Positions 1-64,000 of a stretch of 64,000 nucleotides of DNA are shown here, in pieces. Source of the DNA: Paramicrobacterium humi (GTDB taxonomy: Bacteria; Actinomycetota; Actinomycetes; Actinomycetales; Microbacteriaceae); the NCBI RefSeq assembly GCF_900105715.1, contig NZ_FNRY01000001.1, positions 1,488,001 through 1,552,000 of the forward strand, given 5' to 3'. Numbering within the stretch: the first letter of the stretch is position 1; every line of letters starts with the position of its first letter. The notes under the pieces are model-generated. The model did not search any database. It worked only from the letters and a program-made list of their open reading frames with translations, and had not been told where the DNA came from. A program made the translations under genes and the position numbers.

Positions 1-495
1 GGCAACTCGTGGGCGACCCTGTACCTCTCCGGGCTCGGCGCCCCGGCGGCGCTCGCCGCAACCGGCTACATCGCGCTCGTTGGCGCGCAGTTCATCGGCC
101 GTCTCGCCGGCGACGGACTCGTCGACCGGTTCGGCCAGCGCGCCGTCGCCCGCACGGGCGGCGTGATCGCGGCGGTCGGCATGGGACTCGCTCTCGCGTT
201 CCCGACCGTCCCCGGCACGATCGCGGGATTCGCCGCCGCCGGCTTCGGCGTGGCCACGCTCGTGCCCGCGGCGATGCACGAAGCCGACGAACTGCCTGGC
301 CTGCGGCACGGCACCGGTCTGACGATCGTCTCCTGGCTCATGCGCCTCGGCTTCCTGCTGTCGCCGCCCTTCGTCGGCCTCATCGCCGACGCGACGAGCC
401 TGCGCGTCGGACTGCTCGTCGTGCCCGTCGCCGGGGTCCTCGTGATCCTGCTCGCGGGCGTTCTGCAGAAGCGATCTGCCAGACTCGAGGCGTGA
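1..495 (+). CDS. MFS transporter, C-terminal part (cut by window edge)
   Basis: The reading frame is open from base 1 and gives 164 residues of an inner-membrane protein. Several hydrophobic helices alternate with short charged loops, and it ends in a basic tail (KRSAR near the C terminus). The Arg-rich cytoplasmic loop with GDGLVDRFGQR is the kind of motif found between MFS helices (DR-x-G-x-R). The substrate cannot be told from this half. The stop codon overlaps the GTG start of the following kinase by four bases (GTGA), so the two are probably co-translated; uptake followed by phosphorylation of a sugar or nucleoside would fit, as an inference. The start lies outside the window. Confidence 0.8.
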   Translation, partial: GNSWATLYLSGLGAPAALAATGYIALVGAQFIGRLAGDGLVDRFGQRAVARTGGVIAAVGMGLALAFPTVPGTIAGFAAAGFGVATLVPAAMHEADELPGLRHGTGLTIVSWLMRLGFLLSPPFVGLIADATSLRVGLLVVPVAGVLVILLAGVLQKRSARLEA

Positions 496-1121
496 CCGAG
501 ACGATCGCCGAACTCGCGGCCGCCGTGCGCGGCATCTGCCCGTCGGGCTCACGCGTGCTGCTCGGAATCGCGGGCGCTCCAGGCGCGGGGAAGACGACGC
601 TCGCCGAGGCGCTCGTCGCCGAGCTCGGTGCGCGAGCCGCGAGCGTGCCGATGGACGGCTTCCACCTCGCCGACGTCTCCCTCGAGCGGTTGGGGCTCCT
701 CGGCCGCAAGGGGGCGCCCGAGACGTTCGACGCGCACGGCTACGCGCGGCTGCTGCGCACGCTGCGCGAACGGCCCGCGCACACGGTGTTCGCTCCCGGC
801 TTCGAGCGCGATCTCGAGCAGCCGCTCGCCGCGGCGATCGGCGTCGACCCGGACGTCGAGGTCATCATCACCGAGGGAAACTATCTGCTCCTCGACGCGT
901 GGGCGGAGGCGCGCGCCGAGCTCGACGCCGTGTGGTTCGTGCAGCAGGATGCCGCCGTGCGACGCTCCCGGCTCATCGCGCGGCACGAGCAGTTCGGCAA
1001 ATCGCCCGCTGCGGCGCGAGCCTGGGTCGAGGCCGTGGACGAGCCGAACGCTCGACTCGTCGAGGCAACGGCAACGCGTGCCGATCGCGTGATCCGACTC
1101 GACGACGAGCGGCCCGGGTAG
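492..1121 (+). CDS. P-loop nucleoside/sugar kinase family protein (uridine kinase / phosphoribulokinase-like)
   Basis: This is a 209-residue cytosolic kinase. The Walker A motif GAPGAGKTT is at residues 28-36, the substrate-loop motif PMDGFH at 53-58 and TEGNYLLL at 127-134. That order is typical of the YggC/FrcK-like branch of the uridine kinase/PRK superfamily, which phosphorylates small sugars or nucleosides with ATP. GTG at 492 is chosen because it overlaps the upstream transporter stop and places the P-loop at the usual distance from the N terminus. An in-frame extension far upstream only translates the transporter in another frame. The exact substrate is unknown; the coupled MFS transporter may import it. 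Confidence 0.85.
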   Translation: MTETIAELAAAVRGICPSGSRVLLGIAGAPGAGKTTLAEALVAELGARAASVPMDGFHLADVSLERLGLLGRKGAPETFDAHGYARLLRTLRERPAHTVFAPGFERDLEQPLAAAIGVDPDVEVIITEGNYLLLDAWAEARAELDAVWFVQQDAAVRRSRLIARHEQFGKSPAAARAWVEAVDEPNARLVEATATRADRVIRLDDERPG

Positions 1122-1205
1122 CTGAGGGCTTTCGCTACCATCCAGGGCCTGCAGACCGTCGTCACTCCCGCCCTTCTCGCGGTCTTCGCCGGGAGCGCGC
1201 TCGCG

Positions 1206-2225
1206 GTGCTCGCCTTCGTGCCGTTCGTGGCCCTCAGCTACCGCCGCCGCGGCGGGATGAGCTTGGGTCGCAGCCTGCTCTGGTTCGCGGCTCTCGTGTA
1301 CGCGATGGCGCTGTGGACGTACACGCTCGTGCCGTTCCCTCAGAGCCGCGACGTGCAGTGCGCGCCCACGCAGCTCGTCCCCCTCCAGTTCGTGGCCGAC
1401 GTGCTGCGCGAAGGGGTGTCCTCGCTCGGCGCGATCATCCACAACGCGGCGCTGCTGCAGGTCGCGTTCAACGTGCTGCTGTTCCTGCCCCTCGGCTGGT
1501 TCGCGCGCTGGCTGGCAGGGCGCGGACTCGTCGTCGCGACACTGTGCGGGTTCGCGGTCTCGCTCGCGATCGAGCTCACGCAGGTCACGGGGCTGTGGGG
1601 TCTCTACTCGTGCGCGTGGCGCATCTTCGACGTCGACGATCTTCTCGCCAACACGGCCGGCGCGTTCCTCGGCTCTCTGCTCGGGATGCTGCTCTGGCGC
1701 CGCCGCCGCGATCGCGTCGATGCCGCCGAGCCGCGCCCCATCACGGTCACGCGCCGCTTCCTCGGCATCCTGTGCGATCTCGCCATCATGTGGCTCTCGG
1801 TGTTCGCGGTGGGCGCCGCACGCGTCGTCATCGCTCTCGTCGACGGTCGCCCTCAGCTCGCCCTGCCCGACAGCGTCTTCTCGGCGATCGCCTTCGCGAT
1901 CCCGTTCATCGCGCAACTCGTCGTCGTGCTCGCGAGCGGCGCGACGATCGGCGAGCACATCGTGCTGCTGAGCGCTCAGACCGGGCGCGTGCCCGCCCCG
2001 CTGGTGCGACTGCTCCGCTTCGGGCTCGGGATCGGCGGCTACATGCTCCTGAGCACGTTCGAGTTCCCGTTCAGCGGCCTGCTGCTCGCCGCTCTTGTCG
2101 TCACCACGATCGTCATGGTGTTCACGACGAAGAACCACCGCGGCTTCGCGGCGGCGGCATCCGACCTGTCGATCATCGATGCGCGGCGGGCGCCGACGAG
2201 CGAAGAACGGCGCCGCGCCGGCTGA
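1206..2225 (+). CDS. VanZ-like membrane protein with C-terminal RDD-like domain
   Basis: The protein is about 339 residues and polytopic. Residues ~1-165 resemble the VanZ fold: a helix, a Pro-Phe-Pro loop with Cys, then the signature run of FLPLGW, IELTQ and FDVDDLLANT-G. Residues ~180-320 hold four more hydrophobic segments typical of an RDD domain, with an Arg/Asp-bearing first helix (ITVTRRFLGILCDLAIMW). The start is uncertain. The first GTG (1206) falls inside a hydrophobic segment that is already coded upstream in the same frame, from about 1150 onwards, and no ATG/GTG/TTG there is well placed, so translation may begin further left at an unusual codon such as CTG near 1149. VanZ proteins are linked to cell-envelope traits including teicoplanin resistance; the role here is unknown. 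Confidence 0.75.
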   Translation: MLAFVPFVALSYRRRGGMSLGRSLLWFAALVYAMALWTYTLVPFPQSRDVQCAPTQLVPLQFVADVLREGVSSLGAIIHNAALLQVAFNVLLFLPLGWFARWLAGRGLVVATLCGFAVSLAIELTQVTGLWGLYSCAWRIFDVDDLLANTAGAFLGSLLGMLLWRRRRDRVDAAEPRPITVTRRFLGILCDLAIMWLSVFAVGAARVVIALVDGRPQLALPDSVFSAIAFAIPFIAQLVVVLASGATIGEHIVLLSAQTGRVPAPLVRLLRFGLGIGGYMLLSTFEFPFSGLLLAALVVTTIVMVFTTKNHRGFAAAASDLSIIDARRAPTSEERRRAG

Positions 2226-2262
2226 AGGGGGTGGGCCGGGCGCGACGCCGTCGAAGAGGCGA

Positions 2263-3063
2263 TCAGGCTGCGCCGACGTGCGACCAGATGTCGTCGCCTC
2301 GCAGCGACGCGTCGGCGCCGCCGTCGATGTAGATCGTCTGACCCGTCACGTGCGTGTTCTCTTCACTCGTGAGCCACGCGAGCAGACGGGCGATGACGAT
2401 CGACTCCGAGTGGCCGTTGAGCGGCATGGGAACGTTCGCGTCGACCATCGCCCGGCCCTCGGGCGTCGCGAGGAGCTCCCGCGTCATGGGACTGAGCACG
2501 GTGCCGGGTGCGACCGCGTTGAGCGGGATGCCGGCGCCCGCCCAGTCGGCGGTGATGGCCTCGCGGCGCACCCAGCGGGAGAGCGCGCGCTTGCTCGACG
2601 GATAGTTGAGGTACCCGGTCTGCGGCCCCGCGTCGGCGAGAGCCTGCCCGATCTGCAGCGCACGTTTCTCGTCGCCGGCGAGTGCAGCCTCGACGAGCTC
2701 TGCCGAGTTCGGCTGCAGCGACGCCATGGAGCTCACGACGGCGGCGCGCGGCGACGGCGACGCGGCGAGCGTGGGGCGAAGCCCGTCGAGCAGGGCGACG
2801 ACGCCGAAATAGTTGACGGCGACGGTGAGCGGCTTCGGAGCCGAGATGCCGGCCGCCGCGATGACGGCGTCGATGCGGCCGTCGGCGAGTTCGATCACCT
2901 GCGCGACGGCGCTTTCGCGGCCGTCGGGCGTGGACAGGTCGGCCATGACATCGGCGTCGCGAAGGTCAACGCCGATGACGCGGAAGCCGCGATCGCGCAG
3001 CAGATCGGCCGTTGCCGCTCCGATGCCCGATGCCGAGCCGGTGACCACAAAGGTGCGTGTCAT
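2263..3063 (-). CDS. SDR family NAD(P)-dependent oxidoreductase
   Basis: This is a 266-residue classical short-chain dehydrogenase. The nucleotide-binding TGSASGIG lies at residues 8-15, an acidic GVDLRD after beta-2 suggests NAD preference, catalytic Ser is near 111-112, and Tyr154 and Lys158 form the YxxxK pair. The C terminus has the usual TGQTIYIDGG. The family reduces or oxidises hydroxy/keto groups; the layout (short NAG region, AGIS motif, insert at 120-150) recalls 3-alpha-hydroxysteroid dehydrogenase/coniferyl alcohol dehydrogenase relatives. It lies 36 bases behind the MarR gene on the same strand, so it is probably controlled by MarR through the operator at 3611-3631. Its 3' end converges on the VanZ gene. 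Confidence 0.88.
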   Translation of the reverse strand: MTRTFVVTGSASGIGAATADLLRDRGFRVIGVDLRDADVMADLSTPDGRESAVAQVIELADGRIDAVIAAAGISAPKPLTVAVNYFGVVALLDGLRPTLAASPSPRAAVVSSMASLQPNSAELVEAALAGDEKRALQIGQALADAGPQTGYLNYPSSKRALSRWVRREAITADWAGAGIPLNAVAPGTVLSPMTRELLATPEGRAMVDANVPMPLNGHSESIVIARLLAWLTSEENTHVTGQTIYIDGGADASLRGDDIWSHVGAA

Positions 3064-3099
3064 TGTTTTCTTCTCTCTCCTGAAGGGGGTTTGGTGCCG

Positions 3100-3597
3100 T
3101 CAGCTCTCGCGAGCGGCATCCGGGTGGGCGTTCGAACGCCGTGCATAGGCGCTGCTCGAGGCGTCGAACTTCGACAGGAGCCGCGCGAACTCGTTCCGGT
3201 CGGCGGCGGACCAGCCGACGAGCAGGGCCTCGATGAGCGTGTCGCCGGCGCGCGTGAGCGATCGGGCGACGTCCGCTCCACGATCCGTGAGGTGAACGAG
3301 GCTTGCTCGCGCATCGTCCGGGTCGGTGCGGCGCTCGACGAACGCGGCGCTCTCCAAGCGCGCGATGATCTTCGACATGTTCGACGCGCCCGTGACGAGC
3401 GCGTGCGCGAGGGCGGAGGGGCGCTGCGGACCGCCGCGCGCGATGAGGGTTATCGTCACGATCGACGGAGTATCGAGTTCGACTCCGGAGCTGCGGGCGA
3501 CGGCCGCGATGAAGTCCGACGTGGTCCACGTGCCGATCACGTGCGTCAGCGACGCGACGATGTCGGACCGGTACTGCAAGCCGTCCGCCTCCGTCAT
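3100..3597 (-). CDS. MarR family transcriptional regulator
   Basis: A 165-residue winged-helix repressor. The recognition region is residues ~59-82 (RPSALAHAL...SNMSKIIARLE) and the wing is RRTDPDDARASLVHLT (~89-104), the conserved MarR D-x-R signature. ATG 3597 is preferred over the longer open frame because a GGAGG site sits six bases upstream and the domain begins there. It probably represses itself and the SDR downstream, with a phenolic or hydrophobic ligand as inducer, as is usual in the family. The operator palindrome is just upstream of the ribosome-binding site. Confidence 0.9.
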   Translation of the reverse strand: MTEADGLQYRSDIVASLTHVIGTWTTSDFIAAVARSSGVELDTPSIVTITLIARGGPQRPSALAHALVTGASNMSKIIARLESAAFVERRTDPDDARASLVHLTDRGADVARSLTRAGDTLIEALLVGWSAADRNEFARLLSKFDASSSAYARRSNAHPDAARES

Positions 3598-3610
3598 CGG
3601 CCACCTCCAA

Positions 3611-3631
3611 ATACTGTCGTGAAGACAGTAT
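3611..3631. promoter_or_regulatory. MarR operator (perfect inverted repeat)
   Basis: The 8-base arms ATACTGTC (3611-3618) and GACAGTAT (3624-3631) are perfectly complementary around a 5-base spacer. The element begins 14 bases upstream of the MarR ATG, just beyond the GGAGG site, where binding would block transcription of marR and the SDR gene. Arm length and spacing match MarR dimer sites. Confidence 0.75.
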
Positions 3632-3697
3632 ATCTCGGTGTCGGAGCTTCCGCGTCCACCTCGCAGCGGGTCTCCGCGGTCAGGAGTAGCCCAGGCC

Positions 3698-4021
3698 TTA
3701 CGCCATGGCGTAGCCGGCGTCTTCGACCGCTGCCCGCACGGCCGCGGTCTCAAGCGGCTCGTCGCTCACGATCGTCACTGTCGAGGTCTCGCCCGGCGCG
3801 AGCTCCACGCTGACTCCCGTGACGCCGCCGAGCGCGGACAGCTCCTCGGTCACGGCCTTCTCGCAGTGACCGCACGTCATGCCCGCGACGCCGATCGTCG
3901 TCGTCACCGCCCCGACCGAGACCTCCGGCGATGCGGAGCCGTGCCCGCACATGCACGCGCCTCCGCCGCAGCATCCGCCGCCGGCGTTCTTGTCCGTCAG
4001 TCCGAGGTCGATGAAACTCAT
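3698..4021 (-). CDS. Heavy-metal-associated (HMA) domain protein, CopZ-like copper chaperone
   Basis: A 107-residue cytosolic protein. The N-terminal ~30 residues form a Cys/Gly/His patch (CC at 17-18, C23, C25, H27). This is followed by one HMA domain with the copper-binding MTCGHC at residues 48-53 and the usual end motif AAVRAAVEDAGY. CopZ-type chaperones carry Cu(I) to repressors and P-type ATPases. The extra Cys-rich leader is not in minimal ~70-residue CopZ proteins and may add a second metal site. The gene is 20 bases downstream of csoR on the same strand and so is presumably de-repressed by copper; the matching efflux ATPase is divergent at 4799. Confidence 0.85.
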   Translation of the reverse strand: MSFIDLGLTDKNAGGGCCGGGACMCGHGSASPEVSVGAVTTTIGVAGMTCGHCEKAVTEELSALGGVTGVSVELAPGETSTVTIVSDEPLETAAVRAAVEDAGYAMA

Positions 4022-4041
4022 GGTGCTCCTTCTGGGTGTGG

Positions 4042-4323
4042 TCAGCGGACGAGGCGGGCGATCGCGGCGGAGGCTTCCTTGAGCTTCTCGTCCGCGACGG
4101 GGCCGCCCTCGCGGGTCGCCTGCGCGACGCAGTGGTTCAAGTGGTCGTCGAGAAGCTGCAGGGCGACAGTCTCGAGCGCCTTTGTCGCCGCCGACACCTG
4201 GGTGAGAATATCGATGCAGTACGTGTCGTTCTCGACCATCTTCTGGATGCCGCGAACCTGGCCCTCTGCGCGACGCAGTCGCTTGAGCAGGGCGTCCTTG
4301 TCATCGACGTAGCCGTGTTGCAT
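4042..4323 (-). CDS. csoR: CsoR family copper-sensing repressor
   Basis: A 93-residue all-helical repressor. Cys36, His61 and Cys65 occupy the same numbers as the Cu(I) ligands of mycobacterial CsoR, with the family's RLRRAEGQVRGI at residues ~15-26. ATG 4323 is chosen because upstream codons in the same frame translate the neighbouring repeat gene antisense to its real frame. Apo-CsoR binds DNA and releases it on Cu(I) binding. Two operator-like sequences (4348-4364, upstream of this gene, and 4753-4769, before the ATPase) suggest that it controls both itself plus the HMA chaperone and the copper pump. Confidence 0.93.
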   Translation of the reverse strand: MQHGYVDDKDALLKRLRRAEGQVRGIQKMVENDTYCIDILTQVSAATKALETVALQLLDDHLNHCVAQATREGGPVADEKLKEASAAIARLVR

Positions 4324-4347
4324 ATCTGCCTCCCGATCGAGGCAAGT

Positions 4348-4364
4348 ATACCCCCTCCCCGTAT
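4348..4364. promoter_or_regulatory. CsoR-type operator upstream of csoR
   Basis: ATACCCCCTCCCCGTAT ends with ATAC/GTAT arms around a C-rich core, 25 bases upstream of the csoR start. It resembles CsoR sites (TAC-C-rich/G-rich-GTA) and shares the ATACCC...GTAT pattern with the second site before the ATPase. The core is not a perfect palindrome, so this is the weaker of the two sites. Confidence 0.6.
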
Positions 4365-4369
4365 CGCGT

Positions 4370-4672
4370 TCAGTGGTGCGGTCGCTCCGAGGAGTTCGCG
4401 CCAGGGTCGCCTCCTCCCGCCGGATCGTCGTCGACCGCGTGCCGGTCGGGGCGCCGCCACGACTCGGCGCCGGGGTCGCCGCCCGGGATCGGGTCCTCGC
4501 GCCGATCGTGCTCGTCCGGCCGCGTCGAGGAGCCGGCGCCCGGGTCGCCTCCTCCCGCGGGATCGTCGTCGATGGCGTGCGGGTCGGGCCGCGTCCACGA
4601 GGCGGCGCCGGGATCTCCGTGGTGAACGGGGGATTCGCGGGGCTCCTCGGGAGCAACGTCTTTGTCGTCCAT
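4370..4672 (-). CDS. Small Asp/Gly/Pro-rich repeat protein of unknown function
   Basis: A 100-residue, highly hydrophilic acidic protein. It contains four copies of a unit beginning GDPGA (residues 19, 42, 65 and 89, a period of 23-24 residues), with recurring RPD-x-HA-x-DDDPAGG between them. There is no membrane segment, Cys or known domain, and it is probably disordered. An AGGAGG site lies at good distance before ATG 4672, which supports real translation. It sits between csoR and the divergent copper ATPase and could share the operator at 4753-4769, so a link to metal response is possible but unproven. I do not recognise the family. The underlying 69-bp DNA repeats make copy-number variation likely. 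Confidence 0.6.
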   Translation of the reverse strand: MDDKDVAPEEPRESPVHHGDPGAASWTRPDPHAIDDDPAGGGDPGAGSSTRPDEHDRREDPIPGGDPGAESWRRPDRHAVDDDPAGGGDPGANSSERPHH

Positions 4673-4752
4673 GGTGTCCTCCTGGCTCTTGTCTACGCGG
4701 GTTCACGAGCGGAAGCAAGGCCTTGGGGAATGGTTCACCGCGCCTTGCGCTT

Positions 4753-4769
4753 ATACCCTCCGGGGGTAT
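4753..4769. promoter_or_regulatory. CsoR-type operator before the copper ATPase
   Basis: ATACCC (4753-4758) and GGGTAT (4764-4769) are perfect inverted arms around TCCGG, 30 bases upstream of the ATPase start. This is the classic A/T-flanked C-run/G-run layout of CsoR operators. It lies between two divergent genes and could control both the pump and the repeat protein at 4370-4672. Confidence 0.75.
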
Positions 4770-4798
4770 GGTGGAGATGACAGCGAGAGGAGAGGCGC

Positions 4799-6857
<2,059 letters not shown>

Positions 6858-6871
<14 letters not shown>

Positions 6872-7787
6872 GCACGAGCTTTCCGCGCACGTGACCGGCG
6901 GCGAGGCGCTCATACGCCTCGCGCACGCGCTCGAGCGGGTAGCTCTCGGCGACCGGGTACACGACGCGGCCCGCGGCGATGAGCAGCGCGAGCTCGCGCA
7001 GGTCATCGGTGTCCGCTTCGACGCGCCCGAAGGTGCTGAAGCCGTGCTCGAGCCCGAACGGCTTGTCGGCGATCGTGTTCACGTGATCGGCGGGGATGCC
7101 GAGCTCGATCGCCGCCTCGAGCGTCTCGCGGCCGGCCTGGTCGAACACGATGTCGACGCCTTCGGGGGCCGCCGCGCGGATGCGCTCAACCATCCCCTCG
7201 CCGTACCGCACGGGAAGGATGCCGAGATCGCTCAGGAAGCCATGGTTCGCGTCGCTCGCGGTCCCCACCACGACCGCACCGCGCAGCCGGCACAACTGCG
7301 CGGTGAGCAGGCCCACACCACCCGACGCCGCACTCACGAGCACCGTGTCGCGCTCCGTCACGCCCAAACGGCGCACCATCGCCGTGGCGGTGCGGCCCGC
7401 GATGTCGAGGCACGCCGCCTGCTCGATCGAGAGCCCGTCGGGAATGGGCAGAACCTCGGATGCCGCCGCGACGAGGTAGTCGGCCTGCGCGAACATGCGC
7501 TTCCCGCCGAACACGAGGTCGCCAACGGCGAGGTCCGTCACGTCCTCGCCGACCTGGTCGACGCGGCCCGCGAAGTCGTTGCCGTTGCCGGCCGGCAGCT
7601 CGCCGAACTGCGCCGTGCGCTCCGGGCTCGCCGCGATCTTGTAGTCGACGGGATTGAGCCCCGCCGCGAGAACGCGCACGCGGATCTGCCCGGCCGCGGC
7701 ATCCGGAACCTGCTGGTCGACGAGCTCGAACACCTCAGGGCCGCCGTTGCGCGAGAACTGAACGCGCTTCGGGGCGGCTGCGCTCAC
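6858..7787 (-). CDS. NADP-dependent quinone oxidoreductase-like protein (MDR superfamily)
   Basis: A 309-residue enzyme with a GroES-like N-terminal domain (GLNPVDYKI...GNDFAGRVDQVG) and a Rossmann domain carrying SAASGGVGLLTAQL (about residues 153-166). It lacks the structural zinc Cys cluster, as zinc-independent quinone reductases do. It ends with the family's GHVRGKLVL. It probably reduces quinones or enones with NADPH. The start is GTG 7787, which overlaps the stop of the upstream acidic protein (GTGA), so the two are translationally coupled. The 3' end overlaps the copper ATPase gene by 14 bases on the opposite strand. Confidence 0.88.
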
Positions 7788-8128
7788 CGGGCGTCCCCGT
7801 CAGACTGCTCCGCCTCGCTCGGCTCCCGATCGTCGGTCTCGGCGATCGGCGGGTAGCTCGCGTCGTCGGGACGGCTGTCTGTCGCGTCGGTGCCGAGCAC
7901 GACCTCCTGCTCGGTGTGCTCGTTGAGATCCGGGTTGTCGGCGAGGGGCTCCGCCTCGCCGTCTTCGTTCACGGCGAAGTCGGGAACGTACTCGTCCTCC
8001 GTCTCCTGCTCGGTCTCGACGTCGGGCTGCACGCCGCCCTCGACGGGCTCGCCCGCGAGCGCATCATTAGTGACCGTCTGCTTCTCGGTCAGTCGCGGGT
8101 CCTGCTCATACGGGTTCGTGTCGGTCAT
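7784..8128 (-). CDS. Acidic hypothetical protein
   Basis: A 114-residue, strongly acidic, hydrophilic protein rich in Glu, Asp, Thr and Pro, with no hydrophobic segment or Cys. It looks largely disordered (for example EQETEDEYVPDF mid-way). ATG 8128 is preceded by AGGAGG. It is coupled by a 4-base overlap to the quinone oxidoreductase. I do not recognise a family beyond the short acidic proteins common in actinobacteria, and no function is proposed. Confidence 0.7.
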   Translation of the reverse strand: MTDTNPYEQDPRLTEKQTVTNDALAGEPVEGGVQPDVETEQETEDEYVPDFAVNEDGEAEPLADNPDLNEHTEQEVVLGTDATDSRPDDASYPPIAETDDREPSEAEQSDGDAR

Positions 8129-8198
8129 CGTCGCCTCCTGATTCGATGTCTGCGGCCACGTTAGGCGCTGCGCGGGTGAAGCGGAAGGGGCTTGCGCG

Positions 8199-8372
8199 TC
8201 AGCGCTGCGAGCCGCGCCGGCGAAGGCCGAGGCCGATGTAGACGCCGAGCAGGACGACGCCGGCGATCTCGAGAACGAGGGCCGGAATCGCCCACGCCAC
8301 GTTCACGGCGACAACCAGGACGCCGACGATGAGCAGCACGGCGCCGATGATCGGCAGAAGATAGGGGCGCAT
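8199..8372 (-). CDS. Small two-helix membrane protein
   Basis: This 57-codon frame begins at ATG 8372 and ends at TGA 8199-8201. The product starts MRPYLLPIIG, has two hydrophobic stretches (residues ~5-22 and ~27-47) and a basic tail ending RRRGSQR. Positive residues at the C terminus suggest that the tail is cytoplasmic. It fills an otherwise empty gap and is divergent from the M18 peptidase, with only 33 bases between the two starts. Similar tiny DUF-type membrane proteins are common in Microbacteriaceae. It is probably real, but no function is inferable. Confidence 0.65.
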   Translation of the reverse strand: MRPYLLPIIGAVLLIVGVLVVAVNVAWAIPALVLEIAGVVLLGVYIGLGLRRRGSQR

Positions 8373-8405
8373 GGTGCAAGCGTAGTCGCGTGGTTTGATG
8401 GAGAC

Positions 8406-9686
8406 ATGGATGCTGTGGCCGACTACATCGCCGATTTCGCCCGTTTCATCACCGCGTCGCCGTCGTCATACCACGCCGCCGCCGAAGTGGCGCGGCGCCT
8501 CGACGAGGCCGGATTCACGCGCCTCGACGAGACGGCGGAGTGGGATGCCGCTGCCGGCGGCAGCTACATCGTGCGCGACGGCGCCGTCATCGCGTGGCTG
8601 CAGCCCGAGAGCGCCGGACCGACGACGCCGTTCCGCGTTCTCGGCGCGCACACCGACTCGCCCGGCTTCAAGCTCAAGCCCTCACCGTCGACGGGATCGA
8701 ACGGCTGGCTGCAGGCCGGAGTGGAGGTGTACGGCGGCCCGCTGCTGAACTCGTGGCTCGACCGCGAGCTCGAGCTCGCCGGGCGCCTCGCCACGCGCGA
8801 CGGCGCCCTGCACCTCGTGCGCACGGGACCGTTCCTGCGCATCCCGCAGCTCGCGATCCACCTCGACCGCGGCGTCAACAACGGACTCACGCTCGACAAG
8901 CAGCAGCACGTGCAGCCGGTGTGGGGCGTCGGCGACGCCTCGCAGGCGGACCTGCTCGCGCACATCGCCGGATTCGCCGGGGTCGACGCGGCGGACGTCG
9001 CCGGTTTCGACCTCGTCACGGCCGACACCCACGCGCCCGAGCGCTTCGGCCTCGACGGGGCCCTGTTCGCCGCGGGTCGCATGGACAACCTCTCGTCCGT
9101 GTACGCCGGGCTCGTCGCGCTGCTTCAGGCGGCGGCATCCGACACCGACGCCGACCACGTGAGCGTTCTCGCCGCCTTCGACCACGAGGAGCTCGGCTCC
9201 GGCTCCCGGTCGGGCGCCTCCGGTCCGATCCTCGACGACGTCCTCACGCGCATCGGGGAGACGCGGGGCGCGACGCGGTCGCAGCAGAAGCAGGCGTACG
9301 CGGCATCCTGGTGCCTCTCGGCCGACGCCGGGCACGCCGTGCACCCCAACTACGCCGAGAAGCACGACCCCGCGAACCGTCCCGTCGCGGGCGGCGGACT
9401 GCTCGTGAAGTACAACGCGAACCAGCGATATGCGACGGATGCCGCCGGCGCCGCGCTCGTCGCTGGCCTCGCCTCCGCGGCCGGCGTGCCGTACCAGGAC
9501 TTCGTCTCGAACAACACGGTGCCGTGCGGTTCCACGATCGGGCCGCTCACGGCCACGCGGCTCGGCATCCGCACCGTCGACGTCGGCGTTCCGCTGCTGT
9601 CGATGCACTCTGCGCGCGAGCTCGTGCACGTCGATGACGCGGCAGGGCTCGGCGCGCTCGCGACGGCGTTCTTCGCCGGGGCGTGA
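8406..9686 (+). CDS. apeB: M18 family aminopeptidase
   Basis: A 426-residue cytosolic metallopeptidase that removes N-terminal (often acidic) residues from peptides. Metal and catalytic motifs are in order: AHTDSPG at 81-87 (His82, Asp84), IHLDR then NNG in the dimer loop, DNLSS, DHEELGS around 259-265, and the late SMHSARE His motif. The length matches bacterial M18 enzymes. ATG 8406 follows a GGAG-containing stretch. It is monocistronic: a small divergent gene lies upstream and a large imperfect hairpin downstream (9702-9776). Confidence 0.92.
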   Translation: MDAVADYIADFARFITASPSSYHAAAEVARRLDEAGFTRLDETAEWDAAAGGSYIVRDGAVIAWLQPESAGPTTPFRVLGAHTDSPGFKLKPSPSTGSNGWLQAGVEVYGGPLLNSWLDRELELAGRLATRDGALHLVRTGPFLRIPQLAIHLDRGVNNGLTLDKQQHVQPVWGVGDASQADLLAHIAGFAGVDAADVAGFDLVTADTHAPERFGLDGALFAAGRMDNLSSVYAGLVALLQAAASDTDADHVSVLAAFDHEELGSGSRSGASGPILDDVLTRIGETRGATRSQQKQAYAASWCLSADAGHAVHPNYAEKHDPANRPVAGGGLLVKYNANQRYATDAAGAALVAGLASAAGVPYQDFVSNNTVPCGSTIGPLTATRLGIRTVDVGVPLLSMHSARELVHVDDAAGLGALATAFFAGA

Positions 9687-9701
9687 CGGCGTCGCCCGCC
9701 C

Positions 9702-9776
9702 ATTTTCTGCATTTCGTGCCGACACGCCGCCGAGCCGGCGCCAAGGCGCGGCGTGTCGCGAGAATTGCAGAAAATA
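9702..9776. repeat. Large imperfect inverted repeat downstream of apeB
   Basis: The left arm starts ATTTTCTGCA (9702) and ends GACACGCCGC (9730). The right arm mirrors it, ending TGCAGAAAAT (9767-9776). Over about 28 bases only a few positions differ. It starts 16 bases after the peptidase stop, so it can act as a terminator, but it is longer than usual. The TCGCGA...TGCAGAAAA half recurs at about 28987-29003, which suggests a small dispersed intergenic repeat. Confidence 0.6.
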
Positions 9777-9860
9777 CCGTGGCGGCCGCCGCAGCGGCAG
9801 AGCTGCGCCACGCAGAGAAGGGCAGAGCGGCAATGCAGATGCGACTCGAGGGCTGACGGA

Positions 9861-10151
9861 GTGCCCTCCTACCGAATCACGCTCTCACCCGGGGCCCTGC
9901 GCCAGGGCGCCTCGCCCGAGCGGGTGATTCCGACGATGACGGATGCCGCGGCCGAGCTCGTCACGGTCGAGGCGAGCGACGTGCAGCTCGTGCGCGGGAC
10001 CCCGCGCATCGTCGTGCGGTTCACGGCCGACGACGACGAGCTCGCCGAGCAGGTCGCGGCGCACGCGGCATCCGTCGCCGCCACCGTCGTCGAGGTCGGC
10101 GGCTGGTTCGTCACTCGCCGTGACCGCGGCCGCTGGAAGCGCATCGCGTGA
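9861..10151 (+). CDS. Hypothetical protein
   Basis: A 96-residue soluble protein beginning at GTG 9861 (MPSYRITLSPG when read with Met). It has an alternating beta/alpha look, an acidic middle (ADDDELAEQVAAH) and a basic end (RRDRGRWKRIA). The in-frame extension upstream runs through the apeB hairpin and is rejected. The C terminus stops seven bases before the convergent response-regulator gene. I do not recognise a family. Confidence 0.6.
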   Translation: MPSYRITLSPGALRQGASPERVIPTMTDAAAELVTVEASDVQLVRGTPRIVVRFTADDDELAEQVAAHAASVAATVVEVGGWFVTRRDRGRWKRIA

Positions 10152-10157
10152 GCGGCG

Positions 10158-10820
10158 TCACCGTTGCAGCCAGGCGAGCACGGCGAGCACCCGGCGGTGG
10201 GCCGAGCCCGAGTCGTCGAGGCCGAGCTTGCCGAAGATCGACGTGATGTTCTTCTCGACGGCTCCGACGCCGATGAACAGCGCTGCCGCGATCGCCTGAT
10301 TCGTGCGGCCCTCGGCCATGAGCGTGAGCACTTCGCGCTCGCGGTCGGTGAGAGTCGTGAGCGGATCATGGCGTCGCCCGATGAGCTGCGCCACGACCTC
10401 GGGATCGAGAACCGTCCCTCCCGTCGCGACGCGGTCGATCGCGTCGGAGAGCTCGGCGAGGGAGGCCACGCGGTCCTTCAAGAGGTAGCCGACCCCGCCG
10501 GCGCCCGACCCGAGCAGCTCGTGCGCGTACGTGGCCTCGACGTACTGCGACAGCAGCAGGATGCCGAGCCCGGGTCTTCGCGCCTTGAGGTCGATTGCGG
10601 CGCGCACGCCCTCGTCACGGAAGCTCGGCGGCATCCGCACGTCGAGGATCGCGACATCGGGCGCGAGCTCGCCGATGCCGGCCAGGAGCGAGTCCGCGTC
10701 GCCGAACGCGCCGACGACGTCGTGGCCCGCCTCGTCGATCACGCGCACGAGCCCCTCGCGCAGCAGAACGGAATCGTCGGCGACGACCACGCGCAGCGCG
10801 CTCGGGGAGCCTCGTGTCAT
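10158..10820 (-). CDS. NarL/LuxR-family response regulator
   Basis: A 220-residue two-component regulator. The receiver domain is residues 9-130, with Asp15-Asp16 in the acidic pocket and phospho-acceptor Asp60 in ILDVRMPP. A LuxR-type helix-turn-helix follows (LTDREREVLTLMAEGRTNQAIA ... EKNITSIFGKLGL, ~155-200). It follows the sensor kinase by 20 bases and is its likely partner. One departure from the family is FIGVGAVEKNI in place of the usual S-x-x-TVE/AVEKHI at the HTH; it still aligns. The target genes are not evident nearby. Confidence 0.92.
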   Translation of the reverse strand: MTRGSPSALRVVVADDSVLLREGLVRVIDEAGHDVVGAFGDADSLLAGIGELAPDVAILDVRMPPSFRDEGVRAAIDLKARRPGLGILLLSQYVEATYAHELLGSGAGGVGYLLKDRVASLAELSDAIDRVATGGTVLDPEVVAQLIGRRHDPLTTLTDREREVLTLMAEGRTNQAIAAALFIGVGAVEKNITSIFGKLGLDDSGSAHRRVLAVLAWLQR

Positions 10821-10840
10821 GCGCCCAGCCTAAGGGGCGC

Positions 10841-12241
10841 TCAGGCGGGCAGGTGCGCCGACACTGTCGTCGAGCCGCCCGCCGGGCTCCACACCGCGAG
10901 AGTGCCGCCGAGGCCGCGCGAGCGCTCCTCGAGTCCTGCGAGTCCGTGGCCGGGAACGGATGCCGCTCCGCCGCGCCCGTCGTCGACGACCGTCACCTCG
11001 AGCCACCGTCGGCCCGCCGCGTCCGCCTCGCCCAACGCGAGCCGGACGAGCGCGGAGCGGGCGCCGCTGTGCTTCGCGACGTTCGTGAGCGCTTCGGCGG
11101 CGATGAAGTACGCGTTGCGCTCGAGCTCGAGCGGCAGCCGCGTCTCGGGCGGCAGGGTCGACTCCAGTCGTGTGGGCACGGTGCTGCGGGCCGCGAGCGA
11201 CTCGAGCGCCGCCACGAGACCGCGGTCGAGCAGCAGCGGGGGAGCGAAGCCGCGCGAGAGGCCGCGCAGCTCCTCAAGCGCCTCGCGTGACTGCTGCGTC
11301 GCCGACGTGAGCAGCTCGCGCGCGGCATCCGGGTCCCGTTCGAGCGCTCGCTCGGCGGCGGCGAGATCCATCTGCAGCCGCACGAGCCGCTGCTGCGGTC
11401 CGTCGTGGATGTCCCGCTCGAGGCGCCGCAGCGCTGTGCCCTCGGCGGCGACGGCGGCGGTGCGCGACTCGGCGAGTTCCGTCACCTGCTCGCGCAGCGC
11501 CGTCGACGAGAAGCTGCCGAGCATGACGCGAGCGACGCCCCAGCCCAGCGCGGTCAGCGCGCGCGTCACGAACGGCAGAGTGGCCAGGAACAGGATGCCG
11601 AGGATCGTGCCGGCGATCATGTCGCCGTAGCGATCGGGCATCGTTATCGCCCCGCCCGACACCCACTCAAGCAAGTTGCCGTCGTTCTGCTCGGGGAGGA
11701 ACCAGCCGTAGATCCACTGGGTGGCGCCGGCGATGCCGACCGTCGTCCAGGCGAACGCGACGGTCCACGAGAGGATGCCGATAACCGGTGCGACGATCAT
11801 CGTGTGCACGAGCGCGAGCCACGCGTGCGGGTCTGCGAGCATCGCGAGGATGCCGGCGAGACCCCGTTTCTCGGTGTGCGGCCAGCGCGGCCGCGGGATC
11901 GGCGGGAAGCCGGACAGGTCGAGGCGCATGAGCTCGAACGCGCCGAAGCCGCGGGCGACGTACAAGCTCGCGACGATGATGGGCAGCCCCACGACGAGAA
12001 CGATCGTGCCGGCGCCGAGGCTGAACAGCGTGAGCGCGACAGTGAGGCCGACGACGGTGATCGGCAGAAGCGGAAGCAGGTAGCCGAGCTCGCGCGGCAC
12101 GCGACGCCACAGCCGCAGGTACCGGTTCGGGAACGCGGAGGCGTCGGCGCTCGCGGGCGGCCGCGTCGCGGCATCCGTGCTCGTCATGGTCACCATGCTC
12201 TCAGGTGACGGGCTCGTGGTGGTGTCAGTGGGAAGAGGCAT
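10841..12241 (-). CDS. Sensor histidine kinase (HisKA_3 type, with membrane sensor domain)
   Basis: A 466-residue membrane kinase. Residues ~45-240 form a multi-helix 'putative sensor' domain, starting RELGYLLPLLP and including a helix pair around 130-170 and 210-235. The dimerisation/phospho-acceptor helix has RDIHDGPQQRL with His279, followed by HATPase motifs (N box in ALTNVAKHSG, G box DDGRGG, then GHGLAGLEERS). This is the NarX/DesK-like class that pairs with LuxR-type regulators. The start is uncertain: ATG 12241 lacks a strong ribosome site, and an internal Met at residue 16 is an alternative. The response regulator follows immediately. Confidence 0.9.
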   Translation of the reverse strand: MPLPTDTTTSPSPESMVTMTSTDAATRPPASADASAFPNRYLRLWRRVPRELGYLLPLLPITVVGLTVALTLFSLGAGTIVLVVGLPIIVASLYVARGFGAFELMRLDLSGFPPIPRPRWPHTEKRGLAGILAMLADPHAWLALVHTMIVAPVIGILSWTVAFAWTTVGIAGATQWIYGWFLPEQNDGNLLEWVSGGAITMPDRYGDMIAGTILGILFLATLPFVTRALTALGWGVARVMLGSFSSTALREQVTELAESRTAAVAAEGTALRRLERDIHDGPQQRLVRLQMDLAAAERALERDPDAARELLTSATQQSREALEELRGLSRGFAPPLLLDRGLVAALESLAARSTVPTRLESTLPPETRLPLELERNAYFIAAEALTNVAKHSGARSALVRLALGEADAAGRRWLEVTVVDDGRGGAASVPGHGLAGLEERSRGLGGTLAVWSPAGGSTTVSAHLPA

Positions 12242-12287
12242 GCTTCTAGCCTCGCGAGGGAGCCGTCGGGTGAGAATCAGGCGGGCT

Positions 12288-12326
12288 CCCGGACCGCGGT
12301 GGGGCTAACCCCCGCCGCGATCCGGG
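12288..12326. terminator. Strong hairpin between the F420-type oxidoreductase and sensor kinase genes
   Basis: The arms CCCGGACCGCGGTGGGG (12288-12304) and the complementary CCCC...TCCGGG (up to 12326) pair over about 17 positions, with one mismatch and one G-U, around a short CTAA loop. The hairpin lies just beyond the stop of the leftward oxidoreductase gene and would insulate it from the kinase operon. No long U tract follows, as is common in GC-rich actinobacteria. Confidence 0.7.
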
Positions 12327-12334
12327 GGCGCGAC

Positions 12335-12979
12335 TCACATGTCGCGGTAGCGCTTGGCTGCGGCGAGCTTCTCGGTCAGCTGCTCGGTCGTGAGCCGCGG
12401 ACCATACGCGGGAGTGTCGCGCTGGATGCGCCAGGAGTCGGCGAGATCGCCCATGTCGTAGGGCTCGAAGCCGATCGAGTCGATGAACGCGGCGACGCGC
12501 GCCTTCGCCTGGGCGTCGTCGGACGCGACGATGAGGGCGCGGCGACCGGGCGACCCCGCGGGAGAGGCGTCGGCCGTGATGTCGCGCGCGTAGATGTGGT
12601 TGAACGCCTTCACGACATGGGCGCCGGCGAAGTGGCGCTGCACGAACTGCGAGGTCGTGAGCTCCTCCGTGTCGAGCTCGGCGATGTCGCCGTCGCGCTG
12701 CGGGTAGTAGTTCGTCGTGTCGATGACCACTCTGCCGTCGAGAAGGTCGGCGGGGAGGTCCGGCACGGCGGCGAGGGGAATCGTCACGACGACGAGGTCG
12801 GCCGTCGCGGCATCCTGGGTCGTGCCCGCGGTGGCGCGTTCGCCGATCTCGTGGACGAGACCGTGCAGGCTTTCGGGGCCGCGCGAATTCGACAGGATAA
12901 CGTCGTAGCCGCTCGCGGCGGCGACCCGCGCGAGCTGGCTTCCGATGTGGCCGGAGCCGATGAGTCCGAGTGTTGTCAT
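12335..12979 (-). CDS. NADPH-dependent F420 reductase-like / NAD-binding oxidoreductase
   Basis: A 214-residue Rossmann protein. It has GSGHIGSQLAR at residues 8-18, SNSRGPESL binding the NADP phosphate (Asn-Ser-Arg, ~30-38) and the VVIDTTNYY segment near 85-92, all typical of the F420-dependent NADP oxidoreductase (Fno/YrpG-like) family. It would pass hydride between NADPH and a flavin or F420; close homologues in non-F420 organisms are of unknown substrate. It is flanked by hairpins on both sides, so it is probably transcribed alone. Confidence 0.85.
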   Translation of the reverse strand: MTTLGLIGSGHIGSQLARVAAASGYDVILSNSRGPESLHGLVHEIGERATAGTTQDAATADLVVVTIPLAAVPDLPADLLDGRVVIDTTNYYPQRDGDIAELDTEELTTSQFVQRHFAGAHVVKAFNHIYARDITADASPAGSPGRRALIVASDDAQAKARVAAFIDSIGFEPYDMGDLADSWRIQRDTPAYGPRLTTEQLTEKLAAAKRYRDM

Positions 12980-12997
12980 GACGGGGACAACAGCGGT

Positions 12998-13041
12998 CGA
13001 TGCCCGTTATTCCCGGACGGGCCGGGGGATGACGGGCATCG
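12998..13041. terminator. Hairpin downstream of the hexapeptide-repeat gene
   Basis: CGATGCCCGT (12998-13007) and ACGGGCATCG (13032-13041) are perfect 10-base arms. A nested CCCGG/CCGGG pair inside the loop extends the structure. It starts 11 bases beyond the stop of the leftward hexapeptide gene at 13052, the position expected for a terminator. Confidence 0.65.
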
Positions 13042-13051
13042 GACGGGCGGC

Positions 13052-13450
13052 TCAGGCGGGGATGTCGCCGGGGCCGGGGATGACGGTGAACGGTGTGATC
13101 TGGCTGTCGCCGGGCACGTTCGCGCCGTTGCCGACGCGGGCGTTGGCACCGATGCGGGAGTGACCGCCGACGCGGGCGCCGTGGCCGATGCTCGCGTTCT
13201 GGCCGACGTGCACGTTCGCGCCGATGACGGCGGCGGCGCCGACGGTGGCATCGCGGTCGATCCACGCGGTCGCGCCGATCCAGGCGCCGCGGCCGACGAT
13301 CGCTCCGGGCTCGACGTAGGCGGTCCGTTCGATGTGTGCGGTCGGGTCGACCGTGGCACCCGACGCCACGAGACCGCGGCCGAGCGGGTGGCGGCGGTAG
13401 CGCGTGATCGTTCCGGTGTCGGTCTCGACGACCTCAGCGGGTGTGCTCAA
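13052..13450 (-). CDS. Left-handed beta-helix (hexapeptide repeat) protein
   Basis: A 132-residue protein, mostly hexapeptide repeats of the (I/V)GxxAx type between residues ~30 and 115 (for example IVGRGAWIGATAWIDRDATVG). This fold occurs in acyl- and acetyltransferases and gamma carbonic anhydrases. No catalytic His or loop is clear, and it is shorter than typical transferases, so it may be a structural or partial-fold protein. The start is TTG 13450, fixed by a GAGGAG site five bases upstream. It is monocistronic, with a hairpin after the stop. Confidence 0.8.
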   Translation of the reverse strand: MSTPAEVVETDTGTITRYRRHPLGRGLVASGATVDPTAHIERTAYVEPGAIVGRGAWIGATAWIDRDATVGAAAVIGANVHVGQNASIGHGARVGGHSRIGANARVGNGANVPGDSQITPFTVIPGPGDIPA

Positions 13451-13636
13451 TGAAACTCCTCAGGGACTGGGTTCATTTGACATAACAAGACGCGGGGCCC
13501 GTGGATTCCCGCGGGGGACCAGCAGGGGCCGAACGCTGCCGAGGCCACGGCAGGGCGAAGCGCACGTCAAATACTCTCCGCGCGCCACCATAACAGAACA
13601 ACTGATGAAAGCGAAAAACCGCGGCCGTGTCATCGG

Positions 13637-14668
13637 TCAGCTGCTCAGGATGTCGCGCACCATCGGAATGACCTTCGAGCCGTAGAGCTCGATCGACTCA
13701 GCCAGCTGACTGTGCGGCATGGGGCCGTTCGAGTACTTGAGGTCGAAGCGATCGAGCCCGAGGGTGCGCACGGTGTTCGCGATGCGGCGGGCGACGGTCT
13801 CGGGCGAGCCGACGTAGAGCGAGCCGCCGTCGGCTTCGGCGAGGAACTCCGCCATGCCCGTGGGCGGCCAGCCGCGCTCGGCGCCGATGCGGTCGCGGTT
13901 CGCCTTGAAGTGCGGGTACAGCTGCTCGCGCGCGAGCTCGTCTGTCGCGGCGATGTGCCCCGGCGAGTGGGCGCCGAGCGGCATCCGATCACGACCGAGC
14001 TCGTCGGATGCGCGGTGGTAGAGGTCGACGTATGGGCGGAAGCGCGCGGGGTCGCCGCCGATGATGGCGAGCATCATGGGGATGCCGTAGCGCACCGATC
14101 GCACGACCGACTCGGGGCTGCCGCCCACGCCGATCCACGCCGGGATGCGCCCGCTCTGGGTCTTCGGGTAGACGTTCACGCCGTGCATCGGAGTGCGGAA
14201 GGTGCCCTGCCAGCTCACCGGCTTCTCGTCGAGAAGCTTCGCGAACAGGTCGAGCTTCTCATTGAACAGCGTCTCGTACTGGTCGAGGCTGAAGCCGAAC
14301 AGCGGGAAGGACTCGGTGAAGCTTCCGCGGCCGAGGGTGATCTCGGCGCGACCACTGCTCGCGGCATCCAGTGTCGCGAAGCGCTCGTACACGCGAACGG
14401 GGTCGTCGCTCGAGAGCACGGTCACGGCCGTGCCGAGGCGGATGCGGCTCGTCTGTCCGGCGATCGCCGCGAGAACCATGTCGGGGGAGGTGATGGCGTA
14501 GTCGTCGCGGTGGTGCTCCCCGAGCCCGATCGCGTCGACGCCGACCTGATCGGCGAGCACGGCTTCGGCGATGACGTCGCGGATCACCTCGTGGGCCGGC
14601 TTGCGGCCGCCGGCGTCATCGAGAGTGATGTCGCCGAAAGTGTCGAGTCCCAGTTGGATGTCGCTCAT
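13637..14668 (-). CDS. LLM class flavin-dependent oxidoreductase
   Basis: A 343-residue luciferase-like TIM-barrel enzyme. Family markers include GLGEHHRDDY near the N terminus, AITSPDMVLAAIAGQTSRIRLGTAVTVL, GRGSFTESFPLFG and IPAWIGVGGSPES. It would use FMNH2 or F420H2. It starts at ATG 14668 (MSDIQLGLDTFG), preceded by GAGGAC; the longer open frame reads into the ArsR-operon control region and is rejected. It is divergent from the SRPBCC/ArsR operon, with the paired operator sites in between, so it may be co-regulated. Confidence 0.88.
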   Translation of the reverse strand: MSDIQLGLDTFGDITLDDAGGRKPAHEVIRDVIAEAVLADQVGVDAIGLGEHHRDDYAITSPDMVLAAIAGQTSRIRLGTAVTVLSSDDPVRVYERFATLDAASSGRAEITLGRGSFTESFPLFGFSLDQYETLFNEKLDLFAKLLDEKPVSWQGTFRTPMHGVNVYPKTQSGRIPAWIGVGGSPESVVRSVRYGIPMMLAIIGGDPARFRPYVDLYHRASDELGRDRMPLGAHSPGHIAATDELAREQLYPHFKANRDRIGAERGWPPTGMAEFLAEADGGSLYVGSPETVARRIANTVRTLGLDRFDLKYSNGPMPHSQLAESIELYGSKVIPMVRDILSS

Positions 14669-14776
14669 GGTGTCCTCACGGTCGCGGAGCTCGAGACTCC
14701 GATTTATGCGTCTGCATGGAAATCTAACGGAGTCTGTCGGCCGTGTATTCCGGCAGGGCTGAAGCGTCCACGAATT

Positions 14777-14826
14777 GCAACCTGACGGTTGCGAGCTGAC
14801 CCCGCCTGTGCAACTATCGAGTTGCA
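14777..14826. promoter_or_regulatory. Two tandem operator palindromes of the ArsR-type regulator
   Basis: Site 1 is GCAACC-TGAC-GGTTGC (14777-14792). Site 2 is TGCAACT-ATCG-AGTTGCA (14809-14826). Both fit GCAACY-N4-RGTTGC and their matching positions are 33 bases apart, about three helical turns. They lie immediately upstream of the SRPBCC gene's AGGAGG and in the divergent gap with the LLM gene. The ArsR-family gene two frames downstream is the natural binder. Confidence 0.75.
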
Positions 14827-14840
14827 GGAGGATTGAGCTC

Positions 14841-15278
14841 ATGGACGACTTCGACAGCATTGAACGCCGCGTCGAGATCGCGGCGCCCATCGCGCGGGTG
14901 TGGCAGTTGGTCTGCGAGCCCGGCTGGTACATCAACGACGGCAGCCTGACGCCGCATCGCATCGAGAAGCGCGGAGAGCTGAGCATCGTGCACGACCCCG
15001 TGCATGGTCCGTTCGCGTTCGCCGCTGTCGAGCTCGACGAGCCGCGCTATGCGGCCTTCCGCTGGCTGCAGGATCCGGAAGACCCCGAGACCCCCTCGAC
15101 TCTCGTGGAGTTCCGCCTCACCGAGACGGCGGCGGAGTCGGTGATCCTCTCGGTCGTCGAGAGCGGGCTCGCGTCACTTCCCGGCACCGCCGCCGAACGC
15201 CGTGAGCGATTCGACGACAACGTCGAGGGCTGGCGCATCGAGCTCGCTCTTGCGAAGCGCCACCTGGAGGGCGCGTGA
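14841..15278 (+). CDS. SRPBCC (START/AHSA1-like) domain protein
   Basis: A 145-residue lipid-cavity fold protein. RRVEIAAPIARVWQLVCEPGWY starts the domain, and the last helix motif DNVEGWRIELALAKRHLEG closes it, as in Activator of Hsp90 homologue 1-like proteins. ATG 14841 follows AGGAGG, and an upstream in-frame Met lies within the operator region. The stop overlaps the GTG start of the ArsR gene (GTGA). AHSA1-like plus ArsR pairs are common in actinobacteria; the ligand is unknown. Confidence 0.87.
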   Translation: MDDFDSIERRVEIAAPIARVWQLVCEPGWYINDGSLTPHRIEKRGELSIVHDPVHGPFAFAAVELDEPRYAAFRWLQDPEDPETPSTLVEFRLTETAAESVILSVVESGLASLPGTAAERRERFDDNVEGWRIELALAKRHLEGA

Positions 15279-15595
15279 GTTCGTCGACCGTCGATGTCGC
15301 GGTGTTCGCGGCTCTCGGCGACGCCACACGGTGGGCGATTCTGCAGCGGCTCGGGCGCGAGGCGGCATCCGCGTCGGCTCTGGCCGAGGAGCTGCCGGTG
15401 TCACGCCAGGCCATCGTGAAGCACGTGCGCGTGCTCGAGCGCGCCGGGCTCGTCACCGCCGAGCGCCATGGTCGTGAGGTTCGCTTCGCCGCTCTCGGGG
15501 CGCCGCTGAGTCAGGCTGCGCGGCGGCTCGAGAAGATCGGCAGCGCATGGGAGGCGCGCCTTGCCCGCCTGAAGGCCGGCGCCGAGCGCGAATAG
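15275..15595 (+). CDS. ArsR/SmtB-like winged-helix repressor (metal-independent type)
   Basis: A 106-residue regulator. The HTH reads ALAEELPVSRQAIVKHVRVLERAGLV (~37-62), followed by the wing ERHGREVRFAAL. The ELCV-type metal-binding Cys residues are absent, so it is of the non-metal group typically paired with SRPBCC proteins. Coupling by GTGA overlap implies joint expression with the SRPBCC gene. The tandem GCAACY/RGTTGC palindromes upstream are its probable autoregulatory sites. Confidence 0.9.
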   Translation: MSSSTVDVAVFAALGDATRWAILQRLGREAASASALAEELPVSRQAIVKHVRVLERAGLVTAERHGREVRFAALGAPLSQAARRLEKIGSAWEARLARLKAGAERE

Positions 15596-15661
15596 AGTCG
15601 CTCGACCCTTGCCGCGGATGCGGCGTCGGTGCGACTCTTGTGGAGGCGCGAAGGAGTGGAC

Positions 15662-16450
15662 ATGGCTGAGTTCGCAGTATCGGCAGACGGCACGCGCATC
15701 GTGTTCGAGCGGCGCGGCCGAGGACCGGCGGTCATCATGGTGCCGGGGGCGATGCAGCAGCGCGCGGGAGATGCGATGACGGCGGCGCTCGCCGAGCGCC
15801 TCGCCGCCCGCGGCTTCACGAGCGTGCACTACGACCGCCGCGGGCGCGGCGAGAGCGGGCCGGTCCAGCCGCAGGATGCCGGAAGCGAAGTGCAGCGTGA
15901 GATCGAGGACATCGCCGCCATCGTGCGCGCCGTCGGCGGCACCGCGTCGCTGTTCGGCAACTCCTCCGGCGGCGCGCTCGCCCTGTGGGCGGCGCAGTCC
16001 GGCGTCCCGGTGTCGCGCATCGCCGTGTGGGAAGTGCCGCTCGCGACCGATGACGACGGCGAGGCCGCTGAGAATGTGGCCGTGCTGCGCTCTCGCGTCG
16101 CGGCGAAGCAGAACGAAGCAGCGCTCGAGCACTTCATGAAGGACATGCCGCCCGCGTGGCTTGAGGGAGCGAAGGCGGGTGGCGCGTGGCCCGGCATGGT
16201 CGCGCTCGCGCCCTCCCTCGTCGCCGACGCCGCATCGCTCGCGATCGGGCCGCGCGAGAGCTTGTGGTCTCACGTGACCCAGCCGGTGCTCGTTCTCGTC
16301 GGCGAGCAGACCCTTCCCGTGTTCCCGCCCGCCGCCGAGCTGCTCGTCGACACGCTCGCCGACGCGCGACGGCAGACCATCGCGGGCCAGAGCCACCAGT
16401 GGCAGCTTGAGGCGATGGAGTCAGCGCTCGCCGACTTCTTCGGCGCCTGA
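15662..16450 (+). CDS. Alpha/beta hydrolase
   Basis: A 262-residue hydrolase. The nucleophile elbow is G99-N-Ser101-S-G103, the oxyanion segment is MVPGAMQQ near residue 28, DRRGRGES is around 59-65, and the catalytic His is in GQSHQWQ near the C terminus. ATG 15662 is preceded by AAGGAG. The family is broad (esterases, epoxide or haloalkane hydrolases) and no substrate can be named. The stop at 16450 directly abuts the convergent MFS gene, so there is no room for a terminator. Confidence 0.88.
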   Translation: MAEFAVSADGTRIVFERRGRGPAVIMVPGAMQQRAGDAMTAALAERLAARGFTSVHYDRRGRGESGPVQPQDAGSEVQREIEDIAAIVRAVGGTASLFGNSSGGALALWAAQSGVPVSRIAVWEVPLATDDDGEAAENVAVLRSRVAAKQNEAALEHFMKDMPPAWLEGAKAGGAWPGMVALAPSLVADAASLAIGPRESLWSHVTQPVLVLVGEQTLPVFPPAAELLVDTLADARRQTIAGQSHQWQLEAMESALADFFGA

Positions 16451-17824
16451 CTACGGCTGCGGGTCAAGCGCGTCGTATGCGGCGAACCGCGGGTGCGTGC
16501 GCACGAGCAGCCAGACGAGAATGACGATGAGGATGCCGCCGACAAGCGGCGGCGCCCACAGGGCCGCGAGCGCCGTGAACGCGCCCGCATAGAGGTCGCC
16601 GATGCGCGGGCCGCCCGTGACGACGACGGTGAAGACACCTTGAATGCGGCCGCGCATCGCGTCCGGCGCGGAAGCCTGCAGCAGCGTCATGCGGAAGATC
16701 GAGCTCACGTTGTCGGCGCCGCCCGCGACGACCATGCAGAGGAACGCGAGAATGAGCGCCGGCCAGTTCACGTCCGCCTCGCTCGCGACTCCGCCCGTGA
16801 GCGTCGTCCACAGCAGAACGATCCCGAACCCGAGCGTCGCGAGGGCGAACACCGAGATCGCGTTGCGGATCGCGAGGCCCTGCAGGCGCACACCGCCGAG
16901 CCGGCCCGAGAACACGCTCGTGATGAACGCGCCGATCGCGACGCCCGCGGTCAGCACGCCGACCGTGATCGCGCCGCCGCCGAGAAGCAGTGCGCCGACG
17001 GCGGGGAACAGCGCGCGCGGCTGCCCGAAGGTCATCGCGACGATGTCGACGATGAACGACATGCGGATGTTCGGCGCCGTGCGCAGGAACCGCAGGCCGT
17101 CCACGATCGAGCGCAGCCCCGCCTCGCGGACGTCCCCCTCGGGCTCGAGGTGCGGAAGCGACGCGATGCCCGCGAAGGCGAACGTGAACAGCACGACGTC
17201 GGTCGTGAACGTCCACTGCACGCCCACGCCGGCGACGAGAACACCGGCGAGCGCCGGGCCGACGGTGACCATGACGCCCGCGCTGATTCCCGTGAGAGCG
17301 GATGCCGCCGGCAGCAGCTCGAGCGGGAGCAGCCGCGGCAGAATCGCCTGTCTGGTCGTGCCGAGCACGGTGGCCGCGACGGTGTTGACCGTCATCACGA
17401 GATAGAACGGCCAGGTCACGTCGACGTGCGCCCACGCGAGCGCCGCGAGTCCCGCCGTGGAGATCCACGCGACGATCGCCGCGACGAGAGCGACGGTGCG
17501 CCGGTCGAACGTGTCGGCGAGCATGCCGCCGTACAGGCCGAAGACGAGCATGGGCACGAGCGCGAACAGGGCGACCATCGACACGGCGAACGTCGATTGG
17601 GTCAAGTCGTAGATGTGCAGTCCGACGGCGACGATCGTCATCTGGCTGCCGATGCCCGCGATCGCGTTGCCGCCCCACAGGCGCGCGAACGCCGGGCTCT
17701 GCCGCAATGGCGTCAGGTCGGCGAAGACGCCCGTGCGCGGCGGATCGTGCGGTTGCTCCGGCACGCTCTCGCCGGCCGCTTCGGGCTTCTCGCTCACGGC
17801 ACGATCACCCGGTGACGCTACCAC
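16451..17824 (-). CDS. MFS transporter (EntS/MFS_3-like exporter)
   Basis: A 457-residue, 12-helix inner-membrane protein with a ~35-residue acidic/Pro-rich N tail. FARLWGGNAIAGIGSQMT starts helix 1, and ADTFDRRTVALVA is the inter-helix DRR motif. The layout resembles the enterobactin exporter (EntS) branch that exports siderophores or drugs. GTG 17824 is the longest start; a second GTG about nine codons in is possible. Direction and substrate are inferred from family only. Confidence 0.85.
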   Translation of the reverse strand: MVASPGDRAVSEKPEAAGESVPEQPHDPPRTGVFADLTPLRQSPAFARLWGGNAIAGIGSQMTIVAVGLHIYDLTQSTFAVSMVALFALVPMLVFGLYGGMLADTFDRRTVALVAAIVAWISTAGLAALAWAHVDVTWPFYLVMTVNTVAATVLGTTRQAILPRLLPLELLPAASALTGISAGVMVTVGPALAGVLVAGVGVQWTFTTDVVLFTFAFAGIASLPHLEPEGDVREAGLRSIVDGLRFLRTAPNIRMSFIVDIVAMTFGQPRALFPAVGALLLGGGAITVGVLTAGVAIGAFITSVFSGRLGGVRLQGLAIRNAISVFALATLGFGIVLLWTTLTGGVASEADVNWPALILAFLCMVVAGGADNVSSIFRMTLLQASAPDAMRGRIQGVFTVVVTGGPRIGDLYAGAFTALAALWAPPLVGGILIVILVWLLVRTHPRFAAYDALDPQP

Positions 17825-17908
17825 GCGGCGGGGCAGAGCGGCGGCGTGCCGCGTTCCAGTTCTGCACAGGCGCGCTCGCTATCCTTGAGTGAAGGCTTCG
17901 ACCGAGCC

Positions 17909-17950
17909 TGCGGACGAGGGCGCAGTACCCGCACAGCGACAAGACTGACC
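17909..17950 (+). ncRNA. Guanidine-III riboswitch (ykkC-III)
   Basis: The stretch contains the conserved blocks GGACGAGG (17912-17919), GTACCC (17925-17930) and GACAAGAC (17938-17945) in the order and spacing of the ykkC-III consensus. Stem P1 is TGCGG (17909-17913) with CCGCA (17929-17933). P2 is CAGT (17923-17926) with ACTG (17944-17947), forming the compact pseudoknot. A GGAAAGGTGAG ribosome site follows within about 10 bases, so control is probably translational. The gene behind it is an SMR exporter of the Gdx kind, the known partner of this class; guanidinium would turn expression on. Confidence 0.88.
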
Positions 17951-17968
17951 ACGGAAAGGTGAGTTGTC

Positions 17969-18283
17969 GTGGCCTGGGTCATCCTTATCGCGTCGGGGGT
18001 GCTCGAAGCCGTCTGGGCGAGCGCCCTCGCGGCATCCAACGGGTTCAAGAAGGTCGTCCCCTCGATACTTTTCGTCGTCGCCATGGGCGTGAGCATGGCG
18101 GGGCTCGCGTTCGCGATGACGAGCATCCCGACGGGAACCGCGTACGCCGTGTGGGTCGGCGTCGGCGCCGTGCTCACGGCGGTGTGGGCGATCGTGACAC
18201 GCCGCGAACGCGCGACCGTCACGCGCGTGCTCCTTCTCGCGGGACTCGTCGCCTGCGTCGTCGGTCTCAAGGTGGTGAGCTAG
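17969..18283 (+). CDS. SMR family exporter subunit (guanidinium exporter Gdx-like)
   Basis: A 104-residue, four-helix protein. The essential proton/substrate Glu13 sits in VLEAVWA. GVSMAGLAFAMTSIPTGTAYAVWVGVGAV matches the second-third helix signature of SMR proteins. It starts at GTG 17969, six bases after AAGGTGAG. It is controlled by the guanidine-III riboswitch upstream and runs directly into a second SMR gene with no gap, so the active unit is probably a two-gene heterodimer that exports guanidinium in exchange for protons. Confidence 0.92.
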   Translation: MAWVILIASGVLEAVWASALAASNGFKKVVPSILFVVAMGVSMAGLAFAMTSIPTGTAYAVWVGVGAVLTAVWAIVTRRERATVTRVLLLAGLVACVVGLKVVS

Positions 18284-18652
18284 ATGCACTGGATCGTCCT
18301 CATCGTGAGCGCGGGCTTCGAAGCCGTGTGGGCCACGGCGCTCGGCGCATCGCACGGACTCAGCGAACCCGCGCCCACCGTCGTGTTCGCGCTCGGCCTG
18401 ACGGCGAGCATGGTGGGCCTCGGCGTCGCCATGAAGCGCATCCCCGTGAGCGTCGCGTATGCCGTGTGGACGGGACTCGGAGCGGCGCTGACCGTGAGCT
18501 ACGCCATGCTGTCGGGGCTCGAGCCCGTCTCGGTGCTCAAGGTGCTGTTCCTCGCGGGCATCGTCGGCTGCGTCATCGGCCTCAAGTTCGCGGCGCCCGC
18601 GCCGGGCGAGCGCGCCGAGCCGGACACTCAGCCCGGCGAGACGGCGCCGTAG
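18284..18652 (+). CDS. SMR family exporter, second subunit
   Basis: A 122-residue paralogue of the preceding protein, with Glu13 in GFEAVWATA and VAYAVWTGLGAALTVSY in helix 3, plus a longer hydrophilic C tail (residues ~107-122). ATG 18284 follows the upstream TAG immediately. Paired SMR genes in which the partners differ in loop charge usually form antiparallel heterodimers. The last 25 bases overlap the convergent NAD-binding protein gene. Confidence 0.92.
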   Translation: MHWIVLIVSAGFEAVWATALGASHGLSEPAPTVVFALGLTASMVGLGVAMKRIPVSVAYAVWTGLGAALTVSYAMLSGLEPVSVLKVLFLAGIVGCVIGLKFAAPAPGERAEPDTQPGETAP

Positions 18653-19383
18653 CGCTCGGCGAGGTAGTCCTCGTACGTGCGGGTGCCGTACGGCGGGCCC
18701 GGCACCATGTTGCGCCGCTCCCGCAGCGCGCGATACAGCTTCCCGGGCAGTCGGAACGTCACGACGCGCCCGCGCGATCCGCTCGCCCGTCGCCAGCGCC
18801 TCGCGTACTCCGCGGCGCTCAGCCGCTCGGGCCCGCCGATGTCGGGCACTCGGCCGGCGGCATCCGACGCCGCGAGCTCCGTGAGCCGCGCGGCGACGTC
18901 GAGCGTCGAGATGGACTGGAAGCCGATGCGCGGAACGAACAGCACGGGCAGCCGACGCTGCACGGTGAACAGGCCCGTCACGAGTTCGTGGAACTGGGTG
19001 GCCCGCAGGATCGTGTGCGGCAGCGGCGAGTCCTCGAGCATCCGCTCGACGGCGAGCTTCGTGCGGTAGTAGGGCATGGGGATGCGGTCGACCCCGACGA
19101 TCGACAGGTAGATGAGATGACGGATGCCGGCGCGCTCCGCCGCGCGGAACAGCAGCGCGGACGTCTCCTCGTCACGCGAGAGACCGCTCGTGGCCAAGTG
19201 CAGCACCGTGTCGACGCCCTCGAGCGCCTCGGGAACTCCGACGCCCGACACGAGGTCGCCGAGGGCACGGCCGGCGCCGGGCCTGCGGCTCAGAACCCGC
19301 ACCGCGTGACCCGCGCGGCGCAAGGCGTCGACGGTCGGCACGCCGAGCCGGCCGGTGCCGCCGGTGACGAGGATTTCGGGCAT
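18628..19383 (-). CDS. NAD(P)-binding protein, NmrA/atypical SDR type
   Basis: A 251-residue Rossmann protein. TGGTGRLG lies at residues 7-14, RVLSRRPG contacts NADP (~28-35), and VDTVLHLATSG and HLIYLSIVGVDRIPMPYYRTK hold the atypical active-site Tyr-x-x-x-Lys. ATG 19383 has GGAG six bases upstream; the longer open frame would run through the divergent promoter. Such proteins act as redox sensors or reductases of unknown substrate. It overlaps the SMR gene end by 25 bases. Confidence 0.87.
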   Translation of the reverse strand: MPEILVTGGTGRLGVPTVDALRRAGHAVRVLSRRPGAGRALGDLVSGVGVPEALEGVDTVLHLATSGLSRDEETSALLFRAAERAGIRHLIYLSIVGVDRIPMPYYRTKLAVERMLEDSPLPHTILRATQFHELVTGLFTVQRRLPVLFVPRIGFQSISTLDVAARLTELAASDAAGRVPDIGGPERLSAAEYARRWRRASGSRGRVVTFRLPGKLYRALRERRNMVPGPPYGTRTYEDYLAERYGAVSPG

Positions 19384-19429
19384 GTCTCCATTCTCGTTCG
19401 CACCCGAGTTTCTGGCTAGGGGAGCCGGG

Positions 19430-19458
19430 CTGACAAAGCCCCGAGGAAGGGCTATATT
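19430..19458 (+). promoter_or_regulatory. Sigma-70-type promoter for the gene at 19575
   Basis: CTGACA (19430-19435) and TATATT (19453-19458) are separated by 17 bases, one of the best -35/-10 pairs in the window. Transcription would start near 19465, leaving a leader of about 110 bases. Two or three short hairpins can be drawn in that leader (for example GGCGGC/GCTGCC around a CTGAGA loop). No riboswitch class was matched. Confidence 0.6.
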
Positions 19459-19574
19459 GGTCGGCGGCCTGAGAGCTGCCCCGGCGTCGTGCGCAGCAGC
19501 ATCCACTCGTCTCGGGCCCGTGAAGACCGGCCGACTGGACCGGCACCCGCTGTGCGGGACCTCCGAGAGAAAGC

Positions 19575-20126
19575 ATGAGAGTGAGCGCATCGTCCGTCGT
19601 TCTGCGACGTGGGGACTCCCTTGACTGTCTGAACGAGTTTGAAGCCGAAGCCACCGGGCACGGCATCCTGACTCGCGAATTCGAAGACTTCGTTCTGCAT
19701 CCCGCCGACCCCGGCGCCGCCAAGGCGCTCATCGTCGGCGTCGACCTGTCGACGTGCGATCGCGTGCGCGAGGTGAAACGGTCGCTGCGCCGCATCGAGC
19801 AGCAGATCGACGACTCGTGCGCGCTGCTCGAGGGCGACGCGCACGTGTACGTCATCATCAAGGGCGGCGCTGCACGGTCGTCGCGCGTGCTGCCGATCTA
19901 CGAGACGCTCGCCGAGAAGCTGCACGCCCTCGCGGGCAGCTCGCACGGCATCGAGATCACCTCGCGCGTCATCGACTGCACGGACTGCACCGACAGCAGC
20001 CTGCTCGCCCGGCGCATCGTGGGCGACGTGTCCTCCGCCGAAGACGGCACGCCCGCCTCGGCGCTCATCTGGCACGAGCTCGCCGACTCCTCGATCAGCC
20101 AGGCCGCGCTCAGCGACTACCTGTAG
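19575..20126 (+). CDS. Hypothetical protein with long structured leader
   Basis: A 183-residue soluble protein that I do not recognise. It starts MRVSASSVVLRRGDSLD, has a Cys pair region IDCTDCTDSSLL near residues 137-148, a helical Arg/Glu-rich middle (REVKRSLRRIEQQIDD, ~60-75) and an acidic end. There is no signal peptide or membrane helix. The strong promoter and ~110-base leader suggest regulated, possibly abundant expression. The CxxC-like DCTDC could bind metal, but only two Cys are present there. A weak hairpin follows the stop. Confidence 0.7.
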   Translation: MRVSASSVVLRRGDSLDCLNEFEAEATGHGILTREFEDFVLHPADPGAAKALIVGVDLSTCDRVREVKRSLRRIEQQIDDSCALLEGDAHVYVIIKGGAARSSRVLPIYETLAEKLHALAGSSHGIEITSRVIDCTDCTDSSLLARRIVGDVSSAEDGTPASALIWHELADSSISQAALSDYL

Positions 20127-20142
20127 GGAGCGGATTCGGGGG

Positions 20143-20161
20143 GCCTCAGACTGCTTGAGGC
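20143..20161. terminator. Short hairpin after the hypothetical gene
   Basis: GCCTCA (20143-20148) and TGAGGC (20156-20161) form a 6-base stem with a 7-base loop, 17 bases after the stop at 20126. No U run follows. It is a weak candidate. Confidence 0.35.
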
Positions 20162-20307
20162 GGGCTCATCGGGCGAAGCGTCCTGCAACCCGCTCCTGCC
20201 CTGAATAGGGTGCTGCCGCTGCGGAGCAATCTCGGCCACACTCGCTCTGACCAGCTGAAGCATCCCGTTGTGCAGCCATGTGCCGCGAATGCCGAGTATC
20301 GAGGGCG

Positions 20308-20658
20308 ATGGAAGTGACGGAGGAGCGGACCGCTACTGCTCGCCCGTGGACAGCGCGCCGGACGTGGACGATGATCATCTGGCTGGTCCTGCCGCTCTTC
20401 AATGTGCTCGTCCCGTTTTATCTCGCGGCCATGCACTTTGCCGCGTTGTTCTCGTTCGGGCCGCCGCCTTCCGCTGAAGAAATCCGGGCGCAAGGCTGGC
20501 TTCTGAGTGCCGTCCGGCTGTGCACGTTCTCCGCCACCGTTCTTGTCGTCGGGATCGCGGCGTTCCTCAACGCGCGCAAGCACTCGATAAACCTCTACGT
20601 GGCCGCGGTGCTGAGCGTCGCCGTCTCAGGGTTCTGGCTCTGCTTCTCGCGTCAGTGA
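20308..20658 (+). CDS. Small membrane protein of unknown function
   Basis: About 116 residues. Three hydrophobic segments are visible (starting MIIWLVLPLFNVLVPFYL, then around LSAVRLCTFSATVLVVGIAAFL, then LYVAAVLSVAVSGFWLC). The loop between the first two is Phe/Pro-rich and contains an acidic AEEIRAQGW. ATG 20308 is preferred over an ATG ten codons upstream, but neither has a strong ribosome site. Base composition is slightly less GC-rich than the neighbours. No family is recognised. Confidence 0.55.
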   Translation: MEVTEERTATARPWTARRTWTMIIWLVLPLFNVLVPFYLAAMHFAALFSFGPPPSAEEIRAQGWLLSAVRLCTFSATVLVVGIAAFLNARKHSINLYVAAVLSVAVSGFWLCFSRQ

Positions 20659-20723
20659 GGCTGCACCGCTGTCGGTGACCAGGGGCCTCGACGCGCACGC
20701 GGCGCTGCACTAACGTTGCCGGC

Positions 20724-21404
20724 ATGGAGGCATACACGGCCTCGCAAGTGCGCACCGCCGAGAAGCCGCTTCTCGACGCGGGCGTCCCACTCATGCAGCG
20801 TGCCGCGACGGCGCTCGCCGCCGAGATCCGAAGCCTCCTGCCCGCCGATGTTCCGGGCAGCGTGCTCCTTCTTGTCGGCTCCGGCAACAACGGCGGCGAC
20901 GCCTTGTTCGCCGGCGCCGAACTCGCCCGGGCCGGCGTGCGCGTCGGCATCGTCGAGACCGCGGACCGCGTGCACGATGGTGGCCTGCTCGCGGCGCTCA
21001 ACGCGGGCGCGCATACCGTGCACGCAGCGGACGGCGACACGCTCGAGGTGGGCGGCTACGACGTTCTCGTCGACGGAATCCTCGGAACCGGGACGAGTGC
21101 GAGTCCCGTGCTGCGGGGCCGGGCGCGGGAGATCGTGCAGCGGATTCTGCCGCAGCTCGGCGCGCAGCGGCATCCGATCGTCGTCGCCGTCGACCTGCCG
21201 AGCGGCGTGCATCCCGACACGGGCGAGGTGCCGGATGAGACGGTGCTGCCGGCCGAGGTGACCGTCACCTTCGGCGCCGCGAAGACGGGGCTGCTGCGGG
21301 AGCCGGCGTCGGAGTACGTCGGACGGCTCGTCGTCGCCGACATCGGGCTCGGACCCGAGCTCGCGAAGCTCCCGGATTCTAAACGGAAGCGCAACGCCTT
21401 CTAG
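20724..21404 (+). CDS. nnrE: NAD(P)H-hydrate epimerase (YjeF N-terminal domain), 3' end replaced by IS sequence
   Basis: A 226-residue repair enzyme that epimerises damaged NAD(P)HX. Markers are the N-terminal TASQVRTAEKPLL, VGSGNNGGDALFAG (nucleotide loop, ~51-64), DGILGTG and VDLPSGVHPDTGE. It lacks the C-terminal ADP-dependent dehydratase domain of fused Nnr proteins. The last eight codons (SKRKRNAF) come from the left end of the IS30 element. Rejoining the flanks at CCCGG gives LPGLQGK and a natural TGA at 22539-22541. So the original protein lost only about five residues and the enzyme is probably still functional. Confidence 0.9.
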   Translation: MEAYTASQVRTAEKPLLDAGVPLMQRAATALAAEIRSLLPADVPGSVLLLVGSGNNGGDALFAGAELARAGVRVGIVETADRVHDGGLLAALNAGAHTVHAADGDTLEVGGYDVLVDGILGTGTSASPVLRGRAREIVQRILPQLGAQRHPIVVAVDLPSGVHPDTGEVPDETVLPAEVTVTFGAAKTGLLREPASEYVGRLVVADIGLGPELAKLPDSKRKRNAF

Positions 21405-22523
21405 GGTGTGGTTGTTCAGATCATCACCGTGAAAGGGTTGCGCTTCCTTGGGTGCACATTACCGTCATTTGTGGATTGAAGACCGGGTAGAGATTCAGAA
21501 GCTCCACGAGCAGAAGTACAGCGGCGCTGAAATCGCCCGACGACTCGGAGTGGACCGCTCCACGATCAGTAGGGAGTTGCATCGCGGGTCCTGGCAGCCG
21601 GAGCAGGACCACGCGAACCTGCGCCCGTATCTGCGGAACAAGCTCGACACGAGAGACCCGCATGAACGCCTGTATCTGGCCGGGCAGGCGCAGCTGCAAG
21701 CGGACACGCGTGCGGCGCGGTCGCATCAGCCGTATCGGATGATGTGGGATCGGCTGGTCGACTGGGTCATCAGCCACCTCCGGAAGGGGTGGACCCCGGA
21801 AGAGATCAGCGGCCGGCTCCCGATCGAGTTCCCCCACGAGCCACGTATGCGCACCAGTGTCGAGACGTTATACGCGTGGATCTACCACCCGAACCAGCAG
21901 CACCGGCGGTTGCCGGAGTATCTGCGCCGGGGACAGAAGAAGCGCCGCAAACGACGCGGCAGGCGGGTGCATCAGCAGCGAATCCGGTGGCGGGTCTCGA
22001 TCCATGATCGTCCCGCCGTGATCGAGGACCGGGCCGAGTTCGGACATTGGGAAGCCGACAGCGTCCTCGGACGCGGCACCGGAGGCCTGCACACCAGCGT
22101 CGAACGAACCTCGCGGTATCTGGTCGCGAGGAAGATCCCGGAGATCACCGCTCAGGCCACGCTGGAGGCGCAACTGGGCATGTTCACGGCGATGCCTGCG
22201 CACGCGGCCCGTTCGGTGACGGCCGATAACGGCAGCGAGTTCGCGTCCCACTACCGGCTCGCCGACACGCTCGGGATCCCGACCTATTTCGCGGACCCGT
22301 ACTGCGCATACCAGCGCGGCACGAACGAGCACTTCAACGGCCGGATCCGCGGCTATCTGCCCAAACGCACCAGCTTCGCCGATCTCGACCAAGCCGAACT
22401 CGACGAATACGTCAACGAGATCAACAACCGGCCCCGCAAGATCCTCGGCTGGGCGACACCAGCCGAGGTTTTCCACGAACTATCATCGACCCAGGCCACA
22501 CCCCATTGCACTTCCACTTAGAA
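21376..22523 (+). mobile_element. IS30-family insertion sequence
   Basis: An element of about 1,148 bp. The left end, ATTCTAAACGGAAGCGCAACG, and the right end read on the other strand, TTCTAAGTGGAAGTGCAATG, are imperfect terminal inverted repeats; a second conserved block, GGGTGTGG, follows in both. CCCGG is present on both sides (21371-21375 and 22524-22528) and looks like the target duplication, though the exact outer base is ambiguous. It carries one transposase gene whose stop lies within the right repeat. It sits five codons before the end of the epimerase gene. Confidence 0.88.
21448..22521 (+). CDS. IS30 family transposase
   Basis: A 357-residue DDE transposase. The N-terminal HTH is YSGAEIARRLGVDRSTISREL (~23-44). 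The catalytic core has Asp in HWEADSVLG (~205), Asp in TADNGSEF (~268) and Glu in GTNEHFNGRIRGYLPK (~301), the standard IS30 DDE spacing. The start is TTG 21448, directly after a GTTGCGCTTCC arm that pairs with the left terminal repeat. The frame is intact, so the copy may be active. The length is normal for the family. Confidence 0.95.
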   Translation: MGAHYRHLWIEDRVEIQKLHEQKYSGAEIARRLGVDRSTISRELHRGSWQPEQDHANLRPYLRNKLDTRDPHERLYLAGQAQLQADTRAARSHQPYRMMWDRLVDWVISHLRKGWTPEEISGRLPIEFPHEPRMRTSVETLYAWIYHPNQQHRRLPEYLRRGQKKRRKRRGRRVHQQRIRWRVSIHDRPAVIEDRAEFGHWEADSVLGRGTGGLHTSVERTSRYLVARKIPEITAQATLEAQLGMFTAMPAHAARSVTADNGSEFASHYRLADTLGIPTYFADPYCAYQRGTNEHFNGRIRGYLPKRTSFADLDQAELDEYVNEINNRPRKILGWATPAEVFHELSSTQATPHCTST

Positions 22524-22572
22524 CCCGGGGCTGCAGGGGAAGTGACGCCGCCGCGCTAGGCTGAAGCGCACG

Positions 22573-24102
22573 ATGCAGAAGACCCACATGACCGGCGGCC
22601 GCGATCGCACCATCCCCGAGACGCGCACGAACGGCGACGACGAATTCCGAGTCGACATCGAGCGCATCCGCTTCTCCCCCTACTTCTCCCGGCTCTCGGC
22701 GGTGACGCAGGTGATCCCGCAGGCGGGCTCGGGAACCGTCATCCACAACCGGCTCACGCACTCGCTCAAGGTGTCGGCCGTCGCGCGCTCCATCGCCATC
22801 GGGCTGCTCACCGGCGACGAGAAGACGCGCGCCGTCGTCGACGAGCTCGGTGGCTGCGACCCGGTGGTTGTGCAGGCGGCTGCGGCGGCACACGACCTCG
22901 GTCACCCGCCGTTTGGACACCTCGGTGAGCAAGTGCTCGACCGCGTCGCGCGCGACGAACTCGGCCTGCCGGACGGATTTGAGGGCAACGCGCAGACCTT
23001 CCGCATCCTCACCGCGCTCGACAGCTCGGACGCGACGCCGCGCGGACTCAACCTCACCGCCGCCGTGAGGGCCGCCGTTCTCAAGTACCCGTGGACGCGC
23101 AACGAGTGGCGTTCCGTGCGCGGTCGTTCAGCCGAGCGAATGCCGCGAGGCGTGGGGACTCGGCTCGCGACGGGCGCGCAGAAGTATTCGGCCTACGATG
23201 TCGAGGCGCTCGAGATGCACGCCGTCCTTGGTGTCTTCCCCTCGATCGAGGTGCACCAGCAGACCGTCGAGTGCTCGATCATGGACATCGCCGATGACAT
23301 CGCGTACTCCGTGCATGATCTCGACGACTTCTACCGCGCGGGCGTTCTCGACCACACGACGGTGTCGGCCGAATTCAGCAGCTGGCTCACCCAGCAACGT
23401 GAACTCGAGGCGCTTGACGACAGCGAGCTCACGCTGCGCACTCCCGGGCACTCGCTCGAGGCGGCGTGGCGGCGCATGCGCCAGAAGGACTCCTGGATCG
23501 CGGATGTGGACACCTTCCGCGCATCCGTCGAGGGCGTGAATCGTGACTTCGTCGAGGGCCTGCTCACGATCCCGTACGACGGCGGGCTCGAAGCCGATCG
23601 CGCCGTGACGGCGTTCACGCGTCGCTGGATCGACCATCTCAAGGGGTCCATCGTCGTCGAACGGCATCCCAACATCCGCAGCGGGCACGTACGGCTCACG
23701 AGCCAAGCGTGGCACGACGTCAACGTGCTCAAGTTCGTGCACTCCCGCTTCGTGCTCGAACGCTCCGACCTCGCGGTCTTCCAGCGCGGCCAGGCACGCG
23801 TGCTCGAGAACCTCGCGAGCGGATTCCACGCGTGGCTCGATGACGAAGACGACGCCGCGCGCGCTCCACGGCGCCTGCTCGACTCGGTGGAGGCGGCGAC
23901 CGCCGAGTACCGGCAGCTCCTCGTCGAGGCGCCGGAGTTCTTCGACGCCGACCAGGCGGGCAGCCTCGAGATCGAGCGACTCGGGCGGGCGCGCGCGATC
24001 GTTGACTACATCGCCTCGTTCACCGATGCGCAGGCCACGTCGGTCGCCGCGCTGCTCAACGGCACGTCGGAGGGCCTCTGGGAGGCTGGCCGCAGCCTCT
24101 AG
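22573..24102 (+). CDS. dgt: dGTPase-like HD-domain triphosphohydrolase
   Basis: A 509-residue protein of the dGTPase family, which cleaves dNTPs to deoxynucleoside and triphosphate. RLTHSLKVS (His63), AHDLGHPPFGHLGE (His107-Asp108, His111) and a later DIADDIAYSVHDLDDFY give the metal-binding H...HD...D set; EGNAQTFRIL (~137-146) is the family signature. It is somewhat longer than the ~420-residue short form, closer to E. coli Dgt. A Met at residue 6 is an alternative start. It formerly lay only about 30 bases behind the epimerase gene, so the IS insertion now separates what was likely one operon of nucleotide-repair functions. Confidence 0.9.
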   Translation: MQKTHMTGGRDRTIPETRTNGDDEFRVDIERIRFSPYFSRLSAVTQVIPQAGSGTVIHNRLTHSLKVSAVARSIAIGLLTGDEKTRAVVDELGGCDPVVVQAAAAAHDLGHPPFGHLGEQVLDRVARDELGLPDGFEGNAQTFRILTALDSSDATPRGLNLTAAVRAAVLKYPWTRNEWRSVRGRSAERMPRGVGTRLATGAQKYSAYDVEALEMHAVLGVFPSIEVHQQTVECSIMDIADDIAYSVHDLDDFYRAGVLDHTTVSAEFSSWLTQQRELEALDDSELTLRTPGHSLEAAWRRMRQKDSWIADVDTFRASVEGVNRDFVEGLLTIPYDGGLEADRAVTAFTRRWIDHLKGSIVVERHPNIRSGHVRLTSQAWHDVNVLKFVHSRFVLERSDLAVFQRGQARVLENLASGFHAWLDDEDDAARAPRRLLDSVEAATAEYRQLLVEAPEFFDADQAGSLEIERLGRARAIVDYIASFTDAQATSVAALLNGTSEGLWEAGRSL

Positions 24103-24122
24103 CTCAGGGACATGCCAAGTTG

Positions 24123-24137
24123 TACCTACTGTAGGTA
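24123..24137. promoter_or_regulatory. Palindromic operator of the Phd/VapC module
   Basis: TACCTAC-T-GTAGGTA is a perfect inverted repeat (7-base arms, 1-base centre), 23 bases upstream of the antitoxin start and overlapping a possible -10 (TAGAAT, 24136-24141). Antitoxins of this kind repress their own promoter at such a palindrome. Confidence 0.7.
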
Positions 24138-24160
24138 GAATGGGAGTGGAGGGGAGGATC

Positions 24161-24412
24161 ATGGGCACGACTATCACCAGCCGCGAGTTCAATCGGGATG
24201 TGTCGGCGGCTAAGCGTGCGGCAGAGAAAGGTCCGGTGACGATAACGGACCACGGGCGCGCGTCGCATGTTCTCCTCACTGCCGAGGAGTACGACCGAAT
24301 AGCCAATCAGGGCGAGCGGCTCGGGGAGCGTCTTCAGATGGAGAACGCGGAGAACGTCGATCTGCTCTTGCCGGAGCGAACCGGGTCTTCGCTTCGAGTT
24401 CCCGAGCTATGA
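24161..24412 (+). CDS. Phd/YefM-type antitoxin
   Basis: An 83-residue protein with MGTTITSREFNRDVSAAKRAAEKGPVTITDHGRASHVLLTAEEYDRI, the Phd/YefM DNA-binding fold, followed by a C-terminal helix and tail that would wrap the toxin. ATG 24161 has GGGGAGG upstream. The stop overlaps the toxin ATG (ATGA). The antitoxin neutralises VapC and represses the operon through the TACCTAC/GTAGGTA site. Confidence 0.9.
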   Translation: MGTTITSREFNRDVSAAKRAAEKGPVTITDHGRASHVLLTAEEYDRIANQGERLGERLQMENAENVDLLLPERTGSSLRVPEL

Positions 24413-24822
24413 GATATCTGCTCGACACGAATGTGATCAGCGACGCGCGCCGTCGCGGCACGTCCCCAGCCCTCGACGTTTGGCTGGCTGGCCAGCCCGT
24501 CGCGGAGCTTGCAATCAGTGCGATTACGCTGCTGGAACTCGATATCGGCATCCGGCGCCGCGAGCGCCGAGACCCCGTCGGCGGTGCCGCCCTGCGGCGC
24601 TGGTTGGACGAGCAGGTGGTCCCGACGTTCACGGGGCGTGTGCTGCCTGTTGACGAACGAGTGGTATTCGAGGCGGCGCGACTTCACACACCCGACCCGA
24701 TGTCTGACATTGACGCCTTGATCGCGGCGACGGCTCTCGCGCACGCGCTGACACTTGTCACTCGAGACACCCGGGACATGGAGCGCACGGGAGTGAGTCT
24801 TCTCAATCCCTGGCTGTTGTGA
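24409..24822 (+). CDS. vapC: VapC-type PIN-domain toxin (FitB-like)
   Basis: A 137-residue PIN ribonuclease. The acidic residues are Asp6 (LLDTNV), Glu43 (LLELDIG), Asp102 (DIDALIAA) and Asp120 (VTRDTRD), in the spacing of FitB, so the active site is intact. It would cleave specific RNA, often tRNA or rRNA, when the antitoxin is degraded. It is coupled to the antitoxin by ATGA overlap. It lies close to the IS element but shows no decay. Confidence 0.92.
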   Translation: MRYLLDTNVISDARRRGTSPALDVWLAGQPVAELAISAITLLELDIGIRRRERRDPVGGAALRRWLDEQVVPTFTGRVLPVDERVVFEAARLHTPDPMSDIDALIAATALAHALTLVTRDTRDMERTGVSLLNPWLL

Positions 24823-24837
24823 CGCTGGGGCGACCCA

Positions 24838-25428
24838 TCAGCGCTCGGAGCCGGCAGGTCCGCCGGCGCTCGCGAGGGCGAGCAGGGCTTCGATGTGCGC
24901 CGCCATATCGATCGACGGGTCGAGCAGCCACTGCGTCTGCAGACCGTCCGTGAGCGCGATCGTCATCGTCGCGAGTGTGACCGCATCGACGTCGCGCCGC
25001 AGCTCGCCGGCATCCTGCATCTGCCGGATGGCCTCGGCGCTGCGCTCGCGCAGCTCCGCATAGCGCTGCGCGAAGAACGCGTGCGCGGGATGCAGTTCGT
25101 CCGTCGCCTCCGCCGAGAACTGCGTGTGCAGTCGCACGAGGCCGGCGACCTCGGCGTTGTGCCGCACCGCGTCGATGAGGATGGCGAGGGGCGTCGCGTC
25201 CTTCGTCGCGGCAGCGGAGAGTTCGTCGCGCTTGCGCAGCACCTCGGCGAAGAGCTCCTCCTTCGAGCTGAAGTAGTGCAGCAGCCCCGCCTGGCTCAGT
25301 CCGACGGCCTCCGCGAGCTCGCGCACCGAGGTGCGGCGATACCCGTGGCGCGCGATCACCTCGAGCGCGGTCGCGAGGATCTCCTCGCGCTTGGCCACGC
25401 CCTTCGCATACGAACCCCGCTGTGCCAT
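24838..25428 (-). CDS. TetR family regulator, divergent from the GH3 glycosidase
   Basis: A 196-residue regulator. The HTH reads TSVRELAEAVGLSQAGLLHYFSSKEEL (~33-59) and the ligand domain follows. Its end, DGLQTQWLLDPSIDMAA, closely matches the TetR at 48892 (DGIQTQWLLDDSVDMAA), so the two are paralogues. ATG 25428 or the Met three codons earlier may be the start; neither has a clear ribosome site. The 9-base inverted repeat in the divergent gap is its probable operator, and a sugar-derived inducer would be expected. Confidence 0.87.
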   Translation of the reverse strand: MAQRGSYAKGVAKREEILATALEVIARHGYRRTSVRELAEAVGLSQAGLLHYFSSKEELFAEVLRKRDELSAAATKDATPLAILIDAVRHNAEVAGLVRLHTQFSAEATDELHPAHAFFAQRYAELRERSAEAIRQMQDAGELRRDVDAVTLATMTIALTDGLQTQWLLDPSIDMAAHIEALLALASAGGPAGSER

Positions 25429-25464
25429 GAGCACCATCGTAAGGGCAGATCTCAGTGCTTGCCG

Positions 25465-25493
25465 CTCAAAACCGAGTGATGTAAGGTTTTGAG
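25465..25493. promoter_or_regulatory. TetR operator in the TetR/GH3 intergenic region
   Basis: CTCAAAACC (25465-25473) and GGTTTTGAG (25485-25493) are perfect 9-base inverted arms with an 11-base spacer, midway between the two divergent starts. A single site here could control both genes. Confidence 0.75.
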
Positions 25494-25540
25494 GACGCGA
25501 GGGTGCGGATGCCGCTCGCGACCCGCCTCGAAGGAGCATC

Positions 25541-27796
25541 ATGACCGAATCGCCAGCCGTCACCGAGCGCAGCGCCGCCGACAGCGTCGCCGAGCTGAGC
25601 CTCGAGCAGAAGGCGGCCCTCACGAGCGGCGCCGACTTCTGGCGCACGAAGGCGGTGCCCGAGGCCGGCATCCCGAGCATCCTGCTCACCGACGGACCCC
25701 ACGGGGTGCGCAAGCAGGCCGGCGCGACCGATCACCTCGGCATCGCCGACAGCGTTCCCGCGACGTGCTTCCCGCCCGCCGTCGCCCTCGGTTCGAGCTT
25801 CGACCCCGAACTGGTCGAACGCGTCGGCGTGGCGCTCGGCGAGGAGGCGCGTGCCGAAGGCGTGGGCGTGCTGCTCGGGCCGGGCATCAACATCAAGCGC
25901 TCTCCGCTGTGCGGCCGCAACTTCGAGTACCTCTCGGAGGACCCGATCGTCAGCGGCACCCTGGGCTCCGCACTCGTGGCCGGGCTGCAGTCGCAGGGCG
26001 TGGGCGCCTCGCTCAAGCACTTCGCCGCGAACAACCAGGAGTTCGACCGTATGCGCGCGAGCTCTGACATCGACCGGCGCCCGCTGCGGGAGATCTACCT
26101 GCGCGGCTTCCAGCGCGTCGTCGCCGACGCGAATCCGTGGACCGTGATGTGCTCCTACAACCGCATCAACGGCGTCTACGCGTCAGAGAATCACTGGCTG
26201 CTCACCGAAGTGCTGCGCGACGACTGGGGATACGACGGCCTCGTCGTCTCGGACTGGGGAGCGGTGAATGTGCGCACCGCCGGGCTCGCGGCAGGCCTCG
26301 ACCTCGAGATGCCGGCCTCCGGCGGCCGCACGGATGCCGAGATCGTCGCCGCTGTGCGCGACGGCTCGCTCGAGGAGTCCGTGCTCGACACCGCCGCGAA
26401 GCGCATCATCTCGCTCGTGCAGAAGGCCGTCGCCGGCGCCCGCGAGGACGCCGCCTACGACGCGGACGCCCACCACGCGCTGGCCCGGGAGGTCGCCGCG
26501 CGCAGCATCGTGCTGCTGAAGAACGACGACGGCATCCTGCCGCTGAAGCCCGCGGCATCCGTCGCCGTGATCGGCGAGTTCGCGCGCACGCCGCGCTATC
26601 AGGGCGCGGGCAGCTCGCTCATCAACCCCACGAAGCTCGACAACGCGCTCGCCGAGATCCGCGCGGTCGCCGGCGACGTGAGCTTCGCGCCCGGCTTCAC
26701 AATCGACGGGAGCGACGATGCCGGGCTCGCGGACGAGGCGATCGCCGCGGCGACGGCCGCCGATGTCGCCGTCGTCTTCCTCGGCCTGCCCGCCGCCGAC
26801 GAATCGGAGGGCTACGACCGCGAGCACATCGAGCTGCCGCCGGCGCAGCTCGCGCTGCTCGACCGCATCGTCACGGCGAACCCGAACACCGTCGTCGTGC
26901 TCTCGAACGGCAGCGTCGTCCGACTGCCGTTCACCGAGAAGGTCCCCGCGATCCTCGAGGGCTGGCTGCTCGGGCAGGCCGGCGGAGGCGCCATCGCCGA
27001 CGTGCTCTTCGGCGCCGTGAACCCCTCCGCGCGCCTCGCGGAGACGATCCCGGTGCGGCTGCAGGACACGCCCGCCTACCTCGACTTCCCCGGCGAGCAC
27101 GGCCACATCCGCTACGGCGAGGGCCTGTTCGTCGGCTACCGCTGGTACGACGCCCGCGAGCTCGACGTCGCGTTCCCGTTCGGGCACGGCTTGTCGTACA
27201 CGAGCTTCGCGTACGCCGACGCGAGCGTCGAATCGGATGCCGCCGGGCTCCGCGCCCGCGTCACGGTCACGAACACGGGCGATGTGGCCGGTCGCGAGGT
27301 CGTGCAAGTGTACGTGTCCGTCCCGGGCTCGAGCGTGCAGCGCGCACCGCGCGAACTCAAGGGATTCGCGAACGTGCTGCTTCAAGCGGGGGAGTCCCGC
27401 GAGGTCACGATCGAGATTCCGCGTGCGGACCTCGCGTATTGGGACACGCGCGCCGACCGTTTCGTCGTCGAGGGCGGCGACTACCTCGTGTCGTTCGGCG
27501 CGTCGAGCCGTGACCTGCGAGCCGAGGCGGTCGTCGAGGTCGGGGGCGACGAGCTGCGCCTGCCGCTGACGACGGATTCTTCGCTCGCCGAGATCATGGC
27601 GGACCCCGTCGCCGGGCCGATGCTGCAGCAGCACGTCGTGTCGATGCTCGGCGAGGACGCCGCCGCCCTCGCCGGCGATGAGGAGTTGCTGAAGATGATG
27701 GGGTCGCTGCCCATCGGCCGCATGGTCAGCTTCTCGCCCGACGTCGACCCGCAGCAGATCCAGCAGTTCCTCGACGCGGTGAACGCCGCGCGTTGA
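25541..27796 (+). CDS. Glycoside hydrolase family 3 beta-glucosidase-like
   Basis: A 751-residue cytosolic enzyme with no signal peptide. The N-terminal barrel has the ILLTDGPHGVR start, KHFAANNQE (substrate pocket) and nucleophile Asp238 in VVSDWGAV. The middle alpha/beta domain has NDDGILPL and AVIGEFA. The C-terminal fibronectin-III domain (VTVTNTGDVAGREVVQVYV) is typical of GH3 beta-glucosidases. A further ~60-residue tail ends in a helix. It would release terminal beta-linked glucose or related sugars from imported oligosaccharides. It is divergent from its TetR, and a terminator stem overlaps its stop codon. Confidence 0.93.
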   Translation: MTESPAVTERSAADSVAELSLEQKAALTSGADFWRTKAVPEAGIPSILLTDGPHGVRKQAGATDHLGIADSVPATCFPPAVALGSSFDPELVERVGVALGEEARAEGVGVLLGPGINIKRSPLCGRNFEYLSEDPIVSGTLGSALVAGLQSQGVGASLKHFAANNQEFDRMRASSDIDRRPLREIYLRGFQRVVADANPWTVMCSYNRINGVYASENHWLLTEVLRDDWGYDGLVVSDWGAVNVRTAGLAAGLDLEMPASGGRTDAEIVAAVRDGSLEESVLDTAAKRIISLVQKAVAGAREDAAYDADAHHALAREVAARSIVLLKNDDGILPLKPAASVAVIGEFARTPRYQGAGSSLINPTKLDNALAEIRAVAGDVSFAPGFTIDGSDDAGLADEAIAAATAADVAVVFLGLPAADESEGYDREHIELPPAQLALLDRIVTANPNTVVVLSNGSVVRLPFTEKVPAILEGWLLGQAGGGAIADVLFGAVNPSARLAETIPVRLQDTPAYLDFPGEHGHIRYGEGLFVGYRWYDARELDVAFPFGHGLSYTSFAYADASVESDAAGLRARVTVTNTGDVAGREVVQVYVSVPGSSVQRAPRELKGFANVLLQAGESREVTIEIPRADLAYWDTRADRFVVEGGDYLVSFGASSRDLRAEAVVEVGGDELRLPLTTDSSLAEIMADPVAGPMLQQHVVSMLGEDAAALAGDEELLKMMGSLPIGRMVSFSPDVDPQQIQQFLDAVNAAR

Positions 27797-27808
27797 CGCG
27801 CGGCGTTC
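27781..27808. terminator. Bidirectional terminator overlapping the GH3 stop codon
   Basis: GAACGCCGCGCG (27781-27792) and CGCGCGGCGTTC (27797-27808) are perfect 12-base arms around a TTGA loop; the loop contains the TGA stop of the GH3 gene. The stem lies between two convergent genes and can serve both strands. Confidence 0.75.
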
Positions 27809-27824
27809 ACCGGGATTGCCGGGA

Positions 27825-28697
27825 TCAGTACCAGTTCATCGCCTGGGAGTGGCCCCACGCGGCGCACGGTGTGCCGTAGGCGCGCTTGATGTAGTCGAGT
27901 CCCCACGCGATCTGCGTTGTCGCGTTGGTGGCCCAGTCGCTGCCGACCGACGCCATCTTGCTGCCGGGCAGCGCCTGCGGGATCCCGTACGCGCCGCTCG
28001 AGGCGTTCGAGGCCGTGTACGACCAGCCCGATTCCTTCGCCCACAGCGAGGAGAGGCAGCTGAACTGGCCGGAGCCCCAGCCGTACTTCTGCGCGGCCAT
28101 GCGCGCGGCCGTCGCCTTCGCGCCCGCCGGCGTGTTCGCGGCGGCCTGCGCTCGCGCGGCCTCTTCGGCCTTCTTCTTCGCGGCGGCCTCGGCGGCGGCC
28201 TTCGCGGCAGCCTCCGCCTTCTCGTCCGCTTCGATGTCCGCGGTGACAGTGGCGGTCTCGCTCATTGTCTTCTTCGCGACGCTCAGGGTGGCATCGGGTT
28301 CGCGCGGGTCGGCCGCTTCGAGGTCCTTCACGTACGACGCGAGCGTCGCCGTGTCGACGGAGTCGTCAGCGCGGTCAAGGGCGGCGTTCGCGTCGTCGAG
28401 TGCCGACGAGGCTGTGCTCTGCGCCTCGTCTGCGGCTTGCAGCTGCGTCGAGGCGTCAGCCATCGACGTCGCCGAGGGCATGAGCGGCTTGACGCTTGGG
28501 TCGACCGTCGGGGTGGCCCAGCTCGCCGCGACACCCGTACCGCCGAGCGTCAGGCCGAGCGCGAGCGCGGAGGCGCCCATGATGCGGGCGCGGCGCTTTG
28601 TGCGCTGCCGGCGGAGCCGATTGAGGTGGTTGCGCCGCGGGAACGGCGTGAGGGAGGTGTCGGGGGTTTCGTCAGGAGTGTGGGAAGTCGTCGTCAT
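27825..28697 (-). CDS. Secreted lytic-transglycosylase-like cell-wall protein
   Basis: A 290-residue exported protein. Residues 1-37 are very basic, followed by a hydrophobic signal (~39-60, SALALGLTLGGTGVA). A long Ala/Asp/Lys-rich helical linker runs ~75-190. The C-terminal ~95-residue domain reads KYGWGSGQFSCLSSLWAKESGW..., with catalytic-type Glu in KESGW, GAYGIPQALPG and AWGLDYIKRAYG, as in transglycosylase-SLT-like/resuscitation-factor-like proteins. It would cleave peptidoglycan. It is transcribed alone and convergent with the GH3 gene. No c-di-AMP riboswitch could be drawn in its leader. Confidence 0.87.
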   Translation of the reverse strand: MTTTSHTPDETPDTSLTPFPRRNHLNRLRRQRTKRRARIMGASALALGLTLGGTGVAASWATPTVDPSVKPLMPSATSMADASTQLQAADEAQSTASSALDDANAALDRADDSVDTATLASYVKDLEAADPREPDATLSVAKKTMSETATVTADIEADEKAEAAAKAAAEAAAKKKAEEAARAQAAANTPAGAKATAARMAAQKYGWGSGQFSCLSSLWAKESGWSYTASNASSGAYGIPQALPGSKMASVGSDWATNATTQIAWGLDYIKRAYGTPCAAWGHSQAMNWY

Positions 28698-29072
28698 ACT
28701 TTCGGGGCGTGTGCATCTCGGGTTTCGTATCGGGTCGCGCGCAGCTCAGTGCGCACGGAGAACGACCCTGTACCCCGAAACTGGGCGGAATCCTGCCGAA
28801 AACTGAAAATGACGTCGATCCCGTGTCGTTTCATCGTCCGCGTCCGGTCGCGATTCGAGCTCATTGAGCGAATGCCGCATCCCGCTCCTCGCCCGTCATC
28901 GCGCGGATCGCGGCGGTACGTTCCCGCGAAGCGACGTGCGTCGCCCGGCGTCCACGCGCACTGTGCCTCCGAATCCCCTGGGAACGTCGCGATTCTGCAG
29001 AAAACAACCCGTTCCGGGCCGATTTCGACGCGGGGAGGGCGTCGTCAGGGGCGGTGGTGGTAGGCATGAAGC
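28698..29072. other. 375-base intergenic region between divergent genes
   Basis: No convincing gene was found; the open frames here lack ribosome sites and coding character. The left half would hold the leader of the secreted transglycosylase gene and the right half the promoter of the esterase. At about 28985-29003 the string GTCGCGATTCTGCAGAAAA resembles one arm of the apeB-downstream repeat (9751-9775). No known riboswitch was recognised. Confidence 0.5.
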
Positions 29073-30542
29073 ATGAGCGAGGCAGAGCCGAACCCCATCG
29101 TCCTGACCACAGCGGGAGCCGTGCGCGGTGTGACGCAGACAACCGCAGCGGGGGTCACGCAGACGGCCTTTCTCGGCATCCCGTACGCCGAGGCTCCGGT
29201 CGGTGAACGCCGCTTCGCCGCGCCCGTCCCCCATGGTTCGTGGGAGGGGGCCAGAGATGCGGTCAGCTACGGCGCCACACCGCTGCGCGAGTTCATGACC
29301 GGCATCACCCTGATCCCCGAGCCCGCGTTCCCGGGCGAGGAGACCCTCACCGTCAACGTCTTCACGCCGCGAGCGGGAGAACGCGACGATCCGGTCCCCG
29401 TCCTGGTCTGGATCCACGGCGGAGGCTTCACGACGGGCTCGCCGTCGGCGCCCTGGTACGCGACCGGATCCTTCCCTCATGACGGCGTGGTCGTCGTGTC
29501 GCTCTCCTACCGACTCGGCGTCGACGGCTTCGGCGTCATCGACGGCGCTCCCGACAACCGCGCCGTGCGCGACTGGCTGCTCGCACTCGAGTGGGTGCGT
29601 GACAACATCGCGGCATTCGGCGGCGACCCCGCTCGCGTCACGATCGCGGGGCAGAGCGCGGGCGGCTCCGCAGTCCTCACCCTGCTGTCGATGCCCGCGG
29701 CGCAGCCGCTGTTCGCACGGGCGATCGCCGAGTCGCCCGGCAGCGTCAACGGCGACCACGACGAGGTCGCCGCGAGCACGAAACGGCTCGCCGACCGACT
29801 CGGCGTGCCGGCGACCCGCGCCGGCCTCAGCTCGTGCGACGAGCGCGCCGTGTTCACGGCGCAGCAGAAGCTCGGCGACGAGGCGGGCCTGCCGTTCGTG
29901 CGCCGGCTCATCCGGGGCGGCGCCTCCATGCTCTGGCAGCCCGTCGTCGACGGCGACCTGATCCCGCACCCGATCGACACCGCGTTCTCCCGCGGAATCG
30001 GGGCCGACAAGCCGCTGCTGATCGGCGCCAACGCCCAGGAGATGGACGCGCTGTTCGACGACAGCTCGCGCCTTCTCGATCGGCTGCCAGGTTCGCTCGC
30101 GCTGCTCGTCGCAGGCTTCACGCCTGCCGCTGTGCGCAGCTACCGCGCCCGAACGCCTGGCACGACGCGGCAGCTGCTCGGCCGCATCGCGAGCGACGCC
30201 GTCTTCCGCTTCGCCGTCGCACGCGCTCTCGCGACCCGTCGCGGCGCCACGTTCGCCTACGACTTCCGCCTGCCCTCCGCGCTCACGGGCCGGAGCGGGC
30301 ACTGCCTCGAACTGCCCTTCGTGTGGGACTGCCTCGAGGGCGAGAACGTGGTCGCCGGGGTCACGGGCCCGAACCCGCCGCAGGCCCTCGCGGATCGCAT
30401 GCACGGCGACTGGCTGCGGTTCATCCGCCACGGGGCAGCGCCGTGGCCGGCGTTCGAGCACGGCCGGCGCGGCATGCGCTTCGACGCCGGTTCGAGCGAG
30501 GACTCCGTGTTCGCGCGAGAGCTCGCGCTCGTGCGCCCGTAG
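29073..30542 (+). CDS. Type-B carboxylesterase/lipase family protein
   Basis: A 489-residue alpha/beta hydrolase. The oxyanion hole is WIHGGGFTTGSP, the nucleophile is Ser195 in GQSAGGSA, and the N-terminal GIPYAEAPVGERRFAAP and NVFTP are type-B signatures. A late HCLELPFVW contains the probable catalytic His, with Glu in the ALTGRSGH region less certain. There is no signal peptide. It would hydrolyse carboxylic esters; p-nitrobenzyl-esterase-like enzymes are the nearest group. A hairpin follows at 30570-30590. Confidence 0.9.
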   Translation: MSEAEPNPIVLTTAGAVRGVTQTTAAGVTQTAFLGIPYAEAPVGERRFAAPVPHGSWEGARDAVSYGATPLREFMTGITLIPEPAFPGEETLTVNVFTPRAGERDDPVPVLVWIHGGGFTTGSPSAPWYATGSFPHDGVVVVSLSYRLGVDGFGVIDGAPDNRAVRDWLLALEWVRDNIAAFGGDPARVTIAGQSAGGSAVLTLLSMPAAQPLFARAIAESPGSVNGDHDEVAASTKRLADRLGVPATRAGLSSCDERAVFTAQQKLGDEAGLPFVRRLIRGGASMLWQPVVDGDLIPHPIDTAFSRGIGADKPLLIGANAQEMDALFDDSSRLLDRLPGSLALLVAGFTPAAVRSYRARTPGTTRQLLGRIASDAVFRFAVARALATRRGATFAYDFRLPSALTGRSGHCLELPFVWDCLEGENVVAGVTGPNPPQALADRMHGDWLRFIRHGAAPWPAFEHGRRGMRFDAGSSEDSVFARELALVRP

Positions 30543-30569
30543 TCGGCGATTCCGCGTACCGCCCAACTT

Positions 30570-30590
30570 CCGCACGCTACTCGCGTGCGG
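30570..30590. terminator. Hairpin after the carboxylesterase gene
   Basis: CCGCACGC (30570-30577) and GCGTGCGG (30583-30590) form a perfect 8-base stem with a TACTC loop, 27 bases after the esterase stop. It separates this gene from the ABC operon promoter. Confidence 0.65.
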
Positions 30591-30617
30591 CCGATTCGTC
30601 ACGATATTTCTTCCCCC

Positions 30618-30664
30618 GTGACGCCGCGTGACGTCATGTGACGCTCACGCTACGAAGTGTGACC
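30618..30664. promoter_or_regulatory. Helically phased GTGACG repeats upstream of the ABC/monooxygenase operon
   Basis: GTGACG occurs at 30618, 30628 and 30638, exactly 10 bases apart, with a related GTGACC at 30659 (21 bases on). The middle copy is embedded in a TGACGTCA palindrome. Same-face spacing suggests cooperative binding of an activator or repressor just upstream of the operon promoter (a possible -10, TAGGTT, at 30696-30701). The binder is unknown and no regulator gene adjoins. Confidence 0.55.
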
Positions 30665-30740
30665 CGCGCCCTTCCGGCGGCCTATTGCGCGGCTCTAGGT
30701 TCGCTTCACACCACCGAATCGACACTGAAGGGCGCAACCC

Positions 30741-32372
30741 ATGCCACGCAATCGCCTCCTCGTCGCCGCAGGGATCGCCGCCGCGGCCGCGCTCGCCCTC
30801 ACCGGCTGCGCGAACGGCGTGACGCCCGCCGCCGACGCGAAGCCTGTGAAGGACGGCACGATCGTCTACGCCCACCAGCAAGAGCCCGCGTGCGTGTTCG
30901 GCGGCTGGATCGAACAGGCCTACCTCAGCTACCAGGTTCTCGACAGCCTCACCTCGCTCGATGACGACGGCGCGGCGGTGCCGTGGCTCGCGGACGACTG
31001 GGTCGCGAGCGACGACGGCCTCACGTGGACGTTCACCCTCAAGGACGGCGTCTCGTTCACGGACGGCACACCGCTCACCGCGGCATCCGTCGCCTACAAC
31101 TTCGACTACTGGCTCGCGGGCGGAAACAGCACCGCGCAAGTGTGGCTCGACGGCTACTACTCCTCCGCCGAGGCGACCGACGACCACACCCTCGTGCTGC
31201 ACCTCGACAAGCCGTACCCGCGCCTGCCCGAGACGCTCGCGCAGGGCTACTTCGGCATCCAGTCGCAGCACGCTCTCGAGACCCGCAGCGACGAGCAGAA
31301 CTGCGAGCAGCCGATCGGATCCGGCGCGTTCACCGTGCAGTCCTGGAACCGCGGCGAGAGCATCGAGCTGGTCCGCAACGAGGACTACACCTCGTGGCCC
31401 GCGAACGCGAAGCACACCGGCCCCGCTCGGGTCGAGAAGGTCGACTGGCGGTTCGTTCCCGACGGCACCACGCGCTCGGCCGCGCTCAAGAGCGACGAGG
31501 TCGACGCGATCTACGACGTGCCGTCGATCGAATGGCAGAGCCTGGATGCCGCCGGCTTCGAGCTGCACAAGTACGTGACCCCCGGCCGGCCGCAGCAGCT
31601 CGCCTTCAACACGGCGGAGGGGCCGTTCGCCGACGAGAACGTGCGCAAGGCCTTCGCCTACAGCCTCGACCGCAAGACCCTCGTGGACACCGTCGGGCAG
31701 GGCGTCATCCCGTTCGAGGGAAACGGAGCCGTGAGCCAGGCGACCCCCGGGTACAGCGAGAAGGCCGCCGACGCCTACAGCTTCGACCTCGCGAAGGCGA
31801 AGCGCCTGCTCGATGACGCCGGCTGGTCGAGCACCGACGCCGAGGGCTACCGCGTGAAGGACGGGAAGCGGCTCGAGGTCGTGCTGCCGTACGGCGCCGG
31901 ATCGATCATCAACGCCGAGGGCGCGTCGATCCTGCAGGGCGTCGCGGAGCAGGCGAAGGCCGCGGGCTTCGCCGTGAAGCTCGTGCCCGTGCCGCAGAGC
32001 GAGTTCTTCGCCGGCGCCTACTCGAAGCCCGACGAGCGGGACATCTACGCGGGCTACTGGACGTCGGTGACCGCCGGGATCCTGTGGATCAACTGGCGCT
32101 CCACCACGACCGAGAAGCCGAACGGCAACAACTCGGCGTTCTACAACTCCGCCGAGCTCGAGAAGCTCATCCTCGACGCGAACTCCACGGCCGATCTCGA
32201 CGCGCAGAACGCGCTCTACGCGAAGGCGCAGGAGTACATCGCCGACCACGCCCTCTCCATCGGCCTCTACGACCGGCTGTCGACACTCGCCGTGTCGCCG
32301 CTGCTCAAGGACGTCTGGCAGGAGAACTCGCAGGGAGGACCGGTGTTCCATGACGCGTACTTCGTCGGCTGA
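30741..32372 (+). CDS. ABC transporter substrate-binding lipoprotein (peptide/nickel/opine family)
   Basis: A 543-residue SBP_bac_5-type binding protein. The lipoprotein signal has lipobox LTGC with Cys23. The body shows the family's YQVLDSLTSLDDDGAAVPWLADDW and FTLKDGVSFTDGTPLTA, and later an LVPVPQSEFF. It captures the substrate outside the cell for the two permeases that follow. The gene leads a five-gene operon ending in a flavin monooxygenase, which hints at an organosulfur, chelate or amine compound rather than simple peptides (inference). It overlaps the next gene by 23 bases. Confidence 0.92.
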   Translation: MPRNRLLVAAGIAAAAALALTGCANGVTPAADAKPVKDGTIVYAHQQEPACVFGGWIEQAYLSYQVLDSLTSLDDDGAAVPWLADDWVASDDGLTWTFTLKDGVSFTDGTPLTAASVAYNFDYWLAGGNSTAQVWLDGYYSSAEATDDHTLVLHLDKPYPRLPETLAQGYFGIQSQHALETRSDEQNCEQPIGSGAFTVQSWNRGESIELVRNEDYTSWPANAKHTGPARVEKVDWRFVPDGTTRSAALKSDEVDAIYDVPSIEWQSLDAAGFELHKYVTPGRPQQLAFNTAEGPFADENVRKAFAYSLDRKTLVDTVGQGVIPFEGNGAVSQATPGYSEKAADAYSFDLAKAKRLLDDAGWSSTDAEGYRVKDGKRLEVVLPYGAGSIINAEGASILQGVAEQAKAAGFAVKLVPVPQSEFFAGAYSKPDERDIYAGYWTSVTAGILWINWRSTTTEKPNGNNSAFYNSAELEKLILDANSTADLDAQNALYAKAQEYIADHALSIGLYDRLSTLAVSPLLKDVWQENSQGGPVFHDAYFVG

Positions 32373-33387
32373 CGCCGCCGCCCCGACGACGGAATCGGAT
32401 GCCGCGGCAACCCGCGACCGCGCGGCGGCACGCCGCGTCGCCCTCGCCCGCCGGCTGCTGGGGCGTGTGATCGGCGCCGCCGTCACGCTGTTCGGGGCGG
32501 CATCCCTCGCCTTCCTCGCCCAGCTCGCTCTTCCGGGGGACCGTGCGACGGTGATCTACAACATCCGGGCCGGACAAGCGGTGGAGCGCACGCCCGCCGA
32601 GCTCGCGCAGATCACGACGCAGTACGGTCTCGACCACCCCCTCATCGTGCAGTATCTCGACTACGTGCGCGGACTGTTCAGCGGCGACCTCGGCCTGTCG
32701 TACCAGCAGTACCGGCCGGTCACGGCGATCATCGGCGAGCAGCTCGGGCCCACGCTCACGCTCACGGTCACGGCGCTCGCGCTCGCGTGGCTCATCATGA
32801 TCGCGTGGGTCACGCTCACGGCCGGACGAGGGCCGCGCGTGAGCGCGATCGGCGCCGTCGTTGACACCGTGACGGCAGGGCTGCCGCACTACTGGCTCGG
32901 CATCCTGCTGCTTCTCGTGTTCTCGCTCGGCCTCGGCTGGTTCCCCGTGATCAGCGGATCGCAGCCCGCGGGACTGTTCCTGCCCGCCCTGACGCTCGCG
33001 ATCCCGCTGGCCGGCTTCATGGGGCAGGCCACGCGCGCCGAATTCGAGAAGACGCTCGCCCAGCCGTTCGTCGTGTCGGCGCGCATGCGGGGAATGGGCG
33101 ACACCGCCGTGCGGCTGCGGCACGTGCTGAGGCACTCGGTGCTGCCCGCCGTGACGCTCTCCGGCTGGGCGCTCGGCGCCACGATCTCGGGCGCCGTCAT
33201 CGTCGAGGCCCTCTTCTCGCGGCAGGGCATCGGCACCGTGCTCATCGCGGCGGTCGGTGCCCAGGACCTGCCCATCGTCACGGGCGTCGTCGTGCTCATC
33301 GCCGCCCTCTACGTGGTCGCGAACCTGCTCGTCGACGTCGCCTACACGCTCATCGATCCGAGGCTGAAGACAAATGACAACGCTTGA
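32350..33387 (+). CDS. ABC transporter permease, DppB-like
   Basis: A 345-residue inner-membrane permease with six main helices. The cytoplasmic coupling loop reads VSARMRGMGDTAVRLRHVLRHSVLPAVT (EAA-type motif, ~240-265). The N-terminal ~40 residues are an Ala/Arg-rich extension before helix 1. It pairs with the DppC-like protein downstream to form the channel. It starts at ATG 32350, inside the end of the binding-protein gene, and overlaps the next by 14 bases. Confidence 0.92.
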   Translation: MTRTSSADAAAPTTESDAAATRDRAAARRVALARRLLGRVIGAAVTLFGAASLAFLAQLALPGDRATVIYNIRAGQAVERTPAELAQITTQYGLDHPLIVQYLDYVRGLFSGDLGLSYQQYRPVTAIIGEQLGPTLTLTVTALALAWLIMIAWVTLTAGRGPRVSAIGAVVDTVTAGLPHYWLGILLLLVFSLGLGWFPVISGSQPAGLFLPALTLAIPLAGFMGQATRAEFEKTLAQPFVVSARMRGMGDTAVRLRHVLRHSVLPAVTLSGWALGATISGAVIVEALFSRQGIGTVLIAAVGAQDLPIVTGVVVLIAALYVVANLLVDVAYTLIDPRLKTNDNA

Positions 33388-34228
33388 GACCGCAGCGCCG
33401 ACCGTTAGCGCGGCGTCCCGCCGGCGGCATCCGATCGGCCTGTACGCCGCGCTCGCCGTCGCCGCGTTCTTCGCGATCGCGCTCGCCGCACCCCAGCTGC
33501 TCGCCACGCACGGGCCGTTCGCCATCTCGCTGACGGAAGCGCTGCAGCCGCCCGGCGCCGCGCACTGGCTCGGCACCGACGAGCAGGGCCGCGACCTGTA
33601 CAGCCGCATCGTGTTCGGGGCGCGCGAGTCGCTGCTGATCGGCATCGGCGCGACCGTCGTGAGCATCACGATCGCCCTCGTGCTCGGTTCGCTCGCCGCC
33701 CTCGGTGGACGCGTCGTCGGCGCCGTTGTCGCGCGCATCATCGAGATCCAGTTCGCGTTCCCGACCCTGCTGCTCGCGCTGCTCCTTGTCGCGATCGCCG
33801 GGCCCTCCGCGATCTCGCAGGTGTTCGCGGTCGCGATCGGCACCGCGCCAGGCTATGCCCGCATGATCCGGGCGCAGATCCTGCAGGCGAAGCGCTCCGG
33901 CTACGTCGAGGCCGCGATCGCGCTCGGCCACCCGCGCGGTCGCGTGCTCGCCCGGCACATCCTGCCCAACGCGGTGCGCCCGCTCGTCGCCGTCATCGCG
34001 ATGTCGGTCGGGCAGTCGATCGTGTGGGCGTCGAGCCTGTCGTTCCTCGGCCTCGGCGTCGCCCCGCCCTCGCCCGAGTGGGGAGCCCTGCTCGACGCGG
34101 GCCGCCTGTACATCATCCACGCACCGTGGCTCACGGTCGCGCCGGGCCTCGTCATCGTCGTGCTCGCCATCGCGTCGACGACGATCGGGCAGCACATCCA
34201 GCGCGCGCTCGAAAGGGGAGAGAAATGA
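33374..34228 (+). CDS. ABC transporter permease, DppC-like
   Basis: A 284-residue permease. HWLGTDEQGRDLYSRIVFGARESL (~55-78) is the DppC signature. The coupling loop is YVEAAIALGHPRGRVLARHILPNAVRP (~178-204), followed by GLGVAPPSPEWGALL. The stop overlaps the ATG of the fused ATPase gene (ATGA), so the complex is made stoichiometrically. Confidence 0.92.
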   Translation: MTTLETAAPTVSAASRRRHPIGLYAALAVAAFFAIALAAPQLLATHGPFAISLTEALQPPGAAHWLGTDEQGRDLYSRIVFGARESLLIGIGATVVSITIALVLGSLAALGGRVVGAVVARIIEIQFAFPTLLLALLLVAIAGPSAISQVFAVAIGTAPGYARMIRAQILQAKRSGYVEAAIALGHPRGRVLARHILPNAVRPLVAVIAMSVGQSIVWASSLSFLGLGVAPPSPEWGALLDAGRLYIIHAPWLTVAPGLVIVVLAIASTTIGQHIQRALERGEK

Positions 34229-35904
34229 CGCTGACCGATGAGAGGGCGGATGCCGGCGCGCTGCGCCCGGCCGACACCGACGTGCTGCTGCGCGCCGAGA
34301 CCCTCTCGGTGTCGTTCCACGGCCGGCCCGTCGTCAACGACGTGTCCTTCGAACTGCGCCGCGGGGAGTGCCTCGCGATCGTGGGTGAGTCGGGCTCGGG
34401 CAAGTCGGTGACCGCCCGCTCGCTCGTGGGGCTCACGGGCGCGGGCGCCGCGGTGTCGGCCGGGCAGCTGAGCCTTGAGGGGCAAGACCTCACCACGGTG
34501 ACCGAGAAGCAGTGGCGGGCGCTGCGCGGACGTCGCGTCGGCTTCGTTCTGCAGGACGCTCTCGTCTCGCTCGACCCGCTGCGGCCCGTCGGCGCCGAGA
34601 TCGAGGAGGCGCTGCGCCTGCACGGCTGGGGCCGCGCGCGCGACCGCCGGCGGAAGGCGATCGAGCTGCTCGAGGCCGTCGGCGTGCCCCAGCCCGAGCA
34701 GCGGGCGCGGCAGCGGCCCGACGAGCTGTCGGGCGGACTGCGCCAGCGCGCGCTCATCGCCTCCGCGCTCGCGCTCGACCCCGAGCTCATCATCGCCGAC
34801 GAGCCCACGACGGCGCTCGACGTGACCGTGCAAGCGCACGTGCTCGCGCTGCTCGCCGACGCGAAACGGCGCGGCACGTCCCTCATCGTGATCAGCCACG
34901 ACCTCTCGGTCGTCGCCGAGCTCGCCGACCGCATCATCGTCATGACGGGCGGCAGCGTCGTGGAGTCGGGCGCCGCCGACCGGGTGCTCGGCGACCCGCA
35001 GCATCCGTACACGAGGCGACTGCTCGCCGCCGTTCCCGGCACGCACACGCGGGGGAAGCGGCTCAGCGACGCCCCCGCAGTCGCCGCCCGGCGGCATCCG
35101 CCCGTGGATGAGCCCGCCGCGGTGCCCGCGCTTGCCGCCGCGCACCTGACCAAACGGTTCCCGCGGCCGGACGGCAGCCTCGCGACCGCCGTCGACGACG
35201 TGTCGTTCGCCCTTGAGCGCGGCACGACGCTCGGGATCGTCGGCGAGTCCGGCTCGGGGAAGAGCACGACGGCGCGCCTCGCTCTCGCGCTCGAATCACC
35301 GGATGAGGGCGAGGTCACGCTGCTCGGGCGGCCGTGGACGGCCGTGAGCGAACGCAAGCGGCGCCGGCTGCGCAGCCGCATCTCCGTCGTGTACCAGGAC
35401 CCGCTGAGCTCGTTCGACCCCCGCTGGAACACGGAGCGCATCCTGCTCGACGCCCTGCCGGAATCCGTTCCCGCTGCCGATCGCCGCTCGCGCATCGCGG
35501 AGCTCGTTCGGCAGGTCGGGCTGCCGGCCGACGTGCTCGCCCGCTTCCCGCTGCGGCTCTCGGGCGGGCAGCGGCAGCGCATCGCGATCGCTCGGGCGCT
35601 CGCGACCGAGCCGGAGGTGCTCGTCCTCGACGAGGCCGTGTCGGCGCTCGACGTGTCGGTGCAGGCGCAGATCCTCGACCTGCTCGCCGACCTCAAGCAG
35701 CAGCTGCGGCTCAGCTACCTGTTCATCTCGCACGACCTCGGCGTGATCAGCCACGTGAGCGACGACGTGCTCGTCATGAAGGACGGTCGGGTCGTCGAGC
35801 ACGGCCCCGTCGAGCAGATCTTCGCGCATCCCGCCCACCCGTACACGGCCCAGCTCGTCGGTGCGGCAGCGCCGCGGCTGGCGGCATCCGACCCCCTCAC
35901 CTGA
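34225..35904 (+). CDS. Fused double ABC ATPase of a peptide-type importer (DppD-DppF-like)
   Basis: A 559-residue protein carrying two complete nucleotide-binding domains. Domain 1 has Walker A GESGSGKS at ~54-61 and signature LSGGLRQRAL. Domain 2 has Walker A GESGSGKS at ~340-347, signature LSGGQRQRIAI and Walker B LVLDEAVSALD. Each is followed by the oligopeptide-transporter C motif (HPYT). The domains are normally separate proteins, though fusion is common in actinobacteria and proteobacteria. ATG 34225 is set by the ATGA overlap with the permease; an upstream extension is just the permease in another frame. Confidence 0.93.
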   Translation: MTLTDERADAGALRPADTDVLLRAETLSVSFHGRPVVNDVSFELRRGECLAIVGESGSGKSVTARSLVGLTGAGAAVSAGQLSLEGQDLTTVTEKQWRALRGRRVGFVLQDALVSLDPLRPVGAEIEEALRLHGWGRARDRRRKAIELLEAVGVPQPEQRARQRPDELSGGLRQRALIASALALDPELIIADEPTTALDVTVQAHVLALLADAKRRGTSLIVISHDLSVVAELADRIIVMTGGSVVESGAADRVLGDPQHPYTRRLLAAVPGTHTRGKRLSDAPAVAARRHPPVDEPAAVPALAAAHLTKRFPRPDGSLATAVDDVSFALERGTTLGIVGESGSGKSTTARLALALESPDEGEVTLLGRPWTAVSERKRRRLRSRISVVYQDPLSSFDPRWNTERILLDALPESVPAADRRSRIAELVRQVGLPADVLARFPLRLSGGQRQRIAIARALATEPEVLVLDEAVSALDVSVQAQILDLLADLKQQLRLSYLFISHDLGVISHVSDDVLVMKDGRVVEHGPVEQIFAHPAHPYTAQLVGAAAPRLAASDPLT

Positions 35905-35922
35905 GAGAAAGAGACACCGACA

Positions 35923-37293
35923 ATGACAATACCTCTGCTGTTCAACGCCTTCGTCATGAACACGACCTCGCACATCCACCACGGGCAGTGGCGCCGGCCC
36001 GACGCCGGGCAGACCGAGTTCAACGACGTCGACACGTGGATCGAGCTCGCGAAGCTGCTCGAGGCGGCGAAGTTCGACGGCATGTTCTTCGCCGACGTCA
36101 CGGGACTGTACGGCGACGCCGACGCGCCCTACGACGTGTACGTGAACGAGGGGCTGCAGATTCCGAGCAACGACCCGACCGTGCTGCTTGCGGCGCTCGC
36201 CGTGAACACGACGCACCTCGGGCTCGCGCTCACCTCGAACGTCATGCAGAGCCACCCGTTCCAGTTCGCGCGGCAGATCTCGACGCTCGACCACATCACG
36301 CGCGGCCGCGTGGCGTGGAACGTCGTCACGGGAATGCAGGACAACGGCGCCCGCAACTTCGGGCTCGAGAAGCTCGTCGACCACGACGCCCGGTACGAGT
36401 GGGCGGAAGAGTACGTCGACGTCGTCTACAAGCTGTGGGAGGGCTCGTGGGACGACGACGCCGTGCTGAAGGACCGCGACGGCGCCTACTCCGACGTCAG
36501 CCGGGTGCACAAGATCCACCACAAGAGCGCGCGATACAGCGTCGAGGGACCGCACCTGCCGTCGCCGTCGCCGCAGCGCACGCCCGTGCTGTACCAGGCG
36601 GGCTCGTCGGTCGCGGGGCGCCGATTCGCCGCGCGCAACGCCGAGGCCACGTTCATCGTCGCGCCGAGTCCCGAGATCGCGCGGCAGCAGATCGACGAGA
36701 CGCGCGCGCTCGCCGTCGAGTACGGACGCAAGCCCGAGGACATCAAGTTCTTCCAGGGGCTGAGCTTCATCATCGGCGACACCGAGGAGGAAGCGCAGGC
36801 GAAGGCCGACGAGTACATGAAGTACGTGTCTGTCGACGGCTACTCCGCGCACTCCGCGATTGTGGACCCCGACGGACGCGTGTACCCGCCGGAGACGCCG
36901 CTGAAGGACGTGCAGACGAACTCGGCGCGCGGCTTCGTGGAGTGGGTGTCGCGGTACATCACCGACCGGGAGCCCGTCGTCGCCGACCTCGCGATCCTGC
37001 GGGCGCGCAACAGCGCCATTATCGGCACGCCCGAGTCGATCGCCGACCAGCTCGAGGTGTGGCAGGCCGCCGGCATCGACGGCGTCAACGTCATCAACTG
37101 GGTGATCCCCGGCTCGTTCGCGGAGTTCGCGGACAGCGTGCTGCCCGTGCTGCGGGAGCGTGGCCTCGCGAAGACGGAGTACGGCGAGGGGGCGACGCTG
37201 CGCGAGAAGCTGTTCGGGCAGCCGCGCTTGAACGAGCGGCACCCGGCGGCGCAGTACCGCGGCGCATTCCGCGAGGCGGACGCGCTCGTGTAG
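35923..37293 (+). CDS. LLM flavin-dependent monooxygenase (NtaA/SnaA/DszA type)
   Basis: A 456-residue enzyme. Signatures include GLYGD, PSNDPTVLLAALA, SNVMQSHPFQFARQISTLDHITRGRVAWNVVTG and YQAGSSVAGRRFAARNAEATF, all of the nitrilotriacetate/pristinamycin/dibenzothiophene-sulfone monooxygenase group, which uses FMNH2 from a separate reductase plus O2. It lies 18 bases after the importer ATPase gene, so it probably oxidises the imported compound. No flavin reductase is present in the window. The substrate could be a sulfone, chelate or N-alkyl compound and is unresolved. Confidence 0.92.
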   Translation: MTIPLLFNAFVMNTTSHIHHGQWRRPDAGQTEFNDVDTWIELAKLLEAAKFDGMFFADVTGLYGDADAPYDVYVNEGLQIPSNDPTVLLAALAVNTTHLGLALTSNVMQSHPFQFARQISTLDHITRGRVAWNVVTGMQDNGARNFGLEKLVDHDARYEWAEEYVDVVYKLWEGSWDDDAVLKDRDGAYSDVSRVHKIHHKSARYSVEGPHLPSPSPQRTPVLYQAGSSVAGRRFAARNAEATFIVAPSPEIARQQIDETRALAVEYGRKPEDIKFFQGLSFIIGDTEEEAQAKADEYMKYVSVDGYSAHSAIVDPDGRVYPPETPLKDVQTNSARGFVEWVSRYITDREPVVADLAILRARNSAIIGTPESIADQLEVWQAAGIDGVNVINWVIPGSFAEFADSVLPVLRERGLAKTEYGEGATLREKLFGQPRLNERHPAAQYRGAFREADALV

Positions 37294-37320
37294 CCGGGGC
37301 TGAGGGGGGAATCAGAAACG

Positions 37321-37354
37321 CCGATGGGAGCCTGGATATCCAGGCTCCCATCGG
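37321..37354. terminator. 34-base perfect palindrome between convergent genes
   Basis: CCGATGGGAGCCTGG and CCAGGCTCCCATCGG (15-base arms) flank ATAT, making the whole 34 bases a perfect palindrome. It lies 27 bases after the monooxygenase stop and 29 before the helicase stop and can end transcription from both sides. Confidence 0.75.
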
Positions 37355-37383
37355 CTGTTGTGGCTCCCAAACGGGATGCGGGC

Positions 37384-39159
37384 CTACTTGTGACGCGGCT
37401 TGCGGAACGGACGCTCACCGCGTGAGTCATGACCTCTGCGCGGGCCGCCGTCGCGGTCCTCACGCCGACGGCGCGGTCCCCGGTCGGGTTTGATCTCGAT
37501 GAGCGTCCCGCCGATGCGGGTGTCACGCAGCCGCGTGAGCACGTCGTCGGACAGATCGGCCGGCAGCTCGACGATCGAGAAGTCCGGACGGATCTGGATC
37601 GCCCCGAAATCGTCCCGGCTCAGTCCGCCCTCGTTCGCGAGGGCGCCGACGATCTGGCGCGGCTCGACGCGCTGACGCCGGCCGACTTCGATGCGGTACG
37701 GCGCCATTGCGGTGTTGGAGCGCCGACGGCGCTCGCCGCGGTCGGCCTTCCCGCCGCGCTCATCGCGTTCGCGCAGCTGGACGAGCTCGTCCTCGGCGGA
37801 GAGCAGCAGCGGCGTGTCTCCCTGCGCGACGATCGCGAGGGCGGCCGCGACGTCCGCCTCGGGCACGTCGTGGTGCGACACATAGTGGCCGATGATGTCG
37901 CGGAACGCCGCAATCCGGCCGTCCTGCGCGAGCGCCGACGTGATCGCGTCGTCGAACCGGGTGAGGCGCGAGACGTTCACGTCCTCCACGCTCGGCAGCT
38001 GCATCTGCGTCAACGGCTGCCGGGTCGCCTTCTCGATCGCCCCGAGCAGACGGCGCTCGCGCGGAGTGACGAAGCTGATCGCCGCGCCGCTGCGACCCGC
38101 CCGCCCCGTGCGGCCGATGCGGTGCACGTACGACTCCGTGTCGATCGGGATGTCGTAGTTGACGACGTGGCTGATGCGGTCGACGTCGAGTCCGCGCGCG
38201 GCGACATCGGTCGCGACGAGAATGTCGAGCTTGCCGGACTTCAGCTGGTTCACCGTGCGCTCGCGCTGCGCCTGGGCGACGTCGCCGCTGATCGCTGCGG
38301 CGGAGTAGCCGCGAGCGCGCAGCTTCTCGGCGAGCGTCTCGGTCTCGCTCTTCGTGCGGACGAAGATGATCATGCCCTCGAAGTTCTCCACCTCGAGGAT
38401 CCGCGTGAGCGCGTCGACCTTCTGCGGGTACGACACCATGAGGTAGCGCTGGCTGATGTTCGCCGACGTCGTTGTCTTGCCCTTGACCGAGATCTCCTCG
38501 GCATCCCGCAGGTACTGCTTCGAGATGCGCCGGATCTGCGCCGGCATCGTCGCCGAGAACAGGGCGACCTGCTTCTCTTCCGGCGTCTCGGCGAGGATCG
38601 TCTCGACATCTTCGGCAAAGCCCATCTTGAGCATCTCGTCGGCCTCGTCGAGAACGAGGTACTTGATCTCGGAGAGGTCGAGAGTGCCCTTGGCGATGTG
38701 GTCCATGATGCGCCCGGGTGTTCCGACGACCACGTGCACGCCGCGTCGCAGCGCCGAGAGCTGCACGCCGTACGCCTGCCCGCCGTAGACGGGAAGGACG
38801 TGGATGCCGCGCAAGTGCGACGCGTACTGCTCGAACGCCTCGCAGACCTGCAGAGCGAGCTCGCGCGTGGGGGAGAGCACGAGAGCCTGCGGCGCCTTCT
38901 GCCCGGCGTCGATCCGGGAGAGGATCGGCAGCGCGAACGCCGCCGTCTTCCCCGTGCCGGTCTGCGCGAGCCCGACGACGTCGCGCCCGTCGAGCAGAGT
39001 GGGGATCGTTGCCGCCTGAATGGCCGACGGGGTCTCGTAGCCGATGTCGCGAACGGCCTTGAGCACGGGCTCGCTGAGCCCGAGCTCGGAGAACGACGGG
39101 ACCTCGGGAGTGTCTGCGGGGTCGACGGTCGCCGTTCCGCTCGATTCGTGAGCTGTCAT
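37384..39159 (-). CDS. DEAD-box ATP-dependent RNA helicase (DeaD/CsdA-like)
   Basis: A 591-residue helicase. Motifs in order: Q motif ETPSAIQ, AQTGTGKT (I), PTRELALQ (Ia), DEAD box in VLDEADEML, SAT as FSATMP (III), and ARGLDVDRISHVVNYD with HRIGRTGRAG (V-VI). The C-terminal part has a DbpA/CsdA-type RNA-binding fold (YRIEVGRRQRVEP...GALANEGG) and a basic Arg/Gly tail. It remodels structured RNA, for example in ribosome assembly or cold growth. ATG 39159 is chosen; a GTG two codons earlier is possible. Convergent with the monooxygenase operon. Confidence 0.92.
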   Translation of the reverse strand: MTAHESSGTATVDPADTPEVPSFSELGLSEPVLKAVRDIGYETPSAIQAATIPTLLDGRDVVGLAQTGTGKTAAFALPILSRIDAGQKAPQALVLSPTRELALQVCEAFEQYASHLRGIHVLPVYGGQAYGVQLSALRRGVHVVVGTPGRIMDHIAKGTLDLSEIKYLVLDEADEMLKMGFAEDVETILAETPEEKQVALFSATMPAQIRRISKQYLRDAEEISVKGKTTTSANISQRYLMVSYPQKVDALTRILEVENFEGMIIFVRTKSETETLAEKLRARGYSAAAISGDVAQAQRERTVNQLKSGKLDILVATDVAARGLDVDRISHVVNYDIPIDTESYVHRIGRTGRAGRSGAAISFVTPRERRLLGAIEKATRQPLTQMQLPSVEDVNVSRLTRFDDAITSALAQDGRIAAFRDIIGHYVSHHDVPEADVAAALAIVAQGDTPLLLSAEDELVQLRERDERGGKADRGERRRRSNTAMAPYRIEVGRRQRVEPRQIVGALANEGGLSRDDFGAIQIRPDFSIVELPADLSDDVLTRLRDTRIGGTLIEIKPDRGPRRRREDRDGGPRRGHDSRGERPFRKPRHK

Positions 39160-39233
39160 TGACACAACGGTAGTCGGTCGTGGCTGGCAACTGAACGACA
39201 GTGTTGAATTCAGGCGGTGGGATGCAGAGCGCG

Positions 39234-40067
39234 TCAGGTCAGATCGTCGTTCGCTCCGCTCACCCAGTCGATGTAGCGCTTGGCCGAGAACTGCACGATG
39301 GTGGCGGCATCCGGACCCGCGCTCGATCCGAAGTTGTTGTAGAGCACGTCGAAATCGAAGCGGGAGACGAAGTCGGCCATGCGGCGGATGACGGCGGCTG
39401 AGAGCGGGATGCGGTTCGGGTAGCTGCGCAGGAACGTGACGTTCCCGTCGGGAGTGGGGAAGATCGCGTCACCCGCGAACAGCATGCCACGCCCGTCGGC
39501 GCCGGCTGACCAGTGCGCGAGCGTGCTGCCGGGGAAGTGCCCGCCGATCTGGTCGAGCCGGATGCCAGGCAGCACCTCGAACGGCTCGCTCCACGTGCGC
39601 ACGGCGTCCGGCCGATACCCGAGCCAGCGCTTGTCGGCTTCGGCGACCCAGATCGTCGCGTTCTCGAACGCCTCGCTCCAGGCGGACTGCGCGCCGTACA
39701 TGTGCGGATGGCTCGCGACGATATGACGGATGCCGCCAAGCTCGCGCACGCGCTCGATCGCAGCAGCATCGATCAGCCCGGGCACATCGAAGAGCAGGTT
39801 CCCCGCCTCGGTCTGCACGAGCATCCCCTGCTGGTCGATGCCCACGCCGTCGGCCCTGATTCCCCACAGCCGGTCTGCGACGGGGAAGACCTCGACGAAA
39901 TGGCCTGTGTCGCGCAGCTCGTCAAGCGTCGTCCAGCGCTGTCCGGTCGCCGGCACGTACTGCCGCTCGTCTTCGCAGATCGGGCATTCGGCGGGCGGCT
40001 CCATGCTCGGTGCGTACTCGACGCCGCAGGTCGCGCACAGCCACAGGACGGGACTCTTCTCAACCAC
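39234..40067 (-). CDS. Rubredoxin-like zinc ribbon + metallo-beta-lactamase-fold protein
   Basis: A 277-residue protein. The N terminus has two Cys pairs (LCATC and CPIC, residues ~11-14 and ~28-31) like a rubredoxin knuckle. An MBL fold follows: SHPHMYG in place of the canonical HxHxDH, GGHFPGSTLAHW, and GDAIFPTPDGN. The altered His motif means only part of the usual di-metal site remains. The family is of unknown function and often annotated as hydrolase. It starts at GTG 40067. It lies upstream of the helicase on the same strand, with a 75-base gap. Confidence 0.85.
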   Translation of the reverse strand: MVEKSPVLWLCATCGVEYAPSMEPPAECPICEDERQYVPATGQRWTTLDELRDTGHFVEVFPVADRLWGIRADGVGIDQQGMLVQTEAGNLLFDVPGLIDAAAIERVRELGGIRHIVASHPHMYGAQSAWSEAFENATIWVAEADKRWLGYRPDAVRTWSEPFEVLPGIRLDQIGGHFPGSTLAHWSAGADGRGMLFAGDAIFPTPDGNVTFLRSYPNRIPLSAAVIRRMADFVSRFDFDVLYNNFGSSAGPDAATIVQFSAKRYIDWVSGANDDLT

Positions 40068-40118
40068 GGCTACTCCGATCGTGGGACGGGCGCATCGGTG
40101 CGCGGGAGCACCTCCACA

Positions 40119-40763
40119 CTAGGGCGTGGGGGTCGGGGCAGGAGCCGGCGTGCCTCCGGTGTCGCCGCCCGTGTCGCCGCCGGTATCGCCGGCGTCGTCG
40201 CCGCCATTTCCGTTTCCGTTGCCGTTGTTCCCGTTGCCGTTGCCGTTGTTTCCGTTGTTTCCGCTGTTGCCGTTCCCGTTGTTCCCGTTCCCGTTGTTTC
40301 CGTTGTTGCTCTTCTCCTGCTTCTCCTTCTTGTCCTTCTTCTCCTTTTCGGTGTCCTTGGGCGTGGTGTCGTTGCCGCCGCTGTTGTTCGAGTTGTCGAC
40401 CGGCGCGGTCGTCTCGGGAGTGGTCGTCGGCGTGCTCGACGGTTCCGTCTTCGGTGACTCGAGGTCGGCGCGCACGAGCTCGATCGTCGACTTGATGGCG
40501 GCCCCACGCTCGGCGTCGATCGTGCCGTTGCCGAGGCCCGCCGTGAGTTGAGCCTCGAGCTTGTTCAGCGCGGCCAGAGCGCTCTCGGTGTCATCGTCGG
40601 CCGCGGCATCCGCTATCGCGACGACTGTCGCTTGCATGCTGCGCGCGGTGTCGACGGTGATGTCGCCGGCCGGGGCCGTGCAGCCGGTCACCAGGCCCAC
40701 GACGAGGAGCGTCGCTCCGACGGCGGAGACCACTCTGCGCTTGCGTGCTCGCGGCGCCATCAT
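40119..40763 (-). CDS. Lipoprotein with Asn-Gly low-complexity C terminus, partner of a Ser/Thr kinase
   Basis: A 214-residue surface lipoprotein. The signal peptide ends at lipobox VTGC (Cys28). A helical domain follows (~33-105, ALAALNKLEAQLTAGLGNGTIDAERG), then a Thr/Pro-rich linker, a Lys/Glu cluster and an NGNNGNGN-type run (~150-195), ending in Pro/Thr repeats. The DNA for the NG run is a GTTNCCGTT-type simple repeat and may vary in length. It is coupled by ATGA overlap to the kinase gene upstream, so it probably works in the same envelope-sensing system; the function is unknown. Confidence 0.85.
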   Translation of the reverse strand: MMAPRARKRRVVSAVGATLLVVGLVTGCTAPAGDITVDTARSMQATVVAIADAAADDDTESALAALNKLEAQLTAGLGNGTIDAERGAAIKSTIELVRADLESPKTEPSSTPTTTPETTAPVDNSNNSGGNDTTPKDTEKEKKDKKEKQEKSNNGNNGNGNNGNGNSGNNGNNGNGNGNNGNGNGNGGDDAGDTGGDTGGDTGGTPAPAPTPTP

Positions 40764-42007
40764 GGCGACACCTCCTTCATGAGCTGGTCGAGGTGAGTCG
40801 AAAGCGGAGCGGGGAGCGTCGGCAGATCCGGTGCTGACGCGGTTCCGCCCGACTGAAGCATCGGCCAGAGCACGAGGCCCGCGATCACCGCCGCCACGAT
40901 CAGGACGAGAACGGCGACGAGAATCCAGCGTCGCAAGGCGCGGCGCGGGTTCCGGGTCTCGGGGGAGTCGGCGGTGCTCGGCGCCGTCGCGGGCGTCGAG
41001 TCGGTTCTGGGCTCGTCGCCAGTCGAGGATGGGGTCACCGGCGCCGGCTTGGTCGGCGTCTCGGCGTTGTCGAACCGCACGGTCGGCGCGTCGGCGGCAT
41101 CCGCGTCCGCCATGACGGGCGCCGTCATAGCGCTCGTGATGTCGGGATCGACGGGGCTCGCGTTGTTCGTGTTCATCGTTCTGACGGCCGCCGCGACCTC
41201 GAGCGCCGTTGGGCGGTCGTCAGGATCGGTCGCCGTCATCGCGGTCAGCAGCGACTTCCATTCGTAGCCGAGCGACCCGGGGATCTCGGGCGCCTCGTTG
41301 AGCCGCGCGAACAAGGCTTCGTTCCGATCCGGCTGCGGGTAGGCGCGCCGGCCCGTGAGCGCCTCGAGCAGAACGAGGCCGAGCGCGTACACGTCGGCGG
41401 GAGGAGCGGGAGAGGCGCCGCGCACTTGCTCGGGACTGAGGTAGGCGACGGTGCCGACGACGAGCCCCGGCGTGGTCAGGCGCGCGCTGTCGATGAGGTA
41501 CGCGATGCCGAAATCGGCGAGTTTCGCCCGGAACGCGGGTTCCGTTGTCGGCGAGGGCCTCAACAGCACGTTGGAGGGCTTGATGTCCCGGTGCACGATG
41601 CGCGCCTCGTGCACGACGTGCAGCGCGTCGGCCAGGTCGAGCGCCATGGCGGCCACTTCCGCGCTCGGCAGCGGAGACTCCTCGATGCGCTGTGCGAGCG
41701 TCGGACCGGAGATGTACTCCATGACGAGGTATGCGCCGTCGTCAGAGGAGACGTTGGCGTCGAACAGCGTCACAAGGGCATGGTGGTTGAGCGACGCGAG
41801 AACGCGAGTCTCTGATGCTTTGCGCTGAGCATCAGTTGGCTCCGCCGTGCCAGGCGGGAAGAGCTTCACGGCGACTGTGCGACCGAGGGACTCGTCGACG
41901 GCGCGGTAGACGGTTGCCATTCCGCCGGAGCCGATCCGCTCCTCGAGTCGGTATCGGCCGTCGAGAAGTTCTCCCGTTCTGCGGGGGGATGCGAGAGCGT
42001 CAGTCAT
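40760..42007 (-). CDS. Transmembrane Ser/Thr protein kinase (PknB-like)
   Basis: A 415-residue Hanks-type kinase. It has glycine loop IGSGGMATVYRA, Lys in VAVKLFPP, catalytic HRDIKPSNV, DFGIAYL, and activation-segment TPGLVVGTVAYLSPEQV. The domain spans ~15-275. A Thr/Pro-rich juxtamembrane linker follows, then one transmembrane helix (~355-378) and a short outside tail without PASTA domains. ATG 42007 (MTDALASP) is preferred over a GTG 12 codons earlier. The adjoining NG-rich lipoprotein may be the extracellular partner that the short tail lacks. Confidence 0.92.
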   Translation of the reverse strand: MTDALASPRRTGELLDGRYRLEERIGSGGMATVYRAVDESLGRTVAVKLFPPGTAEPTDAQRKASETRVLASLNHHALVTLFDANVSSDDGAYLVMEYISGPTLAQRIEESPLPSAEVAAMALDLADALHVVHEARIVHRDIKPSNVLLRPSPTTEPAFRAKLADFGIAYLIDSARLTTPGLVVGTVAYLSPEQVRGASPAPPADVYALGLVLLEALTGRRAYPQPDRNEALFARLNEAPEIPGSLGYEWKSLLTAMTATDPDDRPTALEVAAAVRTMNTNNASPVDPDITSAMTAPVMADADAADAPTVRFDNAETPTKPAPVTPSSTGDEPRTDSTPATAPSTADSPETRNPRRALRRWILVAVLVLIVAAVIAGLVLWPMLQSGGTASAPDLPTLPAPLSTHLDQLMKEVSP

Positions 42008-42039
42008 AGGGCTGCGTGCACGAGCGGTACTCGCCCACG

Positions 42040-42297
42040 TCAAGCGATCGGGTCGTCGCTGTCGGTGCTGCGGCGCGTCACGCGCTCACCGTTCGCCGGG
42101 TCGACCGCGGAGCGGGTCGTCGAGACGCTCGAACGGCGGCGGAACAGCAGCGCGATGCCGATGATGAACACCACGACGCCCGCGCCCATCAGGATGTAGC
42201 CGATCAGGTCGAGGTTCACAGGTCCCGCGTCGACGTTGATCGCGAAGGTCAAGATCGCCCCGATGACGAAGAGGGCGATTCCGGTTCCGATGCTCAT
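42040..42297 (-). CDS. DUF6458-type small membrane protein
   Basis: An 85-residue protein with two hydrophobic helices (MSIGTGIALFVIGAILTFAI and IGYILMGAGVVVFIIGIALLF) and a polar Ser/Arg/Asp tail. The MSIGTGI...AILTFA pattern is the DUF6458 signature widespread in actinobacteria. ATG 42297 is chosen by that signature; a Met four codons earlier is possible. Function unknown. It lies 32 bases upstream of the kinase on the same strand. Confidence 0.85.
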   Translation of the reverse strand: MSIGTGIALFVIGAILTFAINVDAGPVNLDLIGYILMGAGVVVFIIGIALLFRRRSSVSTTRSAVDPANGERVTRRSTDSDDPIA

Positions 42298-42477
42298 GAG
42301 CTGTCTCATCCCATCTCGCTCGTCCCGCGCTGCCGCTGTGGCAGAGTCGGGCGAAGCGTCTAAGCGGTCGCTCGCGCTGTGGCACGAACGCTGACACTCG
42401 CAAGTTAGCGTGCATCCGCCGGCGCGGACAGGGGCTTGACTTCGGTCACGCTCCTGGGGAAACGCGCACAGGCGGCT

Positions 42478-42516
42478 GAGAGCCGGAGTGGACAGCGTAG
42501 CCCTGCTCCGGCTCTC
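42478..42516. terminator. Terminator hairpin after lacZ
   Basis: GAGAGCCGGAG (42478-42488) and CTCCGGCTCTC (42506-42516) are perfect 11-base arms with a 17-base loop, starting 8 bases after the leftward lacZ stop. The gap from 42298 to the lacZ end holds nothing else recognisable. Confidence 0.75.
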
Positions 42517-42524
42517 TGCCGCGG

Positions 42525-45500
42525 CTACAGGGCGCCGAACCGCAGCGTGATCGTGCGCGCCTCGGGGCGCAGCAGGAAGTCGGGCCACACGTCCGGGCCG
42601 CACGCCCGCGAGCCGAGCCCGTTCTGCGCCGCGTCGACGTACAAATACGTCGTCCCGGTGTCGGGCAGCTCGTGCGGATGCCGCGCGGCGTCGAGCTGCT
42701 GAGCCGTGTTGCGCGTGAGCGTGAAGCCGGGGCGGCGCCCGCGCGCGTCGGGCGCGGCATCCACCCGCAGCCAGTCGCCGTTGTCGCGTCGCACCGTGAG
42801 CGAGCGCAGGTCACTGCGATGCCCGGTCTCCTGCGGTCGCGAGTAGTGCACGGTGAGCTCGTCGAGGGCGGCGTCGAATCGGCCGACGCGCGCGGCGTGC
42901 CGGCTGTCGGGGTACGACTCGAGGGGCCCCGTGCCGAACCAGCTCGCCCCGTCGACCGAGCCGGGCAGGTCGAAGCGCAGGCCGATGCGCGGCCACACGA
43001 TGTCCCAGCCGGTGCTCGGCTCGATGTCGGCCCGTAGCCACAGTTCGCCGTGGACGAGCTGCCAGCGCTCGTCCGTGGTGACCGTCGCGCGCTCGTTTGC
43101 CGCCGACCAGCGGCGCCGCACGTGGACGGCATCCTCCCCAGCCTCGGCGAGCTCGACCCGCGAGGTCAGTCGGTCGAGCCCGGCGGCCTGCCAGATCTCG
43201 TCGTACGCCGGCGCGGGAACGCCGTTGCCGTTGTTCTCCCACGGGTCCGTCCCGTCGTAGGAGCCGCGACCCTGCCCGCGGTCGTTGTCGGTCGGCCCGC
43301 GCCACAGCTCGAGCCGCGGCCCGGAGACCGGCTGGCCGGCGAGACGCACGAGCTCGCCGTGCTCGAACTCGGCGGGACCGAGCGTGCGCGAGGCGGGAGC
43401 GGCCCCGCCGACCCCGGATGCCGCGATGCGCGGGGCCGCGAACGTCGCGCGTCGCAGCGCGTGCTGCGTGAACACGATCTCGTGTCCCGCGGGCGCCCAC
43501 GGCGTCGCCTCGCGCAGCACGGCGTCGACGGTCAGCCAACCTTCGCCGGACTGCGGGACGTCGAGCTCGGGAAGTGCGACGGCAGCCGTCGTGCCAGCGG
43601 CGACCGGATCGACGTGGATGACGCCGCTCGCGCGCTCCACGCCGTCGGACTCAACGCGCCAGCGGAACTCGAGGTCGCTCGTGTCGGCGGTGTGGCGGCG
43701 GTTCGTCACCGTGAGGGCGAGCGAGCCGTCCGCGGCATCCCTCACCTGGAGGCGAACCGGCGCGACGACCTGCTTGTACTCGAACAATCCCGGCGTCGGC
43801 GTCGAATCGGGCAGCACCATGCCGTCCATGACGAAGTTGCCGTCGTGGACGACCTCGCCGAAGTCGCCGCCGTAGCCGAAGTACTCGGCGCCGTTCGCGT
43901 CCGTCGTGCGGATGCCGTGGTCGCGCCACTCCCACACGAAGCCGCCGTGCAGCCGCGGGTGCCGCCAGACGAGGTCCTCGTACTGGTCGATCGCGCCGGG
44001 CCCGTTGCCCATCGCGTGGATGTACTCGCACAGCAGGAACGGCTTCGTGCGCTGCCTGGCCGACTCGGCGGCCGAGCAGCCGAGAAGCAGCGAGCGGGAG
44101 TCGTCACGGCCGATCGCGTCGGTCTCGGGAATCGAGGAGTACATGCGGGAGTACACGTCGGTGTACGCGCCCGAGTAGTCGCCTTCGTAGTGCACGGGGC
44201 GCTCGGGGTCGCGGTCGTGCACCCACGCGGCCATCGCGGCGAGGTTCTGCCCGGTTCCGGACTCGTTGCCGAGCGACCAGATCACGATCGACGGGTGGTT
44301 CTTGTCGCGCTCGACGGTGCGCTCGATGCGGTCGAGGTACGCGTCGCGCCACGCCGGGTCATCGCTCGGGTTGTCGACCCAGCCGCCGCGCTCGAAGCCG
44401 TGCGTCTCGAGATCGCACTCGAGGATCACCCAGAAGCCCAGCTCGTCGGCGAGGTCCAGCAGCCGCGGGTGCGGCGGGTAGTGGCTCGTGCGGATCGCGT
44501 TGACGTTGAACCGCTTCATGAGGGCGAGATCTTCCCGCGCCCACTCCTCGTCGAACACGCGGCCGCGCTCGGGGTGCGTCTCGTGCCGGTTGACGCCGTG
44601 GAACACGACGCGCTCGCCGTTGACGAGGAACTGGTCGCCCTCGATCGTCACGGTGCGGAAGCCGAGCCGAAGCGAGATCGTCTCCGCCCCGCTCGACACG
44701 GTCGCGTCGTACAGCCGCGGCACCTCCGCCGACCACGGCTCGACCGCCTTCACCCGCACGGGCGCGGCGTCGGCGGCGGAGGCCCACTCCACGTCGACGC
44801 CGAGCTCGGGAACGCGCAGGGAGATCGGGAAGGCCCGATCGGATGCCGCCAGCTGCGGCGTGATGACGCCGGCGCCGTCCGCCTCGAGCCCCGCCCGCAG
44901 CCACACGTCGTCGATGCCGCCGACCGGCCGGGCCTGCAGGGTCACGTCGCGGAAGATGCCGGGCAGCCACCACTGGTCCTGGTCTTCGAGGTAGCTGCCC
45001 GCCGACCACTGGTGCACGCGCACGGCGATCGTGTTCGAGCCGGGTCGCACGGCATCCGTCACGTCGAACTCCTGCGCGAGCCGGCTGCCGGAACCCCAGC
45101 CGATCCACTCGCCGTTCAGCCACACCGAATAGCGCGACTCGACGCCGTCGAATCGCAGAACGATCGTCTCGGCATCCGACCACGACTCGGGCAGGTCGAA
45201 GCCGCGCCGGTAGTCGCCCGTCGCGTTCTCATCCGGCACGTGGGGCGCATCGACGGGGAACGGGAACTGCACGTTCGTGTAGATCGGGGCGCCGTAGCGC
45301 CCGTCGCCCTGCAGCACCCAGTGCGCGGGCACGGGCATCGTGTCCCAGCCCGAGTCGTCGAAATCGACGCGCGCGAGATCATCGACGTCCTCGCCGGAGG
45401 GCAGCACGCCGCCCGCGCCGGGCTGCCCCGGGGCGCCGGGCAGCAGCCGGAAGCGCCAGTCGCCGTTCAGCGACAGCGTCGGCGCATCGCTGTGCAGCCA

Positions 45501-45560
45501 CGAGCGGGCGGGGCGCCGCGCGCCCGCGCCGGGGGAGTGGTCGGTGAGGTAGCCGGTCAT
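42525..45560 (-). CDS. lacZ: GH2 beta-galactosidase
   Basis: A 1,011-residue cytosolic enzyme, the length of E. coli LacZ. The order is sugar-binding domain (SYLEDQDQWWLPGIFRDV), barrel with FHGVNRHETHPERGR, acid/base Glu433 in SLGNESGTG, nucleophile Glu512 in LCEYIHAMGNGPG, then the small-chain domains ending at residue 1011. It cleaves lactose or other beta-galactosides. ATG 45560 overlaps the permease stop (ATGA); a 220-codon upstream extension is a different-frame reading of that permease. It is the last gene of a binding-protein/permease/permease/lacZ operon. Confidence 0.95.
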   Translation of the reverse strand: MTGYLTDHSPGAGARRPARSWLHSDAPTLSLNGDWRFRLLPGAPGQPGAGGVLPSGEDVDDLARVDFDDSGWDTMPVPAHWVLQGDGRYGAPIYTNVQFPFPVDAPHVPDENATGDYRRGFDLPESWSDAETIVLRFDGVESRYSVWLNGEWIGWGSGSRLAQEFDVTDAVRPGSNTIAVRVHQWSAGSYLEDQDQWWLPGIFRDVTLQARPVGGIDDVWLRAGLEADGAGVITPQLAASDRAFPISLRVPELGVDVEWASAADAAPVRVKAVEPWSAEVPRLYDATVSSGAETISLRLGFRTVTIEGDQFLVNGERVVFHGVNRHETHPERGRVFDEEWAREDLALMKRFNVNAIRTSHYPPHPRLLDLADELGFWVILECDLETHGFERGGWVDNPSDDPAWRDAYLDRIERTVERDKNHPSIVIWSLGNESGTGQNLAAMAAWVHDRDPERPVHYEGDYSGAYTDVYSRMYSSIPETDAIGRDDSRSLLLGCSAAESARQRTKPFLLCEYIHAMGNGPGAIDQYEDLVWRHPRLHGGFVWEWRDHGIRTTDANGAEYFGYGGDFGEVVHDGNFVMDGMVLPDSTPTPGLFEYKQVVAPVRLQVRDAADGSLALTVTNRRHTADTSDLEFRWRVESDGVERASGVIHVDPVAAGTTAAVALPELDVPQSGEGWLTVDAVLREATPWAPAGHEIVFTQHALRRATFAAPRIAASGVGGAAPASRTLGPAEFEHGELVRLAGQPVSGPRLELWRGPTDNDRGQGRGSYDGTDPWENNGNGVPAPAYDEIWQAAGLDRLTSRVELAEAGEDAVHVRRRWSAANERATVTTDERWQLVHGELWLRADIEPSTGWDIVWPRIGLRFDLPGSVDGASWFGTGPLESYPDSRHAARVGRFDAALDELTVHYSRPQETGHRSDLRSLTVRRDNGDWLRVDAAPDARGRRPGFTLTRNTAQQLDAARHPHELPDTGTTYLYVDAAQNGLGSRACGPDVWPDFLLRPEARTITLRFGAL

Positions 45561-46471
45561 GCCTTGACAGATCCTTCCGTGAGGCCGCCGCGCCAGAAGC
45601 GCTGCAGCACGATCATGGCGATCCCGAGGGGGATCACCGAGAGCAGAACGCCGCCCGTGGTGAGCTGGTAGAACTCGGGCAGCCGGTCGACCTGGCTGAG
45701 CCAGTTGTTGAGGCCGAGCGTGATCGGGTACAGCTTCGAGTCCGAGAGCATCACGAGCGGCAGGAAGTAGTTGTTCCAGATGCCGACGAGCTGGAACAGG
45801 AACACCGTCACGAGCGCCGGTGTCAGGATGCGCAGGCCAACGGTGTGGAAGATGCGCAGCTCGCCCGCGCCGTCGAGGCGCGCGGCCTCGAGCAGCGAGT
45901 CGTCGACGGTCGCCTGCGCGTAGATGCGGCACAGGAACAGGCCGAACGGTGACACGAGCGAGGGGATAAGCACGCTCCAGTACGTGTTCGCGAGGCCGAG
46001 CTGGCTGAACAGCAGGAACAGCGGGAGCGCCGTCGCGGTTCCCGGCACGAGAACGCCGCCGAGGATCGTGCCGAACACGAAGTTGTTGCCGCGGAAGCGG
46101 TACTTCGCGAGCGCGTAGCCGCCCATCGCGGCGAAGTACGTCGCGAGAAGGGAGCCGACGCCGGCGTACAGCACCGAGTTGAGGAACCAGCGCACGAAGA
46201 TGCCGCCGTCGTAGGTCAGCACCTGGCCGAGGTTGTCCCACAGCGCGAACGTCGGGGCGAGCCAGAAGCCGTAGGTGGAGAACAGGTCCTCCGTCGTCTT
46301 CGTCGCCGCGATGACGACCCAGTACACGGGGATGACGAAGTACAGGGCGATGATGACGAGCACGCCCGTGACGATGATCGTCGAGGAGCGGCGCTTTCCC
46401 GCCGCCCGGTCGGCGTGCCCGCCGGGCTTCACGGCTTTCAGCTGCGTTGTCTTGAGTGTCGTTGTGCTCAT
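45557..46471 (-). CDS. Carbohydrate ABC transporter permease, MalG-like
   Basis: A 304-residue permease with six helices. The coupling loop is LLEAARLDGAGELRIFHTVGLRILTPALVTVFLF, the EAA motif of sugar importers. ATG 46471 overlaps the MalF-like gene stop by four bases. It works with the partner permease and binding protein to bring galactosides to LacZ. No ATPase is encoded in this operon, so a shared MsiK-type ATPase elsewhere is presumably used. Confidence 0.93.
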   Translation of the reverse strand: MSTTTLKTTQLKAVKPGGHADRAAGKRRSSTIIVTGVLVIIALYFVIPVYWVVIAATKTTEDLFSTYGFWLAPTFALWDNLGQVLTYDGGIFVRWFLNSVLYAGVGSLLATYFAAMGGYALAKYRFRGNNFVFGTILGGVLVPGTATALPLFLLFSQLGLANTYWSVLIPSLVSPFGLFLCRIYAQATVDDSLLEAARLDGAGELRIFHTVGLRILTPALVTVFLFQLVGIWNNYFLPLVMLSDSKLYPITLGLNNWLSQVDRLPEFYQLTTGGVLLSVIPLGIAMIVLQRFWRGGLTEGSVKA

Positions 46472-47400
46472 TTGCTCTTCCTGTTCGTCAGGCGGAGGAA
46501 CGCGAACGACAGCACGAATGCGACGACGGCGATGAGCACGGCCTGCGCGGCCGCCACGTTGTAGTCGTTGTACGCGAACGCCGTCGTATACGCGGAGAGG
46601 TTCGGGGTGTACTGGCTGTCGATCGCCGGCGCCACGGTCTTCAGCACTTGCGGTTCGGCGAACAGCTGCAGGGTTCCGATGATCGAGAACACCGTGGTCA
46701 GCACGAGCGCCGGCGCGATGAGAGGCAATTGGATGCTGCGAGCCACTCGCCACGACGACGCCCCGTCAACGCGCGCCGCCTCGTACAGCTCGGTCGGGAT
46801 CGACTTGAGCTGGGCGACGATGATGAGCATGTTGTAGCCCGTGTAGCTCCAGGTCACGATGTTCGCGATCGACCACAGCACGCTGCCAGCGCCGAGGAAG
46901 TCGACGTCGATGCCCATCCAGCTCGCCACGTCGACGACGGGACTCAGTCCGGGAACGTACAGGAACGACCACAGGATCGTCGCGATCACGCCCGGAACGC
47001 CGTAGGGCAGGAAGTACGCGGCGCGGAACAGCCCGGGCCACCGCGCCGACGCGGACTCGAGCAGCAGCGCGAGCACTGTCGCGGCGATGATCATCACGGG
47101 AACCTGCACGATGCCGAACAGGAACATGCGGCCGATCGAGGCGATGAAGTTCCCGTCGGCGAGGGCGAGGGCGTAGTTGTCGAACCACGCGAACTGGCTC
47201 GTCACGCCCGCCTCGCCGAAGAGTCCGCTGCGCGTGACCTTCGTGAAGCTCGAGCCGATCGCGACGAGGATCGGCAGGATGAACGTGAACAGGAACAGCA
47301 GGAGGAAGGGAGCGAGCAGGAGCCAGGGCGCGCGCTTGGCGGCATCCGTTCTCGTGCCCGTCGTCTTCGACCCGGTGGTCATCTGACGTGTCGTCGTCAT
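46468..47400 (-). CDS. Carbohydrate ABC transporter permease, MalF-like
   Basis: A 310-residue permease. A ~24-residue polar N tail precedes the first helix (APWLLLAPFLLLFLFTFILPIL). The coupling loop is LYEAARVDGASSWRVARSIQLPLIAPALVLTT. ATG 47400 shares one base with the binding-protein stop. This is the usual second gene of a CUT1-type sugar importer. Confidence 0.93.
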   Translation of the reverse strand: MTTTRQMTTGSKTTGTRTDAAKRAPWLLLAPFLLLFLFTFILPILVAIGSSFTKVTRSGLFGEAGVTSQFAWFDNYALALADGNFIASIGRMFLFGIVQVPVMIIAATVLALLLESASARWPGLFRAAYFLPYGVPGVIATILWSFLYVPGLSPVVDVASWMGIDVDFLGAGSVLWSIANIVTWSYTGYNMLIIVAQLKSIPTELYEAARVDGASSWRVARSIQLPLIAPALVLTTVFSIIGTLQLFAEPQVLKTVAPAIDSQYTPNLSAYTTAFAYNDYNVAAAQAVLIAVVAFVLSFAFLRLTNRKSK

Positions 47401-48740
47401 CACGCGCCCGCCTTTCGAATGCTGAGCCCCTTGTTGCGGAACGCGGCCATGATGTTCTTCTCCGCCGCGGCGACGGCGTCGACGAGCGTGCCGCCCGAGG
47501 CCTTGCGGCGGAAGCCGTCGGAGAGGATGTTGAACGACTGCTGCGTGATGGGCCACCACGACCAGTCGGGGTTCTGCTCCTTCGCGGCGGGAACGAACAC
47601 CTCTTCGTTGTAGTTCTGGCCGCTGAAGAACTCCGACGGCTTCTGGCGCTCGGCGCCGATGTAGTCGGCGGCGGGTGACCAGCCGATGCCGCAGTGCTTG
47701 ATCATCGCGTCGATTCCCTCGTGCGACGTGCACATCCACACGGCGAACTCGAGAGCTTCTTTCGGGTGCTTGCTGTTCGCGAGAACGGCGGCCGTCGAGC
47801 CGCCCTGATAGCTCGACCCGTAGCCCTCGTCACCCCACCGCGGCATGGGCGCGACCTTCCACTTGCCCTCACCGCCGGCGACGCCCTTGATGAGCGCGTC
47901 GCCCCAGCTCGCGCTCGTGAGCGAGGCGATCTTGCCGTCGGCCGCTGCCGCAAACCACGCGGGGGAATAGGGGGTGAAGCTCGTCGTGACGAGGTCGTCG
48001 TCGATGGCGGCATCGAAGAACTTCGCGACGCGCATCGTCGCGTCGTCTGTCATGTTGATGACCCAGCCGTCCTCCTCGGGCGTCAGCCACTGCGCTCCCG
48101 CTTGCGTGGCGAACGCGCAGAACGGGCTCGCGTCCGAGATGGGGAAGCAGTCGAGGTAGATCTTCTGCCCCCGCAGCTCCTTCGCGAGCGCGGCCCAGTC
48201 ATCCCATGTCGCAGGCGGCGTGCCGCCGACGGTCTCGAAGAGCTCGGGCTGGTAGAACGTGGCCATCGGGCCGGAGTCCTGCGGGATCCCGTACACGCCG
48301 CCCGTGAAGCTCACTTGTCCCCACAGGGTGGGGTCGAACTTCGAGGCGTGCTTCTCGGCGCCGTAGCGCGAGAGGTCGACGAGCCCGTTCACGAGCATGA
48401 ACTCGGGGATCGTGCGCATTTCGACCTGCGCGAGGTCGGGGCCGCCGCCGGCCGCGAGCGCGGAGTACATCTTGGGGTAGCCGCCCGAGTTGCCGCCGGG
48501 GATCCAGACCGCCTCGACCTGCACGTTGGGGTTCTTGGCGTTCCAGATGTCGGCGACCTTCTGCAGGTCTTTGAGCCACGCCCAGTAGGTGAGCGTGATC
48601 TTCTCGCCCGAAGCCACCGGAGGAATCGTGGGCAGCGCGTTAACCGATGTCGTGCCGGGCGTCGCGCACCCGGCGAGCGCACCGATCGCCGCCGTGCTGA
48701 GACCCATGCTCAGCAGCTGTCGTCGTGTGAGTGGTGTCAT
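47400..48740 (-). CDS. Sugar ABC transporter substrate-binding lipoprotein
   Basis: A 446-residue CUT1-family binding protein. The signal has a twin-arginine-like RRQLL followed by lipobox LAGC (Cys near residue 25). The body includes TYWAWLKDLQKVADIWNAKNPNVQVEAV and GGSTAAVLANSKHPKEALEF, typical of extracellular solute-binding family 1. ATG 48740 is preceded by AAAGG; the longer frame runs into the divergent promoter. It presents galactosides to the permeases. A probable -10 (TTATCT on the lower strand) lies beside the TetR operator. Confidence 0.93.
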   Translation of the reverse strand: MTPLTRRQLLSMGLSTAAIGALAGCATPGTTSVNALPTIPPVASGEKITLTYWAWLKDLQKVADIWNAKNPNVQVEAVWIPGGNSGGYPKMYSALAAGGGPDLAQVEMRTIPEFMLVNGLVDLSRYGAEKHASKFDPTLWGQVSFTGGVYGIPQDSGPMATFYQPELFETVGGTPPATWDDWAALAKELRGQKIYLDCFPISDASPFCAFATQAGAQWLTPEEDGWVINMTDDATMRVAKFFDAAIDDDLVTTSFTPYSPAWFAAAADGKIASLTSASWGDALIKGVAGGEGKWKVAPMPRWGDEGYGSSYQGGSTAAVLANSKHPKEALEFAVWMCTSHEGIDAMIKHCGIGWSPAADYIGAERQKPSEFFSGQNYNEEVFVPAAKEQNPDWSWWPITQQSFNILSDGFRRKASGGTLVDAVAAAEKNIMAAFRNKGLSIRKAGA

Positions 48741-48835
48741 GTGCCTTTCACTTCGTTGTGAGGACAGGCTCGCCCTCGTGCGATTCTGTCGCCGCGCTCG
48801 TCTCGTGCGGCCGGTGTCAGGAAAGATAACACAAA

Positions 48836-48853
48836 TTCGAGCGCATACTCGAA
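48836..48853. promoter_or_regulatory. TetR operator in the lac-operon/TetR gap
   Basis: TTCGAG (48836-48841) and CTCGAA (48848-48853) are perfect arms around CGCATA; flanking AA/ATT extends the symmetry. It lies between the divergent galactoside operon and its TetR gene, next to the leftward -10, so binding would block the operon. Confidence 0.7.
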
Positions 48854-48891
48854 ATTCGACGAACGGATGCCGCGAGGCTACGATTCTGAGC

Positions 48892-49497
48892 ATGGACACC
48901 GACGCTCGGCCCCGCCGCCGCGGCCCGTATGCGAAGTCCGCCGAGCGTCGGCGCAGCATCGTGGACGCGGCCTTCGAGGTGTTCGCGGCGCGCGGCTACC
49001 AGGGCGGCTCCCTGCAGGACGTCGCCGATCGCGTCGGCATGAGTCAGACGAGCCTGCTGCACTACTTCCCGTCCAAAGCGGACCTTCTCGTCGCCGTGCT
49101 CAACCGCAGGGACGTCGTCGCCGACACGGGGCCGCTCGAGGACGAGACGCGGGACTTCCCCACGATCCTCATCGACCAGGCCCGTTTCAACGAGGGCGTG
49201 CCGGGACTCATCGAGCTCTACACCGTGCTGTGCGGCGAGTCCGTGACCGAGCACTACCCCGCGAGGGACTACTTCGAGCACCGCTTCGCGCGGCTGCGCG
49301 ACGAGTACTCGGCCGAGCTGCGCAAGCTCGAGGCGGCCGGTCGATTGCGAGAGGGCGTCGACATCGAGCGCGCCGCGAGCTCGATCGTCGCCCTCTGGGA
49401 CGGCATACAGACCCAGTGGCTGCTTGACGACTCCGTCGACATGGCGGCGTGCCTCGCCGACTACCTCGGCCTCATCATCCGGCCCTCCGCGCCATAG
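48892..49497 (+). CDS. TetR family regulator of the galactoside operon
   Basis: A 201-residue regulator. The HTH reads GSLQDVADRVGMSQTSLLHYFPSKADL (~39-65). A basic, proline-bearing leader (RPRRRGPYAKSAERR) precedes it. Its end, DGIQTQWLLDDSVDMAA, and LLHYF-x-SK are shared with the GH3-linked TetR at 24838, marking a paralogous pair each divergent from a glycosidase locus. ATG 48892 is chosen. It is likely a repressor lifted by a sugar or sugar metabolite. Confidence 0.88.
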   Translation: MDTDARPRRRGPYAKSAERRRSIVDAAFEVFAARGYQGGSLQDVADRVGMSQTSLLHYFPSKADLLVAVLNRRDVVADTGPLEDETRDFPTILIDQARFNEGVPGLIELYTVLCGESVTEHYPARDYFEHRFARLRDEYSAELRKLEAAGRLREGVDIERAASSIVALWDGIQTQWLLDDSVDMAACLADYLGLIIRPSAP

Positions 49498-49578
49498 CAG
49501 GCCGACCGGCTCGGCCACGGATGCGACGCCAAGGCTGCTGTGGCATCGTGGAGGACTTCTGAGCGGAAGGAGAACTCT

Positions 49579-50871
49579 GTGGAGATGTGGCAGAGGTGGC
49601 TCGTGTTCGGCATCGGCCTTGTCGTCGGAGCGATCGTGGTGGCCGTCGTGATCAGTGCGCTGAGCTATTCGCTCACGCTCGCCGGGCGGCGCAAGCCCAC
49701 CGTCGAACTCGTCCGGGCGCGGCTCAAGCCCGCGATCCGCGTCAGCATCGGCCTCATCGCGCTGTGGATCGTCATGGCCGCGACCTTCCCCTACCCCGAC
49801 CGCGAGTGGCGATCGTTCGTCCACCACGTATTCGTCATCGCCGTGATCGCCGTCGTCGGATGGCTGCTCGTCGGCCTCGTCTACGTTATGGAGGACCTCT
49901 CGAACGCGCGCTACCGCATCGACGTGGCCGACAACGCGGCAGCCCGACGCGTGCGCACGCAGATGACCGTCGTGCGGCGCCTGCTCATCGTCGTCGTCGT
50001 CGTCATCGCCATCGGTGCGATCCTGCTGACCTTCCCCGGCATCCGCGCCGTCGGCGCGAGCGTTCTCGCCTCCGCCGGAATCGTCAGCATCATCGCCGGT
50101 CTCGCGGCGCAATCGGTTCTCGGCAACCTCATCGCCGGCATCCAACTCGCCTTCAGCGGCGCTCTGCGCGTCGACGATGTCGTCGTTGTCGAGGGCGAGT
50201 GGGGACGCATCGGCGAGATCACGCTCGCGTACGTCGTCGTCGACATCTGGGACGAACGACGGCTCATCCTGCCGTGCACCTACTTCACGACCCAGCCGTT
50301 CACGAACTGGACCCGGCGCTCGAGCCTCATTCTCGGCACCGTGGAATTCGACATCGACTGGCGCGTGGGCATCTCCGCCATGCGCGACCGCTTCAACGAG
50401 GTGCTCGCCTCGACCGACCTGTGGGACGGCCGCAGCTCCTCCCTGCAGATCACCGACGCGACCGGCGGCTTCGTGCGCGTGCGCGCCGTGATCTCCGCGC
50501 ATGACTCGGGCAAGCTGTGGGACCTGCGCTGCCTCGTGCGCGAGGAGCTCGTCGCCTGGCTGCAGAAGGACGGCCGCTACTCGCTGCCCGTCACCCGCGT
50601 GCAGATGGTCGACGGCCCGGATGCCGACCGGCGCTCCACGCGCTCGGCGCCGAAGGGCGCCGACGCTGAGGCGCAGCGCGACCACGCTGGACTGTTCTCC
50701 GGCTCTCCCGAAGCCGAGGCTCGCGGCAGTCAGTTCACGGGCGCCGTGCCCGTGCAGAAGCGCACCGCCGAGGAGCAGCTCGACGAGACGCTCGAGGCAC
50801 CCGCGGACGACCCTGATCAGACCGCGGTGCTGCCGCTCGAGGACGAACAGGCGGCCGCGTCCCGCCCGTAA
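49579..50871 (+). CDS. Mechanosensitive channel, MscS family
   Basis: A 430-residue membrane protein. Four hydrophobic segments lead to the pore-lining helix GASVLASAGIVSIIAGLAAQSVLGNLIAGIQ (~163-195). The MscS beta domain follows (FSGALRVDDVVVVEGEWGRIGEI), then a ~70-residue acidic, disordered cytoplasmic tail. The channel opens under membrane tension to release solutes. GTG 49579 lies six bases after AAGGAG and is preferred over the ATG two codons later. A perfect palindrome follows the stop. Confidence 0.92.
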   Translation: MEMWQRWLVFGIGLVVGAIVVAVVISALSYSLTLAGRRKPTVELVRARLKPAIRVSIGLIALWIVMAATFPYPDREWRSFVHHVFVIAVIAVVGWLLVGLVYVMEDLSNARYRIDVADNAAARRVRTQMTVVRRLLIVVVVVIAIGAILLTFPGIRAVGASVLASAGIVSIIAGLAAQSVLGNLIAGIQLAFSGALRVDDVVVVEGEWGRIGEITLAYVVVDIWDERRLILPCTYFTTQPFTNWTRRSSLILGTVEFDIDWRVGISAMRDRFNEVLASTDLWDGRSSSLQITDATGGFVRVRAVISAHDSGKLWDLRCLVREELVAWLQKDGRYSLPVTRVQMVDGPDADRRSTRSAPKGADAEAQRDHAGLFSGSPEAEARGSQFTGAVPVQKRTAEEQLDETLEAPADDPDQTAVLPLEDEQAAASRP

Positions 50872-50882
50872 GCCCCGGCACA

Positions 50883-50920
50883 CGAATGGAGGCACCGCCC
50901 GCGGGCGGTGCCTCCATTCG
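50883..50920. terminator. 38-base perfect palindrome between convergent genes
   Basis: CGAATGGAGGCACCGCCCG (50883-50901) is followed directly by its reverse complement to 50920, giving 19-base arms and no separate loop. It lies 12 bases after the mscS stop and 10 before the dehydrogenase stop, as a bidirectional terminator. Confidence 0.75.
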
Positions 50921-50929
50921 CACAATGCG

Positions 50930-51976
50930 TCAGCTCGTGAGAACCGACGCTGCCTTTTCGGCCTTCCGCTGCCACGCCGCGGTCTCGAAGACCGCCGGAT
51001 TCAGCGCTCGTTCGGGGCGTCTGCCCTCCGCGACGGCGATGATCGATGCGTTCGCGTCTCGAGTGACGTCCTCCGTGAAGTCCGCCGTCCAGCACAGCGC
51101 GTGCGGGCTGAGGGTCACGTTCGGAAGCGAAAGCAGCTCATCATCGGGGTCGAGCGGCTCGGGGTCGAACACGTCGAGCCCGGCCGCATCGATCGTGCGA
51201 CTCTTGAGCGCCTGACGGAGAGCATCGGTGTCGACAAGCCCGCCTCGCCCCATGTTGATCAGCGCAGCAGAACTCTTCATCAGGCCAAGCTCTCGCGCAC
51301 CGATCATGCGCGCGGTCTCGGACGTGAGCGCCGCGCACAGCACGACGAAATCCGAGCGCGCGAGCAGCTCGTCACGTTCGACGAGCTCAACGCCGAGGGC
51401 GTCGGCCTGAGGACTGCGCCCGCTACGATTGTTGCCGATCACTGCGAAGCCAAGCGCCTGCAGCATGCGTGCGACCTCGCTGCCGACACCGCCGAACCCG
51501 ACGATGCCGACGGTGCGGCCGCGCATCGGAGCACCGCGAAACTCGCTGCGCTCCCGCCACGCGGAGCGCCGCGTGATGCTGTCCTTCGCCACGAGCCGGT
51601 GAGCCACGCCGAGCAGCATCGTCACCGTCGCGAGGGCGAGCGGAGTGCGGATCGCCTCTGGGGTGTTCGTCACGACCACTCCGGCGCGCGTGCACGCGTC
51701 CAGGTCGATCGTGTCGACTCCGGCGCCGAATCGCGCCACAAGCTTCAGCCTCGGAAGCTGCGAGACGAGTTCTTCATCGAAGGGCAAGTGACCGAGCGAA
51801 TACACCGCGTCGACGTCGGCGAGGTCCGCCGGCGGGATTGGATTGACGTATCGATCGAGCACACGCCATGCGATGCCGTGCTCTTCGAGGTCGCGCAGGC
51901 GCAGGTCGCCGTGCACGCTGCTGCCGTCGGGCTGCGCCGCGTCGGCCGTGATGGCGACGGTGAAGCGGGATCCCAC
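50930..51976 (-). CDS. D-2-hydroxyacid dehydrogenase family protein
   Basis: A 348-residue NAD(P)-dependent dehydrogenase. It has GFGGVGSEVARML (nucleotide loop, ~155-167), NMGRGGLVDTDAL, a Glu region around FDPEPLDPDDELL and catalytic His in LSPHALCWT. The Leu-Cys-Trp after His is typical of one subgroup, not the usual Ile-Ala-Gly/Trp. It reduces 2-keto acids or oxidises 2-hydroxy acids. It lies two bases behind an ACS-type MFS transporter gene, so it probably acts on the imported sugar acid. Controlled from the promoter region with GntR-type sites at 53328-53359. Confidence 0.9.
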   Translation of the reverse strand: MGSRFTVAITADAAQPDGSSVHGDLRLRDLEEHGIAWRVLDRYVNPIPPADLADVDAVYSLGHLPFDEELVSQLPRLKLVARFGAGVDTIDLDACTRAGVVVTNTPEAIRTPLALATVTMLLGVAHRLVAKDSITRRSAWRERSEFRGAPMRGRTVGIVGFGGVGSEVARMLQALGFAVIGNNRSGRSPQADALGVELVERDELLARSDFVVLCAALTSETARMIGARELGLMKSSAALINMGRGGLVDTDALRQALKSRTIDAAGLDVFDPEPLDPDDELLSLPNVTLSPHALCWTADFTEDVTRDANASIIAVAEGRRPERALNPAVFETAAWQRKAEKAASVLTS

Positions 51977-51978
51977 GG

Positions 51979-53295
51979 CTAGACCAGAGCCTTCTTGCTC
52001 ACGATGGGCTTGCGCACGAGCACCGTGTACGCCACGGCGGCGAGCGCTGCGATGATGCCGCCGATGATGAATGACGGCGCGTAGGAGCCGGTCGCGTCAG
52101 CGATGATGCCCGTGAGCAGCGGAGCGAAGGCGCCGCCGAAATAACCGCCGAAGTTCTGAATCGCGCCGATCGAGGCGACCTGGGACTGATCGACGATGTC
52201 ACCGGGCATGGCCCATGCGGCGGCCTGCATCGTGGCCACGAAGCCGAGAGCGATCGTCATGACGAGAATCGCAAGCGGAAGGGCGTCGACCGAGGGGATG
52301 ATACAGATCAGGATGCCGGAGACGATCGCTGCGACTGACATGACGTGTCGCTTGCTCTTCAGCGGGTCCTGACCGGCCCGCTTCGCGTATCGCGTCATGA
52401 CCCAACCTCCAGTGATGCCGAGCACGGCGGCGCCGAGGTAGGGGATGGCGGCGAGCCAGCCTGAGTTCGCGATGCTCACGCCGCGCTCTTCCTGCAGGTA
52501 CAGCGGCAGGAACACGATGAAGATGTTCCAGATCCAGATGACGCAGAAGAAGCCGGCCATCATTCCCCACGTCTGACGGTGAGTGAACAGGCGGAGCCAG
52601 GAGATCTTCGTCGCTTCAAGCTTCTGAGAGGTGCGTTCCGCCTCGATGTGCGCGCGCTCGGCTTCGCTGACGCGGCGGTGGGCCTCCGGCGAGCGGTAGA
52701 AGAGGTAGAAGGCAACGGCCAGAACGATGCCGGCGATGCCGAGGAAGATGAAGATCGCGTGCCAGCCAAGAGTCACCATGATGGCAGTGAGGATGGGCGG
52801 AGCGATTGCGGGACCCCACTTGGAACCGGAATCCCAGATGGCCGTGGCCTGCCCGCGCTCAGACCGTGGGAACCAGTCCGCCGTCAAGCGCGCGCTCGCC
52901 GGGCTGTTGGGCGCTTCCGCCATTCCCAGGAATACGCGGAACGTGATGAGGTGCCACATCTTCGTGCCGACGGACATGAGCGCCGTGGCGATGCTCCAGC
53001 CCGCGATAGCCACGAAGTACACCCGGCGCGCGCCGAGCTTATCGACGAGCCAGCCGGCCGGCAGCTGCGAGAACGCGTACGTCCAGGAGAACACCGTGCC
53101 GAGCAGGCCGATGTCTGTGCGAGTGAGGCCAAGATCGGTCATCATCTCGGGTGCGGCGATCGAGATGGCGCTTCGATCCATGTAGTTGAGGATCCCGGCG
53201 GCCAGCGCCCAGCCCAGAATCCACCAGCGCAGGTTCTTGATTGTCTTCCGCCCTGCCGACTCCTGCGTCGGCTGAGATTCGCGGATAGCGGTCAC
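51979..53295 (-). CDS. MFS transporter, anion:cation symporter (sugar acid) type
   Basis: A 438-residue, 12-helix transporter. ILNYMDRSAISIAAPEM starts helix 1, and GWLVDKLGARR is the DKxGxR loop. Further markers, GMAEAPNSPASARLTADWFPRSERGQA and a late QNFGGYFGGAFAPLLTGII, match the D-galactonate/glucarate/hydroxy-acid symporter branch. It starts at GTG 53295 with GGGAG upstream. It leads the operon with the hydroxyacid dehydrogenase. The divergent TIM-barrel operon and shared operator region suggest that both serve related acid sugars. Confidence 0.9.
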   Translation of the reverse strand: MTAIRESQPTQESAGRKTIKNLRWWILGWALAAGILNYMDRSAISIAAPEMMTDLGLTRTDIGLLGTVFSWTYAFSQLPAGWLVDKLGARRVYFVAIAGWSIATALMSVGTKMWHLITFRVFLGMAEAPNSPASARLTADWFPRSERGQATAIWDSGSKWGPAIAPPILTAIMVTLGWHAIFIFLGIAGIVLAVAFYLFYRSPEAHRRVSEAERAHIEAERTSQKLEATKISWLRLFTHRQTWGMMAGFFCVIWIWNIFIVFLPLYLQEERGVSIANSGWLAAIPYLGAAVLGITGGWVMTRYAKRAGQDPLKSKRHVMSVAAIVSGILICIIPSVDALPLAILVMTIALGFVATMQAAAWAMPGDIVDQSQVASIGAIQNFGGYFGGAFAPLLTGIIADATGSYAPSFIIGGIIAALAAVAYTVLVRKPIVSKKALV

Positions 53296-53327
53296 GTTTC
53301 ACTCCCTTGTGTGAGGACTGCAGAAAG

Positions 53328-53359
53328 GATCAAAGATCCCAGATCCTGGATCCTATAGG
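53328..53359. promoter_or_regulatory. GntR-type site A of the MFS/hydroxyacid dehydrogenase promoter
   Basis: GATCAAAGATC (53328-53338) is an imperfect palindrome, and CCTATAGG (53352-53359) is perfect; between them lies GATCC-type DNA. The same two elements occur at 53424-53441 and 61970-61998. The site is 33-64 bases upstream of the leftward MFS start and may overlap its promoter (TTGTTG, 16 bases, TATAGG on the lower strand). Confidence 0.65.
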
Positions 53360-53423
53360 GATTTGCCGGCGCGCAACAAGCTGCGCCGACGTCTTGCGCG
53401 ATCAATTTTTCGAGCTACTATTT

Positions 53424-53441
53424 CCTATAGGATCTTTGATC
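53424..53441. promoter_or_regulatory. GntR-type site B of the TIM-barrel/dehydrogenase operon promoter
   Basis: CCTATAGGATCTTTGATC: CCTATAGG (53424-53431) followed two bases on by CTTTGATC (53434-53441), which is the complement of GATCAAAG. It lies 48-65 bases upstream of the ATG at 53489. It repeats the two elements seen at 53328-53359 and 61970-61998 in a compact form. Confidence 0.65.
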
Positions 53442-53488
53442 GCTTCCCGAAGACCCGAGAAAACCCCAAACAATCGCAACGGAGCACC

Positions 53489-54424
53489 ATGTCGGAAAAG
53501 CCCGCATTCACCGCCGAGACCTGGCCCATCGCCACGTGCCTCCACGGATTCCCCTCGGTCGACAAGAACGGCGTCGCTATGCACGACGCCGATCCTCAGG
53601 TGTGGGACGACATGTTCGCCCAGATCGAGGACGTCGACTTCAACCTCGCCGAGCTGGCTGACAGCCACGTTCGCCCCGCCGACCTTGAGCCCTCGCGCCG
53701 CGACGAGTTCCTCTCGATCGCCAAGTCGCACGGCGTCGGCATCCCCTCCGTGCATCTGCAGCGCCAGAGCGTCATCATGCCGGGCCACGAAGAGCGCAAC
53801 CTCGAATACGCACACCGCACCATCGACGCGGCAGCGGAGTGGGGCATGGAGGTCTTCTCGACCGGCCTGCACCAGCCGTTCAGCGAGGCGCAGAAGAAGG
53901 CCCTGTGGTTCTGGACCGCTGAGGGCCCCAAGGACCCGGATGACCCCGAGGTCTGGAACGCGGCCGTCACTCGACTGCGCGAACTCGGCAAGCACGCCGG
54001 CGAGCTCGGCCTGCGCATGTCGCTCGAAATGTACGAGGACACGTACCTCGGCACTGCCGACAGCGCCGTGCGTCTCGTCGAGGAGATCGGCCTCGACAAC
54101 GTCGGTCTCAACCCCGACGTCGCCAACCTCATCCGACTGCACCGCCCCGTCGAGGACTGGCGCGAGCTGTTCGCCAAGACCCTGCCGTACGCGAACTACA
54201 TGCACGTCAAGAACTACACGCGCGACGAAGCCGGTGACGGCAGCTGGGCAACGTCCGTTCCTTCGACGATGGAGACCGGACTCATCAACTACCGTCAGGT
54301 CTTCCGCGACGCGGTCGCTCTCGGCTTCGACGGAATCATCCTCATGGAGCAGTACGGCGGCGACAGCCTCGGCGTCTGCGCCACGAACCAGAAGTACGTC
54401 CGGACCCTGCTGCCCAAGGCGTAA
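53489..54424 (+). CDS. Sugar isomerase/epimerase-like TIM-barrel protein
   Basis: A 311-residue AP-endonuclease-2-type barrel. Metal ligands are visible as Glu in LSLEMYEDTYL (~180), Asp/Asn in VGLNPDVANLI and His in MHVKNYT, and as Glu in ILMEQYGGDSLG near the end. Relatives isomerise or epimerise keto sugars and keto acids (for example OtnI or IolE-like enzymes). GGAG precedes ATG 53489. As the first gene of an operon with two dehydrogenases and an acid-sugar transporter, it probably isomerises an oxidised acid-sugar intermediate. The substrate is not known. Confidence 0.85.
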   Translation: MSEKPAFTAETWPIATCLHGFPSVDKNGVAMHDADPQVWDDMFAQIEDVDFNLAELADSHVRPADLEPSRRDEFLSIAKSHGVGIPSVHLQRQSVIMPGHEERNLEYAHRTIDAAAEWGMEVFSTGLHQPFSEAQKKALWFWTAEGPKDPDDPEVWNAAVTRLRELGKHAGELGLRMSLEMYEDTYLGTADSAVRLVEEIGLDNVGLNPDVANLIRLHRPVEDWRELFAKTLPYANYMHVKNYTRDEAGDGSWATSVPSTMETGLINYRQVFRDAVALGFDGIILMEQYGGDSLGVCATNQKYVRTLLPKA

Positions 54425-54445
54425 GAAACAAGGAAGAAGCACACA

Positions 54446-55408
54446 ATGAGCACTCGTACCATCGCCGTCGTCGGCTCCGGTTACATGGGCGGCGGCATCG
54501 CCCAGGTTCTCGCACTCGCCGGCTCGAAGGTTCTCATCGCCGACATCTCCGAGGAGATCGCGAAGAAGAACTACGACCGTCTGATCGAAGAGGCCAAGCA
54601 GTTCGTCGCCGACGAGCTCTTCCCCGCCGACGCCGTCGAGCGCATCGAGGCCAACCTCTCGCCGGCGGCATCCATTGAAGAGGCCGTCGCGGACGCCGAC
54701 TTCATCGAGGAGGCCGTTCCCGAGAAGATCGAGATCAAGCACGACACGCTCCGTCGCATCAGCGCGGCCGCTCGTCCCGACGCGATCATCGGCTCGAACA
54801 CGTCCACGATCCTCATTGGCTCCCTCGCCGAGGCCGTGACGAACCCCGAGCGCTTCCTGGGCGTGCACTTCTCGAACCCGGCGCCGTTCATCCCCGGTGT
54901 CGAGCTCATCCCGCACGAGGGCACCGACGAGTCCGCCATCGAGACCGTCGAGCAGATCGTCGCCGAGACCGGCAAGGAGACCGCTCGTGTCAAGGACTCG
55001 ACCGGATTCGTGCTCAACCGCCTGCAGTACGCGCTGTTCCACGAGGCGACCCAGATCGTCGAAGAGGGCATCGCGACCCCCGAGGACATCGACACGATCG
55101 TCCGCACAACCTTCGGCTTCCGCCTCCCGGCCTTCGGTCCCTTCGCGATCGCCGACATGGCCGGTCTGGACGTCTACTCCTTCTGCTACGCCTCGCTCCA
55201 GACCCGTTGGCCTGAGCGGTTCGCCACGCCTGAGTCGCTCAAGGAGCTCGTCGACGCGGGCAAGTTCGGCACCAAGTCCGGCGCCGGCTACCTCGACGTT
55301 CCCGCCGATCGCACGCCGGAGCTCGTCGCCTACCGCAACAAGGCGTACGTCGCCATCAAGAAGCTCATGGACGAACTCGGTCCGGCCCCCATCCACCCGG
55401 CCAACTGA
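54446..55408 (+). CDS. 3-hydroxyacyl-CoA dehydrogenase-like NAD-dependent dehydrogenase
   Basis: A 320-residue protein with VGSGYMGGGIAQVLA (NAD loop, ~9-23), SNTSTILI and VHFSNPAPFIPGVEL with the catalytic His, and a C-terminal dimer domain. The length and single-domain form match L-gulonate 3-dehydrogenase / carnitine dehydrogenase-like members rather than fatty-acid oxidation enzymes, and no thiolase or hydratase is nearby. In this operon it most plausibly oxidises the C3 hydroxyl of an acid sugar (inference). 21 bases follow the upstream gene. Confidence 0.88.
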   Translation: MSTRTIAVVGSGYMGGGIAQVLALAGSKVLIADISEEIAKKNYDRLIEEAKQFVADELFPADAVERIEANLSPAASIEEAVADADFIEEAVPEKIEIKHDTLRRISAAARPDAIIGSNTSTILIGSLAEAVTNPERFLGVHFSNPAPFIPGVELIPHEGTDESAIETVEQIVAETGKETARVKDSTGFVLNRLQYALFHEATQIVEEGIATPEDIDTIVRTTFGFRLPAFGPFAIADMAGLDVYSFCYASLQTRWPERFATPESLKELVDAGKFGTKSGAGYLDVPADRTPELVAYRNKAYVAIKKLMDELGPAPIHPAN

Positions 55409-55440
55409 GCGTCAGAAAGCACAACGAGAGAGAGATCGCA

Positions 55441-56208
55441 ATGACTGCCTTCCCTGAATCGAAGACCGTCGTCCTCACGGGCGCGGCGTCACCGCGCGGC
55501 ATCGGCCGCGCATCGGCTCACTACCTCGCCGAGCGCGCCTGGAACATCGGAATCATCGACCTCGATGCGGATGCGGCGAAGGCCGTCGCCGCTGAGATCG
55601 CGGAGCAGCACGGAGTGAAAGCCGCCGGTGCCGGCGCGAACGTGGCCGACGAGGCGCAGGTCCGTGCTGCATTCGACGAGCTCGAGGCCGAGCTTCCCCA
55701 GCTCGTCGCGCTCGTGAACCTGGCCGGCGTCTCCTCGCCGGTCCCGTACCTCGAGGTCACGCCGGAGGAGTGGAACCGTGTCATGAACATCAACATGAAT
55801 GGCGTCCACTACGCCACGCGCCGCGCCGTCGAGTCGATGGTCAAGAACGGCGTAGGCCGCGTCGTCAGCCTGTCCTCCGTCTCCGCCCAGCGCGGCGGCG
55901 GCACGTTCAGCAAGACGGTGTACTCGGCAGCCAAGGCCGGCGTCATCGGCTTCTCCCGCAGCGTCGCTCGTGAGCTCGGTCAGGAGGGCGTCACCGTGAA
56001 CGTGATCTCGCCCGGACCGATCGACACCGACATCATGGGCGGAACCCTCACCGATGAGCGCAAGGAGAAGATGGCAGCAGACGGTGTTCTGCCGCGCATC
56101 GGAACCCCGCGCGACATCGCCGCAGCCATTGCCTACCTCATCAGCGAGGACGCCGGATTCGTGACGGGCCAGACCCTGAACGTCGACGGCGGCCTCTACA
56201 TGCACTGA
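55441..56208 (+). CDS. SDR family oxidoreductase (acid-sugar operon)
   Basis: A 255-residue classical SDR. It has TGAASPRGIGRA (~13-24), acidic GIIDLDADA after beta-2 suggesting NAD, NLAGVSSP, catalytic Ser in SLSSVSAQ, and Tyr/Lys in VYSAAKAG. TGQTLNVDGGLYMH closes the protein. The AGAGxNVAD segment is typical. It follows the 3-hydroxyacyl-CoA-dehydrogenase-like gene by 32 bases and probably gives the second oxidation or reduction in the pathway. A minor oddity is the extra Pro-Arg in the Gly-rich loop, seen in several sugar-acid SDRs. Confidence 0.9.
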   Translation: MTAFPESKTVVLTGAASPRGIGRASAHYLAERAWNIGIIDLDADAAKAVAAEIAEQHGVKAAGAGANVADEAQVRAAFDELEAELPQLVALVNLAGVSSPVPYLEVTPEEWNRVMNINMNGVHYATRRAVESMVKNGVGRVVSLSSVSAQRGGGTFSKTVYSAAKAGVIGFSRSVARELGQEGVTVNVISPGPIDTDIMGGTLTDERKEKMAADGVLPRIGTPRDIAAAIAYLISEDAGFVTGQTLNVDGGLYMH

Positions 56209-56219
56209 TCGTGAACATC

Positions 56220-56318
56220 ATGGGCGAATGGTCTAAATCTCGCATCATCTTCCTCGCCATCGGGGTCATCCTCGTCGGCGTCGGGGTCTGGATGATCCTT
56301 CCCAGCCTGTTCAACTAG
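56220..56318 (+). CDS. Tiny single-pass membrane protein within the acid-sugar operon
   Basis: 32 codons from ATG 56220 (35 if the GTG at 56211 is used), ending at TAG 56316-56318. It starts MGEWSKSR and has one strong hydrophobic helix (IIFLAIGVILVGVGVWMIL) with a short end (PSLFN). The Lys/Arg before the helix predicts the N terminus inside. It sits three to twelve bases after the SDR stop and 60 before the transporter, in the same transcript. It may be an accessory peptide of the transporter. No clear ribosome site is seen, so coupled translation is assumed. Confidence 0.5.
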   Translation: MGEWSKSRIIFLAIGVILVGVGVWMILPSLFN

Positions 56319-56378
56319 CAGGCAATCTCTACCCCCACAACACATCAACCCCCTTTCCCTACTCAAAGGAGAGCAGAC

Positions 56379-57758
56379 GTGTCAACGTCAGATTCACGAG
56401 CGGGCCTCGCATCAACGAGCAACCCGCATCTCAAATCCGCGATCTCGAAGGCCGCCAAGCATCTCATGCCGATGCTTGTCATCCTCTACTTCGTGGCGTT
56501 CCTCGACCGCACGAATGTCGGTTTCGCTGAAGAGGCGCTCCAGGTCGACCGGGGCGTGTCCGATGGTGCCTTCGCCCTCGGCGCGGGGATCTTCTTCATC
56601 GGCTACGCGCTGTTCGAGATCCCCAGCAACCTGCTGCTGAAGAAGTTCGGCGCTCGCTTCTGGCTCGCCCGCATCGCCATCACGTGGGGCATCGTCGCGG
56701 CGATCTTCGCGTTCACGACGAACGACACCATGTTCATCATCCTGCGATTCCTTCTCGGTGTGACCGAGGCAGGACTCTTCCCGGGTGTGATCATGTACCT
56801 CTCGGAGTGGTTCCCGAACAAGGTGCGTGTGCAGATGATCGCGATCTTCTACCTCGCGCAGCCGTTCTCGCAGATGATCGGTGCGCCTCTCTCGGGCGGG
56901 CTCATCAGCGTCGGTGACGCGGTCACGCCGTGGCACGGCTGGCAGGTCATGTTCTTCGGCGAAGGCATCCTGGCCGTCATCGCCGGTATCGCATCACTGT
57001 TCTTCCTGATCAACAGTCCACATGATGCCAAGTTCCTGAACGACGATGAGAAGGCTGCGCTTTCCGCGACGATGGAGCGAGAAGACTCTGCGCGTACCGA
57101 GGACGGCCCGTCCGGCGTCTGGCGCGCGATGGCGAACTGGAAGGTGTGGTACTTCACCATCATCTACTTCTGCCTCCAGATCGCGGTGTACGGCACGACG
57201 TTCTACCTCCCGCAGCAGGTCGCTGGCCTCATCGGCCAGAAGGTGGGCTGGCAGGTCGGTCTCGTGGCGGCCATCCCGTGGCTCGTCGGTCTGTTCGCGT
57301 GCTACTACGTCGGCCGCGCCGCCAACACGGTTCTGCGTCGCCGCAACTGGGGCACGATGTTCTACGTCGCGACCGGTCTCTGCATCCTCGGCTCCGCGTG
57401 GGCTGGAGCGGCGAACCTTCCGATTCTCGGCATCATGTTCATCACGCTCGCCGTGGCGAGCTTCCTCTCGGTCGGCCCGATCACCTGGGCGTACCCGACG
57501 GCATTCCTCACGGGGGCTGCCGCCGCGGCCGGTATCGGCCTGATCAACTCGCTCGGTAACCTCGGTGGATTCGTCGCGCCCCTTATGCGCACGGCGTTCA
57601 ACGAGGCCATGCCGACCGAGAGCGGCGCGTGGGGCGTTGTCTCACTCGGTGTGTTCGCGTTCCTCGCGGCCGTGATGATCTACTGCACCAAGTTCTTCCG
57701 TCAGGCCAAGTCGGACGAATTCCTCGAGACGACCGTCACCACGGCGGCGCCTCACTAA
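56379..57758 (+). CDS. MFS transporter, ACS (sugar acid/phthalate-like) type
   Basis: A 459-residue transporter. VAFLDRTNVGFAEEALQVD is the ACS helix-1 signature (DRxNIG). FEIPSNLLLKKFGARFWLARI and GVTEAGLFPGVIMYLSEWFP follow, then the partner half. GTG 56379 has AAAGGAG at good distance. It ends the rightward operon and is followed by a bidirectional terminator. The substrate is probably a C4-C6 acid sugar, judged by family and neighbours; it differs clearly from the leftward ACS transporter at 51979. Confidence 0.92.
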   Translation: MSTSDSRAGLASTSNPHLKSAISKAAKHLMPMLVILYFVAFLDRTNVGFAEEALQVDRGVSDGAFALGAGIFFIGYALFEIPSNLLLKKFGARFWLARIAITWGIVAAIFAFTTNDTMFIILRFLLGVTEAGLFPGVIMYLSEWFPNKVRVQMIAIFYLAQPFSQMIGAPLSGGLISVGDAVTPWHGWQVMFFGEGILAVIAGIASLFFLINSPHDAKFLNDDEKAALSATMEREDSARTEDGPSGVWRAMANWKVWYFTIIYFCLQIAVYGTTFYLPQQVAGLIGQKVGWQVGLVAAIPWLVGLFACYYVGRAANTVLRRRNWGTMFYVATGLCILGSAWAGAANLPILGIMFITLAVASFLSVGPITWAYPTAFLTGAAAAAGIGLINSLGNLGGFVAPLMRTAFNEAMPTESGAWGVVSLGVFAFLAAVMIYCTKFFRQAKSDEFLETTVTTAAPH

Positions 57759-57765
57759 GAGGTCA

Positions 57766-57817
57766 CACGAAACCAGCCGGGTCGGGCTTTTGGCGAGCAC
57801 CGACCCGGCTTTTCGTG
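57766..57817. terminator. Bidirectional terminator after the acid-sugar transporter
   Basis: AGCCGGGTCGG (57775-57785) and CCGACCCGGCT (57800-57810) form an 11-base stem. Outer CACGAAA (57766-57772) and TTTCGTG (57811-57817) extend it, with a two-base bulge, and supply U-rich ends on both strands. Confidence 0.8.
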
Positions 57818-58164
57818 TACCTGCAGGCAGAGCCGAAAGCTAGCCGACGCTGCCCGCGTCCCTCGGCACGGACCGCAGAAGCGGTGCCCCGTCGGTCGGG
57901 TGGAACCAACGGGAGATGTCGCCGATCGACGCGCAGTCGAAACGGGAAGAAGTCAGCTCGCAATGGTTGTCCCGAGTGAGAGGTGAGCACGTCGCGGTCG
58001 TCCCAGCGGAGAGCGGGGCACGAATCCCCACGCAGCTCGGCTGATCGATCGTCGAAGCGGCCGAGACCTGCGGCTCCGCCTAGCGACGAACGGGCTCTGC
58101 GGACACGACCAGCTCGGGGTGCGGCATACCGAGAGCCTCTTCGCCTCGGCTCTTCACACGTAGG
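57818..58164. other. Gap with no confident gene; possible decayed coding sequence
   Basis: About 350 bases between the terminator and the GntR gene. On the lower strand a 63-codon open stretch (58031 down to 57840) has a protein-like composition (CELTSSRFDCASIGD ... FHPTDGAPLLRS) but no ribosome site, and a second short stretch (GEEALGMPHPELVVSAEP, ending near 58080) is in another frame. They may be remnants of a gene once behind the GntR regulator. I could not assign them. Confidence 0.3.
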
Positions 58165-58878
58165 TCAGCGGGAGGCGTCGCGCCGAGAGCGCTCGCGCAC
58201 CTTCTCAACGTGATCGCGCATGGCCTGCGCTGCCGCTTCCGGGCCATCTGCGAGGGCTTCGATGATCGCACGGTGCTCGGCGACGGCCTCGTCGGCATCG
58301 CTCACACCCGTCATCACTGTCTGGCGCATGCGGTGCACGCGGGTCGAGATCGCCTCGGACATGTCGATGAGGAACGCGTTGTGGGTTCCCTCGAAGATCT
58401 GATGGTGGAAGTTCCAGTCGACGGCGAAGTACTCACGGATCAGATCCACCGGCATGTCGCCGTGGGAGTGGGCGGCACGCACGCGCTTGGTCACGGCGAT
58501 GTGCTCGTCGAGCGCGTGCTCGAGCACGGGCGTGAGGACATCTGCCTCGCGGGCTGCCAGAGCCGTCGCGCCGGTCTCGAGCACCAGTCGTGCATCGAAG
58601 AGCGACTCGAGCTGTCCGTCCGCAATCGGCGGGGCGACGCGATAGCCCTTGTGGGCCTCCCGCGTCACGAGTCCCGTGCGTTCCAGCTGCACGAGCGCTT
58701 CGCGCACGGGGGTCGGCGACACGCTGAGATCGCGGGCGATCGCGTCGATGGACAGCCGTGTCCCCGGTTCGATCTGCGAGCTCATGAGCATGTCGAGGAC
58801 GAGGTCGTAGACGCGGTCCCGCAGGCCGCGTCTCTCGAGGCTCGTCGAAGCTCCGATTGAGAAGATGGTGTCGGCCAT
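58165..58878 (-). CDS. GntR family regulator, FCD subgroup
   Basis: A 237-residue regulator. The N-terminal winged helix reads LSIDAIARDLSVSPTPVREALVQLERTGLV (~42-71). The FCD ligand domain has FDARLVLETGATALAA, YFAVDWNFHHQIFEGTHN and AVAEHRAIIEALADG, with the His/Asp metal ligands typical of FCD proteins. It is the last gene of the kinase/isomerase operon, 15 bases after the TpiA-like gene, so it is probably autoregulated. It is the obvious candidate to bind the CCTATAGG/GATCAAAG elements found at three promoters in this region, with an acid sugar or sugar phosphate as effector. Confidence 0.92.
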   Translation of the reverse strand: MADTIFSIGASTSLERRGLRDRVYDLVLDMLMSSQIEPGTRLSIDAIARDLSVSPTPVREALVQLERTGLVTREAHKGYRVAPPIADGQLESLFDARLVLETGATALAAREADVLTPVLEHALDEHIAVTKRVRAAHSHGDMPVDLIREYFAVDWNFHHQIFEGTHNAFLIDMSEAISTRVHRMRQTVMTGVSDADEAVAEHRAIIEALADGPEAAAQAMRDHVEKVRERSRRDASR

Positions 58879-58893
58879 GCGGTCTCCAGTTGG

Positions 58894-59688
58894 TCAGTGA
58901 GCCGTGCGGGCGGCATCCGCCGACGAGAGTGCATGCACCTCGTCGAGGATCGTCGCGACGGCAGCGGGATCGTGTGAGAAACGGCCAAGGAACAGCCCGT
59001 CGACATCGTCGCCGATCGTGCTGAGCAGGCCGGGACCCGCGCTTCCACCATAGATGACGGCAGAGCGCGGGAAATCCGTGAGGGAGCGCACGTGATCGCG
59101 GAGGCGCGAGCAGACCGCGCGAATGTAGTCGGGCGACGCCGGCTCGGAGGCTCCGATGGCCCAGAACGGCTCGTAGGCGACGATGACGCGGCCACCGTGC
59201 CCGGCCTCCCGGGCGAGGGAGAGCGCGTCATCGAGCTGGCGGATGCACTCGGCGGCGGCATCCGATGGGTCCTGTTTGTCGGCCTCGCCGATGCACAGGA
59301 CGGGCGCGAGACCGTTGCGCAGGGCGGCGTCGGTCTTCTGCCGGACGATCTCTTCCGTCTCGCCGAACAGTCGACGGCGTTCCGCGTGGCCGACTTCGAC
59401 GACGCGGCAGCCGAACTCGGCGATCTGCGCGCCGGACACCTCGCCCGTGAAGGCACCGGAGTCCTCGGTCGCGAGGTCCTGGGCGCCGACGGCCGCGAGA
59501 TCGCCGAGGATCTCGCGGGCCGCCGGAACCGAGAGATAGGAAGGAATGACGAACAGCTCGGCGTCCCCGTCGGCGATCGCGGTGTGCGAGCGTGCGATGT
59601 CAGCGACAGCGCGGCACCACTCGACGGTTCGTGCGTGGCTGAAGTACATCTTCAGGCTCACGCCGATCACATAAGGGGACGCCGACAC
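58894..59688 (-). CDS. TpiA-like ketotetrose/triose-phosphate isomerase (LerI-like)
   Basis: A 264-residue TIM barrel. The active-site Lys13 lies in VSLKMYF (NWKMN in true TpiA), His in VEVGHAERR, Glu in VAYEPFWAIGA and a phosphate loop in YGGSAGPGLL. The departure from NWKMN and GHSERR and the neighbours (RpiB-like isomerase, DAK kinase) match L-erythrulose-1-phosphate isomerases rather than glycolytic TpiA. It would convert L-erythrulose-1-phosphate to D-erythrulose-4-phosphate. Five bases separate it from the rpiB-like gene. Confidence 0.88.
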   Translation of the reverse strand: MSASPYVIGVSLKMYFSHARTVEWCRAVADIARSHTAIADGDAELFVIPSYLSVPAAREILGDLAAVGAQDLATEDSGAFTGEVSGAQIAEFGCRVVEVGHAERRRLFGETEEIVRQKTDAALRNGLAPVLCIGEADKQDPSDAAAECIRQLDDALSLAREAGHGGRVIVAYEPFWAIGASEPASPDYIRAVCSRLRDHVRSLTDFPRSAVIYGGSAGPGLLSTIGDDVDGLFLGRFSHDPAAVATILDEVHALSSADAARTAH

Positions 59689-59692
59689 GGTT

Positions 59693-60154
59693 CTACTCGC
59701 CTTCGTAGGCGCAGATCTCCTGCACCTTCTCGTTCGAGGCGCTCGTGGTGTCGAACTCGTACGTCAGCCACTCGCGCACGTTGCGGCGAGCGAGCTCGAG
59801 ACCGACGACGCGCTGGCCCATGCACAGCACCTGCGCGTTGTTCGACAGAACGCTGCGCTCGACCGAGTAGCTGTCGTGCGCGGTGACGGCGCGAACGCCC
59901 TTGACCTTGTTCGCCGCGATGGCGACGCCGAGCCCGGTGCCGCAGATCAGCACGGCACGGTCGGCCTCACCGCGGGCGACCATCTCGGCTGCCGTCGTCG
60001 CGATCGTCGGGTAGTTCGTGTGCCCATCGGCATCCACACCGACGTCCGTCACTGACGCGACGAGGTCGCTGCCCTCGAGGTCTTTCTTGATCGCTTCCTT
60101 GTAGTCGAATCCGGCATCATCCGAACCCACAACTACACGCCATGTCTTGGCCAT
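59693..60154 (-). CDS. rpiB: RpiB/LacAB-family sugar-phosphate isomerase (EryI-like)
   Basis: A 153-residue isomerase. It has [19 protein letters not shown], catalytic Cys in [14 protein letters not shown] (~72-85), [12 protein letters not shown] and [15 protein letters not shown], all diagnostic of RpiB. ATG 60154 has AAGGAG upstream; a GTG two codons earlier would clash with that site. In this operon it probably turns D-erythrulose-4-phosphate into D-erythrose-4-phosphate (EryI activity); general ribose-5-phosphate isomerase activity remains possible. Confidence 0.9.
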
Positions 60155-60192
60155 GACCACTCCTTACTCTTGTTATCTGTCTCTGGGAATCT

Positions 60193-61923
60193 CTACTTGT
60201 CGGCGAGGACGCCGCCGACGGTCTCCGCGATCATCGCGAGCGACACGGCGCCGGGGTCCGGAACGCCGAGGGCCTTCTCACCGTGCGAACGGGCGCGACC
60301 CATTCCGGGCATCAGATCCGCCGTCTTGTCGGCAGCGCCCTTCGCCGCGGTCGTCGCCGCGTTCCAGGCGTCGAGGAGAGCGTCCCCGGCGGCAACGCGC
60401 TCGGCGAGCGTGTCGGCGAACGGAACGAGCGAGTCGACCATGGTCTTGTCGCCGACTTTGGCCTTCCCATAGGACATAACGGCGTCCTTCGCGGCTGTTA
60501 TTCCGGCGCTCACCGTCTCGGCGGAAGGCTGCTCGGTGTCACCGAGCTTCTCGCCGAGGGTGCGCAGGATCACTCCCCAGAGCGCGCCGGAGGTTCCGCC
60601 GGCGCGGTCGGACCAGGCGTCGGCGGCGCGGCTGAGCAGGGTCGCGGCGCCCGCGCCCTTCTCGGCGACCGCCGCGGCCTCTTCGGCGGCTGCACGGGAG
60701 CCGCGCTGCATGCCGATGCCGTGGTCGCCGTCGCCGGCGATCGAGTCGATGCGGCCGAGCTCCTCGGCGTTCTCGTCGATGGTGACGCGGACCGCGTCGA
60801 GCGCGGCGGCGATGCGTGACGCGGCGTGCTTCGAGTCGTCAGAGGCGTCGGGGATGACGGCATCCGCTTCCTCATCCTCGCTCGCGTCGACGGTCTCCAG
60901 GTCCGAGCTGTCGAAGGATCCGCTGCGGAACGCGGGAGTGTCGGTCGGGGCGTTCCAGAGCTTCTCGAGCTCCTCGTCGACCCAGAACAGGGTGAGCGAT
61001 GCGCCGGCCATGTCGAAGCTCGTGCAGAACTCTCCGACCTGCGGGTCGACGAGCGTGATGCCCTTCTCCTCGAGCAGATCCGCGACACGGCTGAAGACGA
61101 CGAACAGCTCCTCACTCTTGACCGAGCCGAGGCCGTTCAGCACGGGGACGACGCGCGCGCCGTCGACCGTGACGCCCTCGGGGATCTCGCCGTCGGCGAG
61201 CAAGTGCTCGACGAAAAGCTCCGCAAGGCCGTCGGCCGTGGGGATGTCCGTCTCGTCGATGCCGGGCTCGCCGTGGATGCCGAGGCCGACCGCCATGCGG
61301 CCCTCGGGCACGGAGAAGAGCGGCTCGTCGGCACCGGGCAGAGTGCAGCCGGTGAAGGCGACGCCCATCGAGCGCGTGCGCTCGTTCGCGAGCTTGGCGA
61401 TGCGCTCGACGCCGTCGATGTCATAGCCGGATGCCGCGGCGGCGCCGGCTGCCTTGAACACCGTGAGGTCTCCCGCGATGCCGCGGCGCTTCTGCTTCTC
61501 ATCAGGCTTTGCGCTGAAGATGTCATCGGTGACCGTCACGGTGCGGCAGTCGACGCCCTCCTTGCGCACGGTCTCCTGGGCCTCGGTGAAGTGCAGCACG
61601 TCGCCGGCGTAGTTGCCGTAGCTGAGCAGAACGCCCTTCCCCTGCTCGCTGGCGCGGATCACCGACTCCACCTGGTGGGCGGAGGGGGAGGCGAAGAGGT
61701 TGCCCATGGCGGCTCCGTGCGCGAGGCCGGGCCCCACGAGTCCGGCGAAGGCGGGGTAGTGGCCCGAGCCGCCGCCGATGACGACCGCGACCTCGGGGCT
61801 CGCGGAGCGCGTCGAACGAGAGACGCCGCCGTGCACCTTGCGCACCCAGCGGCCGTTCGCCCGGACGAAGCCGTCCACCATCTCGTCGGCGAAGTCCGCC
61901 GGTTCATTCCACAGCCGAGTCAT
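60193..61923 (-). CDS. Dihydroxyacetone kinase family protein, DhaK-DhaL fusion (erythrulose kinase-like)
   Basis: A 576-residue ATP-dependent ketose kinase. The DhaK half (1-~330) has GGGSGHYPAFAG and the substrate-binding His in GIHGEPG that forms a hemiaminal with the keto group. The DhaL half (~365-576) has the metal/ATP site AGDGDHGIGMQRG and GGTSGALWG. A Ser/Asp-rich linker (~335-360) joins them. With TpiA- and RpiB-like isomerases next to it, the natural substrate is probably L- (or D-) erythrulose rather than dihydroxyacetone. It is the first gene of the leftward operon, and the GntR-type site lies 47-75 bases upstream. Confidence 0.9.
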   Translation of the reverse strand: MTRLWNEPADFADEMVDGFVRANGRWVRKVHGGVSRSTRSASPEVAVVIGGGSGHYPAFAGLVGPGLAHGAAMGNLFASPSAHQVESVIRASEQGKGVLLSYGNYAGDVLHFTEAQETVRKEGVDCRTVTVTDDIFSAKPDEKQKRRGIAGDLTVFKAAGAAAASGYDIDGVERIAKLANERTRSMGVAFTGCTLPGADEPLFSVPEGRMAVGLGIHGEPGIDETDIPTADGLAELFVEHLLADGEIPEGVTVDGARVVPVLNGLGSVKSEELFVVFSRVADLLEEKGITLVDPQVGEFCTSFDMAGASLTLFWVDEELEKLWNAPTDTPAFRSGSFDSSDLETVDASEDEEADAVIPDASDDSKHAASRIAAALDAVRVTIDENAEELGRIDSIAGDGDHGIGMQRGSRAAAEEAAAVAEKGAGAATLLSRAADAWSDRAGGTSGALWGVILRTLGEKLGDTEQPSAETVSAGITAAKDAVMSYGKAKVGDKTMVDSLVPFADTLAERVAAGDALLDAWNAATTAAKGAADKTADLMPGMGRARSHGEKALGVPDPGAVSLAMIAETVGGVLADK

Positions 61924-61969
61924 CCTGTTATCTCCTCGTCGTTGAGCACGTCGATCGATTGAAGCGTTT

Positions 61970-61998
61970 CCTATAGGATATTGGAAAACTGATCAAAG
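61970..61998. promoter_or_regulatory. GntR-type site C of the kinase/isomerase operon promoter
   Basis: CCTATAGG (61970-61977) and GATCAAAG (61991-61998) flank 13 bases, 47-75 bases upstream of the leftward kinase start. The same pair occurs twice in the 53.3-53.4 kb divergent promoter. On the lower strand TTGATC and TATAGG are also possible -35/-10 boxes (15-base spacing), so binding would overlap the polymerase site. Confidence 0.65.
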
Positions 61999-62100
61999 CG
62001 CATCCCCACAGCAAGTCTGCTCTGTTCGAGATGCCGCGTCCATGATCCACAGCGACAGCTTGCCCGCTCAACGTGCGAGCATGATGGTAGCGTCGCAGCC

Positions 62101-62406
62101 ATGACCGTCCTCGGCCTGGCGCTCCTCCTCGCGAGCGCGATCAGCGGATTCGTTTCGATGAGACTGCTTTCTCAAGCCAACTCCGGCGTCCTCATGCCGT
62201 GGTGGCATGCGCCCGAGGTGCGGTCTCTGCCCGCGACTGTGTGCCGGAGCGTCAGCGCCGCGCTCGCGTTCGTTGGCGCGAGTCTTGCCGCGCAGTCGAT
62301 CGGCTACTGGAGCATCGTGCTCGTCCTCTGTGTGTTCGCTGCGCCGATGCTCGTGCAAGTGCGGCACAATCGGCAGCTGCTCGCTGTTGGAGCCGCGCGC
62401 GGCTGA
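62101..62406 (+). CDS. Small hypothetical membrane protein
   Basis: A 101-residue protein with three hydrophobic segments (VLGLALLLASAISGFVSM, a central SVSAALAFVGASLAAQ and WSIVLVLCVFAAPMLVQV) and a basic end (RHNRQLL). It begins at ATG 62101. No ribosome site is obvious, and no family is recognised. It lies alone between the kinase operon promoter and a convergent hydrolase gene. Confidence 0.5.
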   Translation: MTVLGLALLLASAISGFVSMRLLSQANSGVLMPWWHAPEVRSLPATVCRSVSAALAFVGASLAAQSIGYWSIVLVLCVFAAPMLVQVRHNRQLLAVGAARG

Positions 62407-62415
62407 TCTTCGCTC

Positions 62416-63111
62416 TCACTCGACGGACGATGTGGGACTCCACGCGTCGATGAAGGCCAGCACGTCTGCCCATTCCGCCGGTGAGATCTCGTGGCCGACA
62501 CCTTCGTACTCCTCGGCCGTCAGAGTCGTGTGGTGGGGGGAGGAAGGTCGCCATCCGTTCGATGTCGGATGGCGGAATGACATCGTCACGGGTGCCGCGT
62601 CCCCAGAAGACGGGCGGGCGCAATCTGGCGAGCTCGCTGTCGTTTGCCCGATCGCTTCCTCCGGTAAAGCCCCGAGCGTCACCACACAAGCGAACGATGT
62701 AGGCGCGAGCCGCAGGGCCTGCAGTGCAACCGCACCGCCCTGGGACCAGCCGATCAGTCCGACGTGCTCGGCATTTCCTCGATGTGCGTCGATCCAGCGC
62801 AGCAGCTCGAGAGCTGCCCCGTCAAGCGCCGCGGACAGCGAATCCTCGTCGTGAATCGGGGCGAGCCAGGAGAAACGCTCTCCGTGCGGCCGTGGCGCTC
62901 GGAGCGAGACGGCGGCGTAGCCCGATGGCAGCTGGGGGAAGAACCGCTCCATGTCGTGCTCGTCGCCGCCCCTGCCGTGAAGCAGGACCAGCAGGGGCCG
63001 GTCGTCGGGCTCGGAGGGCGGACAAGACCAGAGGGAGGCATCGTCGTCGATGGCGGCCATGCCGACAGCGTACTGCTGCGCCCGGGGCGCGTTGAGGCGG
63101 AGCTGCCGCAT
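62416..63111 (-). pseudogene. Alpha/beta hydrolase (phospholipase/carboxylesterase type) with two compensating frameshifts
   Basis: The frame from ATG 63111 (alternative 63060) codes RPLLVLLHGRGGDEHDMERFF and the nucleophile motif GWSQGGAVAL, then loses family likeness after VVTLG. The next frame supplies the missing part (GFTGGSDRAND ... PVFWGRGTRDDVIPP, with the catalytic Asp). The first frame resumes with HTTLTAEEYEGVGHEIS (catalytic His). So one base is missing near 62670-62674 and one extra C/G lies in the six-base run 62535-62540. Both are homopolymer-type positions, so either sequencing errors or a truly damaged gene. As written, the internal ~45 residues are wrong and the enzyme would be inactive. 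Confidence 0.75.
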
Positions 63112-63117
63112 CTGGCG

Positions 63118-64000
63118 CTACATCGGGTACTGCACCGCCTCGAGGATGCGCGTGAGCGTGTCGGGGCCGCCGACGTTTCCCGGAACGACGACGTACAGCA
63201 CGCGGTGGCCGTCAAACGCCGTCAGGTCCCACACGGAGACACCGGCGAGAACTTGACCGAGCACGCGCGCCGAGGTTGCGCCGATCCCGATTCGGGCCAC
63301 GTCAGCCGAGGTGATCCCACCCTTCGCGATCACCACATCGATTCCGGGCACGAGCTCCCGCACCGCAGTGGTCAGCGCATCCATCACGCGTGCGCCGTGA
63401 TCGAGCGTGTTGTGCTCGGAGCTGCGGCGGCGCTCCGTCATGAGAAGACCGAGTCCTCGCTCGTCGAGCTGGGCGGATGCTGCGCGGGCAGCATCCTCTC
63501 CGGCCTCGCGGCTGTTCGCGAGAGCGGCATCCGTGTCCACAACGGCGGGCTCGCCGAAGTGCTCGATCACCGGTGCGAGCTGACGCGTCGCTCCCTCGGT
63601 GTGCGAGCCGCAGACGAGCAGTGTGCGACCGGGCTCGGCGACGAGGGGAGTGGGCAGCAGGCCATCGCTGACCACTCCGGCGAGGGCGGCGGCGAGTGGG
63701 GCGGCGCTGCGGACCACGATGTCGCGGCCCTCGCGCTGCACGGCCGTGATGGCCTCGGCGATGAGGGCGACGTCGTCGTCGTTCTCGACGTCGGGAAGCA
63801 CGACGCTTCCCGAGGCCGCGTCGCGTAGCGCCTCGGCGAGTTTGCCCGAACGCACGGCGTCGAGCGGAACCGCGAGAGCGGGCCGATCGGACTTCTCAGC
63901 CACGTAGTCGACAAGGCGACCGCTCGAGAACGGGAAGACCGGATCCTCGGCGTACTCCGTCTCATGTGCCGGGTAGGTCGTTCCGTCGATCGCCACGAGG
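63118..64000 (-). CDS. Four-carbon acid sugar kinase family protein (DUF1537, OtnK/DtnK-like), N terminus outside window
   Basis: 294 residues of the C-terminal part. PVFPFSSGRLVDYVAEKSDRP links the two domains. The nucleotide domain follows with LVCGSHTEGATRQL, VDTDAAL, VIAKGGITSADVARIGIGATSARVLGQVLAGVSVW and YVVVPGNVGGPDTL, the DUF1537 C-terminal signatures. These kinases phosphorylate oxidised tetronates (2-oxo-tetronate) with ATP. The frame is open to the window edge, so the start is not visible. Its position beside the C4-sugar operon supports a tetronate pathway. It ends six bases before the damaged hydrolase gene. Confidence 0.9.
   Translation of the reverse strand, partial: LVAIDGTTYPAHETEYAEDPVFPFSSGRLVDYVAEKSDRPALAVPLDAVRSGKLAEALRDAASGSVVLPDVENDDDVALIAEAITAVQREGRDIVVRSAAPLAAALAGVVSDGLLPTPLVAEPGRTLLVCGSHTEGATRQLAPVIEHFGEPAVVDTDAALANSREAGEDAARAASAQLDERGLGLLMTERRRSSEHNTLDHGARVMDALTTAVRELVPGIDVVIAKGGITSADVARIGIGATSARVLGQVLAGVSVWDLTAFDGHRVLYVVVPGNVGGPDTLTRILEAVQYPM

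Follow-up and report, generated by a model that had tools for sequence, protein, structure and literature searches.

Does the short leader in front of two adjoining SMR genes hold a working guanidine-III riboswitch, and do the two proteins encoded behind it act together as an exporter of guanidinium? The locus lies in a 64-kb stretch of DNA that was analysed as a whole, referred to here as the window; coordinates without a locus name are window positions. We consider it highly probable that a guanidine-III switch turns on translation of the SMR operon and that an antiparallel heterodimer of its products exports guanidinium. This account builds on what was observed at the locus and among its relatives, namely the aptamer match, the gene order, the Gdx residues, the opposite charge bias and conservation.

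The riboswitch element

The RNA features of the leader are listed below, with the basis of each assignment in brackets.

17889–17952 (+): Guanidine-III (ykkC-III) aptamer over the whole length of the Rfam match (cmscan, RF01763)
17894–17908 (+): hairpin that the Rfam model includes upstream of P1, GGCUU/GAGCC, five pairs including one G-U (cmscan alignment; also seen in the fold)
17909–17913 with 17929–17933 (+): P1 pseudoknot helix, 5 bp, UGCGG with CCGCA (read from sequence)
17912–17919 (+): GGACGAGG motif (read from sequence)
17914–17917 (+): ACGA motif (read from sequence)
17923–17926 with 17944–17947 (+): P2, 4 contiguous bp, CAGU with ACUG (sequence and cmscan)
17925–17930 (+): GTACCC motif (read from sequence)
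17938–17945 (+): GACAAGAC strand (read from sequence)
17955–17963 (+): Shine-Dalgarno-like (SD) AAAGGUGAG, for SMR1 (read from sequence)

A cmscan of the 64-kb window against 4227 Rfam families returned Guanidine-III as the sole gathering-level match, at 17889–17952 on the plus strand (E 1.2e-5). The first-pass annotation had proposed this riboswitch from its motifs and regarded a covariance score below the family threshold as refuting it; the score obtained, 43.1 bits, lies above the gathering threshold of 36. The Rfam element begins 20 nt ahead of the start given in that annotation because it includes the upstream hairpin at 17894–17908. A whole-genome search, which scored 150 of its 1409 first-look candidates, reported no second Guanidine-III copy.

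The conserved segments of RF01763, ACGA (GGACGA), GUACC and ACAAGAC, are present in this order between 17912 and 17945, and the consensus-order motifs, the 5-bp P1 and the downstream ribosome site were all found where they had been annotated. The element thus resembles RF01763 in its motifs, its P1/P2 pseudoknot layout, its site just before an SMR gene and its score over the gathering threshold; judged from these sequence features, it is very likely a genuine guanidine-sensing switch. It differs from the family in P2, where the consensus stem has seven pairs and this locus has four contiguous ones. The annotated length of about four pairs agrees with this count, and in the cmscan alignment two pairs of the consensus P2 are marked as non-standard at this locus. 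Passages of PMC2864571 describe ykkC-III as originally reported before emrE and speB genes, in Actinobacteria and delta-Proteobacteria. A simple scan of positions 17780–18760 turned up neither a sigma-70-type promoter nor a terminator.

The short P2 stem

Contiguous P2 pairs were counted in the 50 family loci that match the strict motif. One locus had 3 pairs, 24 had 4, 24 had 5 and one had 7, so that 48 of the 50 carry 4–5 pairs; these P2 counts omit the nine of the 59 family loci without the strict motif, which the gene counts keep. Because the strict motif itself dictates the two innermost pairs of P2 and the first of P1, these cannot fail in the P2 and P1 counts. A P2 of 7 to 10 pairs was present in 21 of the 30 best-scoring class loci. 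The crystal structure of guanidine-III reportedly has a longer P2.

Among 69 distinct sequences with the core length of the window (34 nt), the four inner P2 pairs are formed in all 69, the inner two being fixed by the motif; the fifth pair is formed in 45 and the sixth in none. The short P2 therefore looks like a stable form of the lineage, and the idea of a local defect was rejected on these two sets of counts. In the same 69 sequences, the fourth pair of P1 occurs as C-G (44), G-C (24) or G-U (1), and one P2 pair is A-U in 63 and C-G in 6; such pair changes in P1 and P2 support the predicted structure. Tentatively, the short-P2 form might be a functional guanidine-III subtype with an affinity or switching rate unlike that of the long-P2 form, its short 3' arm doubling as the SD-masking strand, a proposal that we find rather doubtful.

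The SMR gene pair

Two genes follow the leader on the same strand.

17969–18283 (+): SMR1, 104 aa, Gdx-type subunit; GTG start at 17969, stop TAG at 18281–18283; PF00893, E 3.5e-22
18284–18652 (+): SMR2, 122 aa, Gdx-type partner subunit; ATG at 18284; PF00893, E 1.2e-17

As annotated, the genes adjoin without a gap (0 nt), the ATG of SMR2 following directly on the TAG of SMR1. Both products score above the PF00893 gathering threshold of 23.7 bits (SMR1, 79.2 bits; SMR2, 64.6 bits), and 49 of 104 residues are identical between them in an ungapped comparison. No other PF00893 (SMR) genes were found in the genome, which makes this a clean system for asking whether both subunits are needed.

The Gdx residues E13, W16, S42, Y59 and W62 occur in both SMR1 and SMR2. 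Their roles in the Gdx subtype are taken from passages of PMC7695847, according to which W16 is conserved in Gdx and replaced by Gly or Ala in Qac. For both proteins the best-scoring NCBIfam model is named quaternary ammonium efflux SugE, and both fall below the cut-off of the SugE equivalog NF008512 (97.4 and 66.5 bits against 126 bits); they are therefore filed as Gdx-type by their residues and not by the NCBIfam model. The locus thus shares PF00893 and the five residues with Gdx (SugE) exporters and differs from them in having two genes instead of one and in its scores below the equivalog cut-off.

The Arg/Lys bias is −4 for SMR1 and +4 for SMR2; the loop limits behind these values were chosen by eye on the two window proteins, and the same limits served for all loci. 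Passages of the review PMC9574504 give an opposite Arg/Lys bias near +4/−4 for paired (heterodimeric) SMRs and state that about 20% of Gdx are paired. The annotated remark that two-gene Gdx are less studied than single-gene exporters is weakened by this, paired Gdx being known and making up that share. With its adjoining genes and opposite bias the locus resembles the paired SMRs (PSMRs), and no difference from them was found, the heterodimer here being predicted. Opposite bias is a mark of a fixed-orientation heterodimer, and from their sequences the two proteins probably work together, exporting guanidine. The proposed SMR exporter stands on PF00893 in both proteins, the Gdx signature residues and the opposite charge bias, with guanidinium as its putative substrate. 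The locus is a clear further example of a probably heterodimeric Gdx pair preceded by a guanidine-III switch.

The same pattern recurs in the fetched loci, where the charge bias was counted on plus-oriented matches. It was negative then positive in all 90 adjacent SMR pairs scored and 0 in 54 of the 59 singletons scored (the pairs L089 and L091 and the singletons L055, L067, L069 and L090 lie outside the 90 and the 59). PMC9574504 states this same rule for heterodimeric and for dual-topology SMRs. Three of the 90 first subunits (L169–L171) miss at the fixed positions 42, 59 and 62 because of three extra residues; S, Y and W are found at +3. In a tree of 247 SMR proteins, omitting L012, L040 and identical proteins, the first and second genes of pairs fall mostly into two separate groups of 91 rows each, with L151_B and L089_A outside; the tree has few columns and 125 of its 244 inner branches are open, and it was used for this first/second-gene grouping only.

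Distribution of the arrangement

Of 394 class genomes sampled, 168 have a Guanidine-III match over the cut-off, as do 56 of the 120 genomes of the family sample. The class had been annotated as rare; on these counts we reject rarity for this lineage. Judged by its relatives, the genome of the window probably belongs to Microbacteriaceae. In the family, 59 genomes, the window included, have a match with E no higher than 0.001, three of them under the cut-off. The element is followed by an SMR pair in 19 of these 59 loci, by one SMR in 35 (with a shortened gene in L040) and by none in 5. It is also present, and followed by an SMR pair, in the same-genus genomes G394 and G475 (L065 and L064), and pairs under guanidine-III occur in Arthrobacter, Nocardia, Microbacterium and Nocardiopsis as well. 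L062 and L063 are excluded from the counts as repeats of the window; the gene context of class matches covers the 30 best-scoring loci only and is biased to high scores. The switch with an exporter pair behind it is an ordinary, widespread arrangement in this bacterial group.

Two loci stand somewhat apart. The SMR frame that follows the guanidine-III element in L040 (1575–1757, with the locus oriented to put the riboswitch on the plus strand) matches over about 61 residues only and is possibly frameshifted or truncated. In Gordonibacter (Eggerthellaceae; L166:1912–1978), a Guanidine-III-like element scoring 35.2 bits, just under threshold, precedes a single SMR gene.

Proposed switching mechanism

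In the proposed mechanism, rising cellular guanidinium would lead the guanidine-III element in the 5' leader to turn on translation of the two-gene SMR operon. In the ligand-free state the aptamer 3' strand GCGACAAGACUGACC would pair with the SD/start region GGUGAGUUGUCGU and block ribosomes, and in the ligand-bound state this strand would be captured in the P1/P2 pseudoknot, freeing the SD and the GTG. SMR1 and SMR2 would insert in opposite fixed orientations and form an antiparallel heterodimer, which would export guanidinium in exchange for protons. Ligand binding, the fold switch, heterodimer formation and the substrate are the predicted parts of this account. The masking structure is the following.

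17936–17950 with 17958–17970 (+): proposed ligand-free hairpin, GCGACA/ACU/ACC (within 17936–17950) with GGU/AGU/UGUCGU (within 17958–17970); minimum-energy fold, covering SD and start codon

The SD-masking sub-fold has an energy of −14.0 kcal/mol. Compared with shuffled sequences, the whole leader fold gave a z of −0.02, with 97 of 200 shuffles as stable, and the strand pairing at this locus a z of −1.0, with 17 of 100 shuffles as good. Over 110 distinct loci the mean z of the strand pairing was −1.09, and at 31 of the 110 at most 5 of 100 shuffles were as good. Aptamer strands paired with their own SD/start regions at a mean of −10.66 kcal/mol, against −10.21 kcal/mol when swapped, and one in 2000 permutations was as low, a set-wide result that is inflated by the relatedness of the loci. 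This particular hairpin has weak support at the locus itself and modest support over the 110 loci. The element likely acts as an ON switch at the level of translation, its aptamer 3' strand covering the SD and the start codon in the ligand-free state; according to passages of PMC12186494, ligand binding by guanidine-III both releases the SD and makes the mRNA more stable.

Curtobacterium pairs with a TetR/BetI-like gene

Among the best 80 of 530 confirmed SMR1 relatives, a selection whose counts are not frequencies, 18 are Curtobacterium loci (L092–L099, L101–L107, L109, L118 and L124) with identities of 68–73%. A motif search found no guanidine-III motif in any of the 18, and Rfam gave no guanidine-III in the six that were scanned. 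Homologues of one divergent TetR/BetI-like gene (E 1e-5 or better) were found in all 18 and in no other examined loci, in a search of ORFs of at least 100 codons in the fetched flanks, about 0.8–2 kb upstream; the TetR/BetI-like assignment comes from Pfam on L095 only (L095:1328–1930, −). Repeated palindromic TCGCACAGTCGTGCGA-like sites lie upstream in all four loci examined (L095, L099, L105 and L118). From these sequences it looks like RNA control has been replaced by repressor control in Curtobacterium. Because these related pairs are without the motif, guanidine need not be the sole inducer or substrate in the clade. In Microbacterium paraoxydans, an SMR pair without riboswitch motif is accompanied by a divergent ORF (L136:1330–1935, −) that resembles an HTH plus cupin regulator by eye.

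Alternative explanations

Several results count against the main account: the hairpin is unexceptional against shuffles here, relatedness of the loci inflates the set-wide permutation, both proteins score below the SugE equivalog cut-off, the related Curtobacterium pairs are without the riboswitch motif, and the simple scan found no promoter or terminator. The first of them bears on a reading in which the guanidine-III aptamer is real and control runs mainly through mRNA stability instead of SD masking. This reading departs from the main account at the last step only, and both routes could act together. It draws on the weakness of the SD-masking hairpin in the shuffle tests at this locus and on passages of PMC12186494, in which guanidine is reported to protect against RNase E scanning in the case of guanidine-III; the same paper, however, also describes SD release, and here the aptamer is immediately followed by the SD and start codon, to which its core strand pairs in the minimum-energy fold. 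That stability is the main route seems unlikely to us.

The names and scores of the protein models bear on a different question, whether guanidine is only the signal and the pair exports another cation, such as a quaternary ammonium compound. The best NCBIfam model carries the name quaternary ammonium efflux SugE, albeit with scores below cut-off, and the related Curtobacterium pairs adjoin the TetR/BetI-like gene. Both subunits nevertheless hold W16 and the remaining Gdx residues, and passages of PMC12186494 state that riboswitch-linked SMRs assayed elsewhere export guanidinium, which makes another cation an improbable substrate. Less probable still, to a degree that we hardly reckon with it, is a decayed, non-functional relic of a riboswitch with a broken P2. 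The two non-standard consensus P2 pairs would fit such a relic, as would the score of the window, which stands at the end of the class-genome matches listed; against this, the three core motifs are intact, and the 4-bp P2 is common to all 69 sequences of the same core length (inner two pairs motif-fixed), none of which pairs at the sixth position. The guanidine-III switch with its putative guanidinium-exporting heterodimer remains the preferred account.

Other guanidine systems and neighbouring genes

The genome gave no Guanidine-I match; Guanidine-II and -IV were covered in the 64-kb window by the Rfam scan. The urea/guanidine carboxylase model had 15 partial matches in the genome, none over cut-off, one of which spans the central part of the model and contains a stop. 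As this model also matches all 14 control genomes, its result says little on guanidine use. Upstream of the leader, a divergent MFS transporter gene (PF05977/PF07690; 16451–17824, −) has its listed start about 65 nt from the riboswitch, and on the downstream side an IS30 family transposase gene (21448–22521) lies some 2.8 kb past the SMR operon.

A CBU_0592-family protein under guanidine-III

In five of the 59 family loci (L056, L059, L077, L080 and L084), a protein of 82–88 aa takes the place of an SMR gene behind guanidine-III. All four members tested, two of them from family loci, belong to NCBIfam CBU_0592; Pfam gave no match at E 0.1 or better for three of them and a weak one, under cut-off, for the fourth. 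A homologue was found in 16 of 197 class genomes. Guanidine-III lies 5–58 nt before the matched stretch in seven (L180, L182–L185, L187 and L194), five over the gathering score and two just under, and no nearby guanidine-III was found in the other nine; of the seven, L182–L185 share one genus and the frame of L194 holds a stop. This small membrane protein is a candidate guanidine-linked protein, and a search for CBU_0592 in a limited literature subset returned nothing. Its repeated occurrence under guanidine-III and the apparent replacement of riboswitch by repressor in Curtobacterium are leads that may be better than the locus itself.

Three helices are predicted in the structure model for the L059 protein (mean pLDDT 81.2, pTM 0.61; values across the five models run from 81.2 down to 55.7). 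Its top Foldseek match is SemiSWEET (E 0.98) and VIA-align places designed helical bundles above SemiSWEET, so that the model offers only a hint of a SemiSWEET-like fold.
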